Source of the DNA: Pistricoccus aurantiacus
Lineage (GTDB): Bacteria > Pseudomonadota > Gammaproteobacteria > Pseudomonadales > Halomonadaceae
DNA length: 64,000 nucleotides
Direction of reading: 5' to 3'
Assembly (NCBI RefSeq): GCF_007954585.1
Contig: NZ_CP042382.1
Coordinates: 2,790,001-2,854,000 of the forward strand
The position numbers and the translations under genes were made by a program. This document shows, one piece after another, positions 1 to 64,000 of the stretch; position 1 is the first letter of the stretch, and each line of letters opens with the position of its first letter. Under the pieces are notes generated by a model. It saw only the letters and a list, made by a program, of their open reading frames with translations, did no database searches and had not been told where the DNA came from.

Positions 1-1263
1 ACCATTCTCGCAGCGGCGGAAAACATCAAGACAGAACTGACGGAACGTCTGGACTGGCTTCGCAAACATGACAAGCTGGTCGAGGCGCAGCGCCTGGAAC
101 AGCGTACCCTTTACGATATCGAGATGATGCACGAACTGGGCTACTGCAACGGCATCGAAAACTATTCACGCTATCTGTCCGGTCGCGCGCCGGGAGAGCC
201 GCCGCCGACCTTCTTCGACTACCTGCCGTCGGACGCCTTGCTGGTGATCGACGAGTCCCACGTCAGCGTACCCCAGGTGGGCGGCATGTATCGTGGCGAC
301 CGTTCCCGCAAAGAAACCTTGGTGGAATACGGCTTCCGGCTGCCCTCGGCGCTGGACAACCGCCCCATGACCTTCGAGGAATGGGAGAGCATCTGCCCCC
401 AGACGGTGTTCGTCTCCGCCACGCCCGGACCTTACGAGGCAGAGCACGCGGGACAAATCGTCGAGCAGGTGGTACGTCCTACCGGTCTGGTGGACCCACA
501 GATCGAGGTGCGTCCCGCCACCACCCAGGTGGACGATCTGCTTTCGGAGGTGCGCGCCCGCACCGCCGTCGGTGAGCGGGTGCTGGTCACTACTCTGACC
601 AAGCGCATGGCAGAGGACCTCACCGAATATCTGGACGAACAGGACGTTCGAGTCCGCTATTTGCACTCGGATATCGATACCGTGGAGCGGGTCGAGATCA
701 TTCGCGATCTGCGTCTGGGCAAGTTCGACGTGCTGGTGGGTATCAACCTGCTGCGAGAAGGGCTGGATATCCCGGAAGTGTCTCTGGTGGCGATTCTCGA
801 TGCGGACAAGGAAGGCTTCCTGCGTTCCGAGCGCTCCCTGATTCAGACCATCGGCCGCGCGGCCCGTAACGCCAACGGCAAGGCGATTCTCTACGGTGAT
901 CGAGTGACGGATTCCATGCGCCGGGCCATCGACGAGACGGAGCGCCGCCGGGCCAAGCAGATCGCCTTCAACAAAGAGCATGGCATCACGCCGCGCACCG
1001 TGACCAAGTCCGTGGCGGATATCTTGGAGGGCGCCCAGACGCCGGGCAAGAAGGGCAATCGCAAGCGCAGCGAGCGCAAGGTGGCGGAGCCCCAGGCGGG
1101 CTATGAAAAGCTTGATCTGCTCGATCCCAAGGCGCTGGACAAGGAGATCGGCCGCCTGGAAGACGCCATGTTCGAAGCGGCGCAGAACCTCGAGTTCGAA
1201 GAGGCCGCGGAGCTGCGCGACCGGCTTCAGAAGATCAAGGACAGCCGCCTGGCCCTGGGCTGA
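1..1263 (+). CDS. uvrB: UvrABC excinuclease subunit B, 3' part (5' end outside window)
   Basis: This is the C-terminal 420 residues of UvrB, the damage-verifying helicase-like subunit of nucleotide excision repair, which receives DNA from UvrA and recruits UvrC. The frame is open from base 1, so the gene starts upstream; a full UvrB is about 670 residues. Visible landmarks are the beta-hairpin-side segment [13 protein letters not shown] (residues 44-56 of the fragment), [11 protein letters not shown], the helicase C-terminal domain with motif [11 protein letters not shown] near residues 282-290, and the C-terminal UVR coiled-coil domain ([16 protein letters not shown] onward) that contacts UvrC. 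It ends 7 bases before the stop of the convergent gene on the minus strand. Identification is secure; only the N-terminal Walker A region cannot be inspected. Confidence 0.97.
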
Positions 1264-1270
1264 TCGCGGG

Positions 1271-2845
1271 TCAAAAACGCTCCGCGCTGGCCGCCTCCCA
1301 TAGTACCCGGTAGGATTCGGGAATATGACCATCGAGCAGCTGACGCGGTTCTAGCGGTTCCATCGGCAGGCTGAGCGGGACGGCTCTGGCATATTCATTG
1401 CGATGATAGATCATGTCCGGAACCAGCTTGCTCGGATGATCGACCCCCATGGCCCCGGTCAGTTCGCGAAACGCCTTCAGGGTATTTTCCTGATAGTGCT
1501 TGACCCGCCAGGCCTTGTGATCCACGTCGATGGCCTTGTTGCGCCTGGGGTCCTGGCTCGTTACCCCGGTGGGACACTTGTTGGTATGACAGCGCCTTGC
1601 CTGAATGCAGCCCACGGAAAACATGAAGGGCCGGGCGGCGTTGAACATGTCCGCGCCCAAGGCGGCCTTGGTCACCAGATCGAACCCCAGCGCCACCTTG
1701 CCGCTGGCGATCAGGCGCAGATCGTCCCGCAGGCCGGTACCGATCAGGGACTGATGAACGAAGGGCAGGGCTTCGTTGATATAGTTGCCGAGGCTGTCGG
1801 AAAACTCCTGGGGCGCCGCGCCGGTGCCACCCTCCGCGCCATCGATGGTGATGAAGTCCGGGCGAATGCCGGTTTCCAGCATGGCCTTGCAGATGCTCAG
1901 AAACTCGCTGCGCTTGCCCAGGCACATCTTCATGCCCACCGGCTTGCCGCCGCACAGCTCTCGCAAATGCACGATGAACTCCAGCAGGCCGATAGGCGTG
2001 TCGAACTCCGGATGGCTGGCAGGGGATTGACAGTCTTCCCCTACGGCGATCTGACGGGTGTCGGCGATCTCCTGATTGACCTTCGCCGCCGGCAGCAAGC
2101 CCCCATGGGCGGGCTTGGCCCCCTGGGAGAGCTTGAGCTCGATCATCTTGACCTGGTCTTGCCGGGCTTTTTCCTTGAAGGTTTTCGCGTCGAATCGACC
2201 ATTCTTGTTCCGACAGCCGAAATAAGCGGTGCCGATCTCCCAGATCAGGTCGCCGCCGTGGCGCTCGTGATAAGGGCTGATCGCTCCTTCGCCGGTGTTG
2301 TGAGCGAAGTTGCCGCGCTTGGCTCCCAGGTTCATGGCCATTACCGCGGTGGAAGAAAGCGAGCCGAAACTCATGGCAGAAATATTCAGCCGCGAGGCCA
2401 GGTAGGGCTTGCTGCATTGAGACCCGCCGACACGAACGCGCATGACTTCTTCGGGCACTGTCTTGGGCGCCAGACTGTGCTCCGTGTAGTTGAAACCTGC
2501 GGCACCGAAATCGCGTAGCGTGCCGAAAGGGGAAGAATCGGACTTGTTATCGGCTCGTGCTTCGATCAGGGTGCGCTGCGCGCGATTGAAGGGACGACCG
2601 CTGAATTCCGACTCGAAGAAATATTGCCGCAGTTCCGGACGCACGAACTCCAGCATGTAGCGAAAATGGCCGATCACCGGATAGTTGTTGAGCACATTGG
2701 ACCGCGAAAGCATGTCGTAAATCCCGATCCCCACGAGCAGGGCCCACACTACCAGCAGATACAGCACCCAGTGCCAGATCAGGCCCAGAGCCACCAATAC
2801 GGCCAGGCTGACAAGAGACACGATAACGAACGGGCTTTTGTACAT
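1271..2845 (-). CDS. Membrane-anchored FMN-binding glutamate synthase family protein
   Basis: This 524-residue protein carries the FMN-binding/synthase domain of glutamate synthase (GltB-like TIM barrel) without the amidotransferase domain. Two hydrophobic segments at residues 5-25 and 27-43 should anchor it in the inner membrane. The core (about 130-470) has the family signatures FNTGEGA-like HNTGEGAISPYH, the phosphate/FMN-binding region TIDGAEGGTGAAP, and a cysteine cluster GCIQARRCHTNKCPTG (about 413-428) that in GltS binds a 3Fe-4S cluster. Such stand-alone proteins are common in proteobacteria; their substrate is not established and they should not be assumed to make glutamate. It is a single gene convergent with uvrB, with an RBS-like AAGGAGAGATAA just before the start. 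Confidence 0.9.
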   Translation of the reverse strand: MYKSPFVIVSLVSLAVLVALGLIWHWVLYLLVVWALLVGIGIYDMLSRSNVLNNYPVIGHFRYMLEFVRPELRQYFFESEFSGRPFNRAQRTLIEARADNKSDSSPFGTLRDFGAAGFNYTEHSLAPKTVPEEVMRVRVGGSQCSKPYLASRLNISAMSFGSLSSTAVMAMNLGAKRGNFAHNTGEGAISPYHERHGGDLIWEIGTAYFGCRNKNGRFDAKTFKEKARQDQVKMIELKLSQGAKPAHGGLLPAAKVNQEIADTRQIAVGEDCQSPASHPEFDTPIGLLEFIVHLRELCGGKPVGMKMCLGKRSEFLSICKAMLETGIRPDFITIDGAEGGTGAAPQEFSDSLGNYINEALPFVHQSLIGTGLRDDLRLIASGKVALGFDLVTKAALGADMFNAARPFMFSVGCIQARRCHTNKCPTGVTSQDPRRNKAIDVDHKAWRVKHYQENTLKAFRELTGAMGVDHPSKLVPDMIYHRNEYARAVPLSLPMEPLEPRQLLDGHIPESYRVLWEAASAERF

Positions 2846-3042
2846 TTATCTCTCCTTGTTCAAACAGCGGGATCGCCTCCTGCTAGGTCTAGAATAAACG
2901 ATTTCGCCGTGGCTCTCATGAGCTGTACCTCATGGCCGGCTGCCGAAACGATGGATTTACGCTATCATTTGACGCCACCCGAGCCGGACGGCCACCTGAC
3001 ATGCCTGGGCTCGATCGCCACCCCTAGGGAGCCTTTGCCCTC

Positions 3043-4548
3043 ATGACCGTGATTCGCCAGGACGATCTGATTCAAAGCGTCGAAGATGCCTTGCAGTACA
3101 TCTCTTACTATCACCCCAAGGACTTTATCGATGCGATGCACGGCGCCTACCAGCGGGAAGAGAATCCCGCCGCCAAGGACGCCATCGCCCAGATTCTGAT
3201 CAATTCGCGCATGTGCGCCACCGGGCATCGTCCCATCTGCCAGGATACGGGTATCGTCACGGTTTTCGTCAATGTCGGCATGAACGTACGCTTCGACGCG
3301 GACATGAGCCTCGACGACATGATCAACGAGGGAGTGCGGCGCGCTTATCGGCGTCCGGATAACGTACTGCGGGCCTCGGTACTGGCGGACCCGGACGGCA
3401 AGCGCGCGAATACCCGGGATAATACGCCGGCGGTCATTCACCACAAGCTGGTGCTCGGCGATGAGGTCGAGGTTCATGTGGCCGCCAAGGGCGGTGGGAG
3501 CGAGGCGAAATCCAAGTTCGCCATGCTCAATCCGTCGGATTCGGTGGTGGATTGGGTGCTGGAGCAACTGCCCAGAATGGGGGCAGGCTGGTGTCCACCG
3601 GGCATGCTGGGCATCGGCATCGGCGGTACCGCGGAAAAGGCCATGCAGCTCGCCAAGGAATCGCTGCTCGATCCCATCGACATTCAGGAGCTTCAGGCCC
3701 GCGGGGCAGCGAATCGCGCCGAGGAACTGCGTCTGGAACTGTTCGACAAGGTCAACCGCAGCGGCATCGGCGCACAGGGGTTGGGCGGCCTGACCACGGT
3801 GCTGGATATCAAGGTCAAGGATTATCCGACTCACGCTGCCAACAAGCCGGTGGCGATCATTCCCAACTGCGCTGCCACTCGGCACGTTCACTTCACCCTC
3901 GACGGCAGCGGGCCGGCCAGCCTGCCGGTGCCTAGACTCGAGGACTGGCCGGAAATCACTCGACAGGCCGGCGGTAACGTCAAACGCGTCGACCTCGACA
4001 GCGTCACCCCGGAAGAGGTCAGGACCTGGCAGCCCGGCGATACCCTGTTGCTTAATGGCAAGCTGCTGACCGGTCGTGACGCCGCCCACAAGCGCATGAC
4101 CGATATGCTTGCCAAGGGCGAACCCTTGCCGGTGGATCTGACCGGACGCTTCATCTACTACGTGGGTCCGGTAGATCCGGTAGGCGATGAAGTGGTGGGA
4201 CCCGCGGGGCCCACCACCGCCACCCGCATGGACAAGTTCACCCGTACCATGCTGGAGCAGACCGGCCTGCTGGGGATGGTAGGCAAGGCGGAGCGCGGTC
4301 CGACGGCCATCGAGGCGATTCGCGACAATCAGGCAGTCTATCTGATGGCGGTGGGCGGCGCCGCCTACCTGGTAGCCCAGGCGATCAAGGCGGCTCGGGT
4401 GGTCGGCTTCGAGGATCTGGGCATGGAGGCGATCTATGAATTCGAGGTGGAAGACATGCCGGTTACCGTTGCCGTGAACAGCGAGGGCGAATCCGTGCAT
4501 CGCATTGGCCCCGCTAGATGGCAGGCGATCATTGCAGAGCGTGCATGA
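3043..4548 (+). CDS. Class I (iron-sulfur) fumarate hydratase
   Basis: This 501-residue protein interconverts fumarate and malate in the TCA cycle using a labile 4Fe-4S cluster, as in E. coli FumA/FumB. It joins the two class I parts: an N-terminal alpha half (about 1-290) with CATGHRPICQDTG (Cys58 and Cys66), the glycine-rich GIGAQGLGGLTTVLD stretch and IPNCAATRHV, and a C-terminal beta half with GRFIYYVGPVDP and GPTTATRMDKFT. It is slightly shorter than FumA (548). The ATG at 3043 has an AGGGAG about a dozen bases upstream. A cluster-type fumarase is oxidant-sensitive; the sod, msrA and gor genes are elsewhere in the window. Close relatives of this fold include tartrate dehydratase and mesaconase, so the substrate is by family inference. 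Confidence 0.93.
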   Translation: MTVIRQDDLIQSVEDALQYISYYHPKDFIDAMHGAYQREENPAAKDAIAQILINSRMCATGHRPICQDTGIVTVFVNVGMNVRFDADMSLDDMINEGVRRAYRRPDNVLRASVLADPDGKRANTRDNTPAVIHHKLVLGDEVEVHVAAKGGGSEAKSKFAMLNPSDSVVDWVLEQLPRMGAGWCPPGMLGIGIGGTAEKAMQLAKESLLDPIDIQELQARGAANRAEELRLELFDKVNRSGIGAQGLGGLTTVLDIKVKDYPTHAANKPVAIIPNCAATRHVHFTLDGSGPASLPVPRLEDWPEITRQAGGNVKRVDLDSVTPEEVRTWQPGDTLLLNGKLLTGRDAAHKRMTDMLAKGEPLPVDLTGRFIYYVGPVDPVGDEVVGPAGPTTATRMDKFTRTMLEQTGLLGMVGKAERGPTAIEAIRDNQAVYLMAVGGAAYLVAQAIKAARVVGFEDLGMEAIYEFEVEDMPVTVAVNSEGESVHRIGPARWQAIIAERA

Positions 4549-4578
4549 CCCGATGGTATATTGCGTGAGACATAAACG

Positions 4579-5994
4579 ATGACCTCCGCGGTATTGGGAC
4601 TAGCCATCTTTCTGATCCATCTGCTCGGCGTGCTGTCGGCGATACTGGCGTTGATGTCCAGCCGCACGTCCCAAGGAGCGATTGCCTGGATCATCTCGTT
4701 GACGACGTTTCCCTACCTGGCGGTTCCTGCCTTCTGGGTCTTCGGCAGGCCGCGCTTCCTGGGTTATGTGTCATCCCGGGGCGAGCGGGACACGGTGCTG
4801 CGCCGTGTCCTGACGCGCTATCGTCCGCTCAGCGAACCCTATCTGGCGAAAGCCAAAAAAGGCGAAATACGTGCCATCGAGCAGCTGGCCTTGATGCCCT
4901 TGACCAGCGGCAACCGCGCGGAACTGCTGATCGATGGGGACGCCACTTTTACCAGTCTTTTCGATGGTATCGATCGGGCAGAAGAATACATTCTCATGCA
5001 GTTCTTCATCGTGCGCCGAGACGCACTGGGCCTTGAACTCAAGCGGCATTTGCAGCAGGCCGCGGAGCGGGGCGTGCGGGTCTATTTCCTTTACGACGAA
5101 GTGGGCAGCCGCAAGCTGGGGGAGGGCTACCTGTTCGATCTGGCGGAAGCCGGCATCGAGGTCAGTGCGTTCAACTCCTCCCTGATACGCCATCGGTTTC
5201 AGTTGAATTTCCGCAATCATCGCAAGGTCACCGTAGTGGACGGCCGGGAAGGCTGGCTGGGCGGATTCAACGTCGGCGTGGAATATCTCGGCCAGGATCC
5301 GCGTTTCGGACCCTGGCGGGATACCCATCTCAAGCTGACCGGTCCCAGCGTCCTGGGGCTGCAGGAGGCGTTCTGGGAAGACTGGCACTGGGCCACGAAT
5401 CACGTGCTGTCCTTGGACTGGGAGCCGAAAAGCACCTGCGACGAGTGCCACGATGTGGTGATCGTGCCTTCAGGTCCCGCGGATCCCCAGGAGACCGCCA
5501 GTCTGATGGTGCAGCAGGCCATTCACAGCGCCGAGTGGCGATTATGGCTGACCAGCCCCTATTTCGTGCCGGATCGTAGCGTGCAGGACGCTTTGCGTCT
5601 GGCGGCCATGCGCGGGGTGGACGTGCGTATCATGATTCCCGAGCGTCCGGATCACCTGCTGGTCTTTCTCTCCGCCTTCGCTTTCCTGCCGGACATGCTG
5701 CAGGCCGGCGTCAAGGTCTATCGCTATCAACCTGGATTCCTGCACCAGAAAGTGATGCTGATCGACGACGACTGTGCCAGCGTAGGCACGGTGAATCTCG
5801 ACAATCGTTCCTTTCGATTGAATTTCGAAATCACCGCTTTCCTGCCGGACGAGAATTTTGCCAAGGAGGTGCACAAGATGCTGCTGAATGATTTTGCTCA
5901 CTGTCGGCGTATCGAGATACAGGAGCTTTACGATCGTCCCATGTGGCGTAAGCTCACCTCCCGGGCGGCGTATCTATTGTCGCCGATTCAATAG
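4579..5994 (+). CDS. cls: Cardiolipin synthase (PLD superfamily)
   Basis: This 471-residue inner-membrane phospholipase-D-family enzyme makes cardiolipin from phosphatidylglycerol. Two N-terminal membrane helices (about 3-22 and 34-54) precede two catalytic HKD motifs: NHRKVTVVDGREGWLGGFN with His near 214, and LHQKVMLIDDDCASVGTVN with His near 389. Length and layout match ClsA-type enzymes (about 480). It lies 30 bases after fumarase on the same strand and may be co-transcribed, but no functional link is evident. Cardiolipin content rises in many bacteria under osmotic stress, which fits a halophile; that is inference from lifestyle, not from a visible regulator. Confidence 0.95.
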   Translation: MTSAVLGLAIFLIHLLGVLSAILALMSSRTSQGAIAWIISLTTFPYLAVPAFWVFGRPRFLGYVSSRGERDTVLRRVLTRYRPLSEPYLAKAKKGEIRAIEQLALMPLTSGNRAELLIDGDATFTSLFDGIDRAEEYILMQFFIVRRDALGLELKRHLQQAAERGVRVYFLYDEVGSRKLGEGYLFDLAEAGIEVSAFNSSLIRHRFQLNFRNHRKVTVVDGREGWLGGFNVGVEYLGQDPRFGPWRDTHLKLTGPSVLGLQEAFWEDWHWATNHVLSLDWEPKSTCDECHDVVIVPSGPADPQETASLMVQQAIHSAEWRLWLTSPYFVPDRSVQDALRLAAMRGVDVRIMIPERPDHLLVFLSAFAFLPDMLQAGVKVYRYQPGFLHQKVMLIDDDCASVGTVNLDNRSFRLNFEITAFLPDENFAKEVHKMLLNDFAHCRRIEIQELYDRPMWRKLTSRAAYLLSPIQ

Positions 5995-6020
5995 GCATTC
6001 GCGGCTAATCAAAAGGGATC

Positions 6021-6941
6021 GTGTTGAATCTTGAAACCAAATGGCTGGAGGACTTCGTCGCCCTGGCCAACACGCGCAGCTTTTCCGCCTCCGCGCGCCA
6101 GCGTCATGTCACTCAGCCCGCCTTCAGCCGCCGCATTCGCTCCCTCGAGCAGGCGATCGGCACCACCCTGGTGGATCGCTCCACGACACCGATCGGCTTG
6201 ACCTCGGAAGGGCAGATATTTCTCGTTACCGCGCGCAATCTCGTGGAGCAGCTGAACGAGTGCCTGGGTCATCTACGCGGTCTGGCCATGGCCAACGAGG
6301 CGCTGGATATCGTCGCGGCCCACTCCCTGGCACTGGCGTTTTATCCTCCCTGGATTTCCCGGCTGCAGAAGGGAATCGGCGAACTGCCGACCCGCCTGGT
6401 GGCGATGAACGTAGGAGATGCTATCCATGTGCTCAGGGAAGGCAACTGCGACCTGATGCTGGGCTACTACGATCCCTACGCCACCATGCAGCTCGATGCG
6501 GAAGTCTTTCCGTCCTTTTCCATCGGCCAGGTCAAGATGTTTCCGGTATCGCTTCCCGATGCACAGGGAAACCCGCGTTTTACCCTGGAAGGGGAGGACT
6601 CGATTCCCTTCCTCGCTTATACCCAAGGCGCTTTTCTGGGGCGCAGCGTGCGCATGCTGCTCAAGAACGATCCGCTGCGCCTGCGGCTGCGCACGGTTTA
6701 CGAAACCGCCATGGCGGAAGGCCTGAAGGGCATGGTGCTGCAGGGCATGGGCATGGCCTGGATCCCGGACTTCTGCATTCGCGAGGAACTCGCCAACGGC
6801 AAGCTGGTGCGGGCGGGCGGCGAGCAGTGGGATATCCCCCTTGAGATCCGCCTGTATCGCTGCTCCCTGGTGCACAAGCCGGGAGTCGAGAAGCTGTGGC
6901 GGCAGATGATGAAGCTGCCGAGGGACTTTCTCGAAGCCTAG
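6021..6941 (+). CDS. LysR-family transcriptional regulator, HypT-like
   Basis: This 306-residue LysR-type regulator has an N-terminal winged HTH (about residues 5-62, with FSASARQRHVTQPAFSRRIR) followed by a two-lobed substrate-binding domain. The opening LNLETKWLEDF and the HTH resemble E. coli HypT (YjiE/QseD), the hypochlorite-responsive regulator. From memory this is the nearest named family, but only the N-terminal resemblance was judged. The likely start is GTG at 6021 or TTG at 6024, after AAGGGA. Its stop codon lies in a CTAG shared with the stop of the convergent nadM. Targets cannot be read from the sequence; the neighbouring cls and nadM genes are not divergently arranged with it, so local autoregulatory context gives no clue. 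Confidence 0.88.
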   Translation: MLNLETKWLEDFVALANTRSFSASARQRHVTQPAFSRRIRSLEQAIGTTLVDRSTTPIGLTSEGQIFLVTARNLVEQLNECLGHLRGLAMANEALDIVAAHSLALAFYPPWISRLQKGIGELPTRLVAMNVGDAIHVLREGNCDLMLGYYDPYATMQLDAEVFPSFSIGQVKMFPVSLPDAQGNPRFTLEGEDSIPFLAYTQGAFLGRSVRMLLKNDPLRLRLRTVYETAMAEGLKGMVLQGMGMAWIPDFCIREELANGKLVRAGGEQWDIPLEIRLYRCSLVHKPGVEKLWRQMMKLPRDFLEA

Positions 6942-8062
6942 ACACCGCTGAAACCCGTGGGCAGGCCGAGAAAGTTCTGGATGACAAAGAAGTGATCCTC
7001 GAACAGGCTTTCCGGCTCGAGATCCGCCAGGGCAACCCAGCGCGGTCGATCACCGCCCCGCGCCGCCTTCAGTTGGGGGAGCTGCTGTTCCGGCCGCAGG
7101 GCGAAATAGAAGGCTTCCGTCAGGGTGCGACCGCGCCAGCTGCGATGTGGCTCGTCGAAGAGACGCTGATCCCGCAGGGATCCTTTCAATACCGCTTCCG
7201 GCACCTTCAGTCGTATTCGCTCCCGCAGCTCTCTCAGGCAGGCATCCAGCAAGCGTTCGTGCGGATTGATGAAGCCCCCGGGCAACGCCAGCAGGCCCTT
7301 TCCCGGCGCGGCGGTGCGCTTGACCAGCAGCACATGGCCGGATTGCACGACTACCGCGTTGACGGTGATGAATATTGGCGGATAGGGCGCCTTCGCCCAG
7401 GCCCGGTGATACTGTTCGAGCAGATGTTGTTCTTCCAGCAGTTGATGATAGAACGCGCTATCGACGAAGGGCTTCAGCGTTTCCAGTACGCTGGGAGGAA
7501 GATCGTGAGCCGCGTTGGTGGAGAGATAATCTAGCGCCGAGGCGCCGGAACGGAACAGGCGCTCGCGGATATGACTTGCGGAGATGCCCTCGACCAAAGG
7601 CGCGCTGACGGACTCCCATTGGGGAAACAGAGTCAGATAATAGCTGGACTGGCCGTGTCCGGCGCCGATCAGGGCAATGCGCGGCAGCTTTCCCTGGTGC
7701 GGCGTCGCGATATCGCGCACCTTGCGCTGTACGTCCCGCACCCAGACGTCGTCGTTGTAAAGCGCATCCAGCAAGGGTTCGATCTCGAGACGCCGGTTAT
7801 CCTCGCGGTCGAAGCAGCCCCGCAGCATGGCCCGGCGCTCCTCGAAGTGCCAGGGATTGCGCAAGGAGCGCGCCTGCCAGGCGGAGCCGATCAGGACGAT
7901 CACCTGGCGCGCACGTTTCAGCGCCTCGCGAATGACCGCCAGGTGGCCGAGATGAGGCGGCTGGAAGCGCCCGATAAAGACTAGACAGTCGAAGTCGACC
8001 TCGGACTGTTGCCTGTGTGAAAGATTGCGCCGCAACATGTCGCGATCCGATCCCTGTGCCAT
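6938..8062 (-). CDS. nadM: Bifunctional NMN adenylyltransferase / Nudix hydrolase
   Basis: This 374-residue protein joins two activities. The N-terminal half is a nicotinamide-nucleotide adenylyltransferase making NAD+ from NMN and ATP, with GRFQPPHLGH (HxGH motif at 37-40) and the ISASHIRERLF motif typical of archaeal-type NadM. The C-terminal half is a Nudix hydrolase domain, in characterised relatives an ADP-ribose pyrophosphatase. Its Nudix box (about 261-283) keeps GFINPHE and the RE pair, but the second glutamate of the metal-binding EE is arginine (RELRERIRL where family members usually have REE). Nudix activity may therefore be reduced. The gene overlaps the 3' end of the LysR gene by four bases. 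The start at 8062 leaves an N-terminal extension of about 20 residues before the core. Confidence 0.93.
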   Translation of the reverse strand: MAQGSDRDMLRRNLSHRQQSEVDFDCLVFIGRFQPPHLGHLAVIREALKRARQVIVLIGSAWQARSLRNPWHFEERRAMLRGCFDREDNRRLEIEPLLDALYNDDVWVRDVQRKVRDIATPHQGKLPRIALIGAGHGQSSYYLTLFPQWESVSAPLVEGISASHIRERLFRSGASALDYLSTNAAHDLPPSVLETLKPFVDSAFYHQLLEEQHLLEQYHRAWAKAPYPPIFITVNAVVVQSGHVLLVKRTAAPGKGLLALPGGFINPHERLLDACLRELRERIRLKVPEAVLKGSLRDQRLFDEPHRSWRGRTLTEAFYFALRPEQQLPQLKAARGGDRPRWVALADLEPESLFEDHFFVIQNFLGLPTGFSGV

Positions 8063-8138
8063 GCGGGCTCCTTGCTGCCATTCCCCTAAGCGTTTCAGCT
8101 ATGCTCTACCTAACGATTCAGGGCCACGAGGAAATTGA

Positions 8139-9131
8139 ATGATCAAGAATACAATACGCTACTGGTGGAAGATTCTGCAGAATTCGATCGCCCTGTGGCT
8201 CGAGCGCAATGCCTTCAGTTATGCCGGCTCGCTGGCGTTCTATACTCTTTTTTCTCTCGCACCGACCATCATCATTGCGGTAACCGTGATTGGACTGGTA
8301 TTGGGTGAAAACGCGGCCCAGGGTCAGATCGTCGCCCAACTGCAAGACACCATCGGCACCGACGCCGCTCAGGCCATTCAAAATGCGGTGGCGCAATCGC
8401 GTATCGAGGAATCCGGTATCTTTCCTACCCTATTCGGCGTCGGCGCCCTATTGATCGGCGCGACGACAGTGTTCGCCCAGATGCAGTTTTCTCTCAATAC
8501 CATCTGGGGCGTGGTGCCCAAGCCTACCGGCAACAGCGCGCTTATCTTTCTTAAATCTCGCGTGCTGTCCCTGGCTGTAGTGGTATCCATCGGTTTCATC
8601 ATGCTGGTATCGCTGGTGGCCGGCGTCGTGCTGCGGACGATTCTCAACCAGGCCCAGAACATCGTGCCCGCGGTCGGCATGATTGCCGGCAGCACCGAAT
8701 TCCTGCTGTCACTGGCGGTCATTGCCGCACTGTTTGCCGCCATCTTCAAGATACTGCCGGACGTGGTGCTGAGCTGGAAGGACGTGCTGATCGGCGCCAT
8801 TGTCACCGCGGTGCTCTTCGCCATCGGCCGCTACGGCATCGCCGCTTATCTCGCCTACACCGCCACCGCCTCCACCTATGGCGCCGCCGGTTCCGTGGTG
8901 CTGATTCTGCTGTGGGTCTACTATTCGTCGCTGATCCTGCTGTTCGGCGCCGCCTTCACCAAGTGTCATCTACTGGCAAGAGGCAAGAAGATCAGGCCTC
9001 GCAATACCGCGGTGGTGGTCAAGCAGGAGCTGGTCACTCGAGAAATCGTCCAGGCGAACGGCACCGATGACATGACCGCAAGCGATCAGACGACCAGCAA
9101 CGACCAGATAACCAGAGACAGCACGCGTTAA
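8139..9131 (+). CDS. YihY/BrkB-family inner-membrane protein
   Basis: This 330-residue polytopic membrane protein belongs to the YihY/virulence factor BrkB family, sometimes mislabelled ribonuclease BN. The sequence shows the family pattern: a conserved N-terminal amphipathic region with NAFSYAGSLAFYTLFSLAP, about six hydrophobic helices between residues 30 and 290, the SxxNxIWG-like SLNTIWGVVP segment, and the YGAAGSVVLILLWVYYSS helix pair near the C-terminus. The tail after about residue 280 is hydrophilic and rich in Thr, Asp and Gln. Biochemical function is not established for this family. The gene is divergent from nadM (76 bases apart) and its TAA stop shares TTAA with the convergent dehydrogenase. 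Confidence 0.9.
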   Translation: MIKNTIRYWWKILQNSIALWLERNAFSYAGSLAFYTLFSLAPTIIIAVTVIGLVLGENAAQGQIVAQLQDTIGTDAAQAIQNAVAQSRIEESGIFPTLFGVGALLIGATTVFAQMQFSLNTIWGVVPKPTGNSALIFLKSRVLSLAVVVSIGFIMLVSLVAGVVLRTILNQAQNIVPAVGMIAGSTEFLLSLAVIAALFAAIFKILPDVVLSWKDVLIGAIVTAVLFAIGRYGIAAYLAYTATASTYGAAGSVVLILLWVYYSSLILLFGAAFTKCHLLARGKKIRPRNTAVVVKQELVTREIVQANGTDDMTASDQTTSNDQITRDSTR

Positions 9132-10168
9132 TCGCGAAAACGCTCTTCCGCCAGCCGATCGGCGATCCAGGCGGGGGAGCGTTCCTCCCGCTGTGATCGC
9201 AGGAAGATTTCATCCAGCGTGGCTTCGATCCCCTCGATATGCGCGAGGACATCCGCACGGCGATAGTCCTTCTGGCGCTGAAAGGCGATCTCGATGACGC
9301 CACCGGCGTTGGCGACATAATCCGGCGTGTAAAGAATGCCGCGACGATGAAGTATTTCGCCGCTCTCTGGCGTCGCCAACTGATTGTTGGCGGCCCCGGC
9401 GATCACCTTGGCCTTGAGACGCTCGCAAACTGCTTCGTTCAAAGCGCCGCCCAGGGCGCAGGGCGCCAGCACATCGACTTCCGCCTCCAGTATCTCGTCG
9501 GGAGAAAATACCCGGGCATCGAGTTCTCGGGCGAGGGCATCGACGTTTTCAGGGTTCACGTCCGCCAGTACCAGTTCCGCGCCGGCTTCCTTGAGTCGCC
9601 TTGCGAGTTCCGCCCCCACGTGGCCGACGCCCTGAATGGCGACCCTCAAACCGCTGAGATCGTCTCGTCCCAGGCGGTGGCGCACCGCGCAGCGCAGCGC
9701 GATGAATACGCCGTGAGCGGTAAAGGGCGAGGGATCGCCGGACTCCTCCGTGGCTTGGCGAATGCCGCTGACCCAGGCAGTCTCCTCGGCGATCACCCGC
9801 ATGTCCGCTTCACTGGTGCCGGAATCCTCCGCGGTGATGTAGCGCCCGCCCAGGGAATCCACCAGTCGCCCCAGGGCGCGTAACAGTTCCGGCGTCTTGT
9901 CGCGGCGCGGATCCGCGATGATCACCGCCTTGCCGCCTCCCAAGGACAGATTCGCCAGGGCGGACTTGTAGGTCATGCCCCGGGACAGGCGCAGCACGTC
10001 GCTGAGCGCGTCCTCTTCACTGGCGTAGGGGTAGATACGCAGTCCGCCCAGGGCCGGGCCGAGCCGGGTATTGTGAATGGCGATGATGGCTTTCAAGCCG
10101 CTGGCTTCGTCGCTGCCGAATACTACCTGCTCGTGATGATCAAAATCCGCATGAGTGAAGATGTTCAT
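9128..10168 (-). CDS. Leucine-type (Glu/Leu/Phe/Val family) amino acid dehydrogenase
   Basis: This 346-residue NAD-dependent dehydrogenase is of the leucine dehydrogenase type and reversibly deaminates branched-chain amino acids to 2-oxo acids. The N-terminal half has IHNTRLGPALGGLR and the two lysines expected at the active site, Lys68 in MTYKSA and Lys80 in LGGGKAVI, at the same positions as in Bacillus LeuDH. The Rossmann half has VAIQGVGHVGAELARRL and the ANNQLATPE and TPDYVANAGG motifs. I chose ATG at 10168 because AAGGAG sits six bases upstream on the minus strand; the upstream in-frame ATG at 10189 lies before this RBS. Substrate could also be valine or phenylalanine. The gene is convergent with the YihY gene and divergent from the GST. 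Confidence 0.92.
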   Translation of the reverse strand: MNIFTHADFDHHEQVVFGSDEASGLKAIIAIHNTRLGPALGGLRIYPYASEEDALSDVLRLSRGMTYKSALANLSLGGGKAVIIADPRRDKTPELLRALGRLVDSLGGRYITAEDSGTSEADMRVIAEETAWVSGIRQATEESGDPSPFTAHGVFIALRCAVRHRLGRDDLSGLRVAIQGVGHVGAELARRLKEAGAELVLADVNPENVDALARELDARVFSPDEILEAEVDVLAPCALGGALNEAVCERLKAKVIAGAANNQLATPESGEILHRRGILYTPDYVANAGGVIEIAFQRQKDYRRADVLAHIEGIEATLDEIFLRSQREERSPAWIADRLAEERFRD

Positions 10169-10397
10169 GAAAAGCTCCTTATACACCAATTGACCTTTAC
10201 GAGTGTGCTAACACCACTTGCCTTGAAGCCTGTTCATGATTCGTTTTCAGCCTCATGATACGGCCATGAGAAAAGGCTATCCAAGGGACATCAGTGAAGA
10301 GCAGCCTGAACGAATAAAGTCGGTTCTAGAAGTGTGTTTCATTGAAATAGATCGTCAAGTGTTGGACCGTCTTGAAACGTCATGCTAGCTTCGAAAA

Positions 10398-11156
10398 ATG
10401 AATTTGACTTTATATGCGAACCGTCTGTCCCAGCCCTGCCGCGCCGTCGAAATACTGCTGCGGGAACTCGACGTGCCTTATACCTGGCACGAAGTCGATT
10501 TCGCCAACGGTCAGGCCCGCGAGCCCTGGTTTGCAGAGCGCATCAATGCGCTCAAGACCATTCCGGCACTGCTCGAAACCGCCGATGACGACCCGGCCAT
10601 GAACGCGGATTTTCGCCTCGGCGAGAGTCACGCCATTCAACGTTATATCTGCCGCCAGGCGGACAATCAGGAGAAGGCGCGATGCTGGTATCCCGGTGAG
10701 CAGGATAGCCGCCGTGCGGCAAAGATCGATCAGTGGTTAGCATGGCACCACGGTAATATTCGCTGCCACGATACGTTCCACGACATCATGAATCTGCATC
10801 TGACCCTGCCCATGCTCAAGTACGAACTTCAGCAGACCCGGATCAGGCCGCTGCAGGAGCGCTTGAAGTCCTCACTGGCGCTGCTGGAGCATCACTTCAA
10901 ACATCAGGACGCTTCGGCGATCACCCTGTGCGGCGGTAAGCATTCTACCCTGGCGGATCTTTCCATGGTCTGCGAGCTCTATCAGATTATTGCGATTGGC
11001 TATCGTCTTCCCGGCTATCCACGAGTCGCCCGGTGGATCGATACCATCGCGAGCCGTCCGCATTTTCAGAATGTCTCCTCCGAGATTATTGCTCAAGGCA
11101 GAAGCATTCGAGAACAGAGCGGCGGCTACCTCGATCTTGAACATACGTTTATTTGA
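10398..11156 (+). CDS. Glutathione S-transferase family protein
   Basis: This 252-residue protein has a thioredoxin-like N-terminal GST domain (about 1-85, beginning NLTLYANRLSQPCRAVEILL, with the conserved ESHAIQRYI segment around the cis-Pro/Glu-Ser glutathione-binding site) and an all-helical C-terminal domain (about 100-230, with STLADLSMVCEL resembling the N-capping box). The beginning resembles theta-type GSTs with a Ser near residue 9. It is longer than typical 200-220-residue GSTs, mainly in the C-terminal domain. No clear Shine-Dalgarno sequence precedes the ATG at 10398. It is followed 19 bases later by acylphosphatase on the same strand. Substrate unknown. Confidence 0.88.
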   Translation: MNLTLYANRLSQPCRAVEILLRELDVPYTWHEVDFANGQAREPWFAERINALKTIPALLETADDDPAMNADFRLGESHAIQRYICRQADNQEKARCWYPGEQDSRRAAKIDQWLAWHHGNIRCHDTFHDIMNLHLTLPMLKYELQQTRIRPLQERLKSSLALLEHHFKHQDASAITLCGGKHSTLADLSMVCELYQIIAIGYRLPGYPRVARWIDTIASRPHFQNVSSEIIAQGRSIREQSGGYLDLEHTFI

Positions 11157-11175
11157 TCAGGCCTGGAGATGCCTC

Positions 11176-11448
11176 ATGACTGAAAAATGCGTCAGGATCT
11201 GGGTCAGCGGCAAGGTACAGGGTGTCGGGTTTCGCCGCGCGGTTCAGGAGCGCGCCTTGCAGGAGAATGTAACCGGCGAGGCGCGCAATCTGGCGGACGG
11301 ACGTGTTGAAGTGCTGCTGTGTGGCGATAGCGGCAAGGTCAACGCCTTGATTCAATGGCTGTGGCAAGGGCCGAGCGCGGCCCGGGTATCTAATGTCGAG
11401 GTTCAGGACGAAAGGTGGTGGGACCGCGACAACTTCGTGACTTATTGA
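11176..11448 (+). CDS. acyP: Acylphosphatase
   Basis: This 90-residue enzyme hydrolyses acyl phosphates such as acetyl or carbamoyl phosphate. It is a single ferredoxin-like domain with the diagnostic VQGVGFRR motif (catalytic Arg20) and ARNLADGRVEV (catalytic Asn38). I chose ATG at 11176 because GGAG lies a few bases upstream and the protein then has the family length; a longer in-frame reading from 10990 overlaps the GST gene and is not supported. The C-terminal half is a little divergent, but both catalytic residues are present. Confidence 0.95.
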   Translation: MTEKCVRIWVSGKVQGVGFRRAVQERALQENVTGEARNLADGRVEVLLCGDSGKVNALIQWLWQGPSAARVSNVEVQDERWWDRDNFVTY

Positions 11449-11471
11449 TCCCGTCTCTATCGCTCAACCGG

Positions 11472-12413
11472 TTATTTCAACGTATCGACGATCCACTGAA
11501 CGATCCCTTTGCCGTCCGCGCCCAGGCAGACATCGACTTCCGGATTACGCGACCAACGCTCGTCGATGAACGGGCGATCCTTGGGGGCGAACAGGGTCTG
11601 TCCTTCCGCGTCGCCGTTGGTGATCACGCTCAGGTGGCCGGTCGCGGTGGTGAATAGCTCAGGCTTCATCAGAAACGCCAAGGCACAGCTGTCGTGGGGA
11701 CAGCAGCCGTCGATACCTAGAAACTCGCGATAGAAGTCGCTGTAGAACCCGTAGCTGCCGGCGAGCACTTCTCCAAGCCGGCCCTGACCCTTGGCGATCG
11801 CTTCCATGTCCTTTGGACTCAGCACACAGCGATGGGTGGCGTCCAGCCCCACCAGGGTCAGCGGCCAGCCCGCCGTTAATACTCGAGAAGCCGCGTGCGG
11901 GTCGTTGAACATGTTGGCTTCCGACACCGGGGTGACGTTACCGCCTTCCTTGATCGAACCGCCCATGACCACCACTCGCTTGACCCGCTTGACGATGGTC
12001 GGATCGAGCTGCAGGGCGGCGGCCAGGTTGCCCAGCGGACCCACCGCCACCAGGCTGACCTCGTTAGGACGCGCGTCGATGGTATCGACGATAAATTGCG
12101 CGGCGCTTGTCTCCAGCGCCCGGCCTTGCACCCGCGGCAGCTCGATATCCCCCAGGCCGTTGGCGCCGTGGATATGCGCCGGCGCGGGATATTTCGTCTT
12201 GACCAGCGGGACGGCTGCCCCTTGAGCGACGGGAATTCGCTGATCCGCCAGTTCACTCAGCAGCAGGGCATTCTGGGTAGCAGTCTCGACCTCGACATTG
12301 CCGAAAGTGGTGGTCAGTCCCAGTAGCTCGATATCCGGATGCGCCAGGGCAATGGCGATGGCCTGGGCGTCGTCTACCCCCGGGTCCGTATCGAAGATGA
12401 TGGATTCGCGCAT
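11472..12413 (-). CDS. Nucleoside hydrolase (inosine-uridine type)
   Basis: This 313-residue nucleoside N-ribohydrolase releases a free base and ribose from nucleosides. The metal- and ribose-binding signature DTDPGVDDAQA (Asp10, Asp14, Asp15) opens the protein, MGGSIKEGGNVTPVSEANMFNDP (given here only as its landmark MGGSIKEGGN) forms the central active-site region, and PHDSCALAFL near residue 235 holds the C-terminal metal-binding Asp. Length fits RihA/RihB/RihC. A strong AAAAGGAGATCACC RBS precedes the ATG. It is the last gene of a three-gene minus-strand cluster after ribokinase, giving a coherent route from nucleoside to ribose to ribose 5-phosphate. Base specificity cannot be told. Confidence 0.94.
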   Translation of the reverse strand: MRESIIFDTDPGVDDAQAIAIALAHPDIELLGLTTTFGNVEVETATQNALLLSELADQRIPVAQGAAVPLVKTKYPAPAHIHGANGLGDIELPRVQGRALETSAAQFIVDTIDARPNEVSLVAVGPLGNLAAALQLDPTIVKRVKRVVVMGGSIKEGGNVTPVSEANMFNDPHAASRVLTAGWPLTLVGLDATHRCVLSPKDMEAIAKGQGRLGEVLAGSYGFYSDFYREFLGIDGCCPHDSCALAFLMKPELFTTATGHLSVITNGDAEGQTLFAPKDRPFIDERWSRNPEVDVCLGADGKGIVQWIVDTLK

Positions 12414-12465
12414 GGTGATCTCCTTTTACTTTTGCGCTGGTGAAAGGGCGCCTGAATGATGAAAA

Positions 12466-13404
12466 TCAGGTTCTTGAAAAGAACAGTCCGGGCCATTGTG
12501 CCAGCGCCGCGTCCACTTCCGTTGCCAAGGGAATGCTCGGGGCGGCGCCGGTGCGCTGTACGCTTAGGGCAGCGGCGACGCTCGCCCGTTGCAAGGAACT
12601 CTCGATATCGCCTCCGGCTTGTCTGTCTGCCATAAAGTAGCCGATAAAGGTATCCCCGGCGGCGGTGGTATCCACCACTTGGACAGAATGCGCCGGTAGG
12701 CACAAGCGTTGTTCCCGATAGTGATGACACACCCCATCCACGCCAAGGGTCAACACCAGTTCCGTCTCCGGCAGGCGCTTTGCCAGCCTGTCGAGCAGGG
12801 CGTCGGCATCGCTGTCCCAAGGCAGACCCGTCAGACTCGCTGCCTCGCCGCGATTGATGAACAGCAGTCGGCAGTGCTCCAGCGGCAAATCTTGTACCTT
12901 GGCATCCATAGGCGCCGGATTGAAGGCGACCTGTAGCCCGCGAGCCGCCGCCTGGCGCAGAGCGCTATCCAGGCCGTTGCATTCGTTCTGCAGCACAAGC
13001 CAGCCGCCAAGCTGTGCATTCTCGATCAGTGAGCCTAGCGTAGCTTCGTTGAAGCCGTGATTGGCGCCGGGAAAGAGAATGATCGCGTTCTCGCCCTGGT
13101 CGTCCACCTGAATCAGCGCATGACCGCTGGGCTCGCTGGCCAGTTCCACGGCGCTGGTATCGACGCCGGAAGAAACGAGAATCTCCAGCGCCCAGCGATC
13201 CATGCTGCCAAGGCGCCCCCAGTGCTGGACCCGGCCGCCGGCCCGCGCCATAGCCAGTGACTGATTGGCGCCCTTGCCTCCCAGTACCTGCTGAAAGTCG
13301 GTGCTGCTCAAGGTTTCACCGGGGCGCACCAGATGGGGCACCCGATAGACATGATCGATATTGATCGAGCCGAGATTGTAGAGAAGGGGCTTATCAGTGC
13401 GCAT
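12466..13404 (-). CDS. rbsK: Ribokinase (PfkB family)
   Basis: This roughly 312-residue PfkB-family sugar kinase phosphorylates ribose to ribose 5-phosphate. The sequence shows the N-terminal LGSINIDHVYRV, the GGKGANQSLAMARAGG sugar-binding motif (about 42-57) and the ATP-site/anion-hole motif DTTAAGDTFIGYF with the catalytic Asp (about 245-257). I favour the ATG at 13404 because AGGA sits eight bases before it; an ATG nine bases further upstream is also in frame. The start overlaps the 3' end of the dehydrogenase gene, so the two are translationally coupled. Together with the downstream nucleoside hydrolase it supports salvage of the ribose part of nucleosides. No ribose or nucleoside transporter gene is adjacent. 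Confidence 0.93.
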   Translation of the reverse strand: MRTDKPLLYNLGSINIDHVYRVPHLVRPGETLSSTDFQQVLGGKGANQSLAMARAGGRVQHWGRLGSMDRWALEILVSSGVDTSAVELASEPSGHALIQVDDQGENAIILFPGANHGFNEATLGSLIENAQLGGWLVLQNECNGLDSALRQAAARGLQVAFNPAPMDAKVQDLPLEHCRLLFINRGEAASLTGLPWDSDADALLDRLAKRLPETELVLTLGVDGVCHHYREQRLCLPAHSVQVVDTTAAGDTFIGYFMADRQAGGDIESSLQRASVAAALSVQRTGAAPSIPLATEVDAALAQWPGLFFSRT

Positions 13405-14353
13405 GGTCGGCATCCTGCCAGCTGCGTATGTTATCTACGGTGAGCCTGACCACACTGGCTCGGGCCTCCGGGGAAATCCAGGCGTTGTGAGGCGTCACGA
13501 TCAGATTCAAGGGCGCATCCTGATGATCGCGCAATGCTCTGAGTAGCGGGTGATCTCTGGGCGGCGGCTCCTGGGGCAGGGTGTCAACCCCCAAACCGCC
13601 GAGCCGGCCCGCCTGAAGGGCTCCAAGCGCCGCAGGCTCATCGACGATACTGCCTCGGGCACAGTTGATCAGCAGCGCCTGAGGCTTCAGGCGCGCCAGC
13701 AGATCCGCATCGATCAGATGGCGGGTTGACTGGGTAAGCGGGCAGTGCAGGCTGATCACATCCGCCTGGGGCGCCAGTTCCACGAGCGTCGGGCGGCTAT
13801 CTTGACCCTTGCCTCCCGGTCGTGCGGCAAAGCTGACCCGCATGCCGAAGGCTTCTGCCAGTGTCGCCACCGCCTGGCCAAGCTCGCCCTGGCCGACGAT
13901 GACCAACTGCTTGTCCGCCAGTTGCAGGGTGCGATGATCCATCAGACAGAAGAAAGGACTCTCGCTCCAGCGTCCGGCCAGAACGTCCCGCTGATACAGC
14001 GGCAAGCGATTGGCCAGGGCCAGCATCAGCATCAAGGTGTGCTGGGCGACGCTCGCGGTGCCGTAAGCATTGACGTTTCTGACCGTGATGCCAAGACGCT
14101 TCGCCGCCTCGAGATCGACGTTGTCGGTACCGGTAGCAGTCAGGCAGATCAGCTTGACGGTGGGTGATGATTCCAGCACTTCGGCGTCGAGCACCACCTT
14201 GTTGACAATGGCGATCTCGGCTTCATGTAGACGAGGGATGCATTCCTCCGGTCGGGTACTGGCATGAACTTCAAACGTATCCACACAGGCGCGCAGGGGG
14301 GCGAGATCGATATCCTCGCCAAGGGTTGCGGCATCGAGAAGCACGGCTTTCAT
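13394..14353 (-). CDS. D-2-hydroxyacid dehydrogenase (hydroxypyruvate/glyoxylate reductase type)
   Basis: This 319-residue NAD(P)-dependent reductase belongs to the D-isomer-specific 2-hydroxyacid dehydrogenase family. The sequence shows the central Rossmann fingerprint VGQGELGQAVA (about 150-160), the catalytic Arg in NCARGSIVDE, a Glu in VDTLPQEPP and the catalytic His in TPHNAW. TATGTDNVD and NAYGTASVAQHTLML match the glycerate dehydrogenase (HprA-like) subgroup. GAGGAA precedes the ATG. It is the first gene of the cluster with ribokinase and nucleoside hydrolase, overlapping ribokinase. How a 2-oxoacid reductase serves nucleoside salvage is not obvious, so co-transcription may be fortuitous. 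Confidence 0.9.
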   Translation of the reverse strand: MKAVLLDAATLGEDIDLAPLRACVDTFEVHASTRPEECIPRLHEAEIAIVNKVVLDAEVLESSPTVKLICLTATGTDNVDLEAAKRLGITVRNVNAYGTASVAQHTLMLMLALANRLPLYQRDVLAGRWSESPFFCLMDHRTLQLADKQLVIVGQGELGQAVATLAEAFGMRVSFAARPGGKGQDSRPTLVELAPQADVISLHCPLTQSTRHLIDADLLARLKPQALLINCARGSIVDEPAALGALQAGRLGGLGVDTLPQEPPPRDHPLLRALRDHQDAPLNLIVTPHNAWISPEARASVVRLTVDNIRSWQDADHAH

Positions 14354-14400
14354 GAAATTCCTCGCAGCGGTTGCTCGGGTTAGGTGTCTTACCCCTTATC

Positions 14401-14431
14401 TTGCCTCTCGGGGGGCTCGGCACGCTATAAT
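14401..14431 (+). promoter_or_regulatory. Candidate sigma70 promoter for fmdB-aspS
   Basis: A perfect -10 hexamer TATAAT lies at 14426-14431 and a TTGCCT at 14401-14406 could be the -35, with a long 19-base spacer. It lies about 117 bases upstream of fmdB, in the divergent region with the dehydrogenase gene. The -10 is convincing, the -35 weak. Confidence 0.5.
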
Positions 14432-14547
14432 GGCCGGCTTTCAGAATAGGCTTGGAAAGTACGGCGTTCGGCCACATATTGGGCGGTTGATGGCATCCGT
14501 GCTTCCGATGCCACACCTTGCTTGGTTGCGCTCAGGAGTCAAGAACC

Positions 14548-14889
14548 ATGCCCATCTACGAATACGAGTGCAAGGCCTGCGGCCATCGCCTCGAGAAGTT
14601 GCAGAAGATCAGCGCCGCTCCGCTGACGGATTGCCCGTCCTGTGAAGCTTCGTCCCTGTCGCGACTGGTGTCCGCCGCGGGTTTCCGCCTGGCCGGCGGC
14701 GGCTGGTACGAAACCGACTTCAAATCCGGCGATAATAAAAGGAACCTGGCCGACGACCGAAAACCCGCGGCCAAGGACGACGCTGGGTCGAAGCAAGGCT
14801 CGGATTCTAAGCAAGGAGCGAGTTCAAGACAGGACGGTAGCGCCGCGTCCGTCGCCAAGCCCACGGTCAAGAAAGATACCGCTGTTTAA
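14548..14889 (+). CDS. FmdB-family zinc-ribbon protein
   Basis: This 113-residue protein starts with MPIYEYECKACGH and carries the small FmdB regulatory zinc ribbon: CxxC at the start (CKAC) and a second CxxC (CPSC) about 22 residues later, followed by LVSAAGFRLAGGGWYETDF. The remaining half is low complexity, rich in Lys, Asp, Ser and Gln and probably disordered. ATG 14548 follows CAGGAG by nine bases; an upstream in-frame start at 14518 would precede the RBS. FmdB proteins are very often encoded directly before aspS, as here (100-base gap). Their molecular function is unknown. Confidence 0.9.
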   Translation: MPIYEYECKACGHRLEKLQKISAAPLTDCPSCEASSLSRLVSAAGFRLAGGGWYETDFKSGDNKRNLADDRKPAAKDDAGSKQGSDSKQGASSRQDGSAASVAKPTVKKDTAV

Positions 14890-14989
14890 GTCGAAGGCCT
14901 TCACGGCGATGTTTATCGACTGTCTTGATCACCTGTTTTTTATCAACTTTTAGTAACTCTCTTTATCACAAAATGGAACAGGATTTGCC

Positions 14990-16771
14990 ATGCGCAGCCA
15001 TTATTGCGGCCAGCTGAACGAGAGCCTGGTGGACCAGCAGGTCACCCTATGCGGCTGGGTACATCGCCGGCGTGATCACGGCGGGGTGATCTTCCTCGAC
15101 CTGCGGGATCGCGACGGTATCGCTCAGGTGGTCGTCGACCCGGATACCGCGCAAGCCTTCGCCACCGCGGACCGGGCGCGTAACGAATATGTGCTGCGTA
15201 TTCAGGGTCGGGTGCGCCTGCGCCCGGAAGGCACCGAGAACCCCAACATGCCTACCGGTATGATCGAGGTGCTGGCCAAGGACGTCGAGGTGCTAAACAG
15301 CGCCGCCACGCCGCCGTTCCAGCTCGACGAGCATGGCAAGGTGGGTGAGGAGGTACGCCTCAAGCATCGCTATATCGATCTGCGCCGTCCGGAGATGATC
15401 GAGAAGCTGCGCCTGCGCTCGCGGATTTCTCACCAGGTGCGCGCCTTTCTGGAAAAGGAAGGCTTCCTGGATATCGAGACGCCGATCCTGACCCGTGCCA
15501 CGCCGGAGGGCGCCCGGGACTATCTGGTGCCGAGCCGTACCTACCCGGGCAGCTTCTTCGCGCTGCCCCAGTCACCTCAGCTGTTCAAGCAGCTGCTGAT
15601 GGTGTCCGGCTTCGATCGCTACTATCAGATCGCCAAGTGTTTCCGGGACGAGGATCTGCGGGCGGATCGCCAACCGGAATTCACTCAGATCGATATCGAG
15701 GCCTCCTTCATCGACGAGGACGCCATCATGGGCATCACCGAGGCGATGATCCGCAATCTGTTCCAGGACGTGCTGGATATCAATCTGCCGGAATTTCCGC
15801 GCATGCCCTACGCGGAGGCGATGAGCCGCTTCGGCTCCGACAAGCCGGATCTGCGCATTCCCCTGGAACTCACGGATATCGACGATCTGATGAAGGATGT
15901 CGATTTCAAGGTTTTTTCCGGTCCCGCCAATGCGGAGGATGGTCGGGTGGCGGCGCTCAAGGTGCCCGGCGGCGCCAAGCTTTCCCGCAAGGAAATCGAC
16001 GAATATACCAAGTTCGTGGGCATCTACGGCGCCCGGGGGCTGGCCTGGATCAAGGTCAACGAGCGGGCGAAAGGTCTCGAAGGGCTGCAGTCACCCATCG
16101 TCAAGTTCATGGAAGGCGTGATCGAGGAACTGCTCGATCGGGTCGAGGCGAAAGATGGCGACATCATCTTCTTCGGCGCGGACAAGACCCGCATCGTCGA
16201 CGAGGCCCTGGGAGCGCTGCGGGTCAAGCTGGGGGCGGATCTCGATCTCTATACGCAAGCCTGGGCGCCGCTGTGGGTGGTGGACTTCCCGATGTTCGAG
16301 CCGGACGACAAGGGCGGCCTGACGCCGCTGCATCATCCCTTTACCGCGCCATCCTGTGATATCGACACCCTGAAGGCGGACCCGGCCAAGGCGCTTTCCC
16401 GGGCCTACGACATGGTGCTCAACGGCACCGAGCTGGGCGGCGGCTCGATCCGTATTCACGATCAAGCCATGCAGCGGGAGGTCTTCGAGGTGCTGGGCAT
16501 CGGCGAGGCGGAGGCCCAGGAAAAATTCGGCTTCCTGCTGGACGCCCTCAAGTTCGGCGCGCCGCCTCATGGCGGGCTGGCCTTCGGCCTGGACCGGCTG
16601 GTGATGCTGATGACCGGCGCCAATACCATTCGTGAAGTCATCGCTTTCCCCAAGACCCAGAGCGCCGCCTGCCTGATGACAGACGCCCCGGGCGAGGCTT
16701 CCGCCGAGCAGCTCAAGGAGTTGAATATTCGCCTGCGCCAGAAGGCCAAGCCGGAAGCCGGCGGCGAGTAA
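14990..16771 (+). CDS. aspS: Aspartyl-tRNA synthetase
   Basis: This 593-residue class II synthetase charges tRNA-Asp. In order it has an N-terminal OB-fold anticodon-binding domain (about 1-105, including [20 protein letters not shown]), motif 1 and 2 regions (HRYIDLRRP; the [18 protein letters not shown] stretch that binds ATP and Asp), the bacterial GAD insertion domain (about 290-420) and motif 3 ([14 protein letters not shown]). Length is normal for bacterial-type AspRS. AGGA is visible before ATG 14990. Whether it is discriminating or also charges tRNA-Asn depends on whether the genome has gatCAB and asnS, which are not in this window. A structured intergenic element follows. Confidence 0.98.
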
Positions 16772-16814
16772 TATGTCAATGTTCTAGATCTAGCGAGCTA
16801 GAGCCAGACGAGGA

Positions 16815-16905
16815 AAATTCGATCGAAAAAGCGGACTGGGCTCGCACGCGAGTTTACATGAAGTAAATGAGCATTTTGGCTGGGCTCGCACTCGAGATCG
16901 AATTT
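16815..16905. repeat. Nested inverted/direct repeat element between aspS and yebC
   Basis: The 179-base aspS-yebC gap holds an ordered structure. A perfect 10-base inverted repeat, AAATTCGATC at 16815-16824 and GATCGAATTT at 16896-16905, encloses two direct copies of a 17-mer that differ at one base (CTGGGCTCGCACGCGAG at 16836-16852; CTGGGCTCGCACTCGAG at 16880-16896). Between these is a small hairpin, TTTAC-ATGAA-GTAAA, at 16853-16867. It does not code for an evident protein. It could be a REP-like intergenic element, a small RNA or an attenuator acting on yebC-ruvCAB. Function unknown. Confidence 0.75.
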
Positions 16906-16950
16906 AACGACGTATGGCCGACGCGCAGCAGATCGTGAAGGGGGCTATAA

Positions 16951-17700
16951 ATGGCGGGCCATAGCAAATGGGCCAATATAAAGCACCGCAAGGCGGCTCA
17001 GGACGCCAAGCGGGGCAAGATTTTCACCAAGCTGATTCGCGAACTGACCGTTGCCGCCCGGGAGGGCGGCGGCGAGCCGGCGGACAATCCTCGTCTGCGA
17101 GCCGCCATGGACAAGGCCTTGGCCAGCAACATGACCAAGGACACCATCCAGCGGGCCATCGATCGCGGCGCCGGTAATGTGGATGGTGACAACATGGAGG
17201 AGATCGTCTATGAAGGCTATGGCCCGGAAGGGGTAGCGATCCTGGTCGAGTGCATGACCGACAATCGTAACCGCACCGTGTCCGAGGTGCGTCATGCCTT
17301 CAGCAAGAATGGCGGCAATCTGGGCACCACCGGTTCCGTGGCCTTCCTGTTCAATCATCAAGGGCGCTTGATGTTTCCCGTCGATAGCGATGAGGAAGCC
17401 ATCATGGAAGCCGCGCTGGAAGCAGGCGCCGAGGATGTCATCAATAACGACGACGGAACCATCGAGGTGGTGACCTCCACCAAACAGTTCTGGGCGGCCA
17501 AGGAAGCCCTGGCGGCGGCGGGACTGGAACCGGAAAACAGCGAAATCGGCAAGTACCCGGAAAATTATTCGCCGATCAGCGACGTGGAAATCGCGCAGAA
17601 GATCGTCAGGCTGGTAGACAGACTCGAGGATCTCGACGATGTGCAAAACGTCTATTCCAACGCGGACTTCGCCGATGATGTACTCGAACAACTGGATTGA
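16951..17700 (+). CDS. YebC/PmpR-family protein
   Basis: This 249-residue protein is the YebC/TACO1 family member, starting [22 protein letters not shown] (landmark [13 protein letters not shown]), with the characteristic [14 protein letters not shown] and [15 protein letters not shown] motifs. The family has been described both as transcriptional regulators (PmpR, controlling quorum sensing; YebC) and more recently as ribosome-associated factors that help translation of difficult stretches such as polyproline. Its place directly upstream of ruvC is a classical gammaproteobacterial arrangement. GAAGGGGG precedes the ATG. Confidence 0.96.
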
Positions 17701-17721
17701 ATTCGGTACGGGACGAGTCTC

Positions 17722-18297
17722 GTGCTGATCCTGGGAATCGATCCGGGATCGCGCATCACCGGCTTCGGCGTGCTCGATGTCAGCACTCCCGCGCCGCGCT
17801 ATGTGGCCAGCGGCTGCCTTCGCCTGCAGGATGACGACCTGGCCCAGCGCCTGGCCCAGGTCTATGCGGGAATCAGCGAACTGATCGGCCTGCATCGTCC
17901 AGGAGAGTTCGCCATCGAGCGGGTCTTCATGGCCAGGAATGCGGATTCCGCGTTGAAGCTCGGTCAGGCCAGAGGGGCGGCGATCGTGTGTGCCGCCAAT
18001 CACGGCCTTATGGTCAGCGAATATGCCGCCCGCCAGATCAAACAGGCAGTGACTGGTACCGGCGCGGCGGAAAAGGGTCAGGTGCAACATATGGTTCAGG
18101 CCATTCTCGGCTTGAATCAATGTCCGCAGGCGGATGCCGCGGATGCGCTGGCCATCGCCCTGACTCATGCCTACGCGCGTGCGGGACTGGTTAAACAACT
18201 GGGCCAAGGGAGGCGCGGTACAACGTCTCGACGCGGCAGTCGCTGGCGTGACTATGTCCCTTCGGATCCTGTTCCCCAAGACTCGGTCTCCGATTGA
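17722..18297 (+). CDS. ruvC: Holliday junction resolvase RuvC
   Basis: This 191-residue RNase H-fold endonuclease cuts Holliday junctions. The four catalytic acidic residues are visible: Asp in [12 protein letters not shown] (Asp7), Glu in FAIERVF, and two Asp in the [14 protein letters not shown] segment. Start is GTG at 17722, with GGGACGAG upstream; no nearby ATG fits the conserved N-terminus LILGIDPG. The C-terminal 20 residues after RRG are basic and Ser/Arg-rich, longer than in E. coli (173 residues). It lies 21 bases after yebC and is probably co-transcribed. A repeat-bearing 187-base gap separates it from ruvA. Confidence 0.97.
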
Positions 18298-18398
18298 TGC
18301 CGCCTTCATGACAATATTTCGATAAATTCATGCTGAAATCATTATGAAACAGCGTTTGCAAAAGCGCTGGTCAGTGGTTTTTGCGATGCGTATAGTAC

Positions 18399-18468
18399 TT
18401 CGAGTTAGTAGCTTAGAGTTAGTGGCTTGGGATTAACGGCTTTGAGTTAGTGGCTTGTCATTAGTGGT
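18399..18468 (+). repeat. Five-copy degenerate 14-bp tandem repeat upstream of ruvA
   Basis: Five consecutive 14-base units with consensus TTNGAGTTAGTGGC occupy 18399-18412, 18413-18426, 18427-18440, 18441-18454 and 18455-18468. They read TTCGAGTTAGTAGC, TTAGAGTTAGTGGC, TTGGGATTAACGGC, TTTGAGTTAGTGGC and TTGTCATTAGTGGT. The array ends four bases before the AAGGA that serves ruvA (ATG 18485). It is GC-poorer than its surroundings and non-coding. The ruvA reading frame is open back into the last unit, but the RBS placement argues against a start there. Confidence 0.85.
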
Positions 18469-18484
18469 TTCAAGGATCGATGGC

Positions 18485-19093
18485 ATGATTGGACGCCTGC
18501 GAGGCACTCTGCTGGAAAAACAGCCTCCCTGGCTGGTGATCGACGTCGGGGGGGTAGGGTACGAACTCGAAGCCTCAATGACGACGCTGCTGGCCTTGCC
18601 GGCGCCCAGTGAGCAGGTTCAGCTTTATACCCACCTGACGGTGCGTGAAGATGCCCACCTGCTCTACGGTTTCGCCCGGGAAAAGGAGCGCGCCCTGTTT
18701 CGCGCCTTGATCAAGGTCAACGGCATCGGTCCCAAGCTGGCCCTGGCGATTCTCTCCGGCATGGAAGAAGAACTGTTTATTCGCTGCGTGCTGGAAGACG
18801 ACGTCAAGGCGCTGACCCGCCTGCCCGGGGTCGGCAAGAAGACCGCGGAGCGCCTGGTGATCGAGATGCGCGACCGCTTCCCGCATTGGTCTCAGCCTGG
18901 TCTCGAGTCCCAGGACGTCATGACTTCCGGTTCATTGCCGATGCCTCAGGATCCCCGGCAGGACGCGGAAGCCGCCTTGATTTCCCTGGGTTACAAGCCC
19001 ACCGAGGCTAGCCGGATGCTCTCCGGCCTGGAAGAGGGGCTTTCCACGGAGGCACTGATCAAGGCGGCCTTGACCCGCAAACTGGCAGGCTGA
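18485..19093 (+). CDS. ruvA: Holliday junction branch migration protein RuvA
   Basis: This 202-residue RuvA forms the tetramer that holds the Holliday junction flat and loads RuvB. It has the N-terminal OB fold starting [17 protein letters not shown], two helix-hairpin-helix motifs ([14 protein letters not shown] and [14 protein letters not shown], about 74-125), an acidic pin region between strands, and the C-terminal UBA-like domain III ([14 protein letters not shown]) that contacts RuvB. The start at 18485 follows AAGGA by about nine bases and gives the standard length. The upstream 14-bp tandem repeat may influence its expression. Confidence 0.97.
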
Positions 19094-19105
19094 AGGTGAT
19101 CGCCC

Positions 19106-20134
19106 ATGATGGATAATGACCGACTGATCGCCGCGGCTCCGCAAACCGGCGAGCCGCCCATCGATTACGCGATTCGCCCGCGCCGCCTGGCGGACTATAT
19201 CGGTCAGCCCGCGGTGCGCGAACAGCTGGATATCTTCATTAGCGCCGCCCGTAACCGTGGTGAAAGCCTCGACCATACCCTGGTTTTCGGTCCTCCTGGA
19301 CTTGGCAAGACCACTCTGGCGCATATCATCGCCGCGGAAATGCAGGTGGATCTCAAATCCACTTCCGGGCCGGTATTGGAACGCCCCGGCGATCTGGCCG
19401 CCATGCTGACCAACCTGCAGCCTGGCGACGTGCTGTTCATCGACGAGATTCACCGTCTGTCCCCGGTGGTGGAGGAAGTGCTGTACCCCGCCATGGAAGA
19501 CTTCCAGCTGGACATCATGATTGGCGACGGACCGGCGGCGCGTTCCATCAAGCTTGACCTGCCTCGCTTCACCCTGGTGGGCGCCACTACCCGAGCGGGG
19601 CTTCTGACCTCGCCGCTGCGGGATCGCTTTGGTATCGTGCAGCGCCTGGAGTTCTACAACCTTGCTGAACTGACGGAAATCGTCGCCCGTTCCGCGCGTC
19701 TGCTTGAAATCGAAGCGGACCGGGAAGGGGCGGCGGAAATCGCACGTCGTGCCCGGGGCACGCCGCGTATCGCCAACCGCCTGCTGCGCCGGGTACGGGA
19801 CTTCGCGGAAGTTCGCGGCAATGGCTTTCTCGATGCCTCCATCGCGGATCAGGCGCTGAATCTCCTGCACGTGGACAGCCACGGCCTCGATCACATGGAT
19901 CGCCGTCTGCTGCTGGCGATGATCGAGAAGTTCGAAGGCGGGCCTGTGGGGGTGGATAGTCTGGCGGCGGCGATCAGCGAGGAGCGTGACACCATCGAGG
20001 ACGTGATCGAGCCCTATCTGATTCAGCAGGGATTCATGATGCGCACCGCCCGCGGTCGGGTGGTGACACAACAGGCCCATCTCCACTTCGGCTTCGACGC
20101 CGAACGTTACCCCCCTATTCATTCGAACGATTGA
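19106..20134 (+). CDS. ruvB: Holliday junction branch migration ATPase RuvB
   Basis: This 342-residue AAA+ motor drives branch migration as paired hexameric rings on RuvA. It shows [11 protein letters not shown] at the start of the ATPase domain, Walker [14 protein letters not shown] (about 61-73), Walker [10 protein letters not shown], sensor 1 [19 protein letters not shown], and the C-terminal winged helix ending in ARGRVVT. ATG 19106 is followed by a second ATG at 19109; GAAGGTGAT upstream fits either. The gene follows ruvA by 12 bases and overlaps the first possible codon of tolQ. Confidence 0.98.
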
Positions 20135-20145
20135 CGAGGATTCCC

Positions 20146-20850
20146 GTGAACGATGCCATGTCCATTCCTCACCTGATCATCAACGCCAGCGGCGTGGTTC
20201 AGTTCGTGATGCTGATACTCATTCTGGCTTCAATAGCTTCCTGGGTGGTGATCTTTCAGCGCAGCTTCCTGGTCCGCCGTGCCCATCGCGCTCACCGTGC
20301 CTTCGAGGAGCGCTTCTGGTCCGGTATCGATCTGAACGATCTCTACCGGGAGACGCCCACGGAAGGCGACACTCAGGGGGCGGAACATGTTTTCCGCAGC
20401 GGATTTCGCGAATTCAATCGCTTGCTGCCCAAGACCCGCAGCCCTCAGGCGATTCTCGACGGCGTGCAGCGCTCCATGCGGGTGGCCTGGTCCCAAGAGG
20501 AGGATCGCCTCAATCTGCATCTGGGCTTTCTCGCCACCGTGGCCTCCGCCAGCCCTTATATCGGCCTGTTCGGTACCGTCTGGGGCATCATGGGTTCCTT
20601 TCAGAGTTTGTCCATGGCGCAGCAGGCGACCCTTGCCACGGTAGCCCCCTGGATTGCCGAGGCCCTGATAGCCACCGCAATGGGGCTGTTCGCGGCGATT
20701 CCCGCGGTGATCTTCTATAACCGCCTGTCCGGCCAGACCGGTCGACTGCTGGGCAAGTACGAGGATTTCGCCGAGGAGTTTCACTCCATCCTGCACCGTA
20801 GCCTGCAAGGGCGCGGCGAGCCCGAGCGCGCAGGGGAAACGACATCATGA
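20146..20850 (+). CDS. tolQ: Tol-Pal system proton channel subunit TolQ
   Basis: This roughly 234-residue inner-membrane protein is the MotA/ExbB-type subunit of the TolQR motor, which uses the proton gradient to energise TolA during outer-membrane constriction at division. Three membrane helices are visible at about 15-38, 135-160 and 170-195, with the conserved SASPYIGLFGTVWGIMGSF segment of the pore region. I chose GTG at 20146, five bases after GAGGA; an ATG at 20158 and a TTG at 20131 are also in frame. The downstream tolR start overlaps the stop (ATGA). Confidence 0.95.
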   Translation: MNDAMSIPHLIINASGVVQFVMLILILASIASWVVIFQRSFLVRRAHRAHRAFEERFWSGIDLNDLYRETPTEGDTQGAEHVFRSGFREFNRLLPKTRSPQAILDGVQRSMRVAWSQEEDRLNLHLGFLATVASASPYIGLFGTVWGIMGSFQSLSMAQQATLATVAPWIAEALIATAMGLFAAIPAVIFYNRLSGQTGRLLGKYEDFAEEFHSILHRSLQGRGEPERAGETTS

Positions 20851-21290
20851 TGCACGGACCTTTTTTTCGCGGCGGTCGCAAGAAGCCCATGGGCGAGATC
20901 AACGTGGTGCCATTCATCGACGTGATGCTGGTCCTGCTGGTGATCTTTATGATCACCGCGCCCATGCTGACCCAGGGCGTTCAGGTGGATCTACCGCAGG
21001 TCACCTCGGAGCCCATCGAGGACACGGAAAATCAGGAACCGGTGATCGTCAGCGTCGATCGGGACGGCCAGTACTTCATTTCCCTGGGGGACGAGGAGAC
21101 CCCGGTGACCCTTGAAGATATTTCCGGTCAGATCATGGCGATTCTGGAGCGGCGTCCCGGTACTCAGGTACTGGTGCGCGGCGATCGCAATGTTTCCTAC
21201 GGTCAGGTGGTAGGCCTGATGAGCACCCTGCAGACCGCCGGGGTGGCCAATGTCGGCCTGATCTCCGAGCCGCCGACGGGCGAGGGGTAA
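20847..21290 (+). CDS. tolR: Tol-Pal system subunit TolR
   Basis: This 147-residue protein has one N-terminal membrane helix (about 22-43) containing the proton-carrying Asp in VVPFIDVMLVLLVIFM, and a periplasmic ExbD/TolR domain ending around residue 140. With TolQ it forms the ion-driven stator complex acting on TolA. It overlaps tolQ by four bases and is followed by tolA ten bases later, so tolQRA should be translated together. Length and motif are normal for the family. Confidence 0.96.
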   Translation: MMHGPFFRGGRKKPMGEINVVPFIDVMLVLLVIFMITAPMLTQGVQVDLPQVTSEPIEDTENQEPVIVSVDRDGQYFISLGDEETPVTLEDISGQIMAILERRPGTQVLVRGDRNVSYGQVVGLMSTLQTAGVANVGLISEPPTGEG

Positions 21291-21299
21291 CAAAGCGCC

Positions 21300-22421
21300 A
21301 TGGCCAGACGTAAGTCGCGAGTCGGATACGGCCTGCCGCTGATCCTTGCCATCGGCCTGCATGTGCTGGTGGTGGTCATCAGTACACTGAGCCTGCCCAG
21401 CAGGAAAGACGAACCTTCATCTTCTTCGGTGGTACAAGCAACTCTGGTCAGCACCGAAACCACCACGGATCAGGCCCAGCGTGCCAAGGAGGCCAAGGCT
21501 GCCGCCCGGCAAGCCGAGGAACGGGCCGCTGTGGAGCAGGCCGCGGCGGAAGAAGCCGCTGAAACCGAGGCGCGCCGAGAAGCGCAAGCCGAGGAGCAGG
21601 CGGAACGGCAGGCGCTGGAAGAACAGCGTCAGCAGGCCCAGGCGGAAGCCCGGCGTCGCGAGGAAGCCGCCGAGCAGCAGGTGGCGGAACGCCAACGAAT
21701 CGAGGAGCGCGAGCAACAGCAGCAGGCTCGTCGGGAAGCGGAGGCGGCGGCGCAGAAGAAGCGCCAGGAAGAGGTTCGCCAGAAGGCCGAGGCAGAGGCT
21801 CAGCGCAAGCAGGCGGAAGAAAAGGCTCGTCAAGAGGCCAAGCGTAAGGCCGAGGCGGAGGCAAAAGCCAAGCAGGCCCGGGAGGAAGAAGCGCGCCGCA
21901 AGGCCGAGGCAGAAGTTCAGGCTAAACGCGAGCAGGAAGAAGCGCGGAAGAAAGCCGCAGCGGAAGCCGAACGCAAGCGTCAGGAAGAGGCGCGCAGGCA
22001 AGCCGAGGCGGAGGCCCAGCGCAAGCGTGAAGAGGCCGCCAAACGCGCCGCCGCTGCCGCCAGCGGAAGCCTGGAAAGCGCTATCGCCGGCGAGGAAGAA
22101 GCCATTGCCAACGCTCGCCAGGCGGAGCAGGCAGCCAACGGCTTTCAGGATCTGGTGCGCCGCTACGTGGAGCAGGCCTGGAATCTGCCGCCCAACCTGC
22201 GTCCCAATACCGAGGCGCTGGTTCGACTCACCTTGCTGCCCACCGGGGAACTCGTCAACGTGACGATTGTACGTAGTAGTAACGACGCCGCCTTTGACCG
22301 CTCGGTAACGCAAGCAGTGGAGCGGGCGGCGCCTTTTACCGAAATGTCCGATTTGCCGGTGGCGGCCCAACGCCGCTTCCGTGAATTCAATCTACTTTTC
22401 CGACCGGGGGATGTGCGCTGA
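21300..22421 (+). CDS. tolA: Tol-Pal system protein TolA
   Basis: This 373-residue protein spans the periplasm and links the TolQR motor to TolB/Pal. Domain I is a single membrane helix (about 12-32, [18 protein letters not shown]). Domain II (about 55-260) is an extremely Ala/Glu/Arg/Lys/Gln-rich helical rod with repeated AEAxxKRxEEAR-like units. Domain III (about 285-373) is the globular C-terminal TolA/TonB-like fold with [15 protein letters not shown] and RFREFNLLF. The rod is repetitive at DNA level as well, so copy-number differences between strains are plausible. Its stop overlaps the tolB start by one base (TGATG). Confidence 0.96.
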
Positions 22422-23725
22422 TGAAACGTTTTACAAGCCTAAGTCTAAGCCTATGGCTGGGCATGCTGTTGATGACTCTCGCGAGTCTTGCCCAGGCGGA
22501 TCTGACCATCGAGATCACCCGGGGAAGCGAGAAGGCGACGCCCATCGCCATTGTGCCGTTCGCGACGCCCCAGGATCAGCCCTTGCCTCAGGATGTGGCT
22601 CAGATCATCGCGGACGATCTGGAGCACAGCGGCCAGTTCTCGCCCTTGCCGGCGCGCACCCTGATCGCCCGACCTCATGACAGCGACAGCGTCAAGTATC
22701 GGGATTGGCGAGCGGTGGATGCGGACTATCTGACCGTGGGCAAGATCACCCAGGAAGGCAGCCAGTATCGTATCCAGTTCGAGCTGATGGATATCTACGG
22801 CGAGAAGCGAGTGATCGGCGAGGTCGTGACCGCCGGCCAGGGGGAGTTGCGCGAAGCCGCCCATTACATCAGCGACAAGATTTTCGAGGCCATTACCGGG
22901 ATTCGCGGGGCCTTTTCCACCAAGATCGCCTATGTCACTTCCCAGGGCGTCGGCGACGACATGCGTTTCGGACTCCATGTGGCGGATGCGGACGGCCACA
23001 ACAGCCGAGAGATCCTGTCCTCTTCCGAACCGATCATGTCGCCGGCCTGGTCACCGGACGGCCGCAAGCTGGCCTATGTTTCCTTCGAAACCGAGCGCCC
23101 CGCCATCTATATCCAGGATCTGGCATCGAGTCAGCGGGTGCGGGCAAGCTCCTTTAGAGGCATCAATGGCGCGCCGGCCTGGTCACCAGATGGCCGCAAG
23201 CTGGCCATGTCTCTTTCCAAGGACGGCCAGCCGGAAATCTACGTGATGGATATTGGCGCTCGGAGCTTTCAACGGCTGACCAACAGCGACGCCATCGATA
23301 CCGAACCCAGCTGGTCGCCGGACGGCGATAGCCTGGTGTTCACCTCGGATCGCAGCGGCTCGCCGCAGCTTTACCGACTCGACCTGGGGAGCAATGAGGC
23401 AAAACGGCTGACCTTCACCGGCAACTACAACTCGCGTGGGCGTTTCTCGCCGGACGGGGAATCCCTGTTCATGATCCATCGCGGCAACGGCGGATTTCAG
23501 GTCGCGCGTCAGGATCTAGACAGCGGCAGACTGGTCACCCTGACGGACTCCGGCGCCGATGAATCCCCCAGTGTTGCCCCCAACGGGACCATGGTAATCT
23601 TTGCCACGCAGCAGGGGGGAGGCGACGTGCTGGGGGCCGTCTCCGCGGATGGCAACGCCTCGTTTCGCCTGCCATCGGCGCAAGGCGACGTGCGCGAGCC
23701 CGCCTGGTCGCCGTTCATGAACTAG
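22421..23725 (+). CDS. tolB: Tol-Pal system beta-propeller protein TolB
   Basis: This 434-residue periplasmic protein binds Pal and is pulled by TolA. A Sec signal peptide (about 1-26, ending SLAQA) is followed by the D1 domain (about 27-165) and a six-bladed WD40-like propeller with repeated [27 protein letters not shown] and [15 protein letters not shown] blade motifs. The N-terminal segment after cleavage (DLTIEITRG) is the TolA-binding box region. The gene is one-base overlapped with tolA. Two strong hairpins lie between it and pal. Confidence 0.97.
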
Positions 23726-23738
23726 ATGGCGTTTATTG

Positions 23739-23797
23739 GTAGCCAACGCTTGTGGTGGCTACGGACTGTAAGGCCGCTATCGGTTGGCACCGATAGC
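23739..23797 (+). promoter_or_regulatory. Tandem stem-loops between tolB and pal
   Basis: Two hairpins stand back to back in the 115-base gap: GTAGCCA (23739-23745) with TGGCTAC (23756-23762), loop 10; and GCTATCGGT (23776-23784) with ACCGATAGC (23789-23797), loop 4. No U tract follows, so full termination is unlikely; attenuation or 3'-end protection that separates tolB from the more abundant Pal is plausible. Confidence 0.6.
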
Positions 23798-23840
23798 AGT
23801 CACGATTAGATGTAATTATTGGTCGTATCAAGGAGTTTTC

Positions 23841-24404
23841 ATGCGGGCTTCATCTTACTTCAAGTCTCTGGCGGTGGCGGCGTCCTTCGCTTTGATAGCC
23901 GGTTGTTCCAGCACCGGCGGCACACAGGACGGATCCCTGGATGGAGCCGGCGGCATGGGGGGTGGCGGCGCCGACGGTTCCGGTGTCTCCGGCAGCGGTG
24001 TATCCGGCCAGGGTATGAATGGTTATGGCCAGCAAGACGCCGGTCGTGGCCAGCAGGACGGCAGCCAGAGCGGTATCCCCCAGGTGCGCACCATCTATTT
24101 CGATTACGATCGGGATACCATTCGCAGCGAATTCGAACCGGTGCTCAATGCCCATGCCCAGTACCTGCAAGGCCACCCCAATACCAAGGTCGTGCTGCAA
24201 GGTCATACGGACGAGCGCGGCACCCGGGAATACAACCTGGGCCTGGGGGAGCGGCGTGCCAATGCCGTGGTGCGTTTCATGACCGTACAGGGCGTGCCCT
24301 CATCGCAGATGGAAGTCGTCAGCTACGGCGAAGAGCGTCCGGCGGTCCGCGGCGGCAACGAAGAGAGCTACGCGCAGAATCGCCGGGTCGTCTTCGATTA
24401 TTGA
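23841..24404 (+). CDS. pal: Peptidoglycan-associated lipoprotein Pal
   Basis: This 187-residue outer-membrane lipoprotein binds peptidoglycan and TolB. The signal peptide ends in lipobox LIAGC (Cys near 21). A Gly/Ser-rich linker (about 28-80) leads to the OmpA-like domain with YFDYDRDTIRSEFEP and LQGHTDERGTREYNLGLGER, where the Asp and Arg bind the peptidoglycan diaminopimelate. ATG 23841 has an ideal AAGGAG six bases away; a longer reading from 23784 lies before this RBS. The linker is longer and richer in Gly and Gln than in E. coli Pal. Confidence 0.97.
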   Translation: MRASSYFKSLAVAASFALIAGCSSTGGTQDGSLDGAGGMGGGGADGSGVSGSGVSGQGMNGYGQQDAGRGQQDGSQSGIPQVRTIYFDYDRDTIRSEFEPVLNAHAQYLQGHPNTKVVLQGHTDERGTREYNLGLGERRANAVVRFMTVQGVPSSQMEVVSYGEERPAVRGGNEESYAQNRRVVFDY

Positions 24405-24458
24405 TCGCGGGATGTTGCGCGACGGAAAGATCCGCTCGAGACGCCGATGGAGTCGACG

Positions 24459-25307
24459 ATGAAACAGGTTTCACCAGGCTTTGGTCTGCACGAACAAGGC
24501 TCGAAACGCCCACACCGGGAAGCGCCGGAACCAAAGAAACCCAGCTTCAGGATACTGTGCATGACGGGGGCCTTGCTGCTCCCGTTTGCTGCTCTCGATA
24601 CGGCCACGGCTCAGGTGGTGGAAGATCTTTCCGATCAGGCGAAAAGCTTCTACGAGCAGACCGAGGTCCGTCAGGGAAGCAGCGGCAGCCTGGTGCTGTT
24701 CAATCAGGTACAGGAACATCAGCGGGAGATTCAACGGCTGCGCGGAGAAATCGAGGAGCTGCGCTATCAGTTCGAGCAGTCCAAGCGCCTTTCTCAGCAG
24801 CGCTACCTGGAGTTGGAAAAACGCCTGAACGCCGTTGGCTCGACGACGAGGAGCGAGCCGTCTTCTCGTCCCCAGGTGGATCAGGATAGCGCCAATCAGG
24901 TGACGGAAATCGCCGGCGGCAGTAATGAAGAGGCGGCAAAAAGCGCCTATCGGGACGCTTTCGACAAGGTCCAGGCGCGGGATTTTCCCGCCGCTACCGG
25001 GGCCTTCGAGTCCTTCGTCGCGCAGTATCCGGACAGCAGTCTGGCCGCCAACGGCTATTATTGGCTAGGCGAACTGTATTCCAGCGACGGTGAGCTCGAC
25101 AAGGCGGCAACCGCTTTCCAGCGGGTGATCGACGATTTCTCCGAAAGCAGCAAGGCGCCGGACGCCATGTATAAGCTAGGCTTGTTGCGAGCCCGACAGG
25201 GACAGCCGGAGGATAGCCGCCGTCTGCTGGAGCAGGTTCAGAAGGAACACCCGCAGAGCAGCGCCGCCAATCTGGCCAAGCAGTTTCTCAACCAGTCGGT
25301 CAATTGA
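24459..25307 (+). CDS. cpoB: Tol-Pal associated periplasmic protein CpoB (YbgF)
   Basis: This roughly 282-residue periplasmic protein coordinates peptidoglycan synthesis (PBP1B) with Tol-driven constriction in E. coli. It has an unusually long N-terminal leader of about 45 residues before the cleavable hydrophobic segment (ILCMTGALLLPFAAL, then ATAQ), a trimerising coiled coil (about 85-125, VQEHQREIQRLRGEIEELR) and C-terminal TPR repeats (about 165-280: YRDAFDKVQARDF, YYWLGELYSSDGELDKA, YKLGLLRARQG). I prefer ATG 24459, six bases after GGAG, over 24447. It completes the tol-pal cluster. Confidence 0.93.
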   Translation: MKQVSPGFGLHEQGSKRPHREAPEPKKPSFRILCMTGALLLPFAALDTATAQVVEDLSDQAKSFYEQTEVRQGSSGSLVLFNQVQEHQREIQRLRGEIEELRYQFEQSKRLSQQRYLELEKRLNAVGSTTRSEPSSRPQVDQDSANQVTEIAGGSNEEAAKSAYRDAFDKVQARDFPAATGAFESFVAQYPDSSLAANGYYWLGELYSSDGELDKAATAFQRVIDDFSESSKAPDAMYKLGLLRARQGQPEDSRRLLEQVQKEHPQSSAANLAKQFLNQSVN

Positions 25308-25338
25308 AAAAGCAAGAAGACTCCAGGGGAGTGAGCTC

Positions 25339-26103
25339 ATGAACTGCAAGATCGACTATCAAGCACCGGCGGAGCTGCTCAAGGATCGCATCATCCTGGT
25401 CACCGGAGCGGGTAACGGCATCGGCCGTGCCGCGGCATTGGCCTATGCCAGTCATGGCGCGACGGTGATTCTGCTGGGTCGAACGACCTCTCGACTGGAA
25501 GAGGTTTACGATGCCATCGAGGCGGCGGGTGGACCACAGCCCGCCATCTATCCACTGGATTTCGAAGGCGCCACCCCGGAAGACTACCGCCACATGGCGG
25601 AAACCCTGGACCAGGAGTTCGGGCGTCTCGACGGGCTCCTGCATAATGCGGGGATTCTGGGCCGTATTACCCCCTTCGAGCAATACAATCCGGAGCTATG
25701 GCAGCAGGTCATGCAGATCAACCTCAACGGCCCGGTAATGATGACCCAGGCGCTGCTGCCGCTACTCAAGGCGGCGGATCAGGCCTCCGTGATATTCACC
25801 TCCTCCGGCGTTGGCCATAAGGGGCGCGCCTTTTGGGGCGCCTATGCGGTATCCAAGGCGGCAACGGAAAATTTCGTCGAAGTGTTGGCAGACGAATTGG
25901 AAAACACTTCTCGCATCCGCATCAACAGTATCAATCCAGGCGCAACTCGCACCGCCATGCGTCAGACCGCCTTTCCCGGCGAGGATCCGCAAACGCTGCT
26001 GGCCCCGGAAGACATCATGCCCAGCTATCTGTGGTTGATGGGGCCGGATAGTGAAGGGCATAGCGGCGAACACTTCGAGGCCCAGCCGCCGCGGAACCAG
26101 TAA
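25339..26103 (+). CDS. YciK-type short-chain dehydrogenase/reductase
   Basis: This 254-residue NAD(P)-dependent SDR has the cofactor motif TGAGNGIGRAAAL (about 20-32), LLHNAGILG (NNAG equivalent), Ser in FTSSGVGHKGR and the catalytic YxxxK in GAYAVSKAATE. The C-terminal part with INPGATRTAMR and the PEDIMPSYLWLMGPDS segment closely resembles E. coli YciK. Physiological substrate is unknown. In Pseudomonas its orthologue sits beside mupP-ubiG; here a CBS-BON gene is placed between them. A GGGGAG precedes the ATG. Confidence 0.93.
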   Translation: MNCKIDYQAPAELLKDRIILVTGAGNGIGRAAALAYASHGATVILLGRTTSRLEEVYDAIEAAGGPQPAIYPLDFEGATPEDYRHMAETLDQEFGRLDGLLHNAGILGRITPFEQYNPELWQQVMQINLNGPVMMTQALLPLLKAADQASVIFTSSGVGHKGRAFWGAYAVSKAATENFVEVLADELENTSRIRINSINPGATRTAMRQTAFPGEDPQTLLAPEDIMPSYLWLMGPDSEGHSGEHFEAQPPRNQ

Positions 26104-26122
26104 ATTATCCTGCGGAGAGCTT

Positions 26123-26154
26123 GCACAGGCAGAAGCGAGCAGCGGGGCCTGTGC
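26123..26154 (+). terminator. Possible stem-loop downstream of yciK
   Basis: GCACAGGC (26123-26130) can pair with GCCTGTGC (26147-26154) across a 16-base loop, 20 bases after the yciK stop. There is no run of T, so it is at best a weak or Rho-assisted terminator, and may serve transcripts from both sides. Confidence 0.35.
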
Positions 26155-26279
26155 TTGATCTTGACTGGCCACAGGATCGGGAGCGCCTGGCGGGGCGGGG
26201 TGCGCGCGAAGACTTCCTGAACGCAAGTGAGCCGAATATCAGAACGGTGCAGCGACGCTGCCGCCGGTCCTGGTCCAGT

Positions 26280-26963
26280 TCAGTATCCGCCAATGCCGCG
26301 CGGCCTGAGCCCCAGATGGTTGATTACCTGCTTGACACCTGGCGCGTTCTCGGCAGCCACCTGCACCGCCCAGCGCTGCTCCTTGGTTTCCACCAATCCC
26401 CAGAGCTGAACGCAACCATTAGAGACAATCACAGTGAGGTGCTCATCCCAAAGCCCGCTTAATGCTTTCAGCTCCTTGTAGATGGCCTTGCGAATGTTGC
26501 GATCATCGATGCTGGCTTCAATCTCGGGCTCGGCGGTGGCAAAGCCGCGCAGCAGGTTGGAGCGACTGACGATGCCAACCAGACGGCCGTCGCGCACCAC
26601 CGGCACCCGCTTGATGCGATATTTTTCCAGCAGTCCAGCGATACGGTGCAGCGGCTCATCCTCGCTCACGGTGAGCGGGTCGGGGGTCATGACCTCACCG
26701 GCGCATCGGCCGTGAGCCTTTACGTAGTCCACCACGCTAGTGCCGGAAAACAGCTTGAGCCACCAGGACTTGTGGCTATCCTCGTCGTTCTCGATACGGC
26801 GTATCAGATCGCCTTCGCTAACGATACCGAGAACACGCTGCTCGCTATCCACCACCGGCACTGCACTGATACCGTGCTCGGCAAGGAGACTGGCGATCTC
26901 GCGAACCTCGCTCTCAAGGGCGACACTGATCACCTTGGTTGTCATGACATCGGCGGCACGCAT
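26280..26963 (-). CDS. CBS-pair domain protein with C-terminal BON domain
   Basis: This 227-residue cytoplasmic-looking protein has two CBS motifs (about 1-60, with VMTTKVISV and HGISAVPVVDSEQRVLGIVS; and about 88-145, with VMTPDPLTV and YRIKRVPVVRDGRLVGIVS) followed by a BON domain (about 155-220, IRKAIYKELKAL to VKQVINHL). CBS pairs usually bind adenine nucleotides; BON domains usually bind phospholipid or act as periplasmic modules. No signal peptide is visible, so the BON part is presumably cytoplasmic. Proteins of this layout are widespread and uncharacterised. It breaks the otherwise conserved yciK/mupP-ubiG neighbourhood. Confidence 0.9.
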   Translation of the reverse strand: MRAADVMTTKVISVALESEVREIASLLAEHGISAVPVVDSEQRVLGIVSEGDLIRRIENDEDSHKSWWLKLFSGTSVVDYVKAHGRCAGEVMTPDPLTVSEDEPLHRIAGLLEKYRIKRVPVVRDGRLVGIVSRSNLLRGFATAEPEIEASIDDRNIRKAIYKELKALSGLWDEHLTVIVSNGCVQLWGLVETKEQRWAVQVAAENAPGVKQVINHLGLRPRGIGGY

Positions 26964-27133
26964 GGACTACCTCCTCGGCTAACGGAACAAAAGCAGCTTT
27001 TTACTCGACACTGATTCCTGCTATTGGCTGTACGATTACCATATTCACCAGAATAGCCTTGCGCCAGCGAATGCCAATCGAGGCAATGAAGCGGGGGCAA
27101 CAAGATCGCCCGAGTTGTTTTAGAAACGCGTAA

Positions 27134-27841
27134 TCAATCACTCGGGATCCGACATGCGATATTTTCCATTTCGTGAGTTGGCCTCAACAACTCCGCGGCT
27201 AGATCCTGTGGAGTATCGAACCACATATCCGCCGGCCATTGGCGGTAATCCTGTTCTTTCTCGATATAGCCGTAACCCACCGCCACTGCGGTCATGCCGG
27301 CGGCCCGGGCGGCCTGCATGTCCCGCAGATGATCGCCAATGTACCAGCAATCGTCTGGTGCGATATCGAGCCGGCGGGCGGCTTCCCACAGGGGTTCCGG
27401 GTCGGGTTTCTTGACCGGCAGATCGTCGGCGCAGAGCAGGGCGCCAGGCGTCAAGCCCAGCGCTTCGATCAGCGGATCCGCATAGGCCCGAGGCTTGTTG
27501 GTGACGATCCCCCAGCCTCGCGGCGTCGAATGCCAGGCCGTCAGCAGCGCATCGAGCCCGGGAAATACCCGACTTTCCGCCGCCACGTTCCGGGCATAAG
27601 CCTCGAGCAGAAATTCCCGCGCCCGGGAATGACCGGTATCTTCCATCGCCAGCCCCAGGGCCAGGGTCACCAGTGCACTGCCGCCGTTGGAAACCTGTTC
27701 ACGAATCACTTCGAAGGGGAGTTCAGACAGGCCGTGATGGACCCGCAGGGCGTTGGTGGCCCGGGCCAGGTCCGGAGCGGTGTCCACCAGGGTGCCGTCG
27801 AGATCGAACAGCAGGGCGCGAGGAAGAACGCTGGAATTCAC
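27134..27841 (-). CDS. mupP: HAD-family phosphatase, probable N-acetylmuramic acid 6-phosphate phosphatase MupP
   Basis: This 235-residue HAD hydrolase has [16 protein letters not shown] (nucleophile Asp and acid Asp), the Thr motif IVTNKP, the Lys in VKKPDPEPL and the acidic motif [13 protein letters not shown]. Sequence alone says phosphoglycolate-phosphatase-like (Gph). The position directly downstream of ubiG and near mtnA matches the Pseudomonas gene shown to be MupP, a MurNAc 6-phosphate phosphatase in peptidoglycan recycling, so I favour that role by synteny. The start is GTG at 27841, overlapping the ubiG stop (GTGA), so translation is coupled. Confidence 0.85.
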
Positions 27842-28569
27842 GGCATTTCCCGACTGCAGTGCATCATGTAGTTCACGGATACGTCTCGAGCCGTCAGGCG
27901 ATAGTGCTTGGTCAAGGGGTTATAGGTCAGTCCGGTTTGCTCGCGAACTCGCAGCCCCGTGGCGCGACACCACCTTGAAAGCTCTGCCGGGCGGATGAAT
28001 TTCCGATAGTCGTGGGTACCGCGAGGCAATAATCCCAGCACGTATTCCGCGCCGATGATCGCCAGAGCATAGGCTTTCGGGTTGCGATTAATGGTCGAGA
28101 AGAACACATGACCTCCGGGCTTGACCAGAGTGGCGCAGGCGCGCACCACCGAGGAAGGATCCGGTACGTGTTCGAGCATTTCCATGCAGGTTACCACGTC
28201 GAACTGGCCGGGACTTTCCTCGGCCATTTCCTCGGCGCTGGCCTGACGGTAGTCCACTTGAATGCCGCTTTCCAACTGATGCAGCCTGGCGACGGAGAGC
28301 GGCGCCTCCCCCATGTCGATTCCGGTCACCCGAGCGCCGCGGTGCGCCATGGCTTCCGCCAGGATGCCGCCCCCGCAGCCGACGTCGATCACGGATTTGC
28401 CGGCAAGCCCCGCGTGGCCGTCGATGAAATTGACCCGCAGCGGATTGATGTCGTGCAATGGCTTGAACTCGCTGTCGCGGTCCCACCAGCGACTGGCCAG
28501 CGTCTCGAACTTGGCGATTTCTCCCGCATCGACGTTAGCACGATGGGTTGATTGAGGTGTTGAATCCAT
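27838..28569 (-). CDS. ubiG: Bifunctional 3-demethylubiquinol / 2-polyprenyl-6-hydroxyphenol O-methyltransferase
   Basis: This 243-residue SAM-dependent methyltransferase performs both O-methylations of ubiquinone synthesis. It has the UbiG N-terminus ([18 protein letters not shown]), SAM motif [17 protein letters not shown] (about 61-76), the acidic VTGIDMGE and post-motif [15 protein letters not shown], and the C-terminal [25 protein letters not shown] precedes the ATG. It sits between the MTA deaminase gene (34 bases upstream) and mupP (overlapping). One could rationalise the pairing with the deaminase through methyl-cycle by-product removal, but that is inference. Confidence 0.97.
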
Positions 28570-28603
28570 CGAATACTTCTCCCTGGGCGTTAATCTTCAA
28601 CAT

Positions 28604-29947
28604 TTACGCTTGGTTTTGATGACGAGCCATGATCCGTTGATAATGCCACGCTTCCTGTTTGATGGCTTGCCCGTCGAGGCGGCTCGGCTTGCCATTTTCC
28701 AGTAGAATTTCGCCCGCCACCCAGACATGGCTGACCTGGCGGCTATCGAGGGCATAAACCAGGGCTGAGGCGGGATGGTGCACCGGCAGCGTGTTGAAGG
28801 CATCCAGGTCGACGGCAATCAGATCCGCGTCGAAGCCTTCCGTCAACTGGCCGCGTCGATCTCCCATACCCAGTACTCCGGCGCCGTCGCGAGTCGCCAT
28901 GGCGAGCGCCTGCATGGCGGGCAGTGCGGCAGCATCGCCGCTTACCCCCTTGGCGAGCAGGGCAGCGGTCTTCATCTCGTCGAACATGTCCAGATCGTTG
29001 TTGCTGGCGGCGCCGTCGGTACCCAGCGCGACTCGAATACCGGACTGCTTCAGCCGCGCCACCGGGCAGAAGCCGCTGGCGAGCTTGAGATTCGACTGGG
29101 GGCAGTGAATCACCGAGGCGCCGGTTTCTTCAAGAAGTGCGAGATCCGCATCATCGATCTGGGTCATGTGCACCGCCTGGAAGCGCTCGTCGAGCAGCTT
29201 TGCCTCGTATAAACGGCGCAGCGGGCGACGCCCATGCTCGGCCAGTCCCCGCGAGACTTCGTCCGCGGTTTCGTGCACGTGCATCTGAACGGGCAAATCC
29301 AGCCGCTGCCTGGCGTCATTCAGCTTAGTCAGGCTGTCATCTCCGACGGTGTAAGGTGCATGAGGACCTAGCGCCAGCGAAATGCGCGGATGGTTGCCAT
29401 AGCGCTCCGCCAGGGCTTCCGTCAGCATCAGGCCCTCGTCGAAGCTCCTGGCCCAAGGGGTCGGAAAATCAATCAGCGGCGTACAGAGCTGGACGCGCAT
29501 TCCCGCCTGCTCCACCACCGGGGCGACGGCTTCCGGCGCCAGGTACATGTCCGCGAAGGTGGTGGTGCCGGAACGCAGCATCTCCAGGCAAGCCAGGCGG
29601 GTTCCCGCTGCCACGAAGTCAGGATTGACGTGGGCCGCTTCCGCGGGCCAGATATGCTCCTCGAGCCAGGTCATCAGCGGAAGATCGTCCGCGTAGCCAC
29701 GCATCAGGGTCATGCCCGCGTGGTTGTGGGCGTTGATCAGCCCCGGCAGCAGGGCATGCTGGTGGAGTGGCATCAGGCGTCTGGCGACCACGTGGTTCGC
29801 CGCTTCGGTAATCGGCCAGGGGCCAAGCAGCCGCCCCTTGTCGATGGCGATGGCGTGGTGCTCGAGCGTCGGCAGCCCATCGCTCATGGGTAGAATCCAG
29901 CGAGCCTCGATCAGCAGCTCCACATCGATCGGTGCACTAGATGGCAT
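28604..29947 (-). CDS. Amidohydrolase, probable 5'-methylthioadenosine / S-adenosylhomocysteine deaminase
   Basis: This 447-residue TRZ/ATZ-family amidohydrolase has the zinc-binding HNHAG (about 73-77) within LLPGLINAHNHAGMTLMRG, the second HVHETADE, the HCPQSNLKLASG segment and LGTDGAASNNDLD with the catalytic Asp. The Pseudomonas orthologue in the same gene order (next to ubiG and mtnA) deaminates methylthioadenosine to methylthioinosine, and the divergent neighbour here is mtnA, which acts later in methylthioadenosine salvage. That supports MTA as substrate. AAGGAG lies seven bases before ATG 29947. Confidence 0.9.
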   Translation of the reverse strand: MPSSAPIDVELLIEARWILPMSDGLPTLEHHAIAIDKGRLLGPWPITEAANHVVARRLMPLHQHALLPGLINAHNHAGMTLMRGYADDLPLMTWLEEHIWPAEAAHVNPDFVAAGTRLACLEMLRSGTTTFADMYLAPEAVAPVVEQAGMRVQLCTPLIDFPTPWARSFDEGLMLTEALAERYGNHPRISLALGPHAPYTVGDDSLTKLNDARQRLDLPVQMHVHETADEVSRGLAEHGRRPLRRLYEAKLLDERFQAVHMTQIDDADLALLEETGASVIHCPQSNLKLASGFCPVARLKQSGIRVALGTDGAASNNDLDMFDEMKTAALLAKGVSGDAAALPAMQALAMATRDGAGVLGMGDRRGQLTEGFDADLIAVDLDAFNTLPVHHPASALVYALDSRQVSHVWVAGEILLENGKPSRLDGQAIKQEAWHYQRIMARHQNQA

Positions 29948-29961
29948 CCCGCGGCTCCTTC

Positions 29962-29984
29962 GGTAGAATGGCCGACATTCTACC
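29962..29984. promoter_or_regulatory. Palindrome with back-to-back TAGAAT boxes between MTA deaminase and mtnA genes
   Basis: GGTAGAAT (29962-29969) and ATTCTACC (29977-29984) form a perfect 8-base inverted repeat around 7 bases. On each strand the repeat contains TAGAAT, a plausible -10 hexamer, so it may be a pair of face-to-face promoters or an operator shared by the two divergent genes. No good -35 hexamer was seen for either. The palindrome overlaps the region just upstream of the deaminase RBS. Confidence 0.5.
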
Positions 29985-30038
29985 TGCTCTTGTCCCGGCT
30001 TTCTTTTATCCTCCGTCTTTTATCGTTCTGGAGCCGCC

Positions 30039-31130
<1,092 letters not shown>

Positions 31131-31268
31131 AATTTCTCATCCCAAGACTTACGACGAAATAACGTTATCGAGAGTCTTGTGCAGGCGACATGGGTAAGCC
31201 TCGCGTCATCTCGGCTATGGCATACTAGGAACACCCCGCTCGTATCAAGTGAACAGTAAGGAAACGTT

Positions 31269-32174
31269 ATGATTCACAAGGCCGTATTGCCCGTGGCAGG
31301 GTTTGGAACACGCTGCCTGCCAGCGTCCAAGGCGATTCCCAAGGAAATGATTACCGTAGTCGATAAGCCGGTGATTCAGTACGTGGTGGAAGAAGCGGTC
31401 GCGGCAGGTATCAAGGAAATCGTTCTGGTCACGCATTCCAGCAAGAGCGCTATCGAAAATCACTTCGATCGCAATGTGGAACTGGAAGCCAGTCTGGAAG
31501 CCAAGGGCAAGGACGCCCTGCTCGAACAGGTGCGTCATATCATCCCCGATGACGTCAGTATCATCGCCGTGCGTCAGCACGAGCCCCTGGGGCTCGGCCA
31601 TGCGGTACTTTGCGCTCGACCGGTCATCGGTGACAACGAGCCCTTCGCGGTACTGCTGCCGGATGTGCTGGTCACGGACTGGGGGCTCGAGCGTAACGAT
31701 CTGGCCGGTATGATCGAGGCTTACGACAACGGCGCAAGCGCTCAGATCATGGTCGAGAGCGTTCCCCGGGAGCGAGTCAGCCAGTACGGCATCGTCGATC
31801 TCGGGGGAAAAAACCCTGAAGCCGGCCAATCCGTCGGGCTAGCCGGCATGGTGGAAAAACCCGCGGCGGACGAAGCGCCATCGACTTTGGCGGTGATCGG
31901 GCGCTACCTGCTGCCGGGCTCCATCTTTGCATTACTGGCACAGACGCCTCCCGGCGCCGGCGGAGAGATTCAACTTACCGATGCCGTCGACCGGCTGGGT
32001 CAACAGCAGGGGGTCAGTGCCTATCGCATGCGGGGAGAAACCTACGACTGCGGTCATGCGCTGGGCTACCTGGAGGCCACCCTGGCTTTCGCCAGGCGTC
32101 ATCCCACCTTGGGTGAGGATTTCTCCCGACTGCTTGCGGATTACGCTGGCGATCAAGACGGCGAGGAACGATAG
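31269..32174 (+). CDS. galU: UTP-glucose-1-phosphate uridylyltransferase
   Basis: This 301-residue nucleotidyltransferase makes UDP-glucose for exopolysaccharide, LPS and osmoregulated glucan synthesis. It has the N-terminal VAGFGTRCLPASKAIPKEM (nucleotide loop and activating Lys), the LPDVLV metal-binding motif, MVEKPAADEAPSTLAVIGRY and the C-terminal GETYDCGHALGYLEA. AAGGA precedes ATG 31269. It is followed after two bases by a dehydrogenase-like gene, the classic galU-ugd pairing, although that partner looks catalytically altered. Confidence 0.96.
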   Translation: MIHKAVLPVAGFGTRCLPASKAIPKEMITVVDKPVIQYVVEEAVAAGIKEIVLVTHSSKSAIENHFDRNVELEASLEAKGKDALLEQVRHIIPDDVSIIAVRQHEPLGLGHAVLCARPVIGDNEPFAVLLPDVLVTDWGLERNDLAGMIEAYDNGASAQIMVESVPRERVSQYGIVDLGGKNPEAGQSVGLAGMVEKPAADEAPSTLAVIGRYLLPGSIFALLAQTPPGAGGEIQLTDAVDRLGQQQGVSAYRMRGETYDCGHALGYLEATLAFARRHPTLGEDFSRLLADYAGDQDGEER

Positions 32175-32176
32175 TC

Positions 32177-33475
32177 ATGCGCGTGGTTGTCTATGGTAGC
32201 GAGCTCGCCAGTGCCACCGCCGCCGCGGCGCTGGCAAGCGTCGGTCATCAGGTTCGCTGGTTCACTCATCCCGACTATCCCTGGTCTGCGCTCAAGGAAG
32301 CGGACTGGCTTCAGCGTGAGCCGGAGCTGCTGGGTCAGCTGGAAGCGACACTGACCGGTTCGGCGCTGGCAGTCAGCGACTGTCCGCTGGACGAGCAAGC
32401 ATTCCCCGTGAATGGCGTGGACGTTCTATGGCTCGCTCTGGCGCCGGACCAGCGGGACGCGGCGCAAAAAGTGCTGGCAGTAGTGAAATCGGTTCAGGTC
32501 GCACCGGTAGTGGTCGTCAACAACTCCACCTTTCCCATCGGCGAGACCGAGCGCATGGAAGAGGCCCTCGGCCAACCGGACCAGGTGGCGGTCTCCCTGC
32601 CGGACATGCTGGAGGAAGGCCGGGCCTGGCAGGGCTTTACCCGCCCCGGGCGCTGGCTGCTGGGCAGCGAGAACGATCAGGCCACCGCCCAGGTTCGGGA
32701 GCTGCTGCGCGCCTACAATCGGCGCAGCGAAATCTTTCAGCGCATGCCGCGCCGCGCCGCGGAACTCACCAAGCTGGCCATCAACGGCATGCTGGCTACC
32801 CGTATCAGCTACATGAACGAACTGGCGGGGCTGGCCAGTTCCCTAGGGGTGGATGTGGAGTACGTGCGTCAGGGCATGGGGGCGGACAGCCGCATCGGCT
32901 ACGAATACCTGTATCCGGGCTGCGGGTTCGGCGGGCCGAACTTCTCCCGGGATCTGATGCGCCTGGCAGACGTGCAGTCCGCCAGCGGTCGCCAGTCGCC
33001 GTTGCTCAATCAAGTCCTGGATATCAACGAGCACAAGAAGGAAACCCTGTTCCGCAAGCTGTGGGGGCATTTCCACGGCCGTCTCGAGGGATTGACAGTG
33101 GCTATCTGGGGCGCGGCCTTCAAGCCGGGCACCGCGCGCATCGACCACGCGCCGGTGCTGCCTCTGCTGTATGCGCTGTGGGCCCAGGGCGTCAAGGTGC
33201 GCCTGCACGATCCGGCGGCATTGCCCGCTCTCGCGCAGGAAGTCGGCCGACAGCCGCTGCTGACGTTCTGCCAGGACGATCCCTATCAAGCCTGCGAAGG
33301 GGCGGATGCCCTGATGCTGGTGACGGAATGGCGCTGTTACTGGAATCCGGACTGGAAGCGGCTCAAGGCGCTGCTGAACGCCGATCTGATACTCGACGGA
33401 CGCAACATCTATGACCCCAACTACGTGGCAAGCCGAGGCTTGATCTATCGGGGGATTGGACGACGCGCCGGATAA
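32177..33475 (+). CDS. UDP-glucose 6-dehydrogenase-like protein lacking the catalytic cysteine
   Basis: This 432-residue protein is homologous over its full length to UDP-glucose/GDP-mannose dehydrogenases: N-terminal NAD domain, central helix with ELTKLAINGMLATRISYMNE (conserved Lys and Asn kept), and C-terminal domain with AIWGAAFKPGT. Key positions differ. The active-site motif, normally GFGGSCFPKD, reads GFGGPNFSRD, putting Asn255 where the nucleophilic Cys should be. The dinucleotide motif GxGYVG is replaced by GSELAS, and the conserved TDD after AFKP is TAR. Oxidation to UDP-glucuronate is therefore doubtful. It is encoded two bases after galU, so it could regulate or scaffold, or do different chemistry. 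Confidence 0.85.
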   Translation: MRVVVYGSELASATAAAALASVGHQVRWFTHPDYPWSALKEADWLQREPELLGQLEATLTGSALAVSDCPLDEQAFPVNGVDVLWLALAPDQRDAAQKVLAVVKSVQVAPVVVVNNSTFPIGETERMEEALGQPDQVAVSLPDMLEEGRAWQGFTRPGRWLLGSENDQATAQVRELLRAYNRRSEIFQRMPRRAAELTKLAINGMLATRISYMNELAGLASSLGVDVEYVRQGMGADSRIGYEYLYPGCGFGGPNFSRDLMRLADVQSASGRQSPLLNQVLDINEHKKETLFRKLWGHFHGRLEGLTVAIWGAAFKPGTARIDHAPVLPLLYALWAQGVKVRLHDPAALPALAQEVGRQPLLTFCQDDPYQACEGADALMLVTEWRCYWNPDWKRLKALLNADLILDGRNIYDPNYVASRGLIYRGIGRRAG

Positions 33476-33491
33476 CCGGTCGTTTCCAAAC

Positions 33492-33522
33492 GAAACCGGC
33501 TTCGCAATGCGGAGCCGGTTTC
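33492..33522. terminator. Stem-loop terminator between ugd-like gene and sodB
   Basis: GAAACCGGCT (33492-33501) pairs perfectly with AGCCGGTTTC (33513-33522) over an 11-base loop in the 73-base convergent gap. The T-rich tail is poor on the plus strand (TCGTCC), so termination strength is uncertain, but position and stem make a shared terminator likely. Confidence 0.6.
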
Positions 33523-33548
33523 TCGTCCTGGTGTGGTTCAAGGCCCGA

Positions 33549-34124
33549 TCATTCGAAGTTCTTGGCCACGAAGTCCCAGTTGAGGACGTTCCAGACGTTT
33601 TCCAGATACTTGGGTCGCGCGTTGCGGTAGTCGATGTAGTAGGCGTGCTCCCAGACATCGATGGTCAGCAGCGGCGTCTTGCCCTGAGCGATCGGCGTAT
33701 CCGCGTCATCGGTGTTGACGATCTCGACGCTATCGCCTTCCTTGATCAGCCAGGTCCAACCGGAACCGAAATTGACTGCCGCCTTGGCGTTGAACTCTTC
33801 CTTGAACTTGTCGAAGGAGCCGAACTTGGCGTTGATGGCTTCCGCCAGTGGGCCTTCGGGTTCGCCGCCGCCGTTGGGCGAGAGGCAGTGCCAGTAGAAG
33901 GTGTGGTTCCAGACCTGGGCCGCCTGATTGAAAAGACCGCCGCTCGCGGACTTGATGATGTCTTCCAAGGACTTGTTGGCATCATCGGTGTTTTCGGTCA
34001 GCTCGTTGAGCTTGTTCACGTAGGCCTGATGGTGCTTGCCGTAGTGGTATTCAAGCGTTTCGGCGGAGATATGCGGTTCCAGCGCATTCTTCTCGTAGGG
34101 CAATGCCGGTAGTTCAAATGCCAT
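33549..34124 (-). CDS. sodB: Iron superoxide dismutase
   Basis: This 191-residue cytoplasmic enzyme dismutates superoxide. Metal ligands are visible: His near 27 in YHYGKHHQAYV, His near 74 in VWNHTFYWHCLSP, and Asp and His near 157/161 in IDVWEHAYYIDY. The iron-type markers AAVNFGSGW and the QAAQVWNH segment (Gln near 70) indicate FeSOD rather than MnSOD. AAAGGAGAAGC precedes the ATG. It is transcribed alone, convergent with the galU operon and divergent from the tam operon. Confidence 0.97.
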   Translation of the reverse strand: MAFELPALPYEKNALEPHISAETLEYHYGKHHQAYVNKLNELTENTDDANKSLEDIIKSASGGLFNQAAQVWNHTFYWHCLSPNGGGEPEGPLAEAINAKFGSFDKFKEEFNAKAAVNFGSGWTWLIKEGDSVEIVNTDDADTPIAQGKTPLLTIDVWEHAYYIDYRNARPKYLENVWNVLNWDFVAKNFE

Positions 34125-34360
34125 GATGCTTCTCCTTTTTCATCATCGGTCTTTATCCTGTGCTCCGAGGCGCACTGGGTACTACTTGTTGGTCCAATTA
34201 TCTTATATCGGGTTCATCCCCCTGTATTTCAAGAGAAAGGCAAGCATCGTGAATCCGTCAAGGATATATCCAACGGCGCAAGGCCGGGGAAAAAAACTTA
34301 CAATGCCAAGCATCCGCGGAAGATTGATATCAAGCGCACAGCCACTGCTTCAGGAGTGTC

Positions 34361-35239
34361 ATGATGGCCGAGCGAGAAGACAGATCGCGCCCCTCCCCGA
34401 TTACCGCCGACGTCGACGCACGTCTGGGGGCTTATACGGGCTCGCATTCCCGGCGCCGACGCTCGTCTCGTCGCGGGCCTTCATGGCTATTCATTCTGTT
34501 GCTGATGGCAGCGTTTGCCGGGCTTGCCTATTGGGGCGACCAGCGCTATCAGGAAATCGAGGAACGTCTGAATGAACTACAGGGCCGACTGTCCAACGTT
34601 TATGCACGTTTCGACGGCTCGGCACCCGCCGAGGCCGGCGCGCTGGAGGCACGCCTTGAAGACATGGCAAGGCAACAGGAAACGCGCCAGCAGCAGGTAA
34701 ACGCCCGGCTCGACGAGCAGCAGGAAGCGCTTGCCGGTCTGGATCGGCGCTTCGTTGATCAAGAGGGACAGGCAAGGATCGAGCAGCGTCTGGAGGATCT
34801 CGCCAAGACCCAACAGGAACTGAACGCCTTGCTTGCGGCCATGGACGATTCTCTGAATGCTCTGGAAAAGAACAGCCAGTCGGCACGAGATATCCTTAAG
34901 GCTCGACTCGATACCCAGCAGCGCAGACTCGAGCAGCTGAGCGAAAGCCTGCAGCAAGGGAGGCAGCGTCAATCCGCTCAGGAAGTCGTGGGCGCTTCGC
35001 TGATGGTGGCGACTCGAACCCTGGAAAATCAGCTGGAAAAGCTGCGAAAGTCACTCGATACGCTGCAGATGCAACAAGCACAGGATCATGACATGCTGGA
35101 GTCGCTTGAGGAAACGCTTGTTGAGCGCATCGCGAAACTCGATGAGCAGTTGGACAGTCAGCAAGACAGCCTGAGAGAACTGCGCCAGGTACAGGTGGCG
35201 TTGAGCGCGCAATTGGAAATGCTACAAGGAACCCCTTGA
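34361..35239 (+). CDS. Hypothetical inner-membrane coiled-coil protein, first gene of tamAB operon
   Basis: I do not recognise a named family. The 292-residue product has a basic, Arg-rich cytoplasmic tail (about 1-40, including RRRRSSRR), one membrane helix (about 41-58, SWLFILLLMAAFAGLAYW) and then, for the rest of its length, a Gln/Glu/Leu-rich helical rod with heptad character (for example EERLNELQGRLSNVY and RIEQRLEDLAKTQQEL) that would lie in the periplasm. ATG 34361 or 34364 follows CAGGAG. The next gene, tamA, begins two bases after its stop, so all three genes should form one operon. Layout recalls periplasm-spanning tethers. A role with TamAB is inference from context. Confidence 0.8.
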   Translation: MMAEREDRSRPSPITADVDARLGAYTGSHSRRRRSSRRGPSWLFILLLMAAFAGLAYWGDQRYQEIEERLNELQGRLSNVYARFDGSAPAEAGALEARLEDMARQQETRQQQVNARLDEQQEALAGLDRRFVDQEGQARIEQRLEDLAKTQQELNALLAAMDDSLNALEKNSQSARDILKARLDTQQRRLEQLSESLQQGRQRQSAQEVVGASLMVATRTLENQLEKLRKSLDTLQMQQAQDHDMLESLEETLVERIAKLDEQLDSQQDSLRELRQVQVALSAQLEMLQGTP

Positions 35240-35240
35240 T

Positions 35241-37103
35241 ATGACCTATCGAGGCGTAGGGTGTTTTGCGACGCTGCTGAGTCTAGGCTTGGCCCAGTCG
35301 GTTCACGCACTGGATTCGCGCATCGAAGGGCTCGATGGCGCCGTCGAGGATAACGTAAAGATCTATCTGCAAGGTATCGAGGTCGGCCAGTACAGCCGCT
35401 CCAGACTCGAAAACCAGGTGCGCAAGCAGACCCGGGAGGCGATGCGCGCCTACGGGTATTATGAGCCGACCATTACCGATATGACCTTCGTCGAGGATCC
35501 GCCAGAACGGGTCGAACTGACGATCGATCCTGGCCCTCGTGTCAAGATCACCGTTCTCGATCTGACGATAAAAGGCGATGCTCAGGATGACAAGGCTTTC
35601 ACGCAAGCCCTGAAGGACGCCAAGTTGAAGAAGGGCAGGCCCCTGCTTCACAAGCGTTACGATTCGCTGAAAAGCCGCCTGGCAGGCCTTTCCCTGCAGC
35701 GCGGCTACTTCGATTCCCGTTTCACGGATCAGCGCATGGAAGTGCGTCCTTGGGAGGAGAGCGCGCGCATCTACCTCACCCTGGATAGCGGTCCACGCTA
35801 TCGTTTCGGCGAGGTGTACTATCACGGCAGTCAGATCGACGAGAAGAGATTGCGGAAGATGCTGCCCTTCAAGCCAGGGGATCTTTATCTCGCGGAGGAA
35901 CTTGCCGAATACAATCAGCGCCTCTCCCAGAGCAACTGGTTTTCCGCCATGGCGATTCGCCCACAGTTGGGTGGCGCCGGAAATCTTGCCCTTTCAAGTC
36001 AAACGAATTGGTATGATCAGACAGCGCTGGAAGGCGACGCGGTTCGCTCGAGGCCTGACATTTCCAGCGAGCCGCGCATCAGCCAGTCGGCGCTGATATC
36101 CGCCAGCAATCTTCAGGCGCCGGAAGATCTCGCGGTGCCCATCGACGTGCAATTGACGCCGGCGGCACGGCACAATTTCGAGATCGGCGTGGGCTATGCC
36201 ACGGATGTCGGACCGCGCCTGCATTTCTCCTGGGAACAGCCCTGGTTGAACAGCGACGGCGATAGCTTGAACCACGACCTCTTCTTGTCCGCGCCGGAAC
36301 AACGCTTTACCGGCGAATACATCATACCCTTGGAAGACCCGCTCAAGGACAGCTATCGCCTGCAGTACGGCTTTCGTAGCAAGGACGACAACGATACTCA
36401 AAGTCTTGAGGCGGCGGTGGAACTGGCCCGGCGCTGGGAGTTCGACAACGGCTGGATACAGAGCCTCTATCTGCGCACTCTCTACGAGGACTTCACCCAG
36501 GGTGAGCAGGAAGACAAGGTGCTGCTTTACTATCCCGGCATCAGCTGGACCCGTGTTCGCACCCGTAACCCGCGTTTTCCTACCTGGGGAGATCGGCAGC
36601 GGTTGGCCCTGGAGTATTCCGATACGTTCTGGGGCTCCGATGCCACCTTCTTCCGCACCACCGCGGATACCCAATGGATACGTATGCTGGGAGACGACCA
36701 TCGTTTTGTCGGGCGCATGGGGCTGGGCGCCATCTCAACCGAGGATTTCGACAAGATACCGCCGTCGCTGCGCTTTTTCGCCGGCGGTGACAGCAGCGTG
36801 CGGGGCTACAGCTATGAAAGCCTGGCGCCTCGGGATGACAGCGGTAAACTGCGCGGCGGCCAGCAGCTTTTTACCGCCAGCGTGGAGGCTCAGCGCCGTA
36901 TCACCGGCGACTGGTGGGGCGCCGCCTTCGTCGATACCGGCGATGCCTTTGACGACTGGTGGCCCAATGAGTTGAATACCGGCGCAGGGCTTGGCGTGCG
37001 CTGGGTGTCGCCTGTCGGGCCTATCCGTTTCGATATCGCGCATCCCTTCGACGACGAAGACAACTCCTGGCGCATCCATTTCGCCATAGGACCCGAATTT
37101 TGA
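35241..37103 (+). CDS. tamA: Translocation and assembly module subunit TamA
   Basis: This 620-residue outer-membrane Omp85-family protein works with TamB in envelope protein or phospholipid traffic. A signal peptide (about 1-23, ending SVHA) precedes three POTRA domains (about 25-260) and a 16-strand beta barrel (from about 310) with the family motifs RFFAGGDSSVRGY (about 512-524), VRWVSPVGPIRFDIAHP and a C-terminal Phe beta-signal (HFAIGPEF). Between POTRA3 and the barrel lies a linker of about 50 residues, rich in Ser and Gln, that seems longer than in E. coli TamA (577 residues). The tamB start overlaps its stop. Confidence 0.94.
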   Translation: MTYRGVGCFATLLSLGLAQSVHALDSRIEGLDGAVEDNVKIYLQGIEVGQYSRSRLENQVRKQTREAMRAYGYYEPTITDMTFVEDPPERVELTIDPGPRVKITVLDLTIKGDAQDDKAFTQALKDAKLKKGRPLLHKRYDSLKSRLAGLSLQRGYFDSRFTDQRMEVRPWEESARIYLTLDSGPRYRFGEVYYHGSQIDEKRLRKMLPFKPGDLYLAEELAEYNQRLSQSNWFSAMAIRPQLGGAGNLALSSQTNWYDQTALEGDAVRSRPDISSEPRISQSALISASNLQAPEDLAVPIDVQLTPAARHNFEIGVGYATDVGPRLHFSWEQPWLNSDGDSLNHDLFLSAPEQRFTGEYIIPLEDPLKDSYRLQYGFRSKDDNDTQSLEAAVELARRWEFDNGWIQSLYLRTLYEDFTQGEQEDKVLLYYPGISWTRVRTRNPRFPTWGDRQRLALEYSDTFWGSDATFFRTTADTQWIRMLGDDHRFVGRMGLGAISTEDFDKIPPSLRFFAGGDSSVRGYSYESLAPRDDSGKLRGGQQLFTASVEAQRRITGDWWGAAFVDTGDAFDDWWPNELNTGAGLGVRWVSPVGPIRFDIAHPFDDEDNSWRIHFAIGPEF

Positions 37104-40100
37104 TCTGGATACTGCTTCGAACACTGATCTGGCTGCCTATCTTTTTGATTGGCTTGATTCTTTTTCTATTGGGCTTGGGACTTTCCCCTTGGGGAACGGC
37201 TTGGCTGCTGGAGCAGGGCCAGAATCGTGGCTGGTATAGTTTCGAAAGTGTCGAAGGTAGCCCTCTCGATGACTTGGTCATCAAGAATCTCGAACTCACC
37301 AGTGGACCGGTGCAGGGCACCATCGCGCATCTGAAAATCGATTGGGCGAAGGATTGCGTGCTTTCCGGAAAGCTTTGCCTCGATAAGCTGGATGTGGACG
37401 GGGCGGATCTCGCTCTGGTGGCCGGCGACCAGCCCGCGGAGCAAGAGCCGGCCCAGGAAGACGAGGCGGCGGGCGGCGACATCATTCTGCCGTTTCCTAT
37501 CGAGATTCGTGACGTCAACCTGGATAACGTCAGTTTTCGCCTGGCGGATGGCACCCGTATCGCCTGGCGGGAATTCTCCACCGGGGCCACTCTCGAGAAT
37601 AATACTTTCGAGCTATCACCTACCCACTGGCGGGAGATTCTGGTCACGCTGCCGGTCACTTCCGGCCAGGCGTTGACGGCCGCCCCGGCCAGCGAAGCAT
37701 CCACCGAGGAAGGGGATTCCACGCCGGAGACGCTGATCGCTGCGCCCATCGACGCCAGCATCGCGCTTCGGTCGCCGCTTCCCGCCAGCGTTGCGCCGAC
37801 TCTGGAAACCGCCAAACAGGTGCCTCTGGATGAGCGCGAACGGCTGGAACTGCCGGAGGTTCATCTGCCGATCCAGATCGAAGCGCCCAGGATTGCCGTC
37901 GAGAACCTGCGGTTCAAGGCGCCGGCGGATACCTTTGTGGTCGATCGGCTGGAACTGGCGCTGAGCGGTCACGACAGCACCGTCACGATCGAACCTCTGT
38001 CCGTGAGTTCCCCCATGGCGGATGCGGCGCTGGTGGCTCAGGTCGAGCTACAAGGCGATTATCCCTTGACCGCCAGCTTTTCCAGCGAGCTCTATCTTCC
38101 CGAGCGCATGCCGGCGCTTTCCGGACAGCAGATGGAGTTGGAGCTCACCGGCAGCCTGGCGGATCTGAACCTGCGCTTGGAAACCCAGGGCCCTGTCACC
38201 GCCAACCTGAGCGCAACGCTGGACGCGCTGGATCCAACCTTGCCCTTTGACGCCAGCCTCGAGGCATCGTCGCTACGCTGGCCCTTGGAAGGAGCGGATA
38301 CGCAGGTCGCTGACGAACAGGCGAAGAAAGAAGAGGCAAAGGAAGATGCCAAGAAAGAAAACGCCGAGGAAGGTGGCCCTGACAGCACGCCTCAGGAGCC
38401 TTACCGGGTCAAGAACCTGGCGCTTGAGGCCAGGGGCAGCCTGACCGGCTACCGGACTTCACTCCAACTCAGCGCTTCCGGCCCGCAGTTCGACGAGACT
38501 CGGCTTTTACTGGAGGGAGAAGGGGATCTTTCCCGGTTTGCCTGGCAGCCTCTCGAATTGACCACCGCGGATGGCGGCAGCCTGACCAGTCAGGGCAAGG
38601 TGGACTGGCAGGATGCGCTCAAGCTCGAGACCAGCCTGACCCTGAACGGCCTCGACCCCGGCGCCTTTACCGAAGCGGTGCAGGGCAATTTGAACGGCAA
38701 CGCCCGGCTGAGCTTCACGCAAACCGACGCCGGTTGGCGGGTCGCGCTGCCGACGCTGGATATCGATGGTGAACTGCAGGATCTACCGCTGTCTCTCGAA
38801 GCCAGCCTCGCCGGCAATAGCGACATGCATTGGGATGTGGATCGGCTGCTGCTGAACCAGGGTGAAAATCGCCTGACGGCTCGAGGGCAAATAGCGGAGC
38901 GGATCTCCCTGAACGGTGAGATTCGCGCGCCGGCGCTGCAGGCGATTTCGCCGGAGCTCGATGGTGTTCTGCAAGGAGATTTTGCCTTGGGCGGCACCTT
39001 GAAGGCGCCTCGAATCGACGTCGATCTGCAGGGAAGCGATCTGCGCTTCGCCGATAATCGGCTCGATTCGCTTGCTCTGGACGCGAATGTAGAAGGCGCA
39101 GAGGATCCAAAACTGGATATCACCCTGAGGATTCGACAGCTGGAAGCGGCGGGGCAGCGCCTGGACAGCGTCGACCTGACCCTGGACGGCAAACTGTCCG
39201 ATCATCGCCTTGATTTGAACAGCCAGGCGGCGCCCGACATGCCATTTTCTCGAGCGGAGCTGGTTCTGGTCGGCGGGTTGAACAAGCAGCGAACTCGCTA
39301 CAAGGGACAGCTTTCTCCACTGAATGTCGACACGCAATATGGCGATCTGAGCCTGGATGACCCGCTTGATTTCACGGCGAATCTCGACGAAGGCAGTATC
39401 GGCGTGCAGCCCTTTTGCCTGCGCCGCCAGCAGGGCGGCGGGCTCTGTCTGACCGAGCCCCTGGAAGCCTCCGCCAAGCAGGGCAAGGCGACTCTTGCGC
39501 TCAGACAGCTGCCCATGTCGATGTTTGCGGCCAGCGTGCCGGAAGGCTGGGATCTCGACGGCGAGACCAATGGCGATATTCAAGCCAGCTGGTCCGGGGG
39601 CGGCAGCCAGTGGCAGCTGGCAAGCGATTTCAAGAGCGAGCTTGGGCTGCAGGGCACCGACGCCTATGGACAACCCTGGTCGCTGCCCGGCTCGAGCCTG
39701 AACATCGAGATAGATGCCACTCAGCGCCAGGCCAAGGCCGACCTGGAGTTGAGCCTGGCGGAAGCGGGGCGGCTACTGCTCGATACCACCATCGATGATC
39801 CACAGAACATCGGCTCCCTCAGCGGCGAGCTGCGTCTCGAGGACATCCGTCTGGAACCGTATCGGCGCCTGATCGCCGGCATGGAAAAGCTCAACGGCAC
39901 CCTGGGCGGCCGAGTCGCCATCGGCGGCAATCTCGAAGCCCCCAGTCTCAACGGGGATATTCGCCTGACAGGGCTGGAGGCCAAGGGTGCGGAAGTCCCG
40001 GTAGAGGTCGAGGACGGGGAGATCAACGTCAATCTCGACGGTAATCAGGGCGCCATCGATGGCTATATCGATGGGGAGGAAGGTCGTCTGAACCTGGACG

Positions 40101-41185
40101 GCAGCGCCGCCTGGCCAAGCCCGTCCGAATGGCGAGCGCAAATCGACATCGACGGTCAGGAAGATCCGCTGCTGGTGATACTGCCGGATTTCGGCAGGCT
40201 CAAGATCGCACCGGATTTGCGTGTCCAGGTCGACCCCGAACTGCTCAAGGTGCGCGGGCAGGTCAGAATACCCTGGGCGCGACTCGAAGTCGGCAAGATC
40301 CCGCCTTCCGCGGTCAGCCCCAGCGGAGACGAAGTCATCATCACCCGGGAAGACGATCGTCGCGCCGCGCAAGAAGCAGAGGAACGCCGCCGAGCGCTCG
40401 AGAACGGGCAGGCTCAGGTCGGTGAATCCACCTCCCAGGCCCTGGCGAAGGCCGGCATGGCCACGGACATACGGATTGATCTGGTGCTGGGGCCGGACAT
40501 GCAGCTGGAAGCCTACGGCCTTGAATCCGGATTGCGTGGCAACCTGCAGGTGCGTCAACAGAACGGTCCGGTACAGCTGTTTGGCGACGTCAATCTGGAG
40601 GAGGGGCGTTTTCGCGCCTATGGCCAGGATCTGTTGATTCGCCAGGGCCAGATCACCTTCAGCGGCCCTGCGGGACAGCCGCTCCTGCAGTTCGAAGCCA
40701 TACGCAACCCGGAAAAGACCGAGGACCAGGTGATTGCCGGCTTGCGGGTGACCGGCCCTGCGGAGGCGCCGAACCTGGAGATATTCTCGGAGCCTGCCAT
40801 GAACGAGAGCCGTGCGCTTTCCTATCTGCTGCGCGGGCGGGCGCCGGAAAATACCGGGGACACCGGTGGCGCCTTGACCTCGGCACTGATCGGCCTGTCG
40901 ATTTCCCGTACCGGCGGCGCCGTCAGTCAGGTAGGTCAGGCCTTCGGCGTCGACGATCTCACCCTGGATACCGCCGGCAGCGGTGAGGATAGTCAGGTAG
41001 TGGTACGTGGCCAACTGACCGACGACCTGCAGATCAGCTACGGCGTCGGCGTTTTCTCACCCATTGCCGAGCTGACGCTGCGTTATTCTCTCTGGCGAAA
41101 TCTGTACCTGCAGGCGGTTTCCGGCGCGGCCCAGGCGGTGGACCTGATTTACAGTTTCCAATTGGGCAAGCCTGATGGCGAATGA
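37100..41185 (+). CDS. tamB: Translocation and assembly module subunit TamB (AsmA-like)
   Basis: This 1361-residue protein is anchored in the inner membrane by an N-terminal helix (about 2-25, WILLRTLIWLPIFLIGLILFL-like; landmark LLRTLIWLPIF) and spans the periplasm as a long beta-taco of repeated strands, ending with the conserved DUF490 C-terminal domain (about 1000-1361, with LGPDMQLEAYGLESGLRGNL and YSLWRNLYLQAVSG). It is thought to move phospholipids or assist outer-membrane protein assembly with TamA. Translation begins at TTG 37100, overlapping the tamA stop (TTGA); no ATG is near. An unusual Lys/Glu/Ala-rich low-complexity insertion sits near residues 405-432. Slightly longer than E. 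coli TamB (1259). Confidence 0.93.
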   Translation: MIWILLRTLIWLPIFLIGLILFLLGLGLSPWGTAWLLEQGQNRGWYSFESVEGSPLDDLVIKNLELTSGPVQGTIAHLKIDWAKDCVLSGKLCLDKLDVDGADLALVAGDQPAEQEPAQEDEAAGGDIILPFPIEIRDVNLDNVSFRLADGTRIAWREFSTGATLENNTFELSPTHWREILVTLPVTSGQALTAAPASEASTEEGDSTPETLIAAPIDASIALRSPLPASVAPTLETAKQVPLDERERLELPEVHLPIQIEAPRIAVENLRFKAPADTFVVDRLELALSGHDSTVTIEPLSVSSPMADAALVAQVELQGDYPLTASFSSELYLPERMPALSGQQMELELTGSLADLNLRLETQGPVTANLSATLDALDPTLPFDASLEASSLRWPLEGADTQVADEQAKKEEAKEDAKKENAEEGGPDSTPQEPYRVKNLALEARGSLTGYRTSLQLSASGPQFDETRLLLEGEGDLSRFAWQPLELTTADGGSLTSQGKVDWQDALKLETSLTLNGLDPGAFTEAVQGNLNGNARLSFTQTDAGWRVALPTLDIDGELQDLPLSLEASLAGNSDMHWDVDRLLLNQGENRLTARGQIAERISLNGEIRAPALQAISPELDGVLQGDFALGGTLKAPRIDVDLQGSDLRFADNRLDSLALDANVEGAEDPKLDITLRIRQLEAAGQRLDSVDLTLDGKLSDHRLDLNSQAAPDMPFSRAELVLVGGLNKQRTRYKGQLSPLNVDTQYGDLSLDDPLDFTANLDEGSIGVQPFCLRRQQGGGLCLTEPLEASAKQGKATLALRQLPMSMFAASVPEGWDLDGETNGDIQASWSGGGSQWQLASDFKSELGLQGTDAYGQPWSLPGSSLNIEIDATQRQAKADLELSLAEAGRLLLDTTIDDPQNIGSLSGELRLEDIRLEPYRRLIAGMEKLNGTLGGRVAIGGNLEAPSLNGDIRLTGLEAKGAEVPVEVEDGEINVNLDGNQGAIDGYIDGEEGRLNLDGSAAWPSPSEWRAQIDIDGQEDPLLVILPDFGRLKIAPDLRVQVDPELLKVRGQVRIPWARLEVGKIPPSAVSPSGDEVIITREDDRRAAQEAEERRRALENGQAQVGESTSQALAKAGMATDIRIDLVLGPDMQLEAYGLESGLRGNLQVRQQNGPVQLFGDVNLEEGRFRAYGQDLLIRQGQITFSGPAGQPLLQFEAIRNPEKTEDQVIAGLRVTGPAEAPNLEIFSEPAMNESRALSYLLRGRAPENTGDTGGALTSALIGLSISRTGGAVSQVGQAFGVDDLTLDTAGSGEDSQVVVRGQLTDDLQISYGVGVFSPIAELTLRYSLWRNLYLQAVSGAAQAVDLIYSFQLGKPDGE

Positions 41186-41260
41186 GGATTCAGACGAATC
41201 ATTCGCATCGAGTGTTGTCTCAGGACCGTGAAAAATCCATTGGCATTGGAGAGAATAACA

Positions 41261-41896
41261 ATGTGGCCTTTTGAAAAGCCCATGGTCGATTCGCAAAACG
41301 CCTTGTCCGGACGTGAGAAAGCAATGGAGATCAGCGGCGTGCATCGGATCAACGGCAACGACATGCGCGGCCCTATTCCCGAAGGCTTCGAGGAAATCGT
41401 GCTGGGTCTGGGCTGCTTCTGGGGCGCGGAGCGTCTGTTCTGGCAACTGCCCGGGGTATACGTGACCGCGGTGGGCTACGCCGGTGGATTCACGCCGAAT
41501 CCGAGCTATGAAGAAACCTGCAGCGGGCGCACCGGCCACGCGGAGGTCGTGCGGGTGGTATTCGATCCGCGGCAGATCTCCCTTGACGAGCTGCTGCAGC
41601 ACTTCTGGGAAGCTCACGATCCGACTCAGGGCATGCGCCAGGGCAACGACGTCGGCACCCAGTATCGTTCGGCGATCTATACCACGAGCGACGCCCAGCA
41701 GCAGACTGCCGAACGCAGCAAGGCCCAGTATCAGCAGGCCCTGAGCAGCGCTGGCAAGAAGGAGATCACTACGGAGATCCGCCCGCTGGAGGCGTTCTAC
41801 TTCGCCGAGGAATATCACCAGCAGTATCTGGACAAGAACCCCGGCGGCTATTGCGGCTTGAAGGGAACTGGCGTGGCCTGTCCAATTTCTGCGTAA
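41261..41896 (+). CDS. msrA: Peptide-methionine (S)-S-oxide reductase MsrA
   Basis: This 211-residue enzyme reduces methionine-S-sulfoxide in proteins or free. The catalytic motif is [17 protein letters not shown] with nucleophilic Cys near 56, followed by [23 protein letters not shown]; the recycling cysteines are in [14 protein letters not shown] at the end. ATG 41261 has GGAGAG upstream and gives the E. coli-like length (212); an in-frame GTG at 41228 is less likely. It follows tamB by 75 bases on the same strand and could be co-transcribed. Confidence 0.96.
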
Positions 41897-41918
41897 GAAG
41901 TCTGCACCCGAATCTGGT

Positions 41919-42353
41919 CTAAAACGGCTGCATGGCCAGGATCACCACCGCGTAGCGCGCCGCCTTGCCGATACCCGTCAGCAGGAAGAAGAGCAGGAAG
42001 GGCACTCGCATCAGGCCGGCGACGAAAGTCAGGGCGTCGCCGCCGATGGGCAACCAGGCCAGCAGCAGTGACCAGACGCCGAAGCGATTGAACCAGCGCT
42101 GGGCGTGACCCAGGGATTTTTCCTTGAAGGGAAACCAGCGTCGATCCTTGTAGTGTTCGCAGTAGCGGCCCAGCACCCAGTTCGCCGCCGCGCCAAGCGT
42201 ATTGCCGGCGGTAGCCACCAGTAGCAGAGCGAGCGTATCGAAACCAGCCTTGACCAACCCTGCCAGCAGTACTTCCGAATAGAAGGGCAGCAGTGTCGCC
42301 GCCAGAAAGGAGGAAGTGAACAGACCCAGGTAGCCCGTCGCTTCCCCCATCAC
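41919..42353 (-). CDS. YqaA-family small membrane protein (DedA/SNARE-associated fold)
   Basis: This 144-residue inner-membrane protein of the YqaA branch of the DedA/VTT superfamily has re-entrant-type sequence LLPFYSEVLLAGLVKAG near the N-terminus, then ATAGNTLGAAANWVLGRY, the family PIGGDALTFVAGLMR motif (about 103-117) and a C-terminal helix. DedA relatives recycle undecaprenyl or phospholipid carriers, but YqaA itself has no assigned function. Its start overlaps the stop of the ABC transporter ATPase gene (ATGA), placing it as last gene of the peptide importer operon, probably by chance of operon growth. Confidence 0.9.
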   Translation of the reverse strand: MMGEATGYLGLFTSSFLAATLLPFYSEVLLAGLVKAGFDTLALLLVATAGNTLGAAANWVLGRYCEHYKDRRWFPFKEKSLGHAQRWFNRFGVWSLLLAWLPIGGDALTFVAGLMRVPFLLFFLLTGIGKAARYAVVILAMQPF

Positions 42354-43402
42354 TCGATGCGGCCTTCCTCGACACCGTGACAGGCCACCAGAGTGCCGTC
42401 CTGCGTCTCCAGCAGCTTGGGGATTTCCTCGCGACAGCGCGCATTGGCATAAGGGCAGCGTCCGTGGAACACGCAGCCGGAGGGAAGTTTTACCGGCGTA
42501 GGCACCTCACCTTTCAGGCGAATATGCTGCGGTCGCTTATCCTCGAGTCGCGGTATGGCGGACAAGAGCGCCTGGGTGTAAGGATGGCGGGGGCTGTCGA
42601 ACAGCTGTTTGGTCGGCGCCACCTCACATACCGTTCCCAGGTACATCACTACCACCCGGGTACCGAAATGCTCCACCACCGCCAGGTCGTGAGTGATGAA
42701 CAGATAGGTCAGGTGGCGCTCCTGCTGGGCTTCCATCAGCAGGTTGAGCACCTGGGCCTGAATGGACACGTCCAGGGCGGAGATCGGCTCGTCAGCGACG
42801 ATGAATTCCGGGTCCACCGCCAGGGCCCGGGCGATGGCGATACGCTGACGCTGGCCGCCGGAGAACTCGTGGCCGAAGCGCGTGCCCCAGTCCGGATCGA
42901 TGCCCACGGAATGCATCACTTCGGTCACCTTGCCGCGAATCCGCGTTTTGCTCCAGTCCGGATGATGCAGTTTCAGCGGTTCCTCCAGAGTCTGCTGGAT
43001 AGTCATGCGCGGGTTGAGGGAGGCGTAGGGATTCTGAAAGATCATCTGCATGCGCCGCCGATAGGGCAGCAGCTGACGACTGGAAAGGTTGTCGATGCGC
43101 TTTCCCGCATAGTGAATCTCCCCTTGGGTCGGGGAAATCAAGCCCATCACCGTGCGCGCCACGGTGGACTTGCCGCAGCCGGACTCCCCCACCACGCATA
43201 GCGCTTCGCCCTGCCGGATGTTCAGGCTGACCCCGTTGATGGCATGGACGAATTCCTGATGGCGCATCAGCTTGCCGCCCTTGAAATGCAGCTGTTCCAG
43301 AAAGTCACCGGAAAGCGAGAAACGCTTGTAGAGATCGCGAATCTCCAGCAGCGCGGGCGACGTGGCGGTATCGGCAGCCAGGGATTGGGCATTTGCGCTC
43401 AT
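42350..43402 (-). CDS. Peptide ABC transporter ATP-binding protein (DppF/OppF type)
   Basis: This 350-residue ATPase of a dipeptide/oligopeptide importer has Walker A GESGCGKSTVART (about 73-85), Q-loop MIFQNPYASLNPR, signature FSGGQRQRIAIARAL, Walker B FIVADEPISALD and the H-loop THDLAVVEHF. The C-terminal oligopeptide-transporter extension has the CVFHGRCPYANARC cysteine motif, which in DppD/DppF relatives binds an iron-sulfur cluster. It overlaps the DppD-type gene upstream by four bases and yqaA downstream. Confidence 0.95.
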   Translation of the reverse strand: MSANAQSLAADTATSPALLEIRDLYKRFSLSGDFLEQLHFKGGKLMRHQEFVHAINGVSLNIRQGEALCVVGESGCGKSTVARTVMGLISPTQGEIHYAGKRIDNLSSRQLLPYRRRMQMIFQNPYASLNPRMTIQQTLEEPLKLHHPDWSKTRIRGKVTEVMHSVGIDPDWGTRFGHEFSGGQRQRIAIARALAVDPEFIVADEPISALDVSIQAQVLNLLMEAQQERHLTYLFITHDLAVVEHFGTRVVVMYLGTVCEVAPTKQLFDSPRHPYTQALLSAIPRLEDKRPQHIRLKGEVPTPVKLPSGCVFHGRCPYANARCREEIPKLLETQDGTLVACHGVEEGRIE

Positions 43403-44439
43403 GGGCTTGTCTCCGACTGGCTCTTCTCGCCGGTGCGAGTCTGCATCGGCTTGCCTTGCTTTTCCGCTACCCAGTGGCAGGCGGTCTGAATATCACCGAC
43501 GTTGACGAACCCCGGCACCTGATTCAGGCAGGCGGGACGCGGGCGACCGCTTTCATCGTTGACGAAGCCGCAGCGGGGATGGAAGGCGCAGCCGCTGGGC
43601 AGGTTGTTGAGGGATGGCATGCTGCCGGGAATCTGGTTGAGCCGCGCGCCGGGGGTGGCCATCTGGGGCAGGGCATCGATCAGCCCTCGGGTGTAGGGAT
43701 GCTGGGGCGTATCGATGATGTCCCGCGTCGGTCCCTGCTCGATAATGCGTCCCGCGTACATCACCAGCATGCGCTGGGTCACCTGGTTGACCACCCCGAG
43801 ATCGTGAGTGATCAGGATCAGGCCGACGTTATTGTGCTCGCACAGCTCCAGCAGCAGCGCCATGATCTCCGCTTGGATGGTGACATCCAGCGCGGTGGTG
43901 GGCTCGTCGGCGATGATGATATCCGGGTCCAGCAGCAGGGCGATGGCGATGATCACCCGCTGACGCATGCCCCCGGAAAGCTCGTGAGGGTACTGATCCA
44001 GACGCTTCTCCGGGGAAGGAATCTGTACCTGGGAAAGCTTGTCCAAGGCGATGCGCTTGGCCTCTCGAGAGGAAATACGTCGATGCGCCTTGAGACACTC
44101 GACCATCTGTTCGCCGATGCTGAGCACCGGGTTGAGGGTCATCATCGGATCCTGAAAGATCATCGACATGCGCTTGCCGCGAATGCGTCGCAGCCGGCGA
44201 TCCGAGAGGCCGACCAGTTCCTGGCCGTCGAACCGGATGCTGCCGCCGGCGATATAGCCGGGCAGGGAAATCAGGTTGAGCAGGGTAAAGGCCGCCACGG
44301 ACTTTCCGGCGCCGGATTCACCGACGATGCCCAGGCGCTCGCCGCGATCCAGGCTGAAGCTCAGGTCCCGCAGGGCGCGCAGATCGCCGTGACGCAGGGC
44401 GAAACGGACGTCGAGTTCCTTGACTTCGAGTAATGCCAT
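43399..44439 (-). CDS. Peptide ABC transporter ATP-binding protein (DppD/OppD type)
   Basis: This 346-residue ATPase has Walker [15 protein letters not shown]-loop [13 protein letters not shown], signature [15 protein letters not shown], Walker [12 protein letters not shown] and the H-loop [10 protein letters not shown]. The C-terminal motif [14 protein letters not shown] with a later Cys in [11 protein letters not shown] matches the cluster-binding tail of DppD. It pairs with the following gene to form the heterodimeric motor. GGAGCTTCC precedes the ATG, ten bases after the permease gene. Confidence 0.95.
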
Positions 44440-44448
44440 GGAAGCTCC

Positions 44449-45393
44449 TTAATTCTTGTAAAGCCGCGGATTCAGCACGTCCCGCAACCAGTCGCCCAGC
44501 AGGTTGATGACCAGCACCAGCACCACCAGCACCGCCCCGGGCAGCAGCGTGATCCACCAGGAGCCGGACTGGATGTAGTCGAAGCCGGACTTGATCAGCG
44601 AGCCCAGGGACGGCTGGGTTTCCGGCATGCCGAGCCCCAGGAAGGAAAGCGCCGCCTCGGAGATGATGGCGTTGGCGATCTGCACCGTGGAGATGACAAA
44701 GATCGGCGACAGGGTGTTGGGCAGGATATGCCGGAACATGATGCGTCGGCTCTTGAGTCCCATGATCCGAGCCGCGTCCACGTATTCCTTGCTCTTCTCC
44801 GCCAGTACGGAAGCGCGCACGGTACGTGCGTACTGGGGCCACTCCGCCAGACCGATGATGACCACCAGCAGGGGCACCGCGTAATCGCTGAAAGTGGCGC
44901 CGCCGAAGATCGCCTTGACCAGGGCGCCGACGATGATTGCCACCATCAGAGTGGAAAATGACAGCTGGATATCCGCCAGGCGCATCAAAAAGGCGTCCAC
45001 GCGACCGCCCAGGTAGCCGGCCATCAGTCCGAAACAAACCCCGAGCAGGGCCTGCAGGAACACCGCGCCGAAGCCGATGATCAACGAGACCCGAGTGCCG
45101 TAGAGAATGGTGGAAAGCAGATCCCGCCCCTGGGCGTCGGTGCCCAGCAGGTAATACGGATCGCTGCCGTCGATCCAGAAGGGCGGCAGCTCCGAGCTCA
45201 GGATATCGATCTGGGCCAGGTCGTAAGGGTCCGTGGGCGATATCCAGGGCGCCAGCACCGCCGCCGCCACCATGACAATGAAGATCAGCAGGCTGATTTG
45301 AGCGATCAGATCGCGCCTGAAGCTGTGCAGCAGATAGGAGTCGCGAAAACGCACCCAGCGGCTGGGCGGCGCTGCGGTCGTCGGGATCGTCAT
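44449..45393 (-). CDS. Peptide ABC transporter permease (DppC/OppC type)
   Basis: This 314-residue inner-membrane permease begins MTIPTTAAPPSRW at 45393, where ATGA overlaps the stop of the preceding permease gene; a longer open frame to 45561 is the shadow of that gene. It has an N-terminal helix (about 30-52), the periplasmic GTDAQGRDLLSTILYGTR motif that marks OppC-type proteins, four to five more helices, and the EAA coupling loop EYVDAARIMGLKSRRIMFRH with its conserved Gly. It forms the channel together with the DppB-type subunit. Confidence 0.95.
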   Translation of the reverse strand: MTIPTTAAPPSRWVRFRDSYLLHSFRRDLIAQISLLIFIVMVAAAVLAPWISPTDPYDLAQIDILSSELPPFWIDGSDPYYLLGTDAQGRDLLSTILYGTRVSLIIGFGAVFLQALLGVCFGLMAGYLGGRVDAFLMRLADIQLSFSTLMVAIIVGALVKAIFGGATFSDYAVPLLVVIIGLAEWPQYARTVRASVLAEKSKEYVDAARIMGLKSRRIMFRHILPNTLSPIFVISTVQIANAIISEAALSFLGLGMPETQPSLGSLIKSGFDYIQSGSWWITLLPGAVLVVLVLVINLLGDWLRDVLNPRLYKN

Positions 45394-46436
45394 GCGGGTT
45401 GTCCTGTCAGCTTGACGGTGGGATTGATCAGGCCGTAGATCAGGTCCACCAGGGTGTTGGTGATCACGAAGATAAGTCCCACGATCATCAGGTAGGTGAC
45501 GATCAAGGGAATGTCCGAGCGCTCGATGGCATCCAGGAACATCAATCCCATGCCCGGCCACTGAAACACCGTTTCCGTGAGGATGGTATAGGCCACCAGG
45601 GTACCGATCTGTACGCCGCCCACGGTGATCACCGGCAGCATGGTGTTCTTCAGGGCGTGCAGGAAATAGATACGTCTGGGAGCGATACCCTTGGCCCGAG
45701 CGAAGCGAATGTAGTCAGACTGCAGCACCTCGAGCATCTCCGCGCGAATCAGGCGAATGAACAGCGGCAACATGATCGAGGCCAGGGAAAAGGCCGGCAG
45801 CACCAGATAGGTCAAGGCGTCAAAGGAGGCGAAGTTGGTGTACCAGGTGCCGAAGACGTGCTCCACGGGACCGCGCCCGTAGGCGGGCATGCCGCCCTCC
45901 GTGGACAGCAGCCCGTTGAGCCAGGCGCCCCAGGCGACGCCCTGGGGAAAGGGCGTGAAGGTCACGCCGATGGCAAAGATCTGGATCAAGACAATGGCGG
46001 TGAGAAACACCGGAATCGAGATGCCGATGATCGACACGCTCATGAAGAAGCGCGACAGCCAGGCCCGGGGCTTGATGGCGCTGTAGACGCCGATCGGCAC
46101 GGAAAACAGCACGATCAGCAGGGTGGTGGCCGCTACCAGTTCCAGGGTCGCCGGCAGATGCCGCAGAATGACCTCGGTAGTGGGTTCATGGAAGACATAG
46201 GAGTAGCCGAAATCGAACTGCAGGGCGTTCCTGGCGAAACGCAGGTACTGGACGAAGAATGGATCGTTGAGGCCCAGTTCTTCTCGCAGCGCCTCCCGCT
46301 CGCTTTCCGGCACCGACTGGCCGACCATCTGCTGGATGGGATCGCCCAGGTTTTCCTGAATGGCGAAGCTGATCAGGCTGATCACGAACATCACCAGCAG
46401 GGCATGAAACAGCCGCTTGATCAGAAAGGCAATCAT
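45390..46436 (-). CDS. Peptide ABC transporter permease (DppB/OppB type)
   Basis: This 348-residue permease has the OppB-type start (IKRLFHALLVMFVISLISF helix), the NLGDPIQQM segment, a periplasmic loop, five further helices and the EAA loop DYIRFARAKGIAPRRIYFLHAL. It has the extended mid-region (about 150-190, rich in Gly and Pro) seen in dipeptide/heme-type DppB proteins. A hairpin lies between it and the upstream binding-protein gene, which would favour higher expression of the binding protein. Confidence 0.95.
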   Translation of the reverse strand: MIAFLIKRLFHALLVMFVISLISFAIQENLGDPIQQMVGQSVPESEREALREELGLNDPFFVQYLRFARNALQFDFGYSYVFHEPTTEVILRHLPATLELVAATTLLIVLFSVPIGVYSAIKPRAWLSRFFMSVSIIGISIPVFLTAIVLIQIFAIGVTFTPFPQGVAWGAWLNGLLSTEGGMPAYGRGPVEHVFGTWYTNFASFDALTYLVLPAFSLASIMLPLFIRLIRAEMLEVLQSDYIRFARAKGIAPRRIYFLHALKNTMLPVITVGGVQIGTLVAYTILTETVFQWPGMGLMFLDAIERSDIPLIVTYLMIVGLIFVITNTLVDLIYGLINPTVKLTGQPA

Positions 46437-46468
46437 GAGAATTCTCTCGAACGTAGGCGATAAACGTT

Positions 46469-46493
46469 GATCCGGGCTGATGTTGCCCGGATC
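46469..46493 (-). promoter_or_regulatory. Intra-operon stem-loop between binding-protein and permease genes
   Basis: On the minus strand GATCCGGGC and GCCCGGATC form a perfect 9-base-pair stem with a 7-base loop, 25 bases after the binding-protein stop and 33 bases before the permease start. No U run follows. Such structures stabilise the upstream mRNA part and raise binding protein over membrane subunits, as in malE-malF. Confidence 0.65.
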
Positions 46494-46517
46494 GGATCAA
46501 GGCTCAATGACGCAAGC

Positions 46518-48095
46518 TCACTGCTCGATCACCAAGTCCCCAAGATAGGGGAAGTTCATCACGTTGAGCACCGGTTCGATCTTCACGTCCTTGGCCGCGG
46601 CCCAGGCCAGGTCCTGCCAGTGCAAGGGAATGAAGGCGGCGTCTTCGTAGAGTGACTTTTCCACCGCCTGCAGCATCTTGGCGCGCTTGTCCTCGTCGAG
46701 CTCAAGGTTGGCGGCGGCGATCTGTTCGTCGATTTCCGGGTTGCAGTAGTTGCCGGCGTTGTACTGGCCGGCGCCGGTGTCCGCGTTCGGGCACTCGGTC
46801 AGATACTGATAGAAATTGGCGGAATCCTCCGTATCCGAATGCCAGCCGATCATCATCATGTCCGCGTCGCGCTTGTCGTACTCGGTCCAGTACTGGGCCT
46901 TGGGCATGGTCTTGAGATCGACCTTGACCTTGATCCGCGCCAGCATCGCCGCCACCGCCTGGGCGATCTTCGCGTCGTTGACGTAGCGGTTGTTGGGGGC
47001 GATCAGGGTGACATTGAAGCCGTCCTCGTAACCCGCCTCCTTCATCAACTGCTTGGCCTTTTCCACGTCGTAGCGCGGTTTGAGCTCCGGATTATGGCCG
47101 GCGTACCCTTCCGGCGAGAGTTGCGCGGCAGGCGTGGCGAATCCCTTCATCAGCCGGTCGGCGATGCCTTCTTGGTTGATGGCGTAGGCGAAGGCCTGGC
47201 GCACCCTGGGATCCTGGAAGGCTTCCACCCGATCTTCGTTCATCTGCAGGAGAATGATCCGAGTGCCGGACATGGTGATCAGCTCGACGTTGTCGTCATT
47301 GCGGATACGCTCGAGATCGTTGGGCGGCACCGGGGCGATGAAATCCACGTCGCCGGAGAGCAGGGCGGCGACCCGGGTAGCGTTTTCGCTGATCGGAGTC
47401 AGCACGATTTCATCGACGTTACCCGGGGAATCCTTGTCCCAGTAGTCGTCGAAGCGTTCCATCACCAGCTTGACTCCCTGCTGACGTTCGACCACCTCGA
47501 AAGGACCGGTACCTGAGACGTTGCGGGAGGCGAAGGTGTTGCCGCTCTTGGCGATCTCGCCCTTTTCCTTGCCGTTGTCGGTGGTGCCGCTGTAGAACTC
47601 GCTATCCATGGGGAAGATATAGGTCGCGAGATTGAGCAGCAGCGGATAGGGATTCCTGGTCTTGAACTCCACGGTGTGATCGTCCACCGCGGTGACGCTT
47701 GCGATAGGAACGAAGATCGCCTTGAAGTCCGAGCTGCGCTTGAGCCGCTCCACGGTCCACACCACGTCCTGCGCGGTGAAGTCGTTGCCGCTATGGAATT
47801 TCACCCCGTCTCGCAGGGTCATGCGCATGGTGGTGTCGTCCACCTGCTCCCAGTCCGTCGCCAGGCGCGGCTCGAACTCGAAATCGTTGTTCCAGCGCAC
47901 CAAGGGGTCGAAGAGCAGGTGCGACAGCTGAAGAATCGCCCCGGAGAGCTGTTCGTGAATGTCCAGCGAGACCGGGTCCGCATCGTAGGCCATGCGAAGG
48001 GTGGTATCCGCGGCGAACGTTGCTGTTGGTAGTAGGGCGGCTCCACCGATAGTGGCGCCGATAACGGTGGCGAGAAGAGTTTTACGCAGAAGCAT
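46518..48095 (-). CDS. Peptide ABC transporter substrate-binding protein (DppA-like)
   Basis: This 525-residue periplasmic binding protein of the extracellular solute-binding family 5 starts at ATG 48095 with a Sec signal peptide (about 1-28, LLATVIGATIGGAALLPTATFAA; landmark ATFAADTTLRMAYDADP). Family signature WRTDVKFHSG-like RDGVKFHSGNDFTAQDVVWT is present, with NVSGTGPFEV and the C-terminal AWAAAKDVK. Two cysteines (about 480-500) may form a disulfide. Ligand is probably a di- or oligopeptide but glutathione or other peptides cannot be excluded. It is the first gene of the five-gene importer cluster. Confidence 0.93.
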   Translation of the reverse strand: MLLRKTLLATVIGATIGGAALLPTATFAADTTLRMAYDADPVSLDIHEQLSGAILQLSHLLFDPLVRWNNDFEFEPRLATDWEQVDDTTMRMTLRDGVKFHSGNDFTAQDVVWTVERLKRSSDFKAIFVPIASVTAVDDHTVEFKTRNPYPLLLNLATYIFPMDSEFYSGTTDNGKEKGEIAKSGNTFASRNVSGTGPFEVVERQQGVKLVMERFDDYWDKDSPGNVDEIVLTPISENATRVAALLSGDVDFIAPVPPNDLERIRNDDNVELITMSGTRIILLQMNEDRVEAFQDPRVRQAFAYAINQEGIADRLMKGFATPAAQLSPEGYAGHNPELKPRYDVEKAKQLMKEAGYEDGFNVTLIAPNNRYVNDAKIAQAVAAMLARIKVKVDLKTMPKAQYWTEYDKRDADMMMIGWHSDTEDSANFYQYLTECPNADTGAGQYNAGNYCNPEIDEQIAAANLELDEDKRAKMLQAVEKSLYEDAAFIPLHWQDLAWAAAKDVKIEPVLNVMNFPYLGDLVIEQ

Positions 48096-48235
48096 ATCGT
48101 TTTCCCCGTACTGATGAATGTTGTTGATTGTTGACGAGGCGCCCGGGAAGCGACGCTTCGTTTTCGTCACCTTGATTTCTACCTTATACAAGCGTTTGAA
48201 TCAAAGTGAATTCCTCACTCGAGCATAGCGGCAAT

Positions 48236-48886
48236 TCAATCACTGGCCGGCGTCAGATAATCCATGCGATACAGCTGGTCCACCTGATCCAACCCGTAGA
48301 CGCTACAGTCGAGGTCCGTGGCATGACCATCGCATAGGCCGTACACCCAGCCGTGAATCGCCAGGGGCTGATCGCGTCGCCAGGCACGTTGAATGATCTT
48401 GGTGCGGCTCAGGTTGGCGACCTGCGCCTTGACGTTGATTTCGCACATGCGATCGACCTGCTCCGACAGAGGCAGATCCTTGAGCGTTTCGCGATGTCTG
48501 CTATTGAGTGCGCGCAGCGAGTGCAGCCAGTAATCCACCACGCCGAACTCGCCGCCGGTGATTGCCGCACGCACGCCGCCACAGCCGTAATGGCCGACGA
48601 TCAGGATATGCTTGACCTTGAGCACGTCCACGGCGAACTGCACCACGGACATGGCGTTCATGTCCGTGTGATAGAGCAGGTTGGCCACGTTGCGATGCAC
48701 GAAGACCTCACCCGGTGGCAAGTCGATGATCTGATTCGCCGGCACCCGGGAGTCGGAGCAGCCGATCCAAAGATATTCCGGGCTCTGCTGCTGGGAGAGC
48801 CGGGCAAAGAAGTCCGGATCCTTTTCGCGAACGCTTTCCGCCCATTGTCGATTGCGTTCCAGCAGGTTACGTATTTCCTGATCCAC
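48236..48886 (-). CDS. can: Beta-class carbonic anhydrase
   Basis: This 216-residue zinc enzyme interconverts CO2 and bicarbonate. Zinc ligands and the Asp-Arg dyad are visible: WIGCSDSRVPANQI (Cys42, Asp44, Arg46) and GHYGCGGVRAAI (His98, Cys101), at the same spacing as E. coli Can. Start is GTG 48886, with AAGGAG seven bases upstream on the minus strand. It is divergent from glutathione reductase and follows the importer operon promoter region on the same strand with its own upstream gap. Confidence 0.96.
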   Translation of the reverse strand: MDQEIRNLLERNRQWAESVREKDPDFFARLSQQQSPEYLWIGCSDSRVPANQIIDLPPGEVFVHRNVANLLYHTDMNAMSVVQFAVDVLKVKHILIVGHYGCGGVRAAITGGEFGVVDYWLHSLRALNSRHRETLKDLPLSEQVDRMCEINVKAQVANLSRTKIIQRAWRRDQPLAIHGWVYGLCDGHATDLDCSVYGLDQVDQLYRMDYLTPASD

Positions 48887-49046
48887 GATGTACTCCTTGA
48901 ATGATCGAATTCGCGATAGCGGTTTTTATCGTTTGGGATAGAAAGCGTCAATGACGGAAATCCCCCGGCCATTCGTCTCGGCTGGTATCATCCGTGCATT
49001 ATATTCCCATCGCTCAAGGCGAATTGCTTTTTTACAGGAGAAGATT

Positions 49047-50408
49047 GTGTCCGACTATGATTACGACCTTTTCGTTATTGGGGCCGGCTCCGGTGGCGTG
49101 CGAGCGGCACGCACCGCGGCGGCCAAGGGAGCCAGGGTCGCCGTGGCGGAGGATCGTTATCTGGGAGGAACCTGCGTCAACGTAGGCTGCGTTCCCAAGA
49201 AGCTTTATTCCTATGCTGCTCACTTTCACGACGCCTTCGAGGACAGCGCCGGTTTCGGCTGGACGCTGCCGCAAGCGCCGATTTTCGACTGGGCCACCCT
49301 GCGGGACAACAAGATTGCCGAGATCAAGCGTCTCAACGGTATCTACGGACGTCTACTCGAAGGCGCCAACGTGGCGCTGTTCAATGCTCGGGCAAGAGTC
49401 ATCGACGCGCATCGGGTGGAAGTGGCAGGCAAGACCGTCAGCGCTGACAAGATCCTGATCGCCACCGGCGGCTGGCCCTGGAAGCCGGATTTTCCCGGCA
49501 ACGAACATACGGTCAACTCCAACGAGGTCTTCGACCTGGAGCGGTTTCCCAAGCGTTTTCTGGTGCTGGGAGGCGGCTATATCGCCGTGGAATTCGCCAG
49601 TATCTTCAACGGCCTGGGCTGTGAATCCCACCTGATCTATCGGGGCGAGCTGTTTCTGCGCGGCTTCGATCGCGAAGTGCGGGAATTCACCCGAGACGAA
49701 ATGATCAAGAAGGGCCTCAATTTGCACTTCGAGGCCAATATCGAGTCCATCGAGAAAGTCGAAGGCGGCCTGCTGGTGACGTTGACCAACGGCGAGAGCC
49801 TGGAAGTCGACGCGGTGCTGACCGCCACCGGCCGCAAGCCCAACCTGGCGGGCCTGGGTCTGGAGGAGCTTGGGGTAGCGTTCAATCTCGATGGCACTCT
49901 GAAGGTCAACGAGCGTTTCGAAACCTCGGTGCCTTCGATTCTGGCCTTGGGGGATATCATCGACGGGCCGGAACTGACTCCGGTGGCCCTGGCGGAAGCG
50001 ATGGTGATGGTCGAGCACCATTTCGGCGAGACCACACCCGATCCGGTGGCCTACGACAAGGTAGCCACTGCGGTATTCTGCCATCCCAATATCGGCACTG
50101 TGGGCTATTCCGAAGAAGATGCCCGGCTACACTTTGATAATATTCGCGTCTATCGCACGGATTTTCGTCCCATGAAGCACACCCTGTCCGGTAGCGACGA
50201 GCGCTGCCTGATGAAACTGATCGTCGACGATGCCAGCGACCGGGTAATTGGGGCGCATATGGTCGGTGACGACGCGGGGGAACTGATGCAGGGAATTGCC
50301 ATCGCGATACGGGCCGGGCTGACCAAGGCGGACTTCGATGCCACCATCGGTATTCATCCCACCGGGGCGGAAGAGTTCGTCACCATGCGAAACGTCACCC
50401 GCCACTGA
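49047..50408 (+). CDS. gorA: Glutathione-disulfide reductase
   Basis: This 453-residue FAD-dependent oxidoreductase keeps glutathione reduced with NADPH. It shows the FAD motif VIGAGSGGVRAAR (about 9-21), the redox-active disulfide GGTCVNVGCVPKK (about 41-53), the NADPH-binding LGGGYIAVEFASIF, ALGDIIDGPELTPVALAEA and the C-terminal His-Glu dyad in GIHPTGAEEF. Start is GTG 49047, six bases after AGGAG; an open frame to 48951 precedes the RBS. A clear terminator follows. Confidence 0.96.
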   Translation: MSDYDYDLFVIGAGSGGVRAARTAAAKGARVAVAEDRYLGGTCVNVGCVPKKLYSYAAHFHDAFEDSAGFGWTLPQAPIFDWATLRDNKIAEIKRLNGIYGRLLEGANVALFNARARVIDAHRVEVAGKTVSADKILIATGGWPWKPDFPGNEHTVNSNEVFDLERFPKRFLVLGGGYIAVEFASIFNGLGCESHLIYRGELFLRGFDREVREFTRDEMIKKGLNLHFEANIESIEKVEGGLLVTLTNGESLEVDAVLTATGRKPNLAGLGLEELGVAFNLDGTLKVNERFETSVPSILALGDIIDGPELTPVALAEAMVMVEHHFGETTPDPVAYDKVATAVFCHPNIGTVGYSEEDARLHFDNIRVYRTDFRPMKHTLSGSDERCLMKLIVDDASDRVIGAHMVGDDAGELMQGIAIAIRAGLTKADFDATIGIHPTGAEEFVTMRNVTRH

Positions 50409-50451
50409 TGTAATTGCCGAAATATCAGAAGTATCATTAGTGCCAGTATCA

Positions 50452-50476
50452 AGCCATCTGCGGATGGCTTTTTTTT
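50452..50476 (+). terminator. Rho-independent terminator of gorA
   Basis: AGCCATC (50452-50458), loop TGCG, GATGGCT (50463-50469), then a run of eight T to 50476, about 45 bases after the gorA stop. Textbook intrinsic terminator; it insulates the ectoine promoter region. Confidence 0.92.
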
Positions 50477-50526
50477 ATGGCCCGATGACTGTGGAAATTG
50501 GCATGGCGGAAAGTTTTGACGCTTTA

Positions 50527-50533
50527 CTATACT
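50527..50533 (+). promoter_or_regulatory. Candidate sigmaS-type -10 element upstream of ectA
   Basis: CTATACT at 50527-50533 matches the sigma38 -10 core (CTATACT) with no good -35, as is usual for stationary/osmotic-stress promoters. It lies about 155 bases upstream of ectA. The ectA region of H. elongata is known to have sigma38- and sigma70-type promoters, which makes this plausible. Confidence 0.5.
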
Positions 50534-50581
50534 CGACTAGGTGACACGATGGCCTAGTGATGGAAATGCTGGAAACGCTCG

Positions 50582-50597
50582 TATAATTTAAAATTAT
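50582..50597 (+). promoter_or_regulatory. Sigma70-type -10 of ectA overlapped by a perfect AT palindrome
   Basis: TATAAT (50582-50587) is a perfect -10 hexamer. Overlapping it, ATAATTT (50583-50589) and AAATTAT (50591-50597) form a 15-base palindrome with one central base. This geometry is what a repressor blocking the promoter would need. The -35 is weak (TGATGG at 50558, 18-base spacer). No regulator gene adjoins ectA in the window. Confidence 0.5.
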
Positions 50598-50642
50598 GGC
50601 AATAGTACAAACAGTCAAATTATTTTGATATGAATATAAGAT

Positions 50643-50663
50643 TTTGTTATTGTTGATAACAAA
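50643..50663 (+). promoter_or_regulatory. AT-rich stem-loop in the ectA leader
   Basis: TTTGTTAT (50643-50650) pairs perfectly with ATAACAAA (50656-50663) around a 5-base loop, 25 bases before the ectA ATG. The ectA start has no recognisable Shine-Dalgarno, so this leader structure may influence translation, or the palindrome may be a DNA operator. Confidence 0.5.
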
Positions 50664-50688
50664 TTCGCTACAGCGAAACCTGATATCC

Positions 50689-51285
50689 ATGAATACGACA
50701 TCTCCACCATTGTCACAGCAACCGCCTTTCATACCTTCCGCTGAGTTGGCACGCCCAAGCGTGGCGGATGCTATGGTGCCTCACGAGCAGACACCGCTGC
50801 TGATCAGAAAGCCGAATTCCGATGACGGTTGGGGTATTTACGAGCTCATCAAGGCGTGTCCGCCGCTGGATGTAAATTCCGGATATGCCTACTTGTTGCT
50901 GGCGACCCAATTTCGCGACAGCTGTGCGGTGGCTACCAACGAGGAAGGAGAGATCGTGGGTTTCGTTTCCGGCTACGTGGAGAGCAATGCCCCGGATACG
51001 TATTTTCTGTGGCAGGTCGCCGTCGGTGAAAAGGCTCGGGGTACCGGGCTCGCCCGGCGTCTGGTGGAAGCCATCCTGACGCGCCCGGAACTTTCCGCCG
51101 TACGCCATCTCGAAACCACCATCACGCCGGATAATCAGGCTTCCTGGGGGTTGTTCACGCGGCTGGCGAAACGCTGGCAGGCACCGCTCAACAGTCGAGA
51201 ATATTTCTCGACCAATCAGCTGGGCGGTGAACACGATCCGGAAAATCTCGTGCGTATCGGTCCTTTTGATCCCCAGCGAATCTAA
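50689..51285 (+). CDS. ectA: L-2,4-diaminobutyrate acetyltransferase EctA
   Basis: This roughly 198-residue GNAT acetyltransferase forms N-gamma-acetyl-diaminobutyrate from diaminobutyrate and acetyl-CoA, the second step of ectoine synthesis. The protein carries IRKPNSDDGWGIYELIK, LDVNSGYAYLLLATQFRDS, the acetyl-CoA loop VAVGEKARGTGLARRLV (about 105-121) and LETTITPDNQASWGLF, all near-identical to H. elongata EctA. I chose ATG 50689, which gives the known N-terminus (MNTTSPP); an in-frame TTG at 50644 lies in the leader stem-loop. No Shine-Dalgarno is evident. First gene of ectABC; ectB follows after 81 bases. Confidence 0.97.
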   Translation: MNTTSPPLSQQPPFIPSAELARPSVADAMVPHEQTPLLIRKPNSDDGWGIYELIKACPPLDVNSGYAYLLLATQFRDSCAVATNEEGEIVGFVSGYVESNAPDTYFLWQVAVGEKARGTGLARRLVEAILTRPELSAVRHLETTITPDNQASWGLFTRLAKRWQAPLNSREYFSTNQLGGEHDPENLVRIGPFDPQRI

Positions 51286-51321
51286 CGCCAATCCTCATTC
51301 GATTCTTTCCAAAGTCGCTAG

Positions 51322-52632
<1,311 letters not shown>

Positions 52633-52657
52633 TCAGCGGGTATTTGCGTAGTCACCG

Positions 52658-52682
52658 TGACGGCCCGAACAATGGGCCGTCA
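52658..52682 (+). promoter_or_regulatory. GC-rich stem-loop between ectB and ectC
   Basis: TGACGGCCC (52658-52666) pairs perfectly with GGGCCGTCA (52674-52682) over a 7-base loop. No T run follows, so it is unlikely to stop all transcription, but may attenuate, stabilise or define a processing site between ectAB and ectC. I looked for a sigma54 promoter in the same gap and did not find a convincing one. Confidence 0.6.
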
Positions 52683-52723
52683 TCATCAAGCAGCGTCAGC
52701 ATGGTCGAGAAAAGGAGAGACAT

Positions 52724-53146
52724 ATGATCGTTCGCAACCTTGAAGAAGCCCGCAAGACCGATCGCCTGGTCAAGGCGGAAAACGGCAATTGGGACAGTAC
52801 ACGCTTGTCGTTAGCCCAGGACGGCGGCAACTGTTCCTTCCATATCACGCGAATATTCGAAGGCACTGAAACCCATATCCACTACAAGCATCACTTCGAA
52901 GCGGTCTACTGCATCGAGGGTGAGGGCGAAGTGGAAACCCTGGCGGATGGCAAGATCTGGCCGATCAAGCCCGGCGACATCTATATTCTCGACCAGCACG
53001 ACGAACACTTGCTGCGTGCCAGCAAGACCATGCACCTGGCCTGTGTGTTCACGCCCGGACTGACCGGTAACGAAGTCCACCGAGAAGACGGCTCCTATGC
53101 ACCGGCGGATGATGTTGCCGAGGCTGATGACAAGAAGCCGCTGTAA
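52724..53146 (+). CDS. ectC: Ectoine synthase EctC
   Basis: This 140-residue cupin cyclises N-gamma-acetyl-diaminobutyrate to ectoine. The sequence begins [16 protein letters not shown] and shows the cupin core with [21 protein letters not shown] (metal ligands Glu57-type, Tyr and His as in the family; landmark [17 protein letters not shown]), [20 protein letters not shown] and [12 protein letters not shown]. It is almost identical to H. elongata EctC. AAAAGGAGAGACAT precedes the ATG. Ectoine hydroxylase (ectD) and a dedicated aspartokinase are not adjacent. Confidence 0.98.
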
Positions 53147-53175
53147 CGTACCAGACGATATAGGGATTGAAACGG

Positions 53176-53205
53176 GCTCCGATAACAATGTTATCGGAGC
53201 TTTTT
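53176..53205 (+). terminator. Rho-independent terminator of ectABC
   Basis: GCTCCGATAA and TTATCGGAGC form a 10-base-pair stem (53176-53200) around CAATG, followed by TTTTT at 53201-53205. It sits 30 bases after the ectC stop. Confidence 0.93.
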
Positions 53206-53453
53206 CTGGTGCCTGGTTTGAGGTCATGCAATCAGCATGACTCCAGCTTCGCATAATGTATATTATGTTAAATAAGGCATGGCGCCTGAGATCTCGGTCT
53301 CAGCACAGCTCCGCCTAGTCTTTGACATCTTTAATCCAGCAATCCTTAACTCGGCATGTAACGTTTGGTAAGATGCGAAACTCTTTATCTAGTGACGACT
53401 CAACCCCCTCACTGCCTTTCGTTTGCATGTGACACCTCGACGGATACCTCTGA
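53206..53453 (+). promoter_or_regulatory. Gap between ectoine operon and RND pump, with candidate promoter and operators
   Basis: No gene is visible in this stretch. It holds a palindrome CATAAT-GTAT-ATTATG (53252-53267), a second inverted repeat CTGAGA-TCTCGG-TCTCAG (53286-53303), and TTGACA at 53322-53327 as a consensus -35 with only a weak -10 (CTTAAC, 53345-53350, 17-base spacer). These are candidate control sites for the efflux genes. No TetR or other regulator gene adjoins. Confidence 0.4.
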
Positions 53454-54599
53454 ATGCTCGGCGCCTGGAAAACCACTAAACGCATGGTCGTGATGCTAAT
53501 TCTGCTGGCCCTGGTGCTAGGCGCCATCTTTGGCTGGAAGTTCTGGCAGATGCAGAAGATGCAGGAACAGATGTCGCAACCGGAACCGCCGATCAAGGTT
53601 GAAGCCACTCAGTTGAAAGCCGCAACCTGGCGGCCTGAAATCAAGGCGGTGGGCTCGCTGCGCGCCATCAACGGCGTGGAAGTCGCCAATGAGGTGGCGG
53701 GCGTGGTGAGTCAGATCGATTTCGAGTCCGGTGACCAGGTAAAAAAAGGCGATCTGTTGATTCAAATCGAGGATAGCGTCGATCGAGCTGCCCTGGCGGC
53801 AGCACAGGCTCGCGCCGATCTGGCCCAGGAAACCTTCAATCGTTTCTCGAACCTGATCAAGCAAAACGCGGTGTCGCGTTCTCAATATGATGAAGCGCGC
53901 TCCAACCGGCAGGCGACTCAGGCAGAGGTCGAAGAACTGCGCGCTCAGCTGAACAAGAAGGCCATTCGCGCGCCTTTCGACGGTGTTGTGGGTCTGCGTC
54001 GGGTGGATCTGGGCCAATACATTGCCGTGGGTACCCCCATCGTCGACCTCAATATGCTCGAACCGATTTACGTGGATTACAGCGTGCCGGAGCGTCTGCT
54101 GACGGAGCTGGCGCCGGGCCGTCAGGTGGAAATCTCGGTAGCTGCCTATCCGGAGCAGGTATTTGCCGGCGAAGTAATGGCGATCTCGCCTTCCATCAAT
54201 CAAAGCAGCCGTACCTTGGATGTACGCGCTCAGCTACCCAACGACGAGCAGCTGCTGCGCCCGGGCATGTTCGCGGACGTGCGAAGCCTGGCGCCGGAAG
54301 AAAAGAAGGTACTAACCCTGCCCCGCACCGCCCTCTCCTTCAATACCTACGGCAATTTCGTGTTTCTGATCACGGAAAATGAAAACGGCGAACAAATCGC
54401 CAAGCGTGTTTCCGTCACTACCGGGAACACTCGCGGCAATATCGTGGAGATCACCGATGGTTTGCAGCAAGGTGATCGCGTCGTGGCCACGGGTCTACTG
54501 AGGCTGAGAGACGGTCAGCGAGTGGAAATTCAGCAGGACAGCGCCCAGGGCGAGAAGAACCAGGAGTCAGGGGCTCAAGGTGAAGAGGCAACCGGCTGA
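53454..54599 (+). CDS. RND efflux periplasmic adaptor (membrane fusion protein)
   Basis: This 381-residue adaptor links an RND pump to an outer-membrane channel. It has an N-terminal membrane anchor (about 11-30, MVVMLILLALVLGAIFGW) rather than a lipobox, a lipoyl half-motif (NEVAGVVSQIDFESGDQVKKG), a helical hairpin (about 105-165, with QNAVSRSQYDEARSNR), the second lipoyl half (IRAPFDGVVGLRRVDLGQY), and beta-barrel and membrane-proximal domains. The C-terminal tail is Gln/Glu/Gly-rich. Its stop overlaps the permease start (TGATG). Confidence 0.93.
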   Translation: MLGAWKTTKRMVVMLILLALVLGAIFGWKFWQMQKMQEQMSQPEPPIKVEATQLKAATWRPEIKAVGSLRAINGVEVANEVAGVVSQIDFESGDQVKKGDLLIQIEDSVDRAALAAAQARADLAQETFNRFSNLIKQNAVSRSQYDEARSNRQATQAEVEELRAQLNKKAIRAPFDGVVGLRRVDLGQYIAVGTPIVDLNMLEPIYVDYSVPERLLTELAPGRQVEISVAAYPEQVFAGEVMAISPSINQSSRTLDVRAQLPNDEQLLRPGMFADVRSLAPEEKKVLTLPRTALSFNTYGNFVFLITENENGEQIAKRVSVTTGNTRGNIVEITDGLQQGDRVVATGLLRLRDGQRVEIQQDSAQGEKNQESGAQGEEATG

Positions 54600-57500
54600 T
54601 GAAATTCACCGACATCTTCATTCAGCGCCCGGTACTGGCCACGGTAGTCAGCCTGCTGATTCTACTCATGGGGCTACGAGCTGCCATGGACATGGAGATT
54701 CGCCAGTACCCGGAGTTGGAGAATACGGTGATCACCGTATCGACCGCCTACCCCGGCGCCAGTTCCGAGTTGATCCAGGGCTTTGTCACCCAGCCGCTTC
54801 AGCAGGCCATCGCGGAAGCGGAAGGCATCGATTACATGGAATCCTCGAGCATCCAGGGTGCCTCGACGATCACCGTCACCATGGAGCTCAACTACGATGC
54901 CAACGCGGCGCTTGCGGAAATTCAGGCCAAGGTGGCCAGCCAGCGCAGCGTACTGCCGGAAGCGGCGGAAAGTCCGGTCATCGAGTCCTCTACCGGTTCC
55001 ACCACCGCGCTGATGTACCTGGCCTTTTATACCGAAAGCATGCCGGTTCCGCAGATTACCGACTATCTGACCCGGGTGGTGCAGCCCAAGCTGCAGGCGC
55101 TGTCCGGGGTGGCCAAGGCGCGTCTGTTCGGCCAGCGTTATGCCATGCGCATCTGGCTCGATCCCCGACGCATGGCGTCGCTTAAGGTTTCCCCTCAGCA
55201 GGTCATCGATGTACTGGCACGTAACAACTATCAGGCGGGTGTGGGTCAGACCAAGAGCGAATTCGTCGCCATCAACCTGACCTCCAGCACGGACATCAGC
55301 GATCCTGATCTGTTCGAGGAAATCGTGGTGCGCAATGACGGCGGCAACCTGATTCGTCTGCGCGATATCGCCCGCACCAAACTCGGCGCGGAAAGTTATG
55401 ACAGCACCGCCTGGTACAGCGGCACCCCCGCCTCCTTCATGGCCATCGAGCAGGCCCCCGGCGCCAATCCGCTGGACGTTGCCCGGGCGGTACAGCAAAC
55501 CATGCCGGAGATCCGCGCTCAACTACCCGGAGAGTTGAAGGCGGTGGTTCCCTACGACGCCTCGGAATTCATCGAGGATTCCATCAATGAGGTGATCAAG
55601 ACGCTTCTTGAAGCCTTGCTGATCGTGCTGGTGGTCATCTTTCTGACGCTGGGCTCCTTCCGAGCCGCCCTGGTGCCGGCGGTGGCGGTGCCGCTTTCCC
55701 TGGTGGGCGGCGCCTTCGTGATGCTGGTGCTGGGATTCTCCCTCAATCTTCTGACGCTGCTGTCCATGGTGCTGGCCATTGGCCTGGTGGTGGACGACGC
55801 CATCATCGTGGTGGAGAACGTTCACCGGCACATCGAGCGCGGGGAATCCCGCTACGAGGCGGCGATCCATGGGGCCCGAGAAATGGCGATTCCCATCATC
55901 GCCATGACCACGACGTTGATCGCGGTATATGCTCCCATCGGCTTCATGGGCGGCCTGGTGGGTTCGTTGTTCACGGAATTCGCGTTCACCTTGGCCGGGG
56001 CGGTACTGATCTCCGGCATTATCGCTCTCACTCTGTCGCCGATGCTTTCCGGCAAGGTGCTCAAGGAAAGCGGCAAGTCGTCGCGTTTTGAAAACGCCGT
56101 CGAAAGTACCTTCACGAAACTCGCCGACGGCTATCGCTCTCTGCTGACCCTGACGCTGCAGACCGTCTGGGTACCGGTGGCATTCGCCGTGATCGTGCTG
56201 CTGTCGATCTACTTCATGTTCATTACCAGCCAGAACGAACTCGCCCCCACGGAGGATCAGGGCATCATCTTCTTTCAAGGAACCGCGCCCCAGACCGCGA
56301 CTCTCGATTATCTCAAGCGTAACGCAACTCAAATACAGAACGGCCTGGAAAAGGTCGACGGTTATCATGAATCCTTCATGATCCTGGGCGGCACCAGTGC
56401 GGATACGATCTTCGGCGGTTTCAAGATGAAACCCTGGAGCCAGCGAGATGTCTCGCAGATGGAAGTCATGCCCAATGTCCAGGAAACACTTTCCGACGTT
56501 ACCGGCCTGCAGACCGCTGCCTTCCCGCGCCCTTCCTTACCTGGCTCCAGTGGTGGTCTGCCGATACAGTTCGTCATCACCACCGGCAATAGCTACGAGG
56601 AGCTTGACGCGGTGGCAAGCGAGCTGCTGGGCAAGGCCATGCAGAGCGGCAACTTTGTTTTCCTGCGCAAAACCATCGAGATCGATCGCCCTACCACGAA
56701 TATCGACGTGGATCGTGATCGGGTCGCCGACCTGGGCCTGACCATGCAGGACATTGGGCAGGCGCTTTCCACGCTGCTGGGGGAAGGCTACGTCAACCGC
56801 TTCAGCATGGAAGGCCGCAGCTACAAGGTGATTCCTCAGGTACAGCAGGAATTCCGCCTGGATGCCTCGATGATCGACGATTACTACATCGAGACGCCAA
56901 GCGGTGATCAGGTTTCCTTGGGTAGCCTGATCAACCTGGAAGACCACGTCGAGCCTTCCAAGCGAACGCAGTTTCAGCAGCTCAATTCCGTGACCCTTGA
57001 AGGCGTGCCATTGCCCGGCGTCGCCTTGGGAGACGCCCTGGGATGGTTGAACGAGACCGCGGCACAATCGCTAGCCCCCGCCTATTCCATCGATTACAAA
57101 GGCGTTTCCCGTCAACTGATGGAACAAGGTGGCGCGCTGATCCTGACCTTCTTCCTGTCTCTGCTAGTAATCTATCTAGTACTGGCGGCGCAGTTCGAAA
57201 GCTGGCGGGACCCCCTGATTATTCTCGTGTCCGTGCCTATGTCCGTGGCCGGCGCCATGGCCTTCATTACCCTGGGCGTCGCAACGATGAATATCTACAC
57301 TCAGGTCGGCTTGATCACATTGATCGGCGTGGTGGCCAAGAATGGTATCCTGATCGTCGAGTTCGCCAATCTGCTGCAGAAGGACCGCAAGCTCGACAAG
57401 CACGACGCGGTCATCGAGGCGGCGGCGATTCGCCTGCGACCAATCTTCATGACTTCAGTAGCGTTGATCGTCGCCATGGTACCGCTGTTGATCGCTACCG

Positions 57501-57667
57501 GCGCCGGCGCGGTCAGCCGCTTTGACATCGGTCTGACCATCGCCACCGGCCTGGGTATCGGCACCTTGTTCACGCTGTTCGTGCTGCCGGCGTTTTATGT
57601 CTTGCTGGCGCGGGATCATCACAGCAGCTCGAAGGACACCGCAAGCGCGACGGTTACCGAAACCTAA
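54599..57667 (+). CDS. RND multidrug-type efflux permease (HAE1 family)
   Basis: This 1022-residue inner-membrane proton-driven pump of the AcrB type has FIQRPVLATVVSLLILLMG at the N-terminus, two large periplasmic loops, twelve predicted membrane helices, and the proton-relay Asp pair in GLVVDDAIIVVENVHRHIE (about 397-415). The second-half motif GVVAKNGILIVEFAN is also typical. Substrates are unknown. It is translationally coupled to the adaptor gene; no outer-membrane factor gene follows, so it presumably uses a TolC/OprM-type channel encoded elsewhere. Confidence 0.95.
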   Translation: MKFTDIFIQRPVLATVVSLLILLMGLRAAMDMEIRQYPELENTVITVSTAYPGASSELIQGFVTQPLQQAIAEAEGIDYMESSSIQGASTITVTMELNYDANAALAEIQAKVASQRSVLPEAAESPVIESSTGSTTALMYLAFYTESMPVPQITDYLTRVVQPKLQALSGVAKARLFGQRYAMRIWLDPRRMASLKVSPQQVIDVLARNNYQAGVGQTKSEFVAINLTSSTDISDPDLFEEIVVRNDGGNLIRLRDIARTKLGAESYDSTAWYSGTPASFMAIEQAPGANPLDVARAVQQTMPEIRAQLPGELKAVVPYDASEFIEDSINEVIKTLLEALLIVLVVIFLTLGSFRAALVPAVAVPLSLVGGAFVMLVLGFSLNLLTLLSMVLAIGLVVDDAIIVVENVHRHIERGESRYEAAIHGAREMAIPIIAMTTTLIAVYAPIGFMGGLVGSLFTEFAFTLAGAVLISGIIALTLSPMLSGKVLKESGKSSRFENAVESTFTKLADGYRSLLTLTLQTVWVPVAFAVIVLLSIYFMFITSQNELAPTEDQGIIFFQGTAPQTATLDYLKRNATQIQNGLEKVDGYHESFMILGGTSADTIFGGFKMKPWSQRDVSQMEVMPNVQETLSDVTGLQTAAFPRPSLPGSSGGLPIQFVITTGNSYEELDAVASELLGKAMQSGNFVFLRKTIEIDRPTTNIDVDRDRVADLGLTMQDIGQALSTLLGEGYVNRFSMEGRSYKVIPQVQQEFRLDASMIDDYYIETPSGDQVSLGSLINLEDHVEPSKRTQFQQLNSVTLEGVPLPGVALGDALGWLNETAAQSLAPAYSIDYKGVSRQLMEQGGALILTFFLSLLVIYLVLAAQFESWRDPLIILVSVPMSVAGAMAFITLGVATMNIYTQVGLITLIGVVAKNGILIVEFANLLQKDRKLDKHDAVIEAAAIRLRPIFMTSVALIVAMVPLLIATGAGAVSRFDIGLTIATGLGIGTLFTLFVLPAFYVLLARDHHSSSKDTASATVTET

Positions 57668-57675
57668 CCAATAAG

Positions 57676-57703
57676 AACAGATCTTGTTGCAAGCTGTTTT
57701 TTT
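57676..57703 (+). terminator. Intrinsic terminator of the RND operon
   Basis: AACAG (57676-57680) pairs with CTGTT (57694-57698), with CTTG-TTG-CAAG (57683-57693) stacked above a two-base bulge, running into a tract of seven T to 57703. It lies nine bases after the permease stop. Confidence 0.75.
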
Positions 57704-57862
57704 GAAACAAGATTTCACAAACAGATGCATCATAAGCCGTTGCCAGGGCAAATGGCTGACGGCATTATCCTGCGTTAACGAAACCTGCATGGACACGCTC
57801 TCCCCGGCTGCTTATCATCGGTGAGCCTTGCGCCCCGCACGCCTCAAAGGAATATGTGATTC

Positions 57863-58693
57863 ATGTTCACTCGATGTCTATTACCCATCACCTTCATCAG
57901 CCTGGCATTGCTGGGAGGCTGCGGCGCGCTAACGCAGCAGCGTGATGCGACGCTTGCCACGTCTTCTCAGCTCGATGCACGTTTCGCCGAGTTGGAACAG
58001 ACCCTGAGCCAGCGCTTTGAAAATGAGCAGGCAGAAGAAACTGCCTGGCAACGCCGCCAGGATCGCCTGGGCGAAGAACTACAGCGTATCGATGCTCGAA
58101 TGAAAGGGCTGCGTGCGGAGATTGCACGTCTTCATCAGACGCCCAAGGTCCAGGCACCGGTTCGCGATATGGATGTTCCCGAGGAGTTGCGTAACAAGAC
58201 GCTGCTAGGCAGCTCGGAATGGGTTGGCTTGCCCACCGTTGGTACCTACCTGCAGGCACGCATCGATTCCGGGGCGGAAACCTCTTCATTGTCCGCGACG
58301 GATATCACCGAATTCGAGCGGGACGGCGAAAACTGGGTGCGTTTCAAGCTGGCGCTGGAAAAAGAAGACGAAGCGATCGAACAGGTACAAGAAAAATCCA
58401 TCGAGGCGCCTATCGAGCGTCGTGTGCGTATTCTGCAATCCACCGGCGAGGAATCCCGCCCGGTCGTCAGCCTGCCGATGACCCTAGGTTCCATCAGCCA
58501 GAACGTGGAATTCACCCTCAACGATCGTCGGCATCTGAGCCATCCGGTGCTGCTGGGTCGTAATTTCATGAGAGATATCGCCATTATCGACGTGGCGGAA
58601 AAATATCGTCATCCAAGGCCGGAGTTTCCCGGCGGCGAGCCGTCGGAAGTCGCCAAGGCGGATGAAGTGGCCAATGGCAAGAACAGCGACTAG
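57863..58693 (+). CDS. Lipoprotein with RimK-associated retropepsin-like (ATP-dependent zinc protease) domain
   Basis: This 276-residue predicted lipoprotein (lipobox LLGGC, Cys near 20) carries a periplasmic coiled coil (about 25-95, with RFAELEQTLSQRFENEQAEE; landmark LEQTLSQRFENEQ) and a C-terminal retropepsin-like domain (about 115-255). That domain contains the aspartic-protease-type motif ARIDSGAETSSLSATDI (Asp near 135), VSLPMTLG and HPVLLGRNFMRDIAIIDV, all features of the Pfam family labelled putative ATP-dependent zinc protease. The acidic tail ends in KNSD. It is the first gene of a module with an inactive-transglutaminase membrane protein (33 bases downstream) and an ATP-grasp ligase. 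It may process or sense a peptide made by that ligase; this is inference. Confidence 0.88.
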   Translation: MFTRCLLPITFISLALLGGCGALTQQRDATLATSSQLDARFAELEQTLSQRFENEQAEETAWQRRQDRLGEELQRIDARMKGLRAEIARLHQTPKVQAPVRDMDVPEELRNKTLLGSSEWVGLPTVGTYLQARIDSGAETSSLSATDITEFERDGENWVRFKLALEKEDEAIEQVQEKSIEAPIERRVRILQSTGEESRPVVSLPMTLGSISQNVEFTLNDRRHLSHPVLLGRNFMRDIAIIDVAEKYRHPRPEFPGGEPSEVAKADEVANGKNSD

Positions 58694-58726
58694 TTCTCGC
58701 TCATCGCCCCCTTTCAAGGAGTATTG

Positions 58727-60232
58727 ATGTCCCGCCTACCCTTTTATCTATTGACCGGCCTCTTGATCGTGGCCGGTATTGCCTTGAGCATTCATCGTCA
58801 CGTGGAATTCGAGGTTCCCTGGACCCCCGGGGAAAAACGTCAGGTATGGGAAGTCGAAGCCCAGGTCGATTTCGTTGGCCAGGGTGATCCCGTGATCGTC
58901 GATATGGCCTTGCCCGGCCCTCAGCAGGGCTACCGGTTATTGACGGAAAACACCGCTTCTTCAGGGTTTGGCCTGTCGTTCCTCGAAGATGAGCGAGGGC
59001 GGCGCGCTCAGTGGTCGATCAGGGAAGCCAGTGGTCCGCAGCAGCTTTACTACTCCGCCCAGATGCTCGTCGCGCCTCAGGCAAAAAGGCCCGACACGCC
59101 ACCTCCGAAGCTGAAGAAGCTTGTCTGGGAGCCGCCTTTCGACGCCGCCGCCAAGCAGGTGATCGAGCGAGCGCATCAGCGCTCTGCGGATGCCTATACC
59201 TTTGCTCGAGAATTGATTCGCGACTTCACCGGTGACCGTCAGGGCGAGAACGTCCGCCTGCTGCTGACCCAGTTCGAACAGGTGCCGTTGCTGGTCAAAC
59301 TGCTCAACGAGGCCGGGGTCCATGCGCGCCAGGTCAGTGGTCTGCTGCTGGAGGACGGGCGGCGCCGCCAGAGCCTGACCAGCTGGCTGCAAGTCTATAA
59401 CGCCAAGGGTGACTGGGTGCTGTTCAACCCCTATACCGGGGAACAGGGTCGTCCGGAAAACCTGCTGCTCTGGGAAGATCGTGGCGAAGCGGTGCTGGAC
59501 GTCGAAGGCGGCAGCAACTCACGAGTCTACTTTTCGATGATCGAGCACAACCAGCCTGCGGCGGCGGCGGTTCGCAATCAGCTTTCGAACGATACGCTGC
59601 TGAATTTCTCGATTCATAGTCTACCCCTTGAAGATCAGGCGCTGTTCCAGACCATCCTGCTGATTCCGATCGGCGCGCTGATGGTGGTCTTTCTGCGGGT
59701 ACTGGTTGGCATCAAGACCTCTGGTACCTTCATGCCGGTACTGATCGCTCTGGCGTTCATTCAGACCACGCTGCTCACCGGCTTGATTGGCTTCCTGCTG
59801 GTAGTGGCGGTGGGGCTGGTCATTCGTAACTATCTTTCGTATCTCAATTTGCTGCTTGTGGCCCGGGTGTCGGCGGTCATCATCACGGTCATCGCCATCA
59901 TTGCGATATTCTCGGTGCTGTCCTACCGATTCGGACTGAACGCGGGGCTGACCATCACCTTTTTCCCGATGATCATTCTTGCCTGGACCATCGAGCGCAT
60001 GTCGATCCTCTGGGAGGAGGAAGGTCCCAAGGAAGTACTGATTCAAGGCGGCGGCAGCCTGCTTACTGCCGTACTTGCCTATCTGGCGATGAACAATCCC
60101 TGGGTGCGTCATATCACCTTCAACTTTCTCGGGGTTCAGCTGATCCTTCTGGCGTTGATTCTGCTGCTGGGCAACTACACGGGTTACCGTCTGCTCGAGC
60201 TCAAGCGTTTCAAGCCGGTCACGGAGAGCTAG
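58727..60232 (+). CDS. Inactive transglutaminase fused to seven-helix membrane domain
   Basis: This 501-residue protein has an N-terminal membrane anchor (about 5-22), a periplasmic region (about 30-300) with a transglutaminase-like fold (AYTFARELIRDFTGD to WVLFNPYTGEQG), and a C-terminal membrane domain of about seven helices (from about 305). The catalytic Cys-His-Asp triad is not apparent: no Cys in the expected helix start, SLTSWLQVYN where HAW is usual, and FNP for VDP, so the fold probably binds rather than cleaves peptides. I chose ATG 58727, five bases after AAGGAG. The gene is separated by three bases from the ATP-grasp gene. Confidence 0.88.
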   Translation: MSRLPFYLLTGLLIVAGIALSIHRHVEFEVPWTPGEKRQVWEVEAQVDFVGQGDPVIVDMALPGPQQGYRLLTENTASSGFGLSFLEDERGRRAQWSIREASGPQQLYYSAQMLVAPQAKRPDTPPPKLKKLVWEPPFDAAAKQVIERAHQRSADAYTFARELIRDFTGDRQGENVRLLLTQFEQVPLLVKLLNEAGVHARQVSGLLLEDGRRRQSLTSWLQVYNAKGDWVLFNPYTGEQGRPENLLLWEDRGEAVLDVEGGSNSRVYFSMIEHNQPAAAAVRNQLSNDTLLNFSIHSLPLEDQALFQTILLIPIGALMVVFLRVLVGIKTSGTFMPVLIALAFIQTTLLTGLIGFLLVVAVGLVIRNYLSYLNLLLVARVSAVIITVIAIIAIFSVLSYRFGLNAGLTITFFPMIILAWTIERMSILWEEEGPKEVLIQGGGSLLTAVLAYLAMNNPWVRHITFNFLGVQLILLALILLLGNYTGYRLLELKRFKPVTES

Positions 60233-60235
60233 GCC

Positions 60236-61279
60236 ATGGGAATCTTGCTCAACAATAGCTGGACCTCGCCCAAGAAGCTGAAGACCAAGGGCATCATCGG
60301 CATGAACCGGCGCAATATCCGCTACATCGGCCGTTACAACGATCGCCACCTTTATCCCTTGGTGGACGACAAGCTCAAGACCAAGCTGCTGGCGCATGAG
60401 TACGGCATTACCACGCCGGCATTGATTGGCACCGTCACCACCCAATTTCATGTCAAACATATCACCACGATGGTGGCAGGCCATGGCGGGTTCGTGATCA
60501 AGCCCGCCAAGGGCAGTGGCGGCAAGGGCATCCTGGTGATCGATCATGTGGATGGCGATGCCTATGTCAAGCCCAGCGGCCATCATCTTGGCCGCGAGGA
60601 TATCGAGCGCCACGTGTCCAACATCCTTTCAGGGCTTTATTCTCTGGGCGGGTCGCCGGACGTGGCGGTCATCGAGGCGCTGATCAACTTCGACGAGAGC
60701 CTGAGCGAATATACCTACGAAGGCGTGCCGGATATCCGGGTCATCGTCTTTCAGGGCTATCCGGTCATGGCCATGATGCGCCTGTCCACCGCCGCCTCAG
60801 ACGGCAAGGCCAACCTTCATCAGGGAGCGGTGGGGGTAGGACTGGATATCGCCAGCGGCTGGGCCCTGCGCGGCGTTCAGTTCGACCGCTCCCGCCAGGA
60901 TCACCCGGATACCGGCCACGATCTGGCCAGTCTACATATCCATGGCTGGACGACTCTTCTCGAACTCGCCGCGAGCTGTTATGAAATGACCGGGCTTGGC
61001 TATCTGGGCACCGATATGGTGCTCGATCGAGATCATGGCCCCATGCTGCTGGAGCTCAACGCCCGCCCGGGGCTCGCCATTCAGATGGCCAACGGCGAAG
61101 GGTTGCGCCCGCGCCTCGACCTGATCGAACGTCAGACCGAGTCGCGCAGCCCCGTCGAGCGGGTCGCTTTCGCCCAGCGGCATTTCGCCCGTCGTGGTGA
61201 ACTGGAGGTGACATCATCGGCACCCGCGACGGCAGAGTTGGCGCAAACGGCGTTTTCGAGTCCCGGGAACAGTCTCTGA
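60236..61279 (+). CDS. Alpha-L-glutamate ligase-like ATP-grasp protein
   Basis: This 347-residue ATP-grasp enzyme related to RimK catalyses, by family, ATP-dependent amide (peptide) bond formation through an acyl phosphate. It has an N-terminal domain with GIMGMNRRNIRYI-like GMNRRNIRYIGRYN, the glycine-rich ATP loop VIKPAKGSGGKGILVI (about 89-104), the ATP-binding VIEALINFDES region, and the metal-binding LLELNARPGLAIQMANGEG (about 274-292). No substrate is assigned. It completes the module with the retropepsin-like lipoprotein and the inactive-transglutaminase membrane protein. A cytoplasmic ligase with envelope partners suggests a product made inside and handled in the periplasm; that is inference. 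Confidence 0.9.
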   Translation: MGILLNNSWTSPKKLKTKGIIGMNRRNIRYIGRYNDRHLYPLVDDKLKTKLLAHEYGITTPALIGTVTTQFHVKHITTMVAGHGGFVIKPAKGSGGKGILVIDHVDGDAYVKPSGHHLGREDIERHVSNILSGLYSLGGSPDVAVIEALINFDESLSEYTYEGVPDIRVIVFQGYPVMAMMRLSTAASDGKANLHQGAVGVGLDIASGWALRGVQFDRSRQDHPDTGHDLASLHIHGWTTLLELAASCYEMTGLGYLGTDMVLDRDHGPMLLELNARPGLAIQMANGEGLRPRLDLIERQTESRSPVERVAFAQRHFARRGELEVTSSAPATAELAQTAFSSPGNSL

Positions 61280-61313
61280 TAGACTGGCGCTTTAGTTCGA
61301 CGATTCGGTCATC

Positions 61314-61796
61314 ATGCCCATTCAAGATCTGCTAGCTCAAGCGCAGCGCCAATGCATCGAGAACGGGGCTCGTCTTACGCCGATTCGCCTGCGGGTGCTG
61401 GAAATAATTGCGACGGCCAGCGGCGGACTCAAGGCCTATGATCTCCTTGACCGACTGGCGCTGGAACATTCCGCCGCGCGTCCGCCCACGGTGTACCGAG
61501 CGCTGGATTTCTTGATCGAACAAGGTCTGGTGCACCGCATCGAATCTCTCAACGCCTACGTGGCCTGCCCTTGGCCGGCACACCGCCACGGGTTTCAGCT
61601 ATTGATCTGTCGCCGCTGCGGTCGGGTCGAGGAATTGCATCTGGACGATATCAACGTGCAGTTGGCAGCTCGGGCCAGAGATCTGGGGTTTCAGGTCGAG
61701 CGACAAACCATCGAGTTGCTCGGCTGCTGCGACGGCTGTCTTGTCCAGGCGCCCTCTTCGGCTAGGGATTCCGAAAAGCCTGGAGATGAATCATGA
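61314..61796 (+). CDS. Fur-family transcriptional regulator, probable Zur
   Basis: This 160-residue protein has the Fur fold: an N-terminal winged HTH (about 1-85, LTPIRLRVLEIIATASGG and RPPTVYRALDFLIEQGLVHRIES; landmark RPPTVYRALDFLIEQGLV) and a C-terminal dimerisation domain with two Cys pairs, CRRCG and CCDGC, forming the structural zinc site, plus HRHGFQLLIC. The pattern fits Zur (zinc uptake regulator) better than Fur, which has a longer His-rich C-terminus. Its stop overlaps hisI (ATGA). I found no clear zur box immediately upstream. Zinc sensing is by family inference. Confidence 0.85.
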   Translation: MPIQDLLAQAQRQCIENGARLTPIRLRVLEIIATASGGLKAYDLLDRLALEHSAARPPTVYRALDFLIEQGLVHRIESLNAYVACPWPAHRHGFQLLICRRCGRVEELHLDDINVQLAARARDLGFQVERQTIELLGCCDGCLVQAPSSARDSEKPGDES

Positions 61797-62233
61797 GTGA
61801 ACTATTCAAGCAGCTAGAGGGTGTACCACTCGGTACCGTCAAGCCATCAAGCGAGATACTGGATTCCATTGCCTGGAACGAGGCAGGACTGATACCTGCC
61901 ATCGCCCAACAAGCCGAAAGCTTAGAGGTCTTGATGATGGCCTGGATGAATCGCGAGGCGCTTGAAGAAACCTTGCGCACCGGTCGTGTCTGCTACTGGT
62001 CCCGTTCCCGAGGCAAGCTCTGGCGCAAGGGCGAATCCTCCGGCCAAGTGCAGCGCCTGAAAGCCGCCTACCTGGATTGCGACGGAGATACCCTGCTGCT
62101 CAATGTCGAACAGACCGGCCCCGCATGCCATAGCGGGCGGCGCAGCTGCTTCTATGTGGCGCTAGGCAAAGACGAAGCTACCGTCATCAGCGATCCGCTA
62201 ATCGACCCGGCGATACTTTACGCCAAGCGCTGA
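61793..62233 (+). CDS. hisI: Phosphoribosyl-AMP cyclohydrolase HisI
   Basis: This 146-residue zinc enzyme opens the adenine ring of PR-AMP, the third step of histidine synthesis. It has [36 protein letters not shown] and the metal-binding [11 protein letters not shown] with the Cys pair in [11 protein letters not shown] (three cysteine ligands as in characterised HisI). It is a monofunctional protein without the HisE domain. Being translationally coupled to a Zur-like regulator rather than in a his operon suggests a special zinc-starvation role; some Zur regulons contain HisI paralogues. Whether another hisI exists is unknown. Confidence 0.94.
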
Positions 62234-62520
62234 TGCTGATGAAGCTTCGACCGCTTGCAGCAAAACTGCTCAGTTGGCCCTTGATCGGTCTGATCAAGCT
62301 TTATCAATACGCTATCAGCCCGCTGCTGGGGCCGCGCTGTCGATTCTGGCCCAGCTGTTCCCACTATGCGCTGGAAGCCATTCAGGTGCATGGCCCAGTC
62401 AGGGGAAGCTGGCTGGCGCTCAAGCGTTTTTCCAAGTGCCAGCCCTGGCACGAAGGCGGCATCGATCCGGTGCCGGGCGGACCCAGCGAGAAGATGTGCC
62501 GCGATGAGGATTTCCGGTAA
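62233..62520 (+). CDS. yidD: Membrane protein insertion efficiency factor YidD
   Basis: This 95-residue protein belongs to the YidD family, which helps YidC-dependent membrane protein insertion. The signature region [36 protein letters not shown] and [13 protein letters not shown], with three conserved cysteines, is intact, with an amphipathic N-terminus. ATG 62233 overlaps the hisI stop. In most gammaproteobacteria yidD sits between rnpA and yidC near oriC; here it is in a regulator-hisI operon instead. Confidence 0.95.
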
Positions 62521-62529
62521 GTCTGAGTG

Positions 62530-62958
62530 CTAAGCCGCTTCGCTTCTGGCTACCCGATAGATACGTTCGAGCATGGCGTGCAGCCCATTGCTGCGAGTTG
62601 GAGAGAGATGCTTATCCAGCCCCAGGTCCGCCAGGAAGCTAGGCTCGGTACTGGTGATTTCCGCCGGCGTACGCTGGTTATAGATACGCATCAACACCGC
62701 AATCAGCCCGGAAACGATGGCCGCATCGGACGTGGCATCGAAATGCAGGCGACCATTCTCCAGATGATGGTGCATCCAGACGTTGGACTGGCAGCCCTGA
62801 ATCTTCAATTCGTCGATTTGCCATTCTTCCGGGAACGTTGGCAGTTGCTTGCCCATGTCGATAATGTACTGGTAGCGATCCATCCAGTTATCGAACATCT
62901 CGAATTCCTCGATCAGCTCCTGCTGCGCCTGTTGTGGCGTGGGTTCGCTTGGGGTCAT
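62530..62958 (-). CDS. SufE-family iron-sulfur sulfur-acceptor protein
   Basis: This 142-residue SufE/CsdE family protein accepts persulfide sulfur from a cysteine desulfurase. The acceptor Cys lies in KIQGCQSNVWMHHHLENG (near residue 55), with WMDRYQYIIDMGKQLP upstream and GLIAVLMRIYNQRTP and FLADLGLDKHLSPTRSNGL following. Length suits SufE or CsdE; no sufS/csdA gene is adjacent. It is convergent with yidD (nine bases between stops). A 7-base inverted repeat lies just upstream of its start. Confidence 0.93.
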   Translation of the reverse strand: MTPSEPTPQQAQQELIEEFEMFDNWMDRYQYIIDMGKQLPTFPEEWQIDELKIQGCQSNVWMHHHLENGRLHFDATSDAAIVSGLIAVLMRIYNQRTPAEITSTEPSFLADLGLDKHLSPTRSNGLHAMLERIYRVARSEAA

Positions 62959-62977
62959 GAGGTCTCCTGATCGGATA

Positions 62978-63001
62978 CGTTATATAGCGAGGATTATAAC
63001 G
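62978..63001. promoter_or_regulatory. Inverted repeat upstream of the sufE gene
   Basis: CGTTATA (62978-62984) and TATAACG (62995-63001) form a perfect inverted repeat separated by 10 bases, 20 bases upstream of the sufE ATG. Spacing fits a DNA-binding dimer site better than an RNA hairpin. It may be an operator for sufE, but no regulator can be named. Confidence 0.45.
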
Positions 63002-63029
63002 ATTAGTCAGTCGCTTTGTCGGGTTTATC

Positions 63030-63112
63030 CTTACCTTTGCTAGTTTTCTCTGGAATTGCCATTCCGTAACGAGCGAACTCAATCATGATGAACCATAATG
63101 GACAAAGGTAAG
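63030..63112. repeat. Widely spaced 10-bp inverted repeat in AT-rich gap
   Basis: CTTACCTTTG (63030-63039) and CAAAGGTAAG (63103-63112) are perfect inverted copies 63 bases apart, in the 291-base gap between sufE and the Nramp-like gene. The gap otherwise holds only AT-rich promoter-like sequence (for example TATTTTTAAAATATAAT near 63150-63165) and no gene. No transposase remnant is visible. Confidence 0.5.
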
Positions 63113-63249
63113 CGCGGATACTCCAGAAGGGACGGGCATGATTCTGCCTATTTTTAAAATATAATCACGTAACAAAAACATGATCATTATTTAAACACTT
63201 TTTTAAAAAACAAGATTCTTACAGCGAAAATTAATAGACGGAAAAAAGA

Positions 63250-64000
63250 ATGGCAAAAATAATTAGCGACACGAATAGCAACACGCGAGGTATTAGCCAT
63301 TACATGCAGATATTAGGCCCCGGTATTTTAGGGGCTGCCGCAGCAATAGGTGGCTCGCATCTAGTGGCCTCTACTCAGGCCGGCGCCAATTTTGGTTGGC
63401 AATTAGTCGGCCTGATTCTTCTAGTCAATGTGCTTAAATACCCTTTTTTTCAGATTGGCGCACGTTACACCATGGCAGCCAACGAGACCTTGATTCAAGG
63501 TTACGATCGTATTGGCCGTGGATTCTTGTATTTATTTACTGCGCTTAATATGGTGGTGTCGGTCATAAGTGTTGCTGGGGTGGCAATGTTATGCGGTAGC
63601 ATATTAGGATTATTTATTGGAGATGATCTTAGCATTACACAACTGAGCATGATAGTGCTGGCAGCCTCCCTGATATTCTTGTTGACTGGCCATTATAAAA
63701 CACTCGATAGAGTGACAAAATGGATCATTGTTGGTCTAGCGGTAGCTACTATCTCTGCTGTGATCATTGCATTCAACAAGGGTGAGGCGGCTCCGCCTGA
63801 TTTCATATCGCCCAGTCCATGGAATTTGGCGTCAGTTGGTTTTCTGGTCGCGCTTATGGGCTGGATGCCAGGGCCCATTGAGCTCTCTACCTGGAACAGT
63901 GTATGGCTTCGCCAGAAGAAAAAATTGAATAGCAGCCTAGACGTAAAAGATGCGCTCGTCGATTTTAACGTAGGCTATGCTACCTCTACCATACTAGCAC
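63250..64000 (+). CDS. Nramp-like divalent metal transporter family protein, 5' part (gene runs off window)
   Basis: From ATG 63250 the frame is open to the window end (250 codons). It is an Nramp-type LeuT-fold membrane protein with helices at about 20-40, 46-66, 88-112, 116-140, 145-165 and 185-205. Helix 1 reads ILGPGILGAAAAIGGSHLVA, so the metal-binding DPGN motif of true Nramp is missing (GGSH instead), although the helix 6 Met-Pro (GWMPGPIE) is kept. Selectivity may therefore differ from Mn/Fe transport. Base composition is far lower in G+C than the rest (20 of 60 in 63601-63660), suggesting acquisition. ATG is preceded by GACGGAAAAAAGA. Confidence 0.78.
   Translation, partial: MAKIISDTNSNTRGISHYMQILGPGILGAAAAIGGSHLVASTQAGANFGWQLVGLILLVNVLKYPFFQIGARYTMAANETLIQGYDRIGRGFLYLFTALNMVVSVISVAGVAMLCGSILGLFIGDDLSITQLSMIVLAASLIFLLTGHYKTLDRVTKWIIVGLAVATISAVIIAFNKGEAAPPDFISPSPWNLASVGFLVALMGWMPGPIELSTWNSVWLRQKKKLNSSLDVKDALVDFNVGYATSTILA

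Follow-up and report, generated by a model that had tools for sequence, protein, structure and literature searches.

An ancient galU-linked lineage of apparently inactive UDP-glucose dehydrogenase homologues in Gammaproteobacteria, with a possible role in UDP-glucose sensing

The question raised by this locus is what a full-length homologue of UDP-glucose dehydrogenase (UGDH), lacking the catalytic cysteine and the dinucleotide-binding motif of the enzyme, may be doing directly behind galU. The gene, here called pseudo-ugd (product, pseudo-UGDH), lies in a 64,000-nucleotide stretch of the Pistricoccus aurantiacus chromosome, to which we refer as the window, and the coordinates of its features are collected in Table 1. 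The original prediction, made from the DNA letters of the window, had placed the start of the gene two bases after galU and had noted neither frameshift nor stop codon, and both points hold on the open reading frames, with the ATG 2 nt past the galU stop codon and an uninterrupted frame. galU and pseudo-ugd are probably co-translated. A 14-bp inverted repeat separates pseudo-ugd from the convergently transcribed superoxide dismutase gene and likely serves as a bidirectional terminator at the end of what looks like a two-gene unit; a consensus terminator scan made no call at this repeat, and the promoter and terminator scan at the window locus was uninformative. A defence-system search gave no match. 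Further along the window, genes for a 620-aa outer-membrane-type protein (35241-37103) and a 1361-aa protein (37100-41185) overlap at their ends and, judged by eye, resemble a TamA/TamB pair.

Table 1. The galU/pseudo-ugd locus and the diagnostic residues of pseudo-UGDH (window positions)
Feature	Position	Strand	Basis
galU, UTP-glucose-1-phosphate uridylyltransferase, 301 aa, upstream partner gene	31269..32174	+	ORF; TIGR01099 338.8 bits vs cut-off 326.8
pseudo-UDP-glucose dehydrogenase, 432 aa	32177..33475	+	ORF; Pfam; AF2 model
GSELAS, eroded GxGxxG dinucleotide loop, residues 7-12; Tyr10 replaced by Leu	32195..32212	+	alignment
Lys199 and Asn203 (SpUGDH Lys204/Asn208), long dimer helix	32771..32785	+	alignment
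Arg239 (SpUGDH Arg244), partner-subunit glucose contact	32891..32893	+	alignment; role per PMC4794789, PMC3184952
GFGGPNFSRD, former active-site loop (canonical GYGGSCFPKD)	32924..32953	+	alignment
Asn255 in place of catalytic Cys260	32939-32941	+	alignment
K316-PGTARI-D323: diphosphate Lys kept; Arg327 replaced by Asp323, Asp325 by Arg321	33122..33145	+	alignment
DGRN motif with Arg409, retained	33395..33406	+	alignment, Arg 55/55
14-bp inverted repeat between pseudo-ugd and superoxide dismutase gene	33492..33522	.	fold -26.5 kcal/mol

Pseudo-UGDH is homologous to UGDH along its whole length, with Burkholderia BceC as the top solved relative (E 2e-68). The central domain (PF00984, 94 bits) and the UDP-binding domain (PF03720, 81.9 bits) score above their cut-offs, the NAD domain (PF03721) scores under the Pfam cut-off, and the NCBIfam nucleotide sugar dehydrogenase model TIGR03026 is passed with 197 against a cut-off of 189.8. 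An AF2 model built from 64 alignment rows (pLDDT 94.2, pTM 0.87) predicts a long dimer helix at residues 192-223 and a three-domain fold that matches solved UGDH, with a TM score of 0.91 against BceC UGDH (2y0e), the input alignment having held canonical UGDH rows, which aids domain placement. A 22-row model was rejected for its wrong domain arrangement (TM 0.47). In a set of 22 members of the clade, every protein carries both PF00984 and PF03720.

The roles of the invariant UGDH residues in UDP-glucose contact, NAD binding and chemistry have been assigned, with Arg327 forming a salt bridge to the NAD pyrophosphate and Asp29 being the NAD ribose Asp (PMC4794789; PMC3184952). When these positions were surveyed in 55 diverse pseudo-UGDH members from several families against 35 canonical UGDH, the covalent and redox residues Cys260, Tyr10 and Asp29 were each found in 0/55 members. 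The glycines of the dinucleotide loop are rarely left (Gly9 in 3/55, Gly12 in 5/55), and Thr83 (3/55), Arg327 (3/55) and Lys263 (5/55) are also mostly lost. The UDP-glucose contacts, on the other hand, are kept, namely Lys204 in 54 of the 55 members and Gly257, Lys320 and Arg244, the last acting in trans, in all of them, as are the structural residues Glu201, Asn219 and Asn287 (each 55/55). We take Arg409 of the DGRN motif to belong to the UDP-sugar site as well. Retention is intermediate for Glu145 (36/55), Asn208 (31/55) and Asp264 (25/55), with Asp264 present in 103 of the 113 galU-linked copies, a set drawn mostly from Halomonadaceae with some from family f44. The clade also has invariants of its own, Trp296 (55/55, variable in canonical UGDH) and Arg209 (53/55). 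The window protein reads TARID where canonical UGDH has TDDMR; Arg321 and Asp323 each occur in 110/113 of the galU-linked set and, as aligned, are in this branch the charge-swapped counterpart of the canonical Asp325/Arg327 pair.

The alignment thus bears out what had been read from the single gene, that is, replacement of the Cys nucleophile by Asn255, change of GxGxxG to GSELAS and of TDD to TAR, and preservation of the Lys/Asn helix. Asn255 itself proved not to be conserved: the 113 distinct copies have N (76), S (22), G (8), H (6) or T (1), Ala joins these residues across the clade, and the conserved feature is the absence of Cys, which occupies the position in 0/113 distinct copies and 0/55 diverse members. 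The loss is therefore no isolated mutation of the window gene, and its recurrence goes well past what chance would give. A shifted alignment that would bring another Cys into the active site is excluded too, since no alternative Cys fits and the nearby Cys249 (PGC-GFGG), which is not in all pseudo-UGDH copies, coexists with the true nucleophile in canonical UGDH.

These residue patterns make it well supported that catalysis has been lost in the pseudo-UGDH clade: with neither nucleophile nor hydrolytic Tyr nor NAD+ site, the protein cannot perform the four-electron UGDH reaction by the known mechanism. Judging from the contacts that remain, the protein probably still binds UDP-glucose. We hypothesize, with belief and doubt roughly in balance, that this ancient, selected pseudo-dehydrogenase lineage of Gammaproteobacteria works at the GalU/Pgi node as a UDP-glucose sensor or as a regulator. 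In such a mechanism, pseudo-UGDH would form a homodimer that binds the UDP-glucose produced by GalU, the product of the gene just upstream. Its bound or unbound state would serve as a signal by which it senses the formation of UDP-glucose or regulates it through feedback, and the target would most likely be GalU, or Pgi where pgi is the neighbour. The UDP-sugar site may have decayed in some lineages, and sugar binding may not be universal across the clade, since Asn208 or Glu145 is missing from some members and at least one very diverged member (L275; genome G321, family f37) is also without the Lys204 equivalent and the DGRN Arg.

The single-gene view of the original prediction can be widened considerably, as the clade extends beyond this family and has pgi in addition to galU among its neighbours. 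Judged by best match, 20 of the 24 sampled Halomonadaceae genera have an orthologue of the window gene, including Onishia, Franzmannia, Modicisalibacter, Litchfieldella, Aidingimonas, Salinicola, Chromohalobacter, Vreelandella, Billgrantia and Halomonas. Genus g5 has no window-type orthologue and carries only the related branch B (GFGGxAF, Cys replaced by Ala), which is found in the Halomonadaceae genera g3 and g5 and in family f38, and genera g16, g17 and g18 have only canonical or E. coli-type UGDH. Outside Halomonadaceae, members are present in families f44, f37, f38 and f26 of the same order and in f99, f148 and f200 of other gammaproteobacterial orders. A signature scan of 398 Pseudomonadota genomes, with a strict pattern that distant members may escape, detected no member of the clade outside Gammaproteobacteria; its only matches there (G1152, G1295 and G1084) were rejected as canonical proteins with Cys.

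In a maximum-likelihood tree of 65 proteins, with canonical rows taken from the same genomes and orders as the pseudo-UGDH members, the 37 members group together in a single clade with support 100/100, and its stem measures 0.85 changes per site. Very long outgroup rows leave the exact sister group unsure and the split between pseudo-UGDH and canonical proteins firm, and on this topology the clade is of single and ancient origin. A further inactive-looking UGDH (L208/L232; G584:C1:2072684-2074006) falls inside the canonical clade, on a long branch beside a normal f38 copy, with GYGGSFFPHD (Cys replaced by Phe) and IDDLC where canonical UGDH has TDDMR; by its placement in the tree, it is an independent loss of the nucleophile.

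That the gene is under selection as a protein, as had been proposed, is borne out by a median dN/dS of 0.22, against 0.20 for the adjacent galU (1264 pairs with dS 0.15-1.2, by NG86, a simple method, the pairs not being independent); the closest pseudo-ugd pairs give about 0.01-0.1. Whatever the exact value, these ratios indicate that pseudo-ugd is under purifying selection and is not decaying. In one complete genome (G010; L039/L081), pseudo-ugd is broken near its 3' end by stop codons or a frame break, and the upstream galU is intact.

The gene neighbourhood is similarly persistent, in keeping with the suggestion that the link to galU hints at the role of the protein: in 108 of the 124 distinct loci, a galU on the same strand precedes pseudo-ugd by less than 100 nt, with a median gap of 4 nt, and 13 loci have no galU within the fetched flank. 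Among 20 long loci from other families and branch B, a cluster gene identified as glucose-6-phosphate isomerase (pgi) is present in 18 and galU in 14, while galE and Wzc-type genes appear in several long loci. In f99, f148 and f200, pgi is immediately 5' of pseudo-ugd (L234-L238). In the window genome, pgi is not near galU, and two glucose-6-phosphate isomerase genes are found elsewhere (L277/L278; G000:C1:3490188 and 3710847). Three genomes (G016, G017 and G036), of genera without pseudo-ugd, have nevertheless kept galU, and GalU activity therefore does not require pseudo-UGDH.

The window chromosome also encodes a WecC-like protein and a second, canonical ugd (GTGYVG, GYGGSCFPKD; G000:C1:2920627-2921943), the presence of which the original prediction had suggested checking. 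True UGDH in Halomonadaceae is of two types, the TuaD/BceC type and a 388-aa E. coli type, which largely substitute for each other across the family: the former is absent from 61 of the 250 family genomes, 52 of which carry the distant E. coli type. G016, one of the 61, is also without pseudo-ugd. Nearly all Halomonadaceae genomes with pseudo-ugd carry one true type, and an apparent group of 57 genomes with pseudo-ugd and without UGDH was rejected, as nearly all of them have the 388-aa E. coli-type enzyme. Apart from low-completeness assemblies, the genomes in which neither type was found are G041, at 98% completeness, the branch B genome G043, at 99%, and G075, at 95%; G047, G117 and G241 were left out of this count for additional UGDH-like matches of ambiguous kind.

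As an alternative to sensing at the GalU/Pgi node, pseudo-UGDH might join the cell's active UGDH in a heterodimer or hexamer, as a regulatory or structural subunit, and tune the production of UDP-glucuronate. The retained fold and dimer helix and the near-universal presence of a true UGDH of either type in Halomonadaceae carriers are compatible with this role. However, no single UGDH type tracks pseudo-ugd, with the TuaD/BceC type so often replaced by the E. coli type, and a fixed UGDH partner is therefore unlikely; moreover, two genomes at least 98% complete (G041 and G043) and G075 are without either type, and the pseudo-ugd genes adjoin galU and pgi rather than a true ugd. We regard this explanation as unlikely. 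Slightly less probable still is a scaffold that joins GalU and/or Pgi, perhaps with a downstream glycosyltransferase, and in which the UDP-sugar site would persist chiefly because folding needs it. The conserved linkage to galU and pgi speaks for such a scaffold, as do the clade invariants Trp296 and Arg209, which could build a new surface. Yet the side chains that reach the ligand are kept, including Arg244 in trans, and this exceeds what folding would be expected to need.

Regulation, scaffolding and altered catalysis had all been offered in the original prediction, and among them a regulatory or sensing role would fit the retained UDP-glucose site best, whereas altered catalysis appears the least likely, because the nucleophile position has acquired no new fixed residue and nothing is left of the NAD site. 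An enzyme that converts a UDP-sugar by a new reaction independent of NAD would account for the kept sugar site and for Asp264 where it is retained, but the residue at the nucleophile position is free to vary, about half of the clade lacks Asn208 and about half lacks Asp264, and the former active site has gained no newly fixed polar residue; we consider it improbable. The idea of a decaying paralogue heading for loss could point to the one broken copy and to the genera without the gene, but it is largely refuted by purifying selection equal to that on galU and by retention across a deep clade and most of the sampled Halomonadaceae genera, and we give it hardly any weight.

Taken together, pseudo-UGDH belongs to the NDP-sugar dehydrogenase superfamily by descent and fold, while the defining active-site features are absent, and it should therefore not be named UDP-glucose dehydrogenase. 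Compared with TuaD/BceC-type UGDH (EC 1.1.1.22; BceC PDB 2y0c/2y0e), it has the same fold, domain order, dimer helix and UDP-glucose contacts at about 33-38% identity, and differs in having no catalytic Cys, Tyr10, GxGxxG, NAD ribose Asp or NAD pyrophosphate Arg. In Acinetobacter K loci, a galU-ugd-gpi-gne-pgm module is known, and its Ugd is taken as an active enzyme. The loci described here resemble this module in combining galU, an ugd-like gene and pgi, in some loci with galE and Wzc-type genes, but differ in that the ugd-like gene is inactive.

Other likenesses are analogies rather than evidence of membership. GalF of enteric bacteria is an inactivated GalU paralogue with residual activity (PMC4643126). 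Like pseudo-UGDH, it derives from an enzyme that handles UDP-glucose and has been kept beside the active pathway after inactivation, although it belongs to the GalU family and retains that activity. For OpgH and UgtP, UDP-glucose signals nutrient status (PMC3723540), and a similar way of working is proposed here, but they have no homology to pseudo-UGDH and are active glucosyltransferases acting on FtsZ. Our literature search, with most subscription journals outside its coverage, found no paper on such a pseudo-UGDH, and this established, inactive branch within a known family is undescribed in the literature searched.

Somewhat more tentatively, the clade could be a hitherto undescribed family of UDP-glucose receptors that arose from UGDH a single time and then reached several gammaproteobacterial families, setting the supply of UDP-glucose through binding of the GalU product and control of GalU or Pgi. 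The routes to capsules, LPS, glycogen and osmotic glucans part at UDP-glucose, and a lineage this deep, under selection and catalytically dead, within a textbook enzyme family would point to a hidden control of this metabolite. As it passes the TIGR03026 cut-off, pseudo-UGDH is prone to being mislabelled as a nucleotide sugar dehydrogenase, and pathway models and Halomonas strain engineering, for example for hyaluronan production (PMC13296553), could take it for the enzyme that makes UDP-glucuronate. The locus thus raises a testable question, namely whether a UGDH stripped of its redox site may have become a receptor for UDP-glucose.
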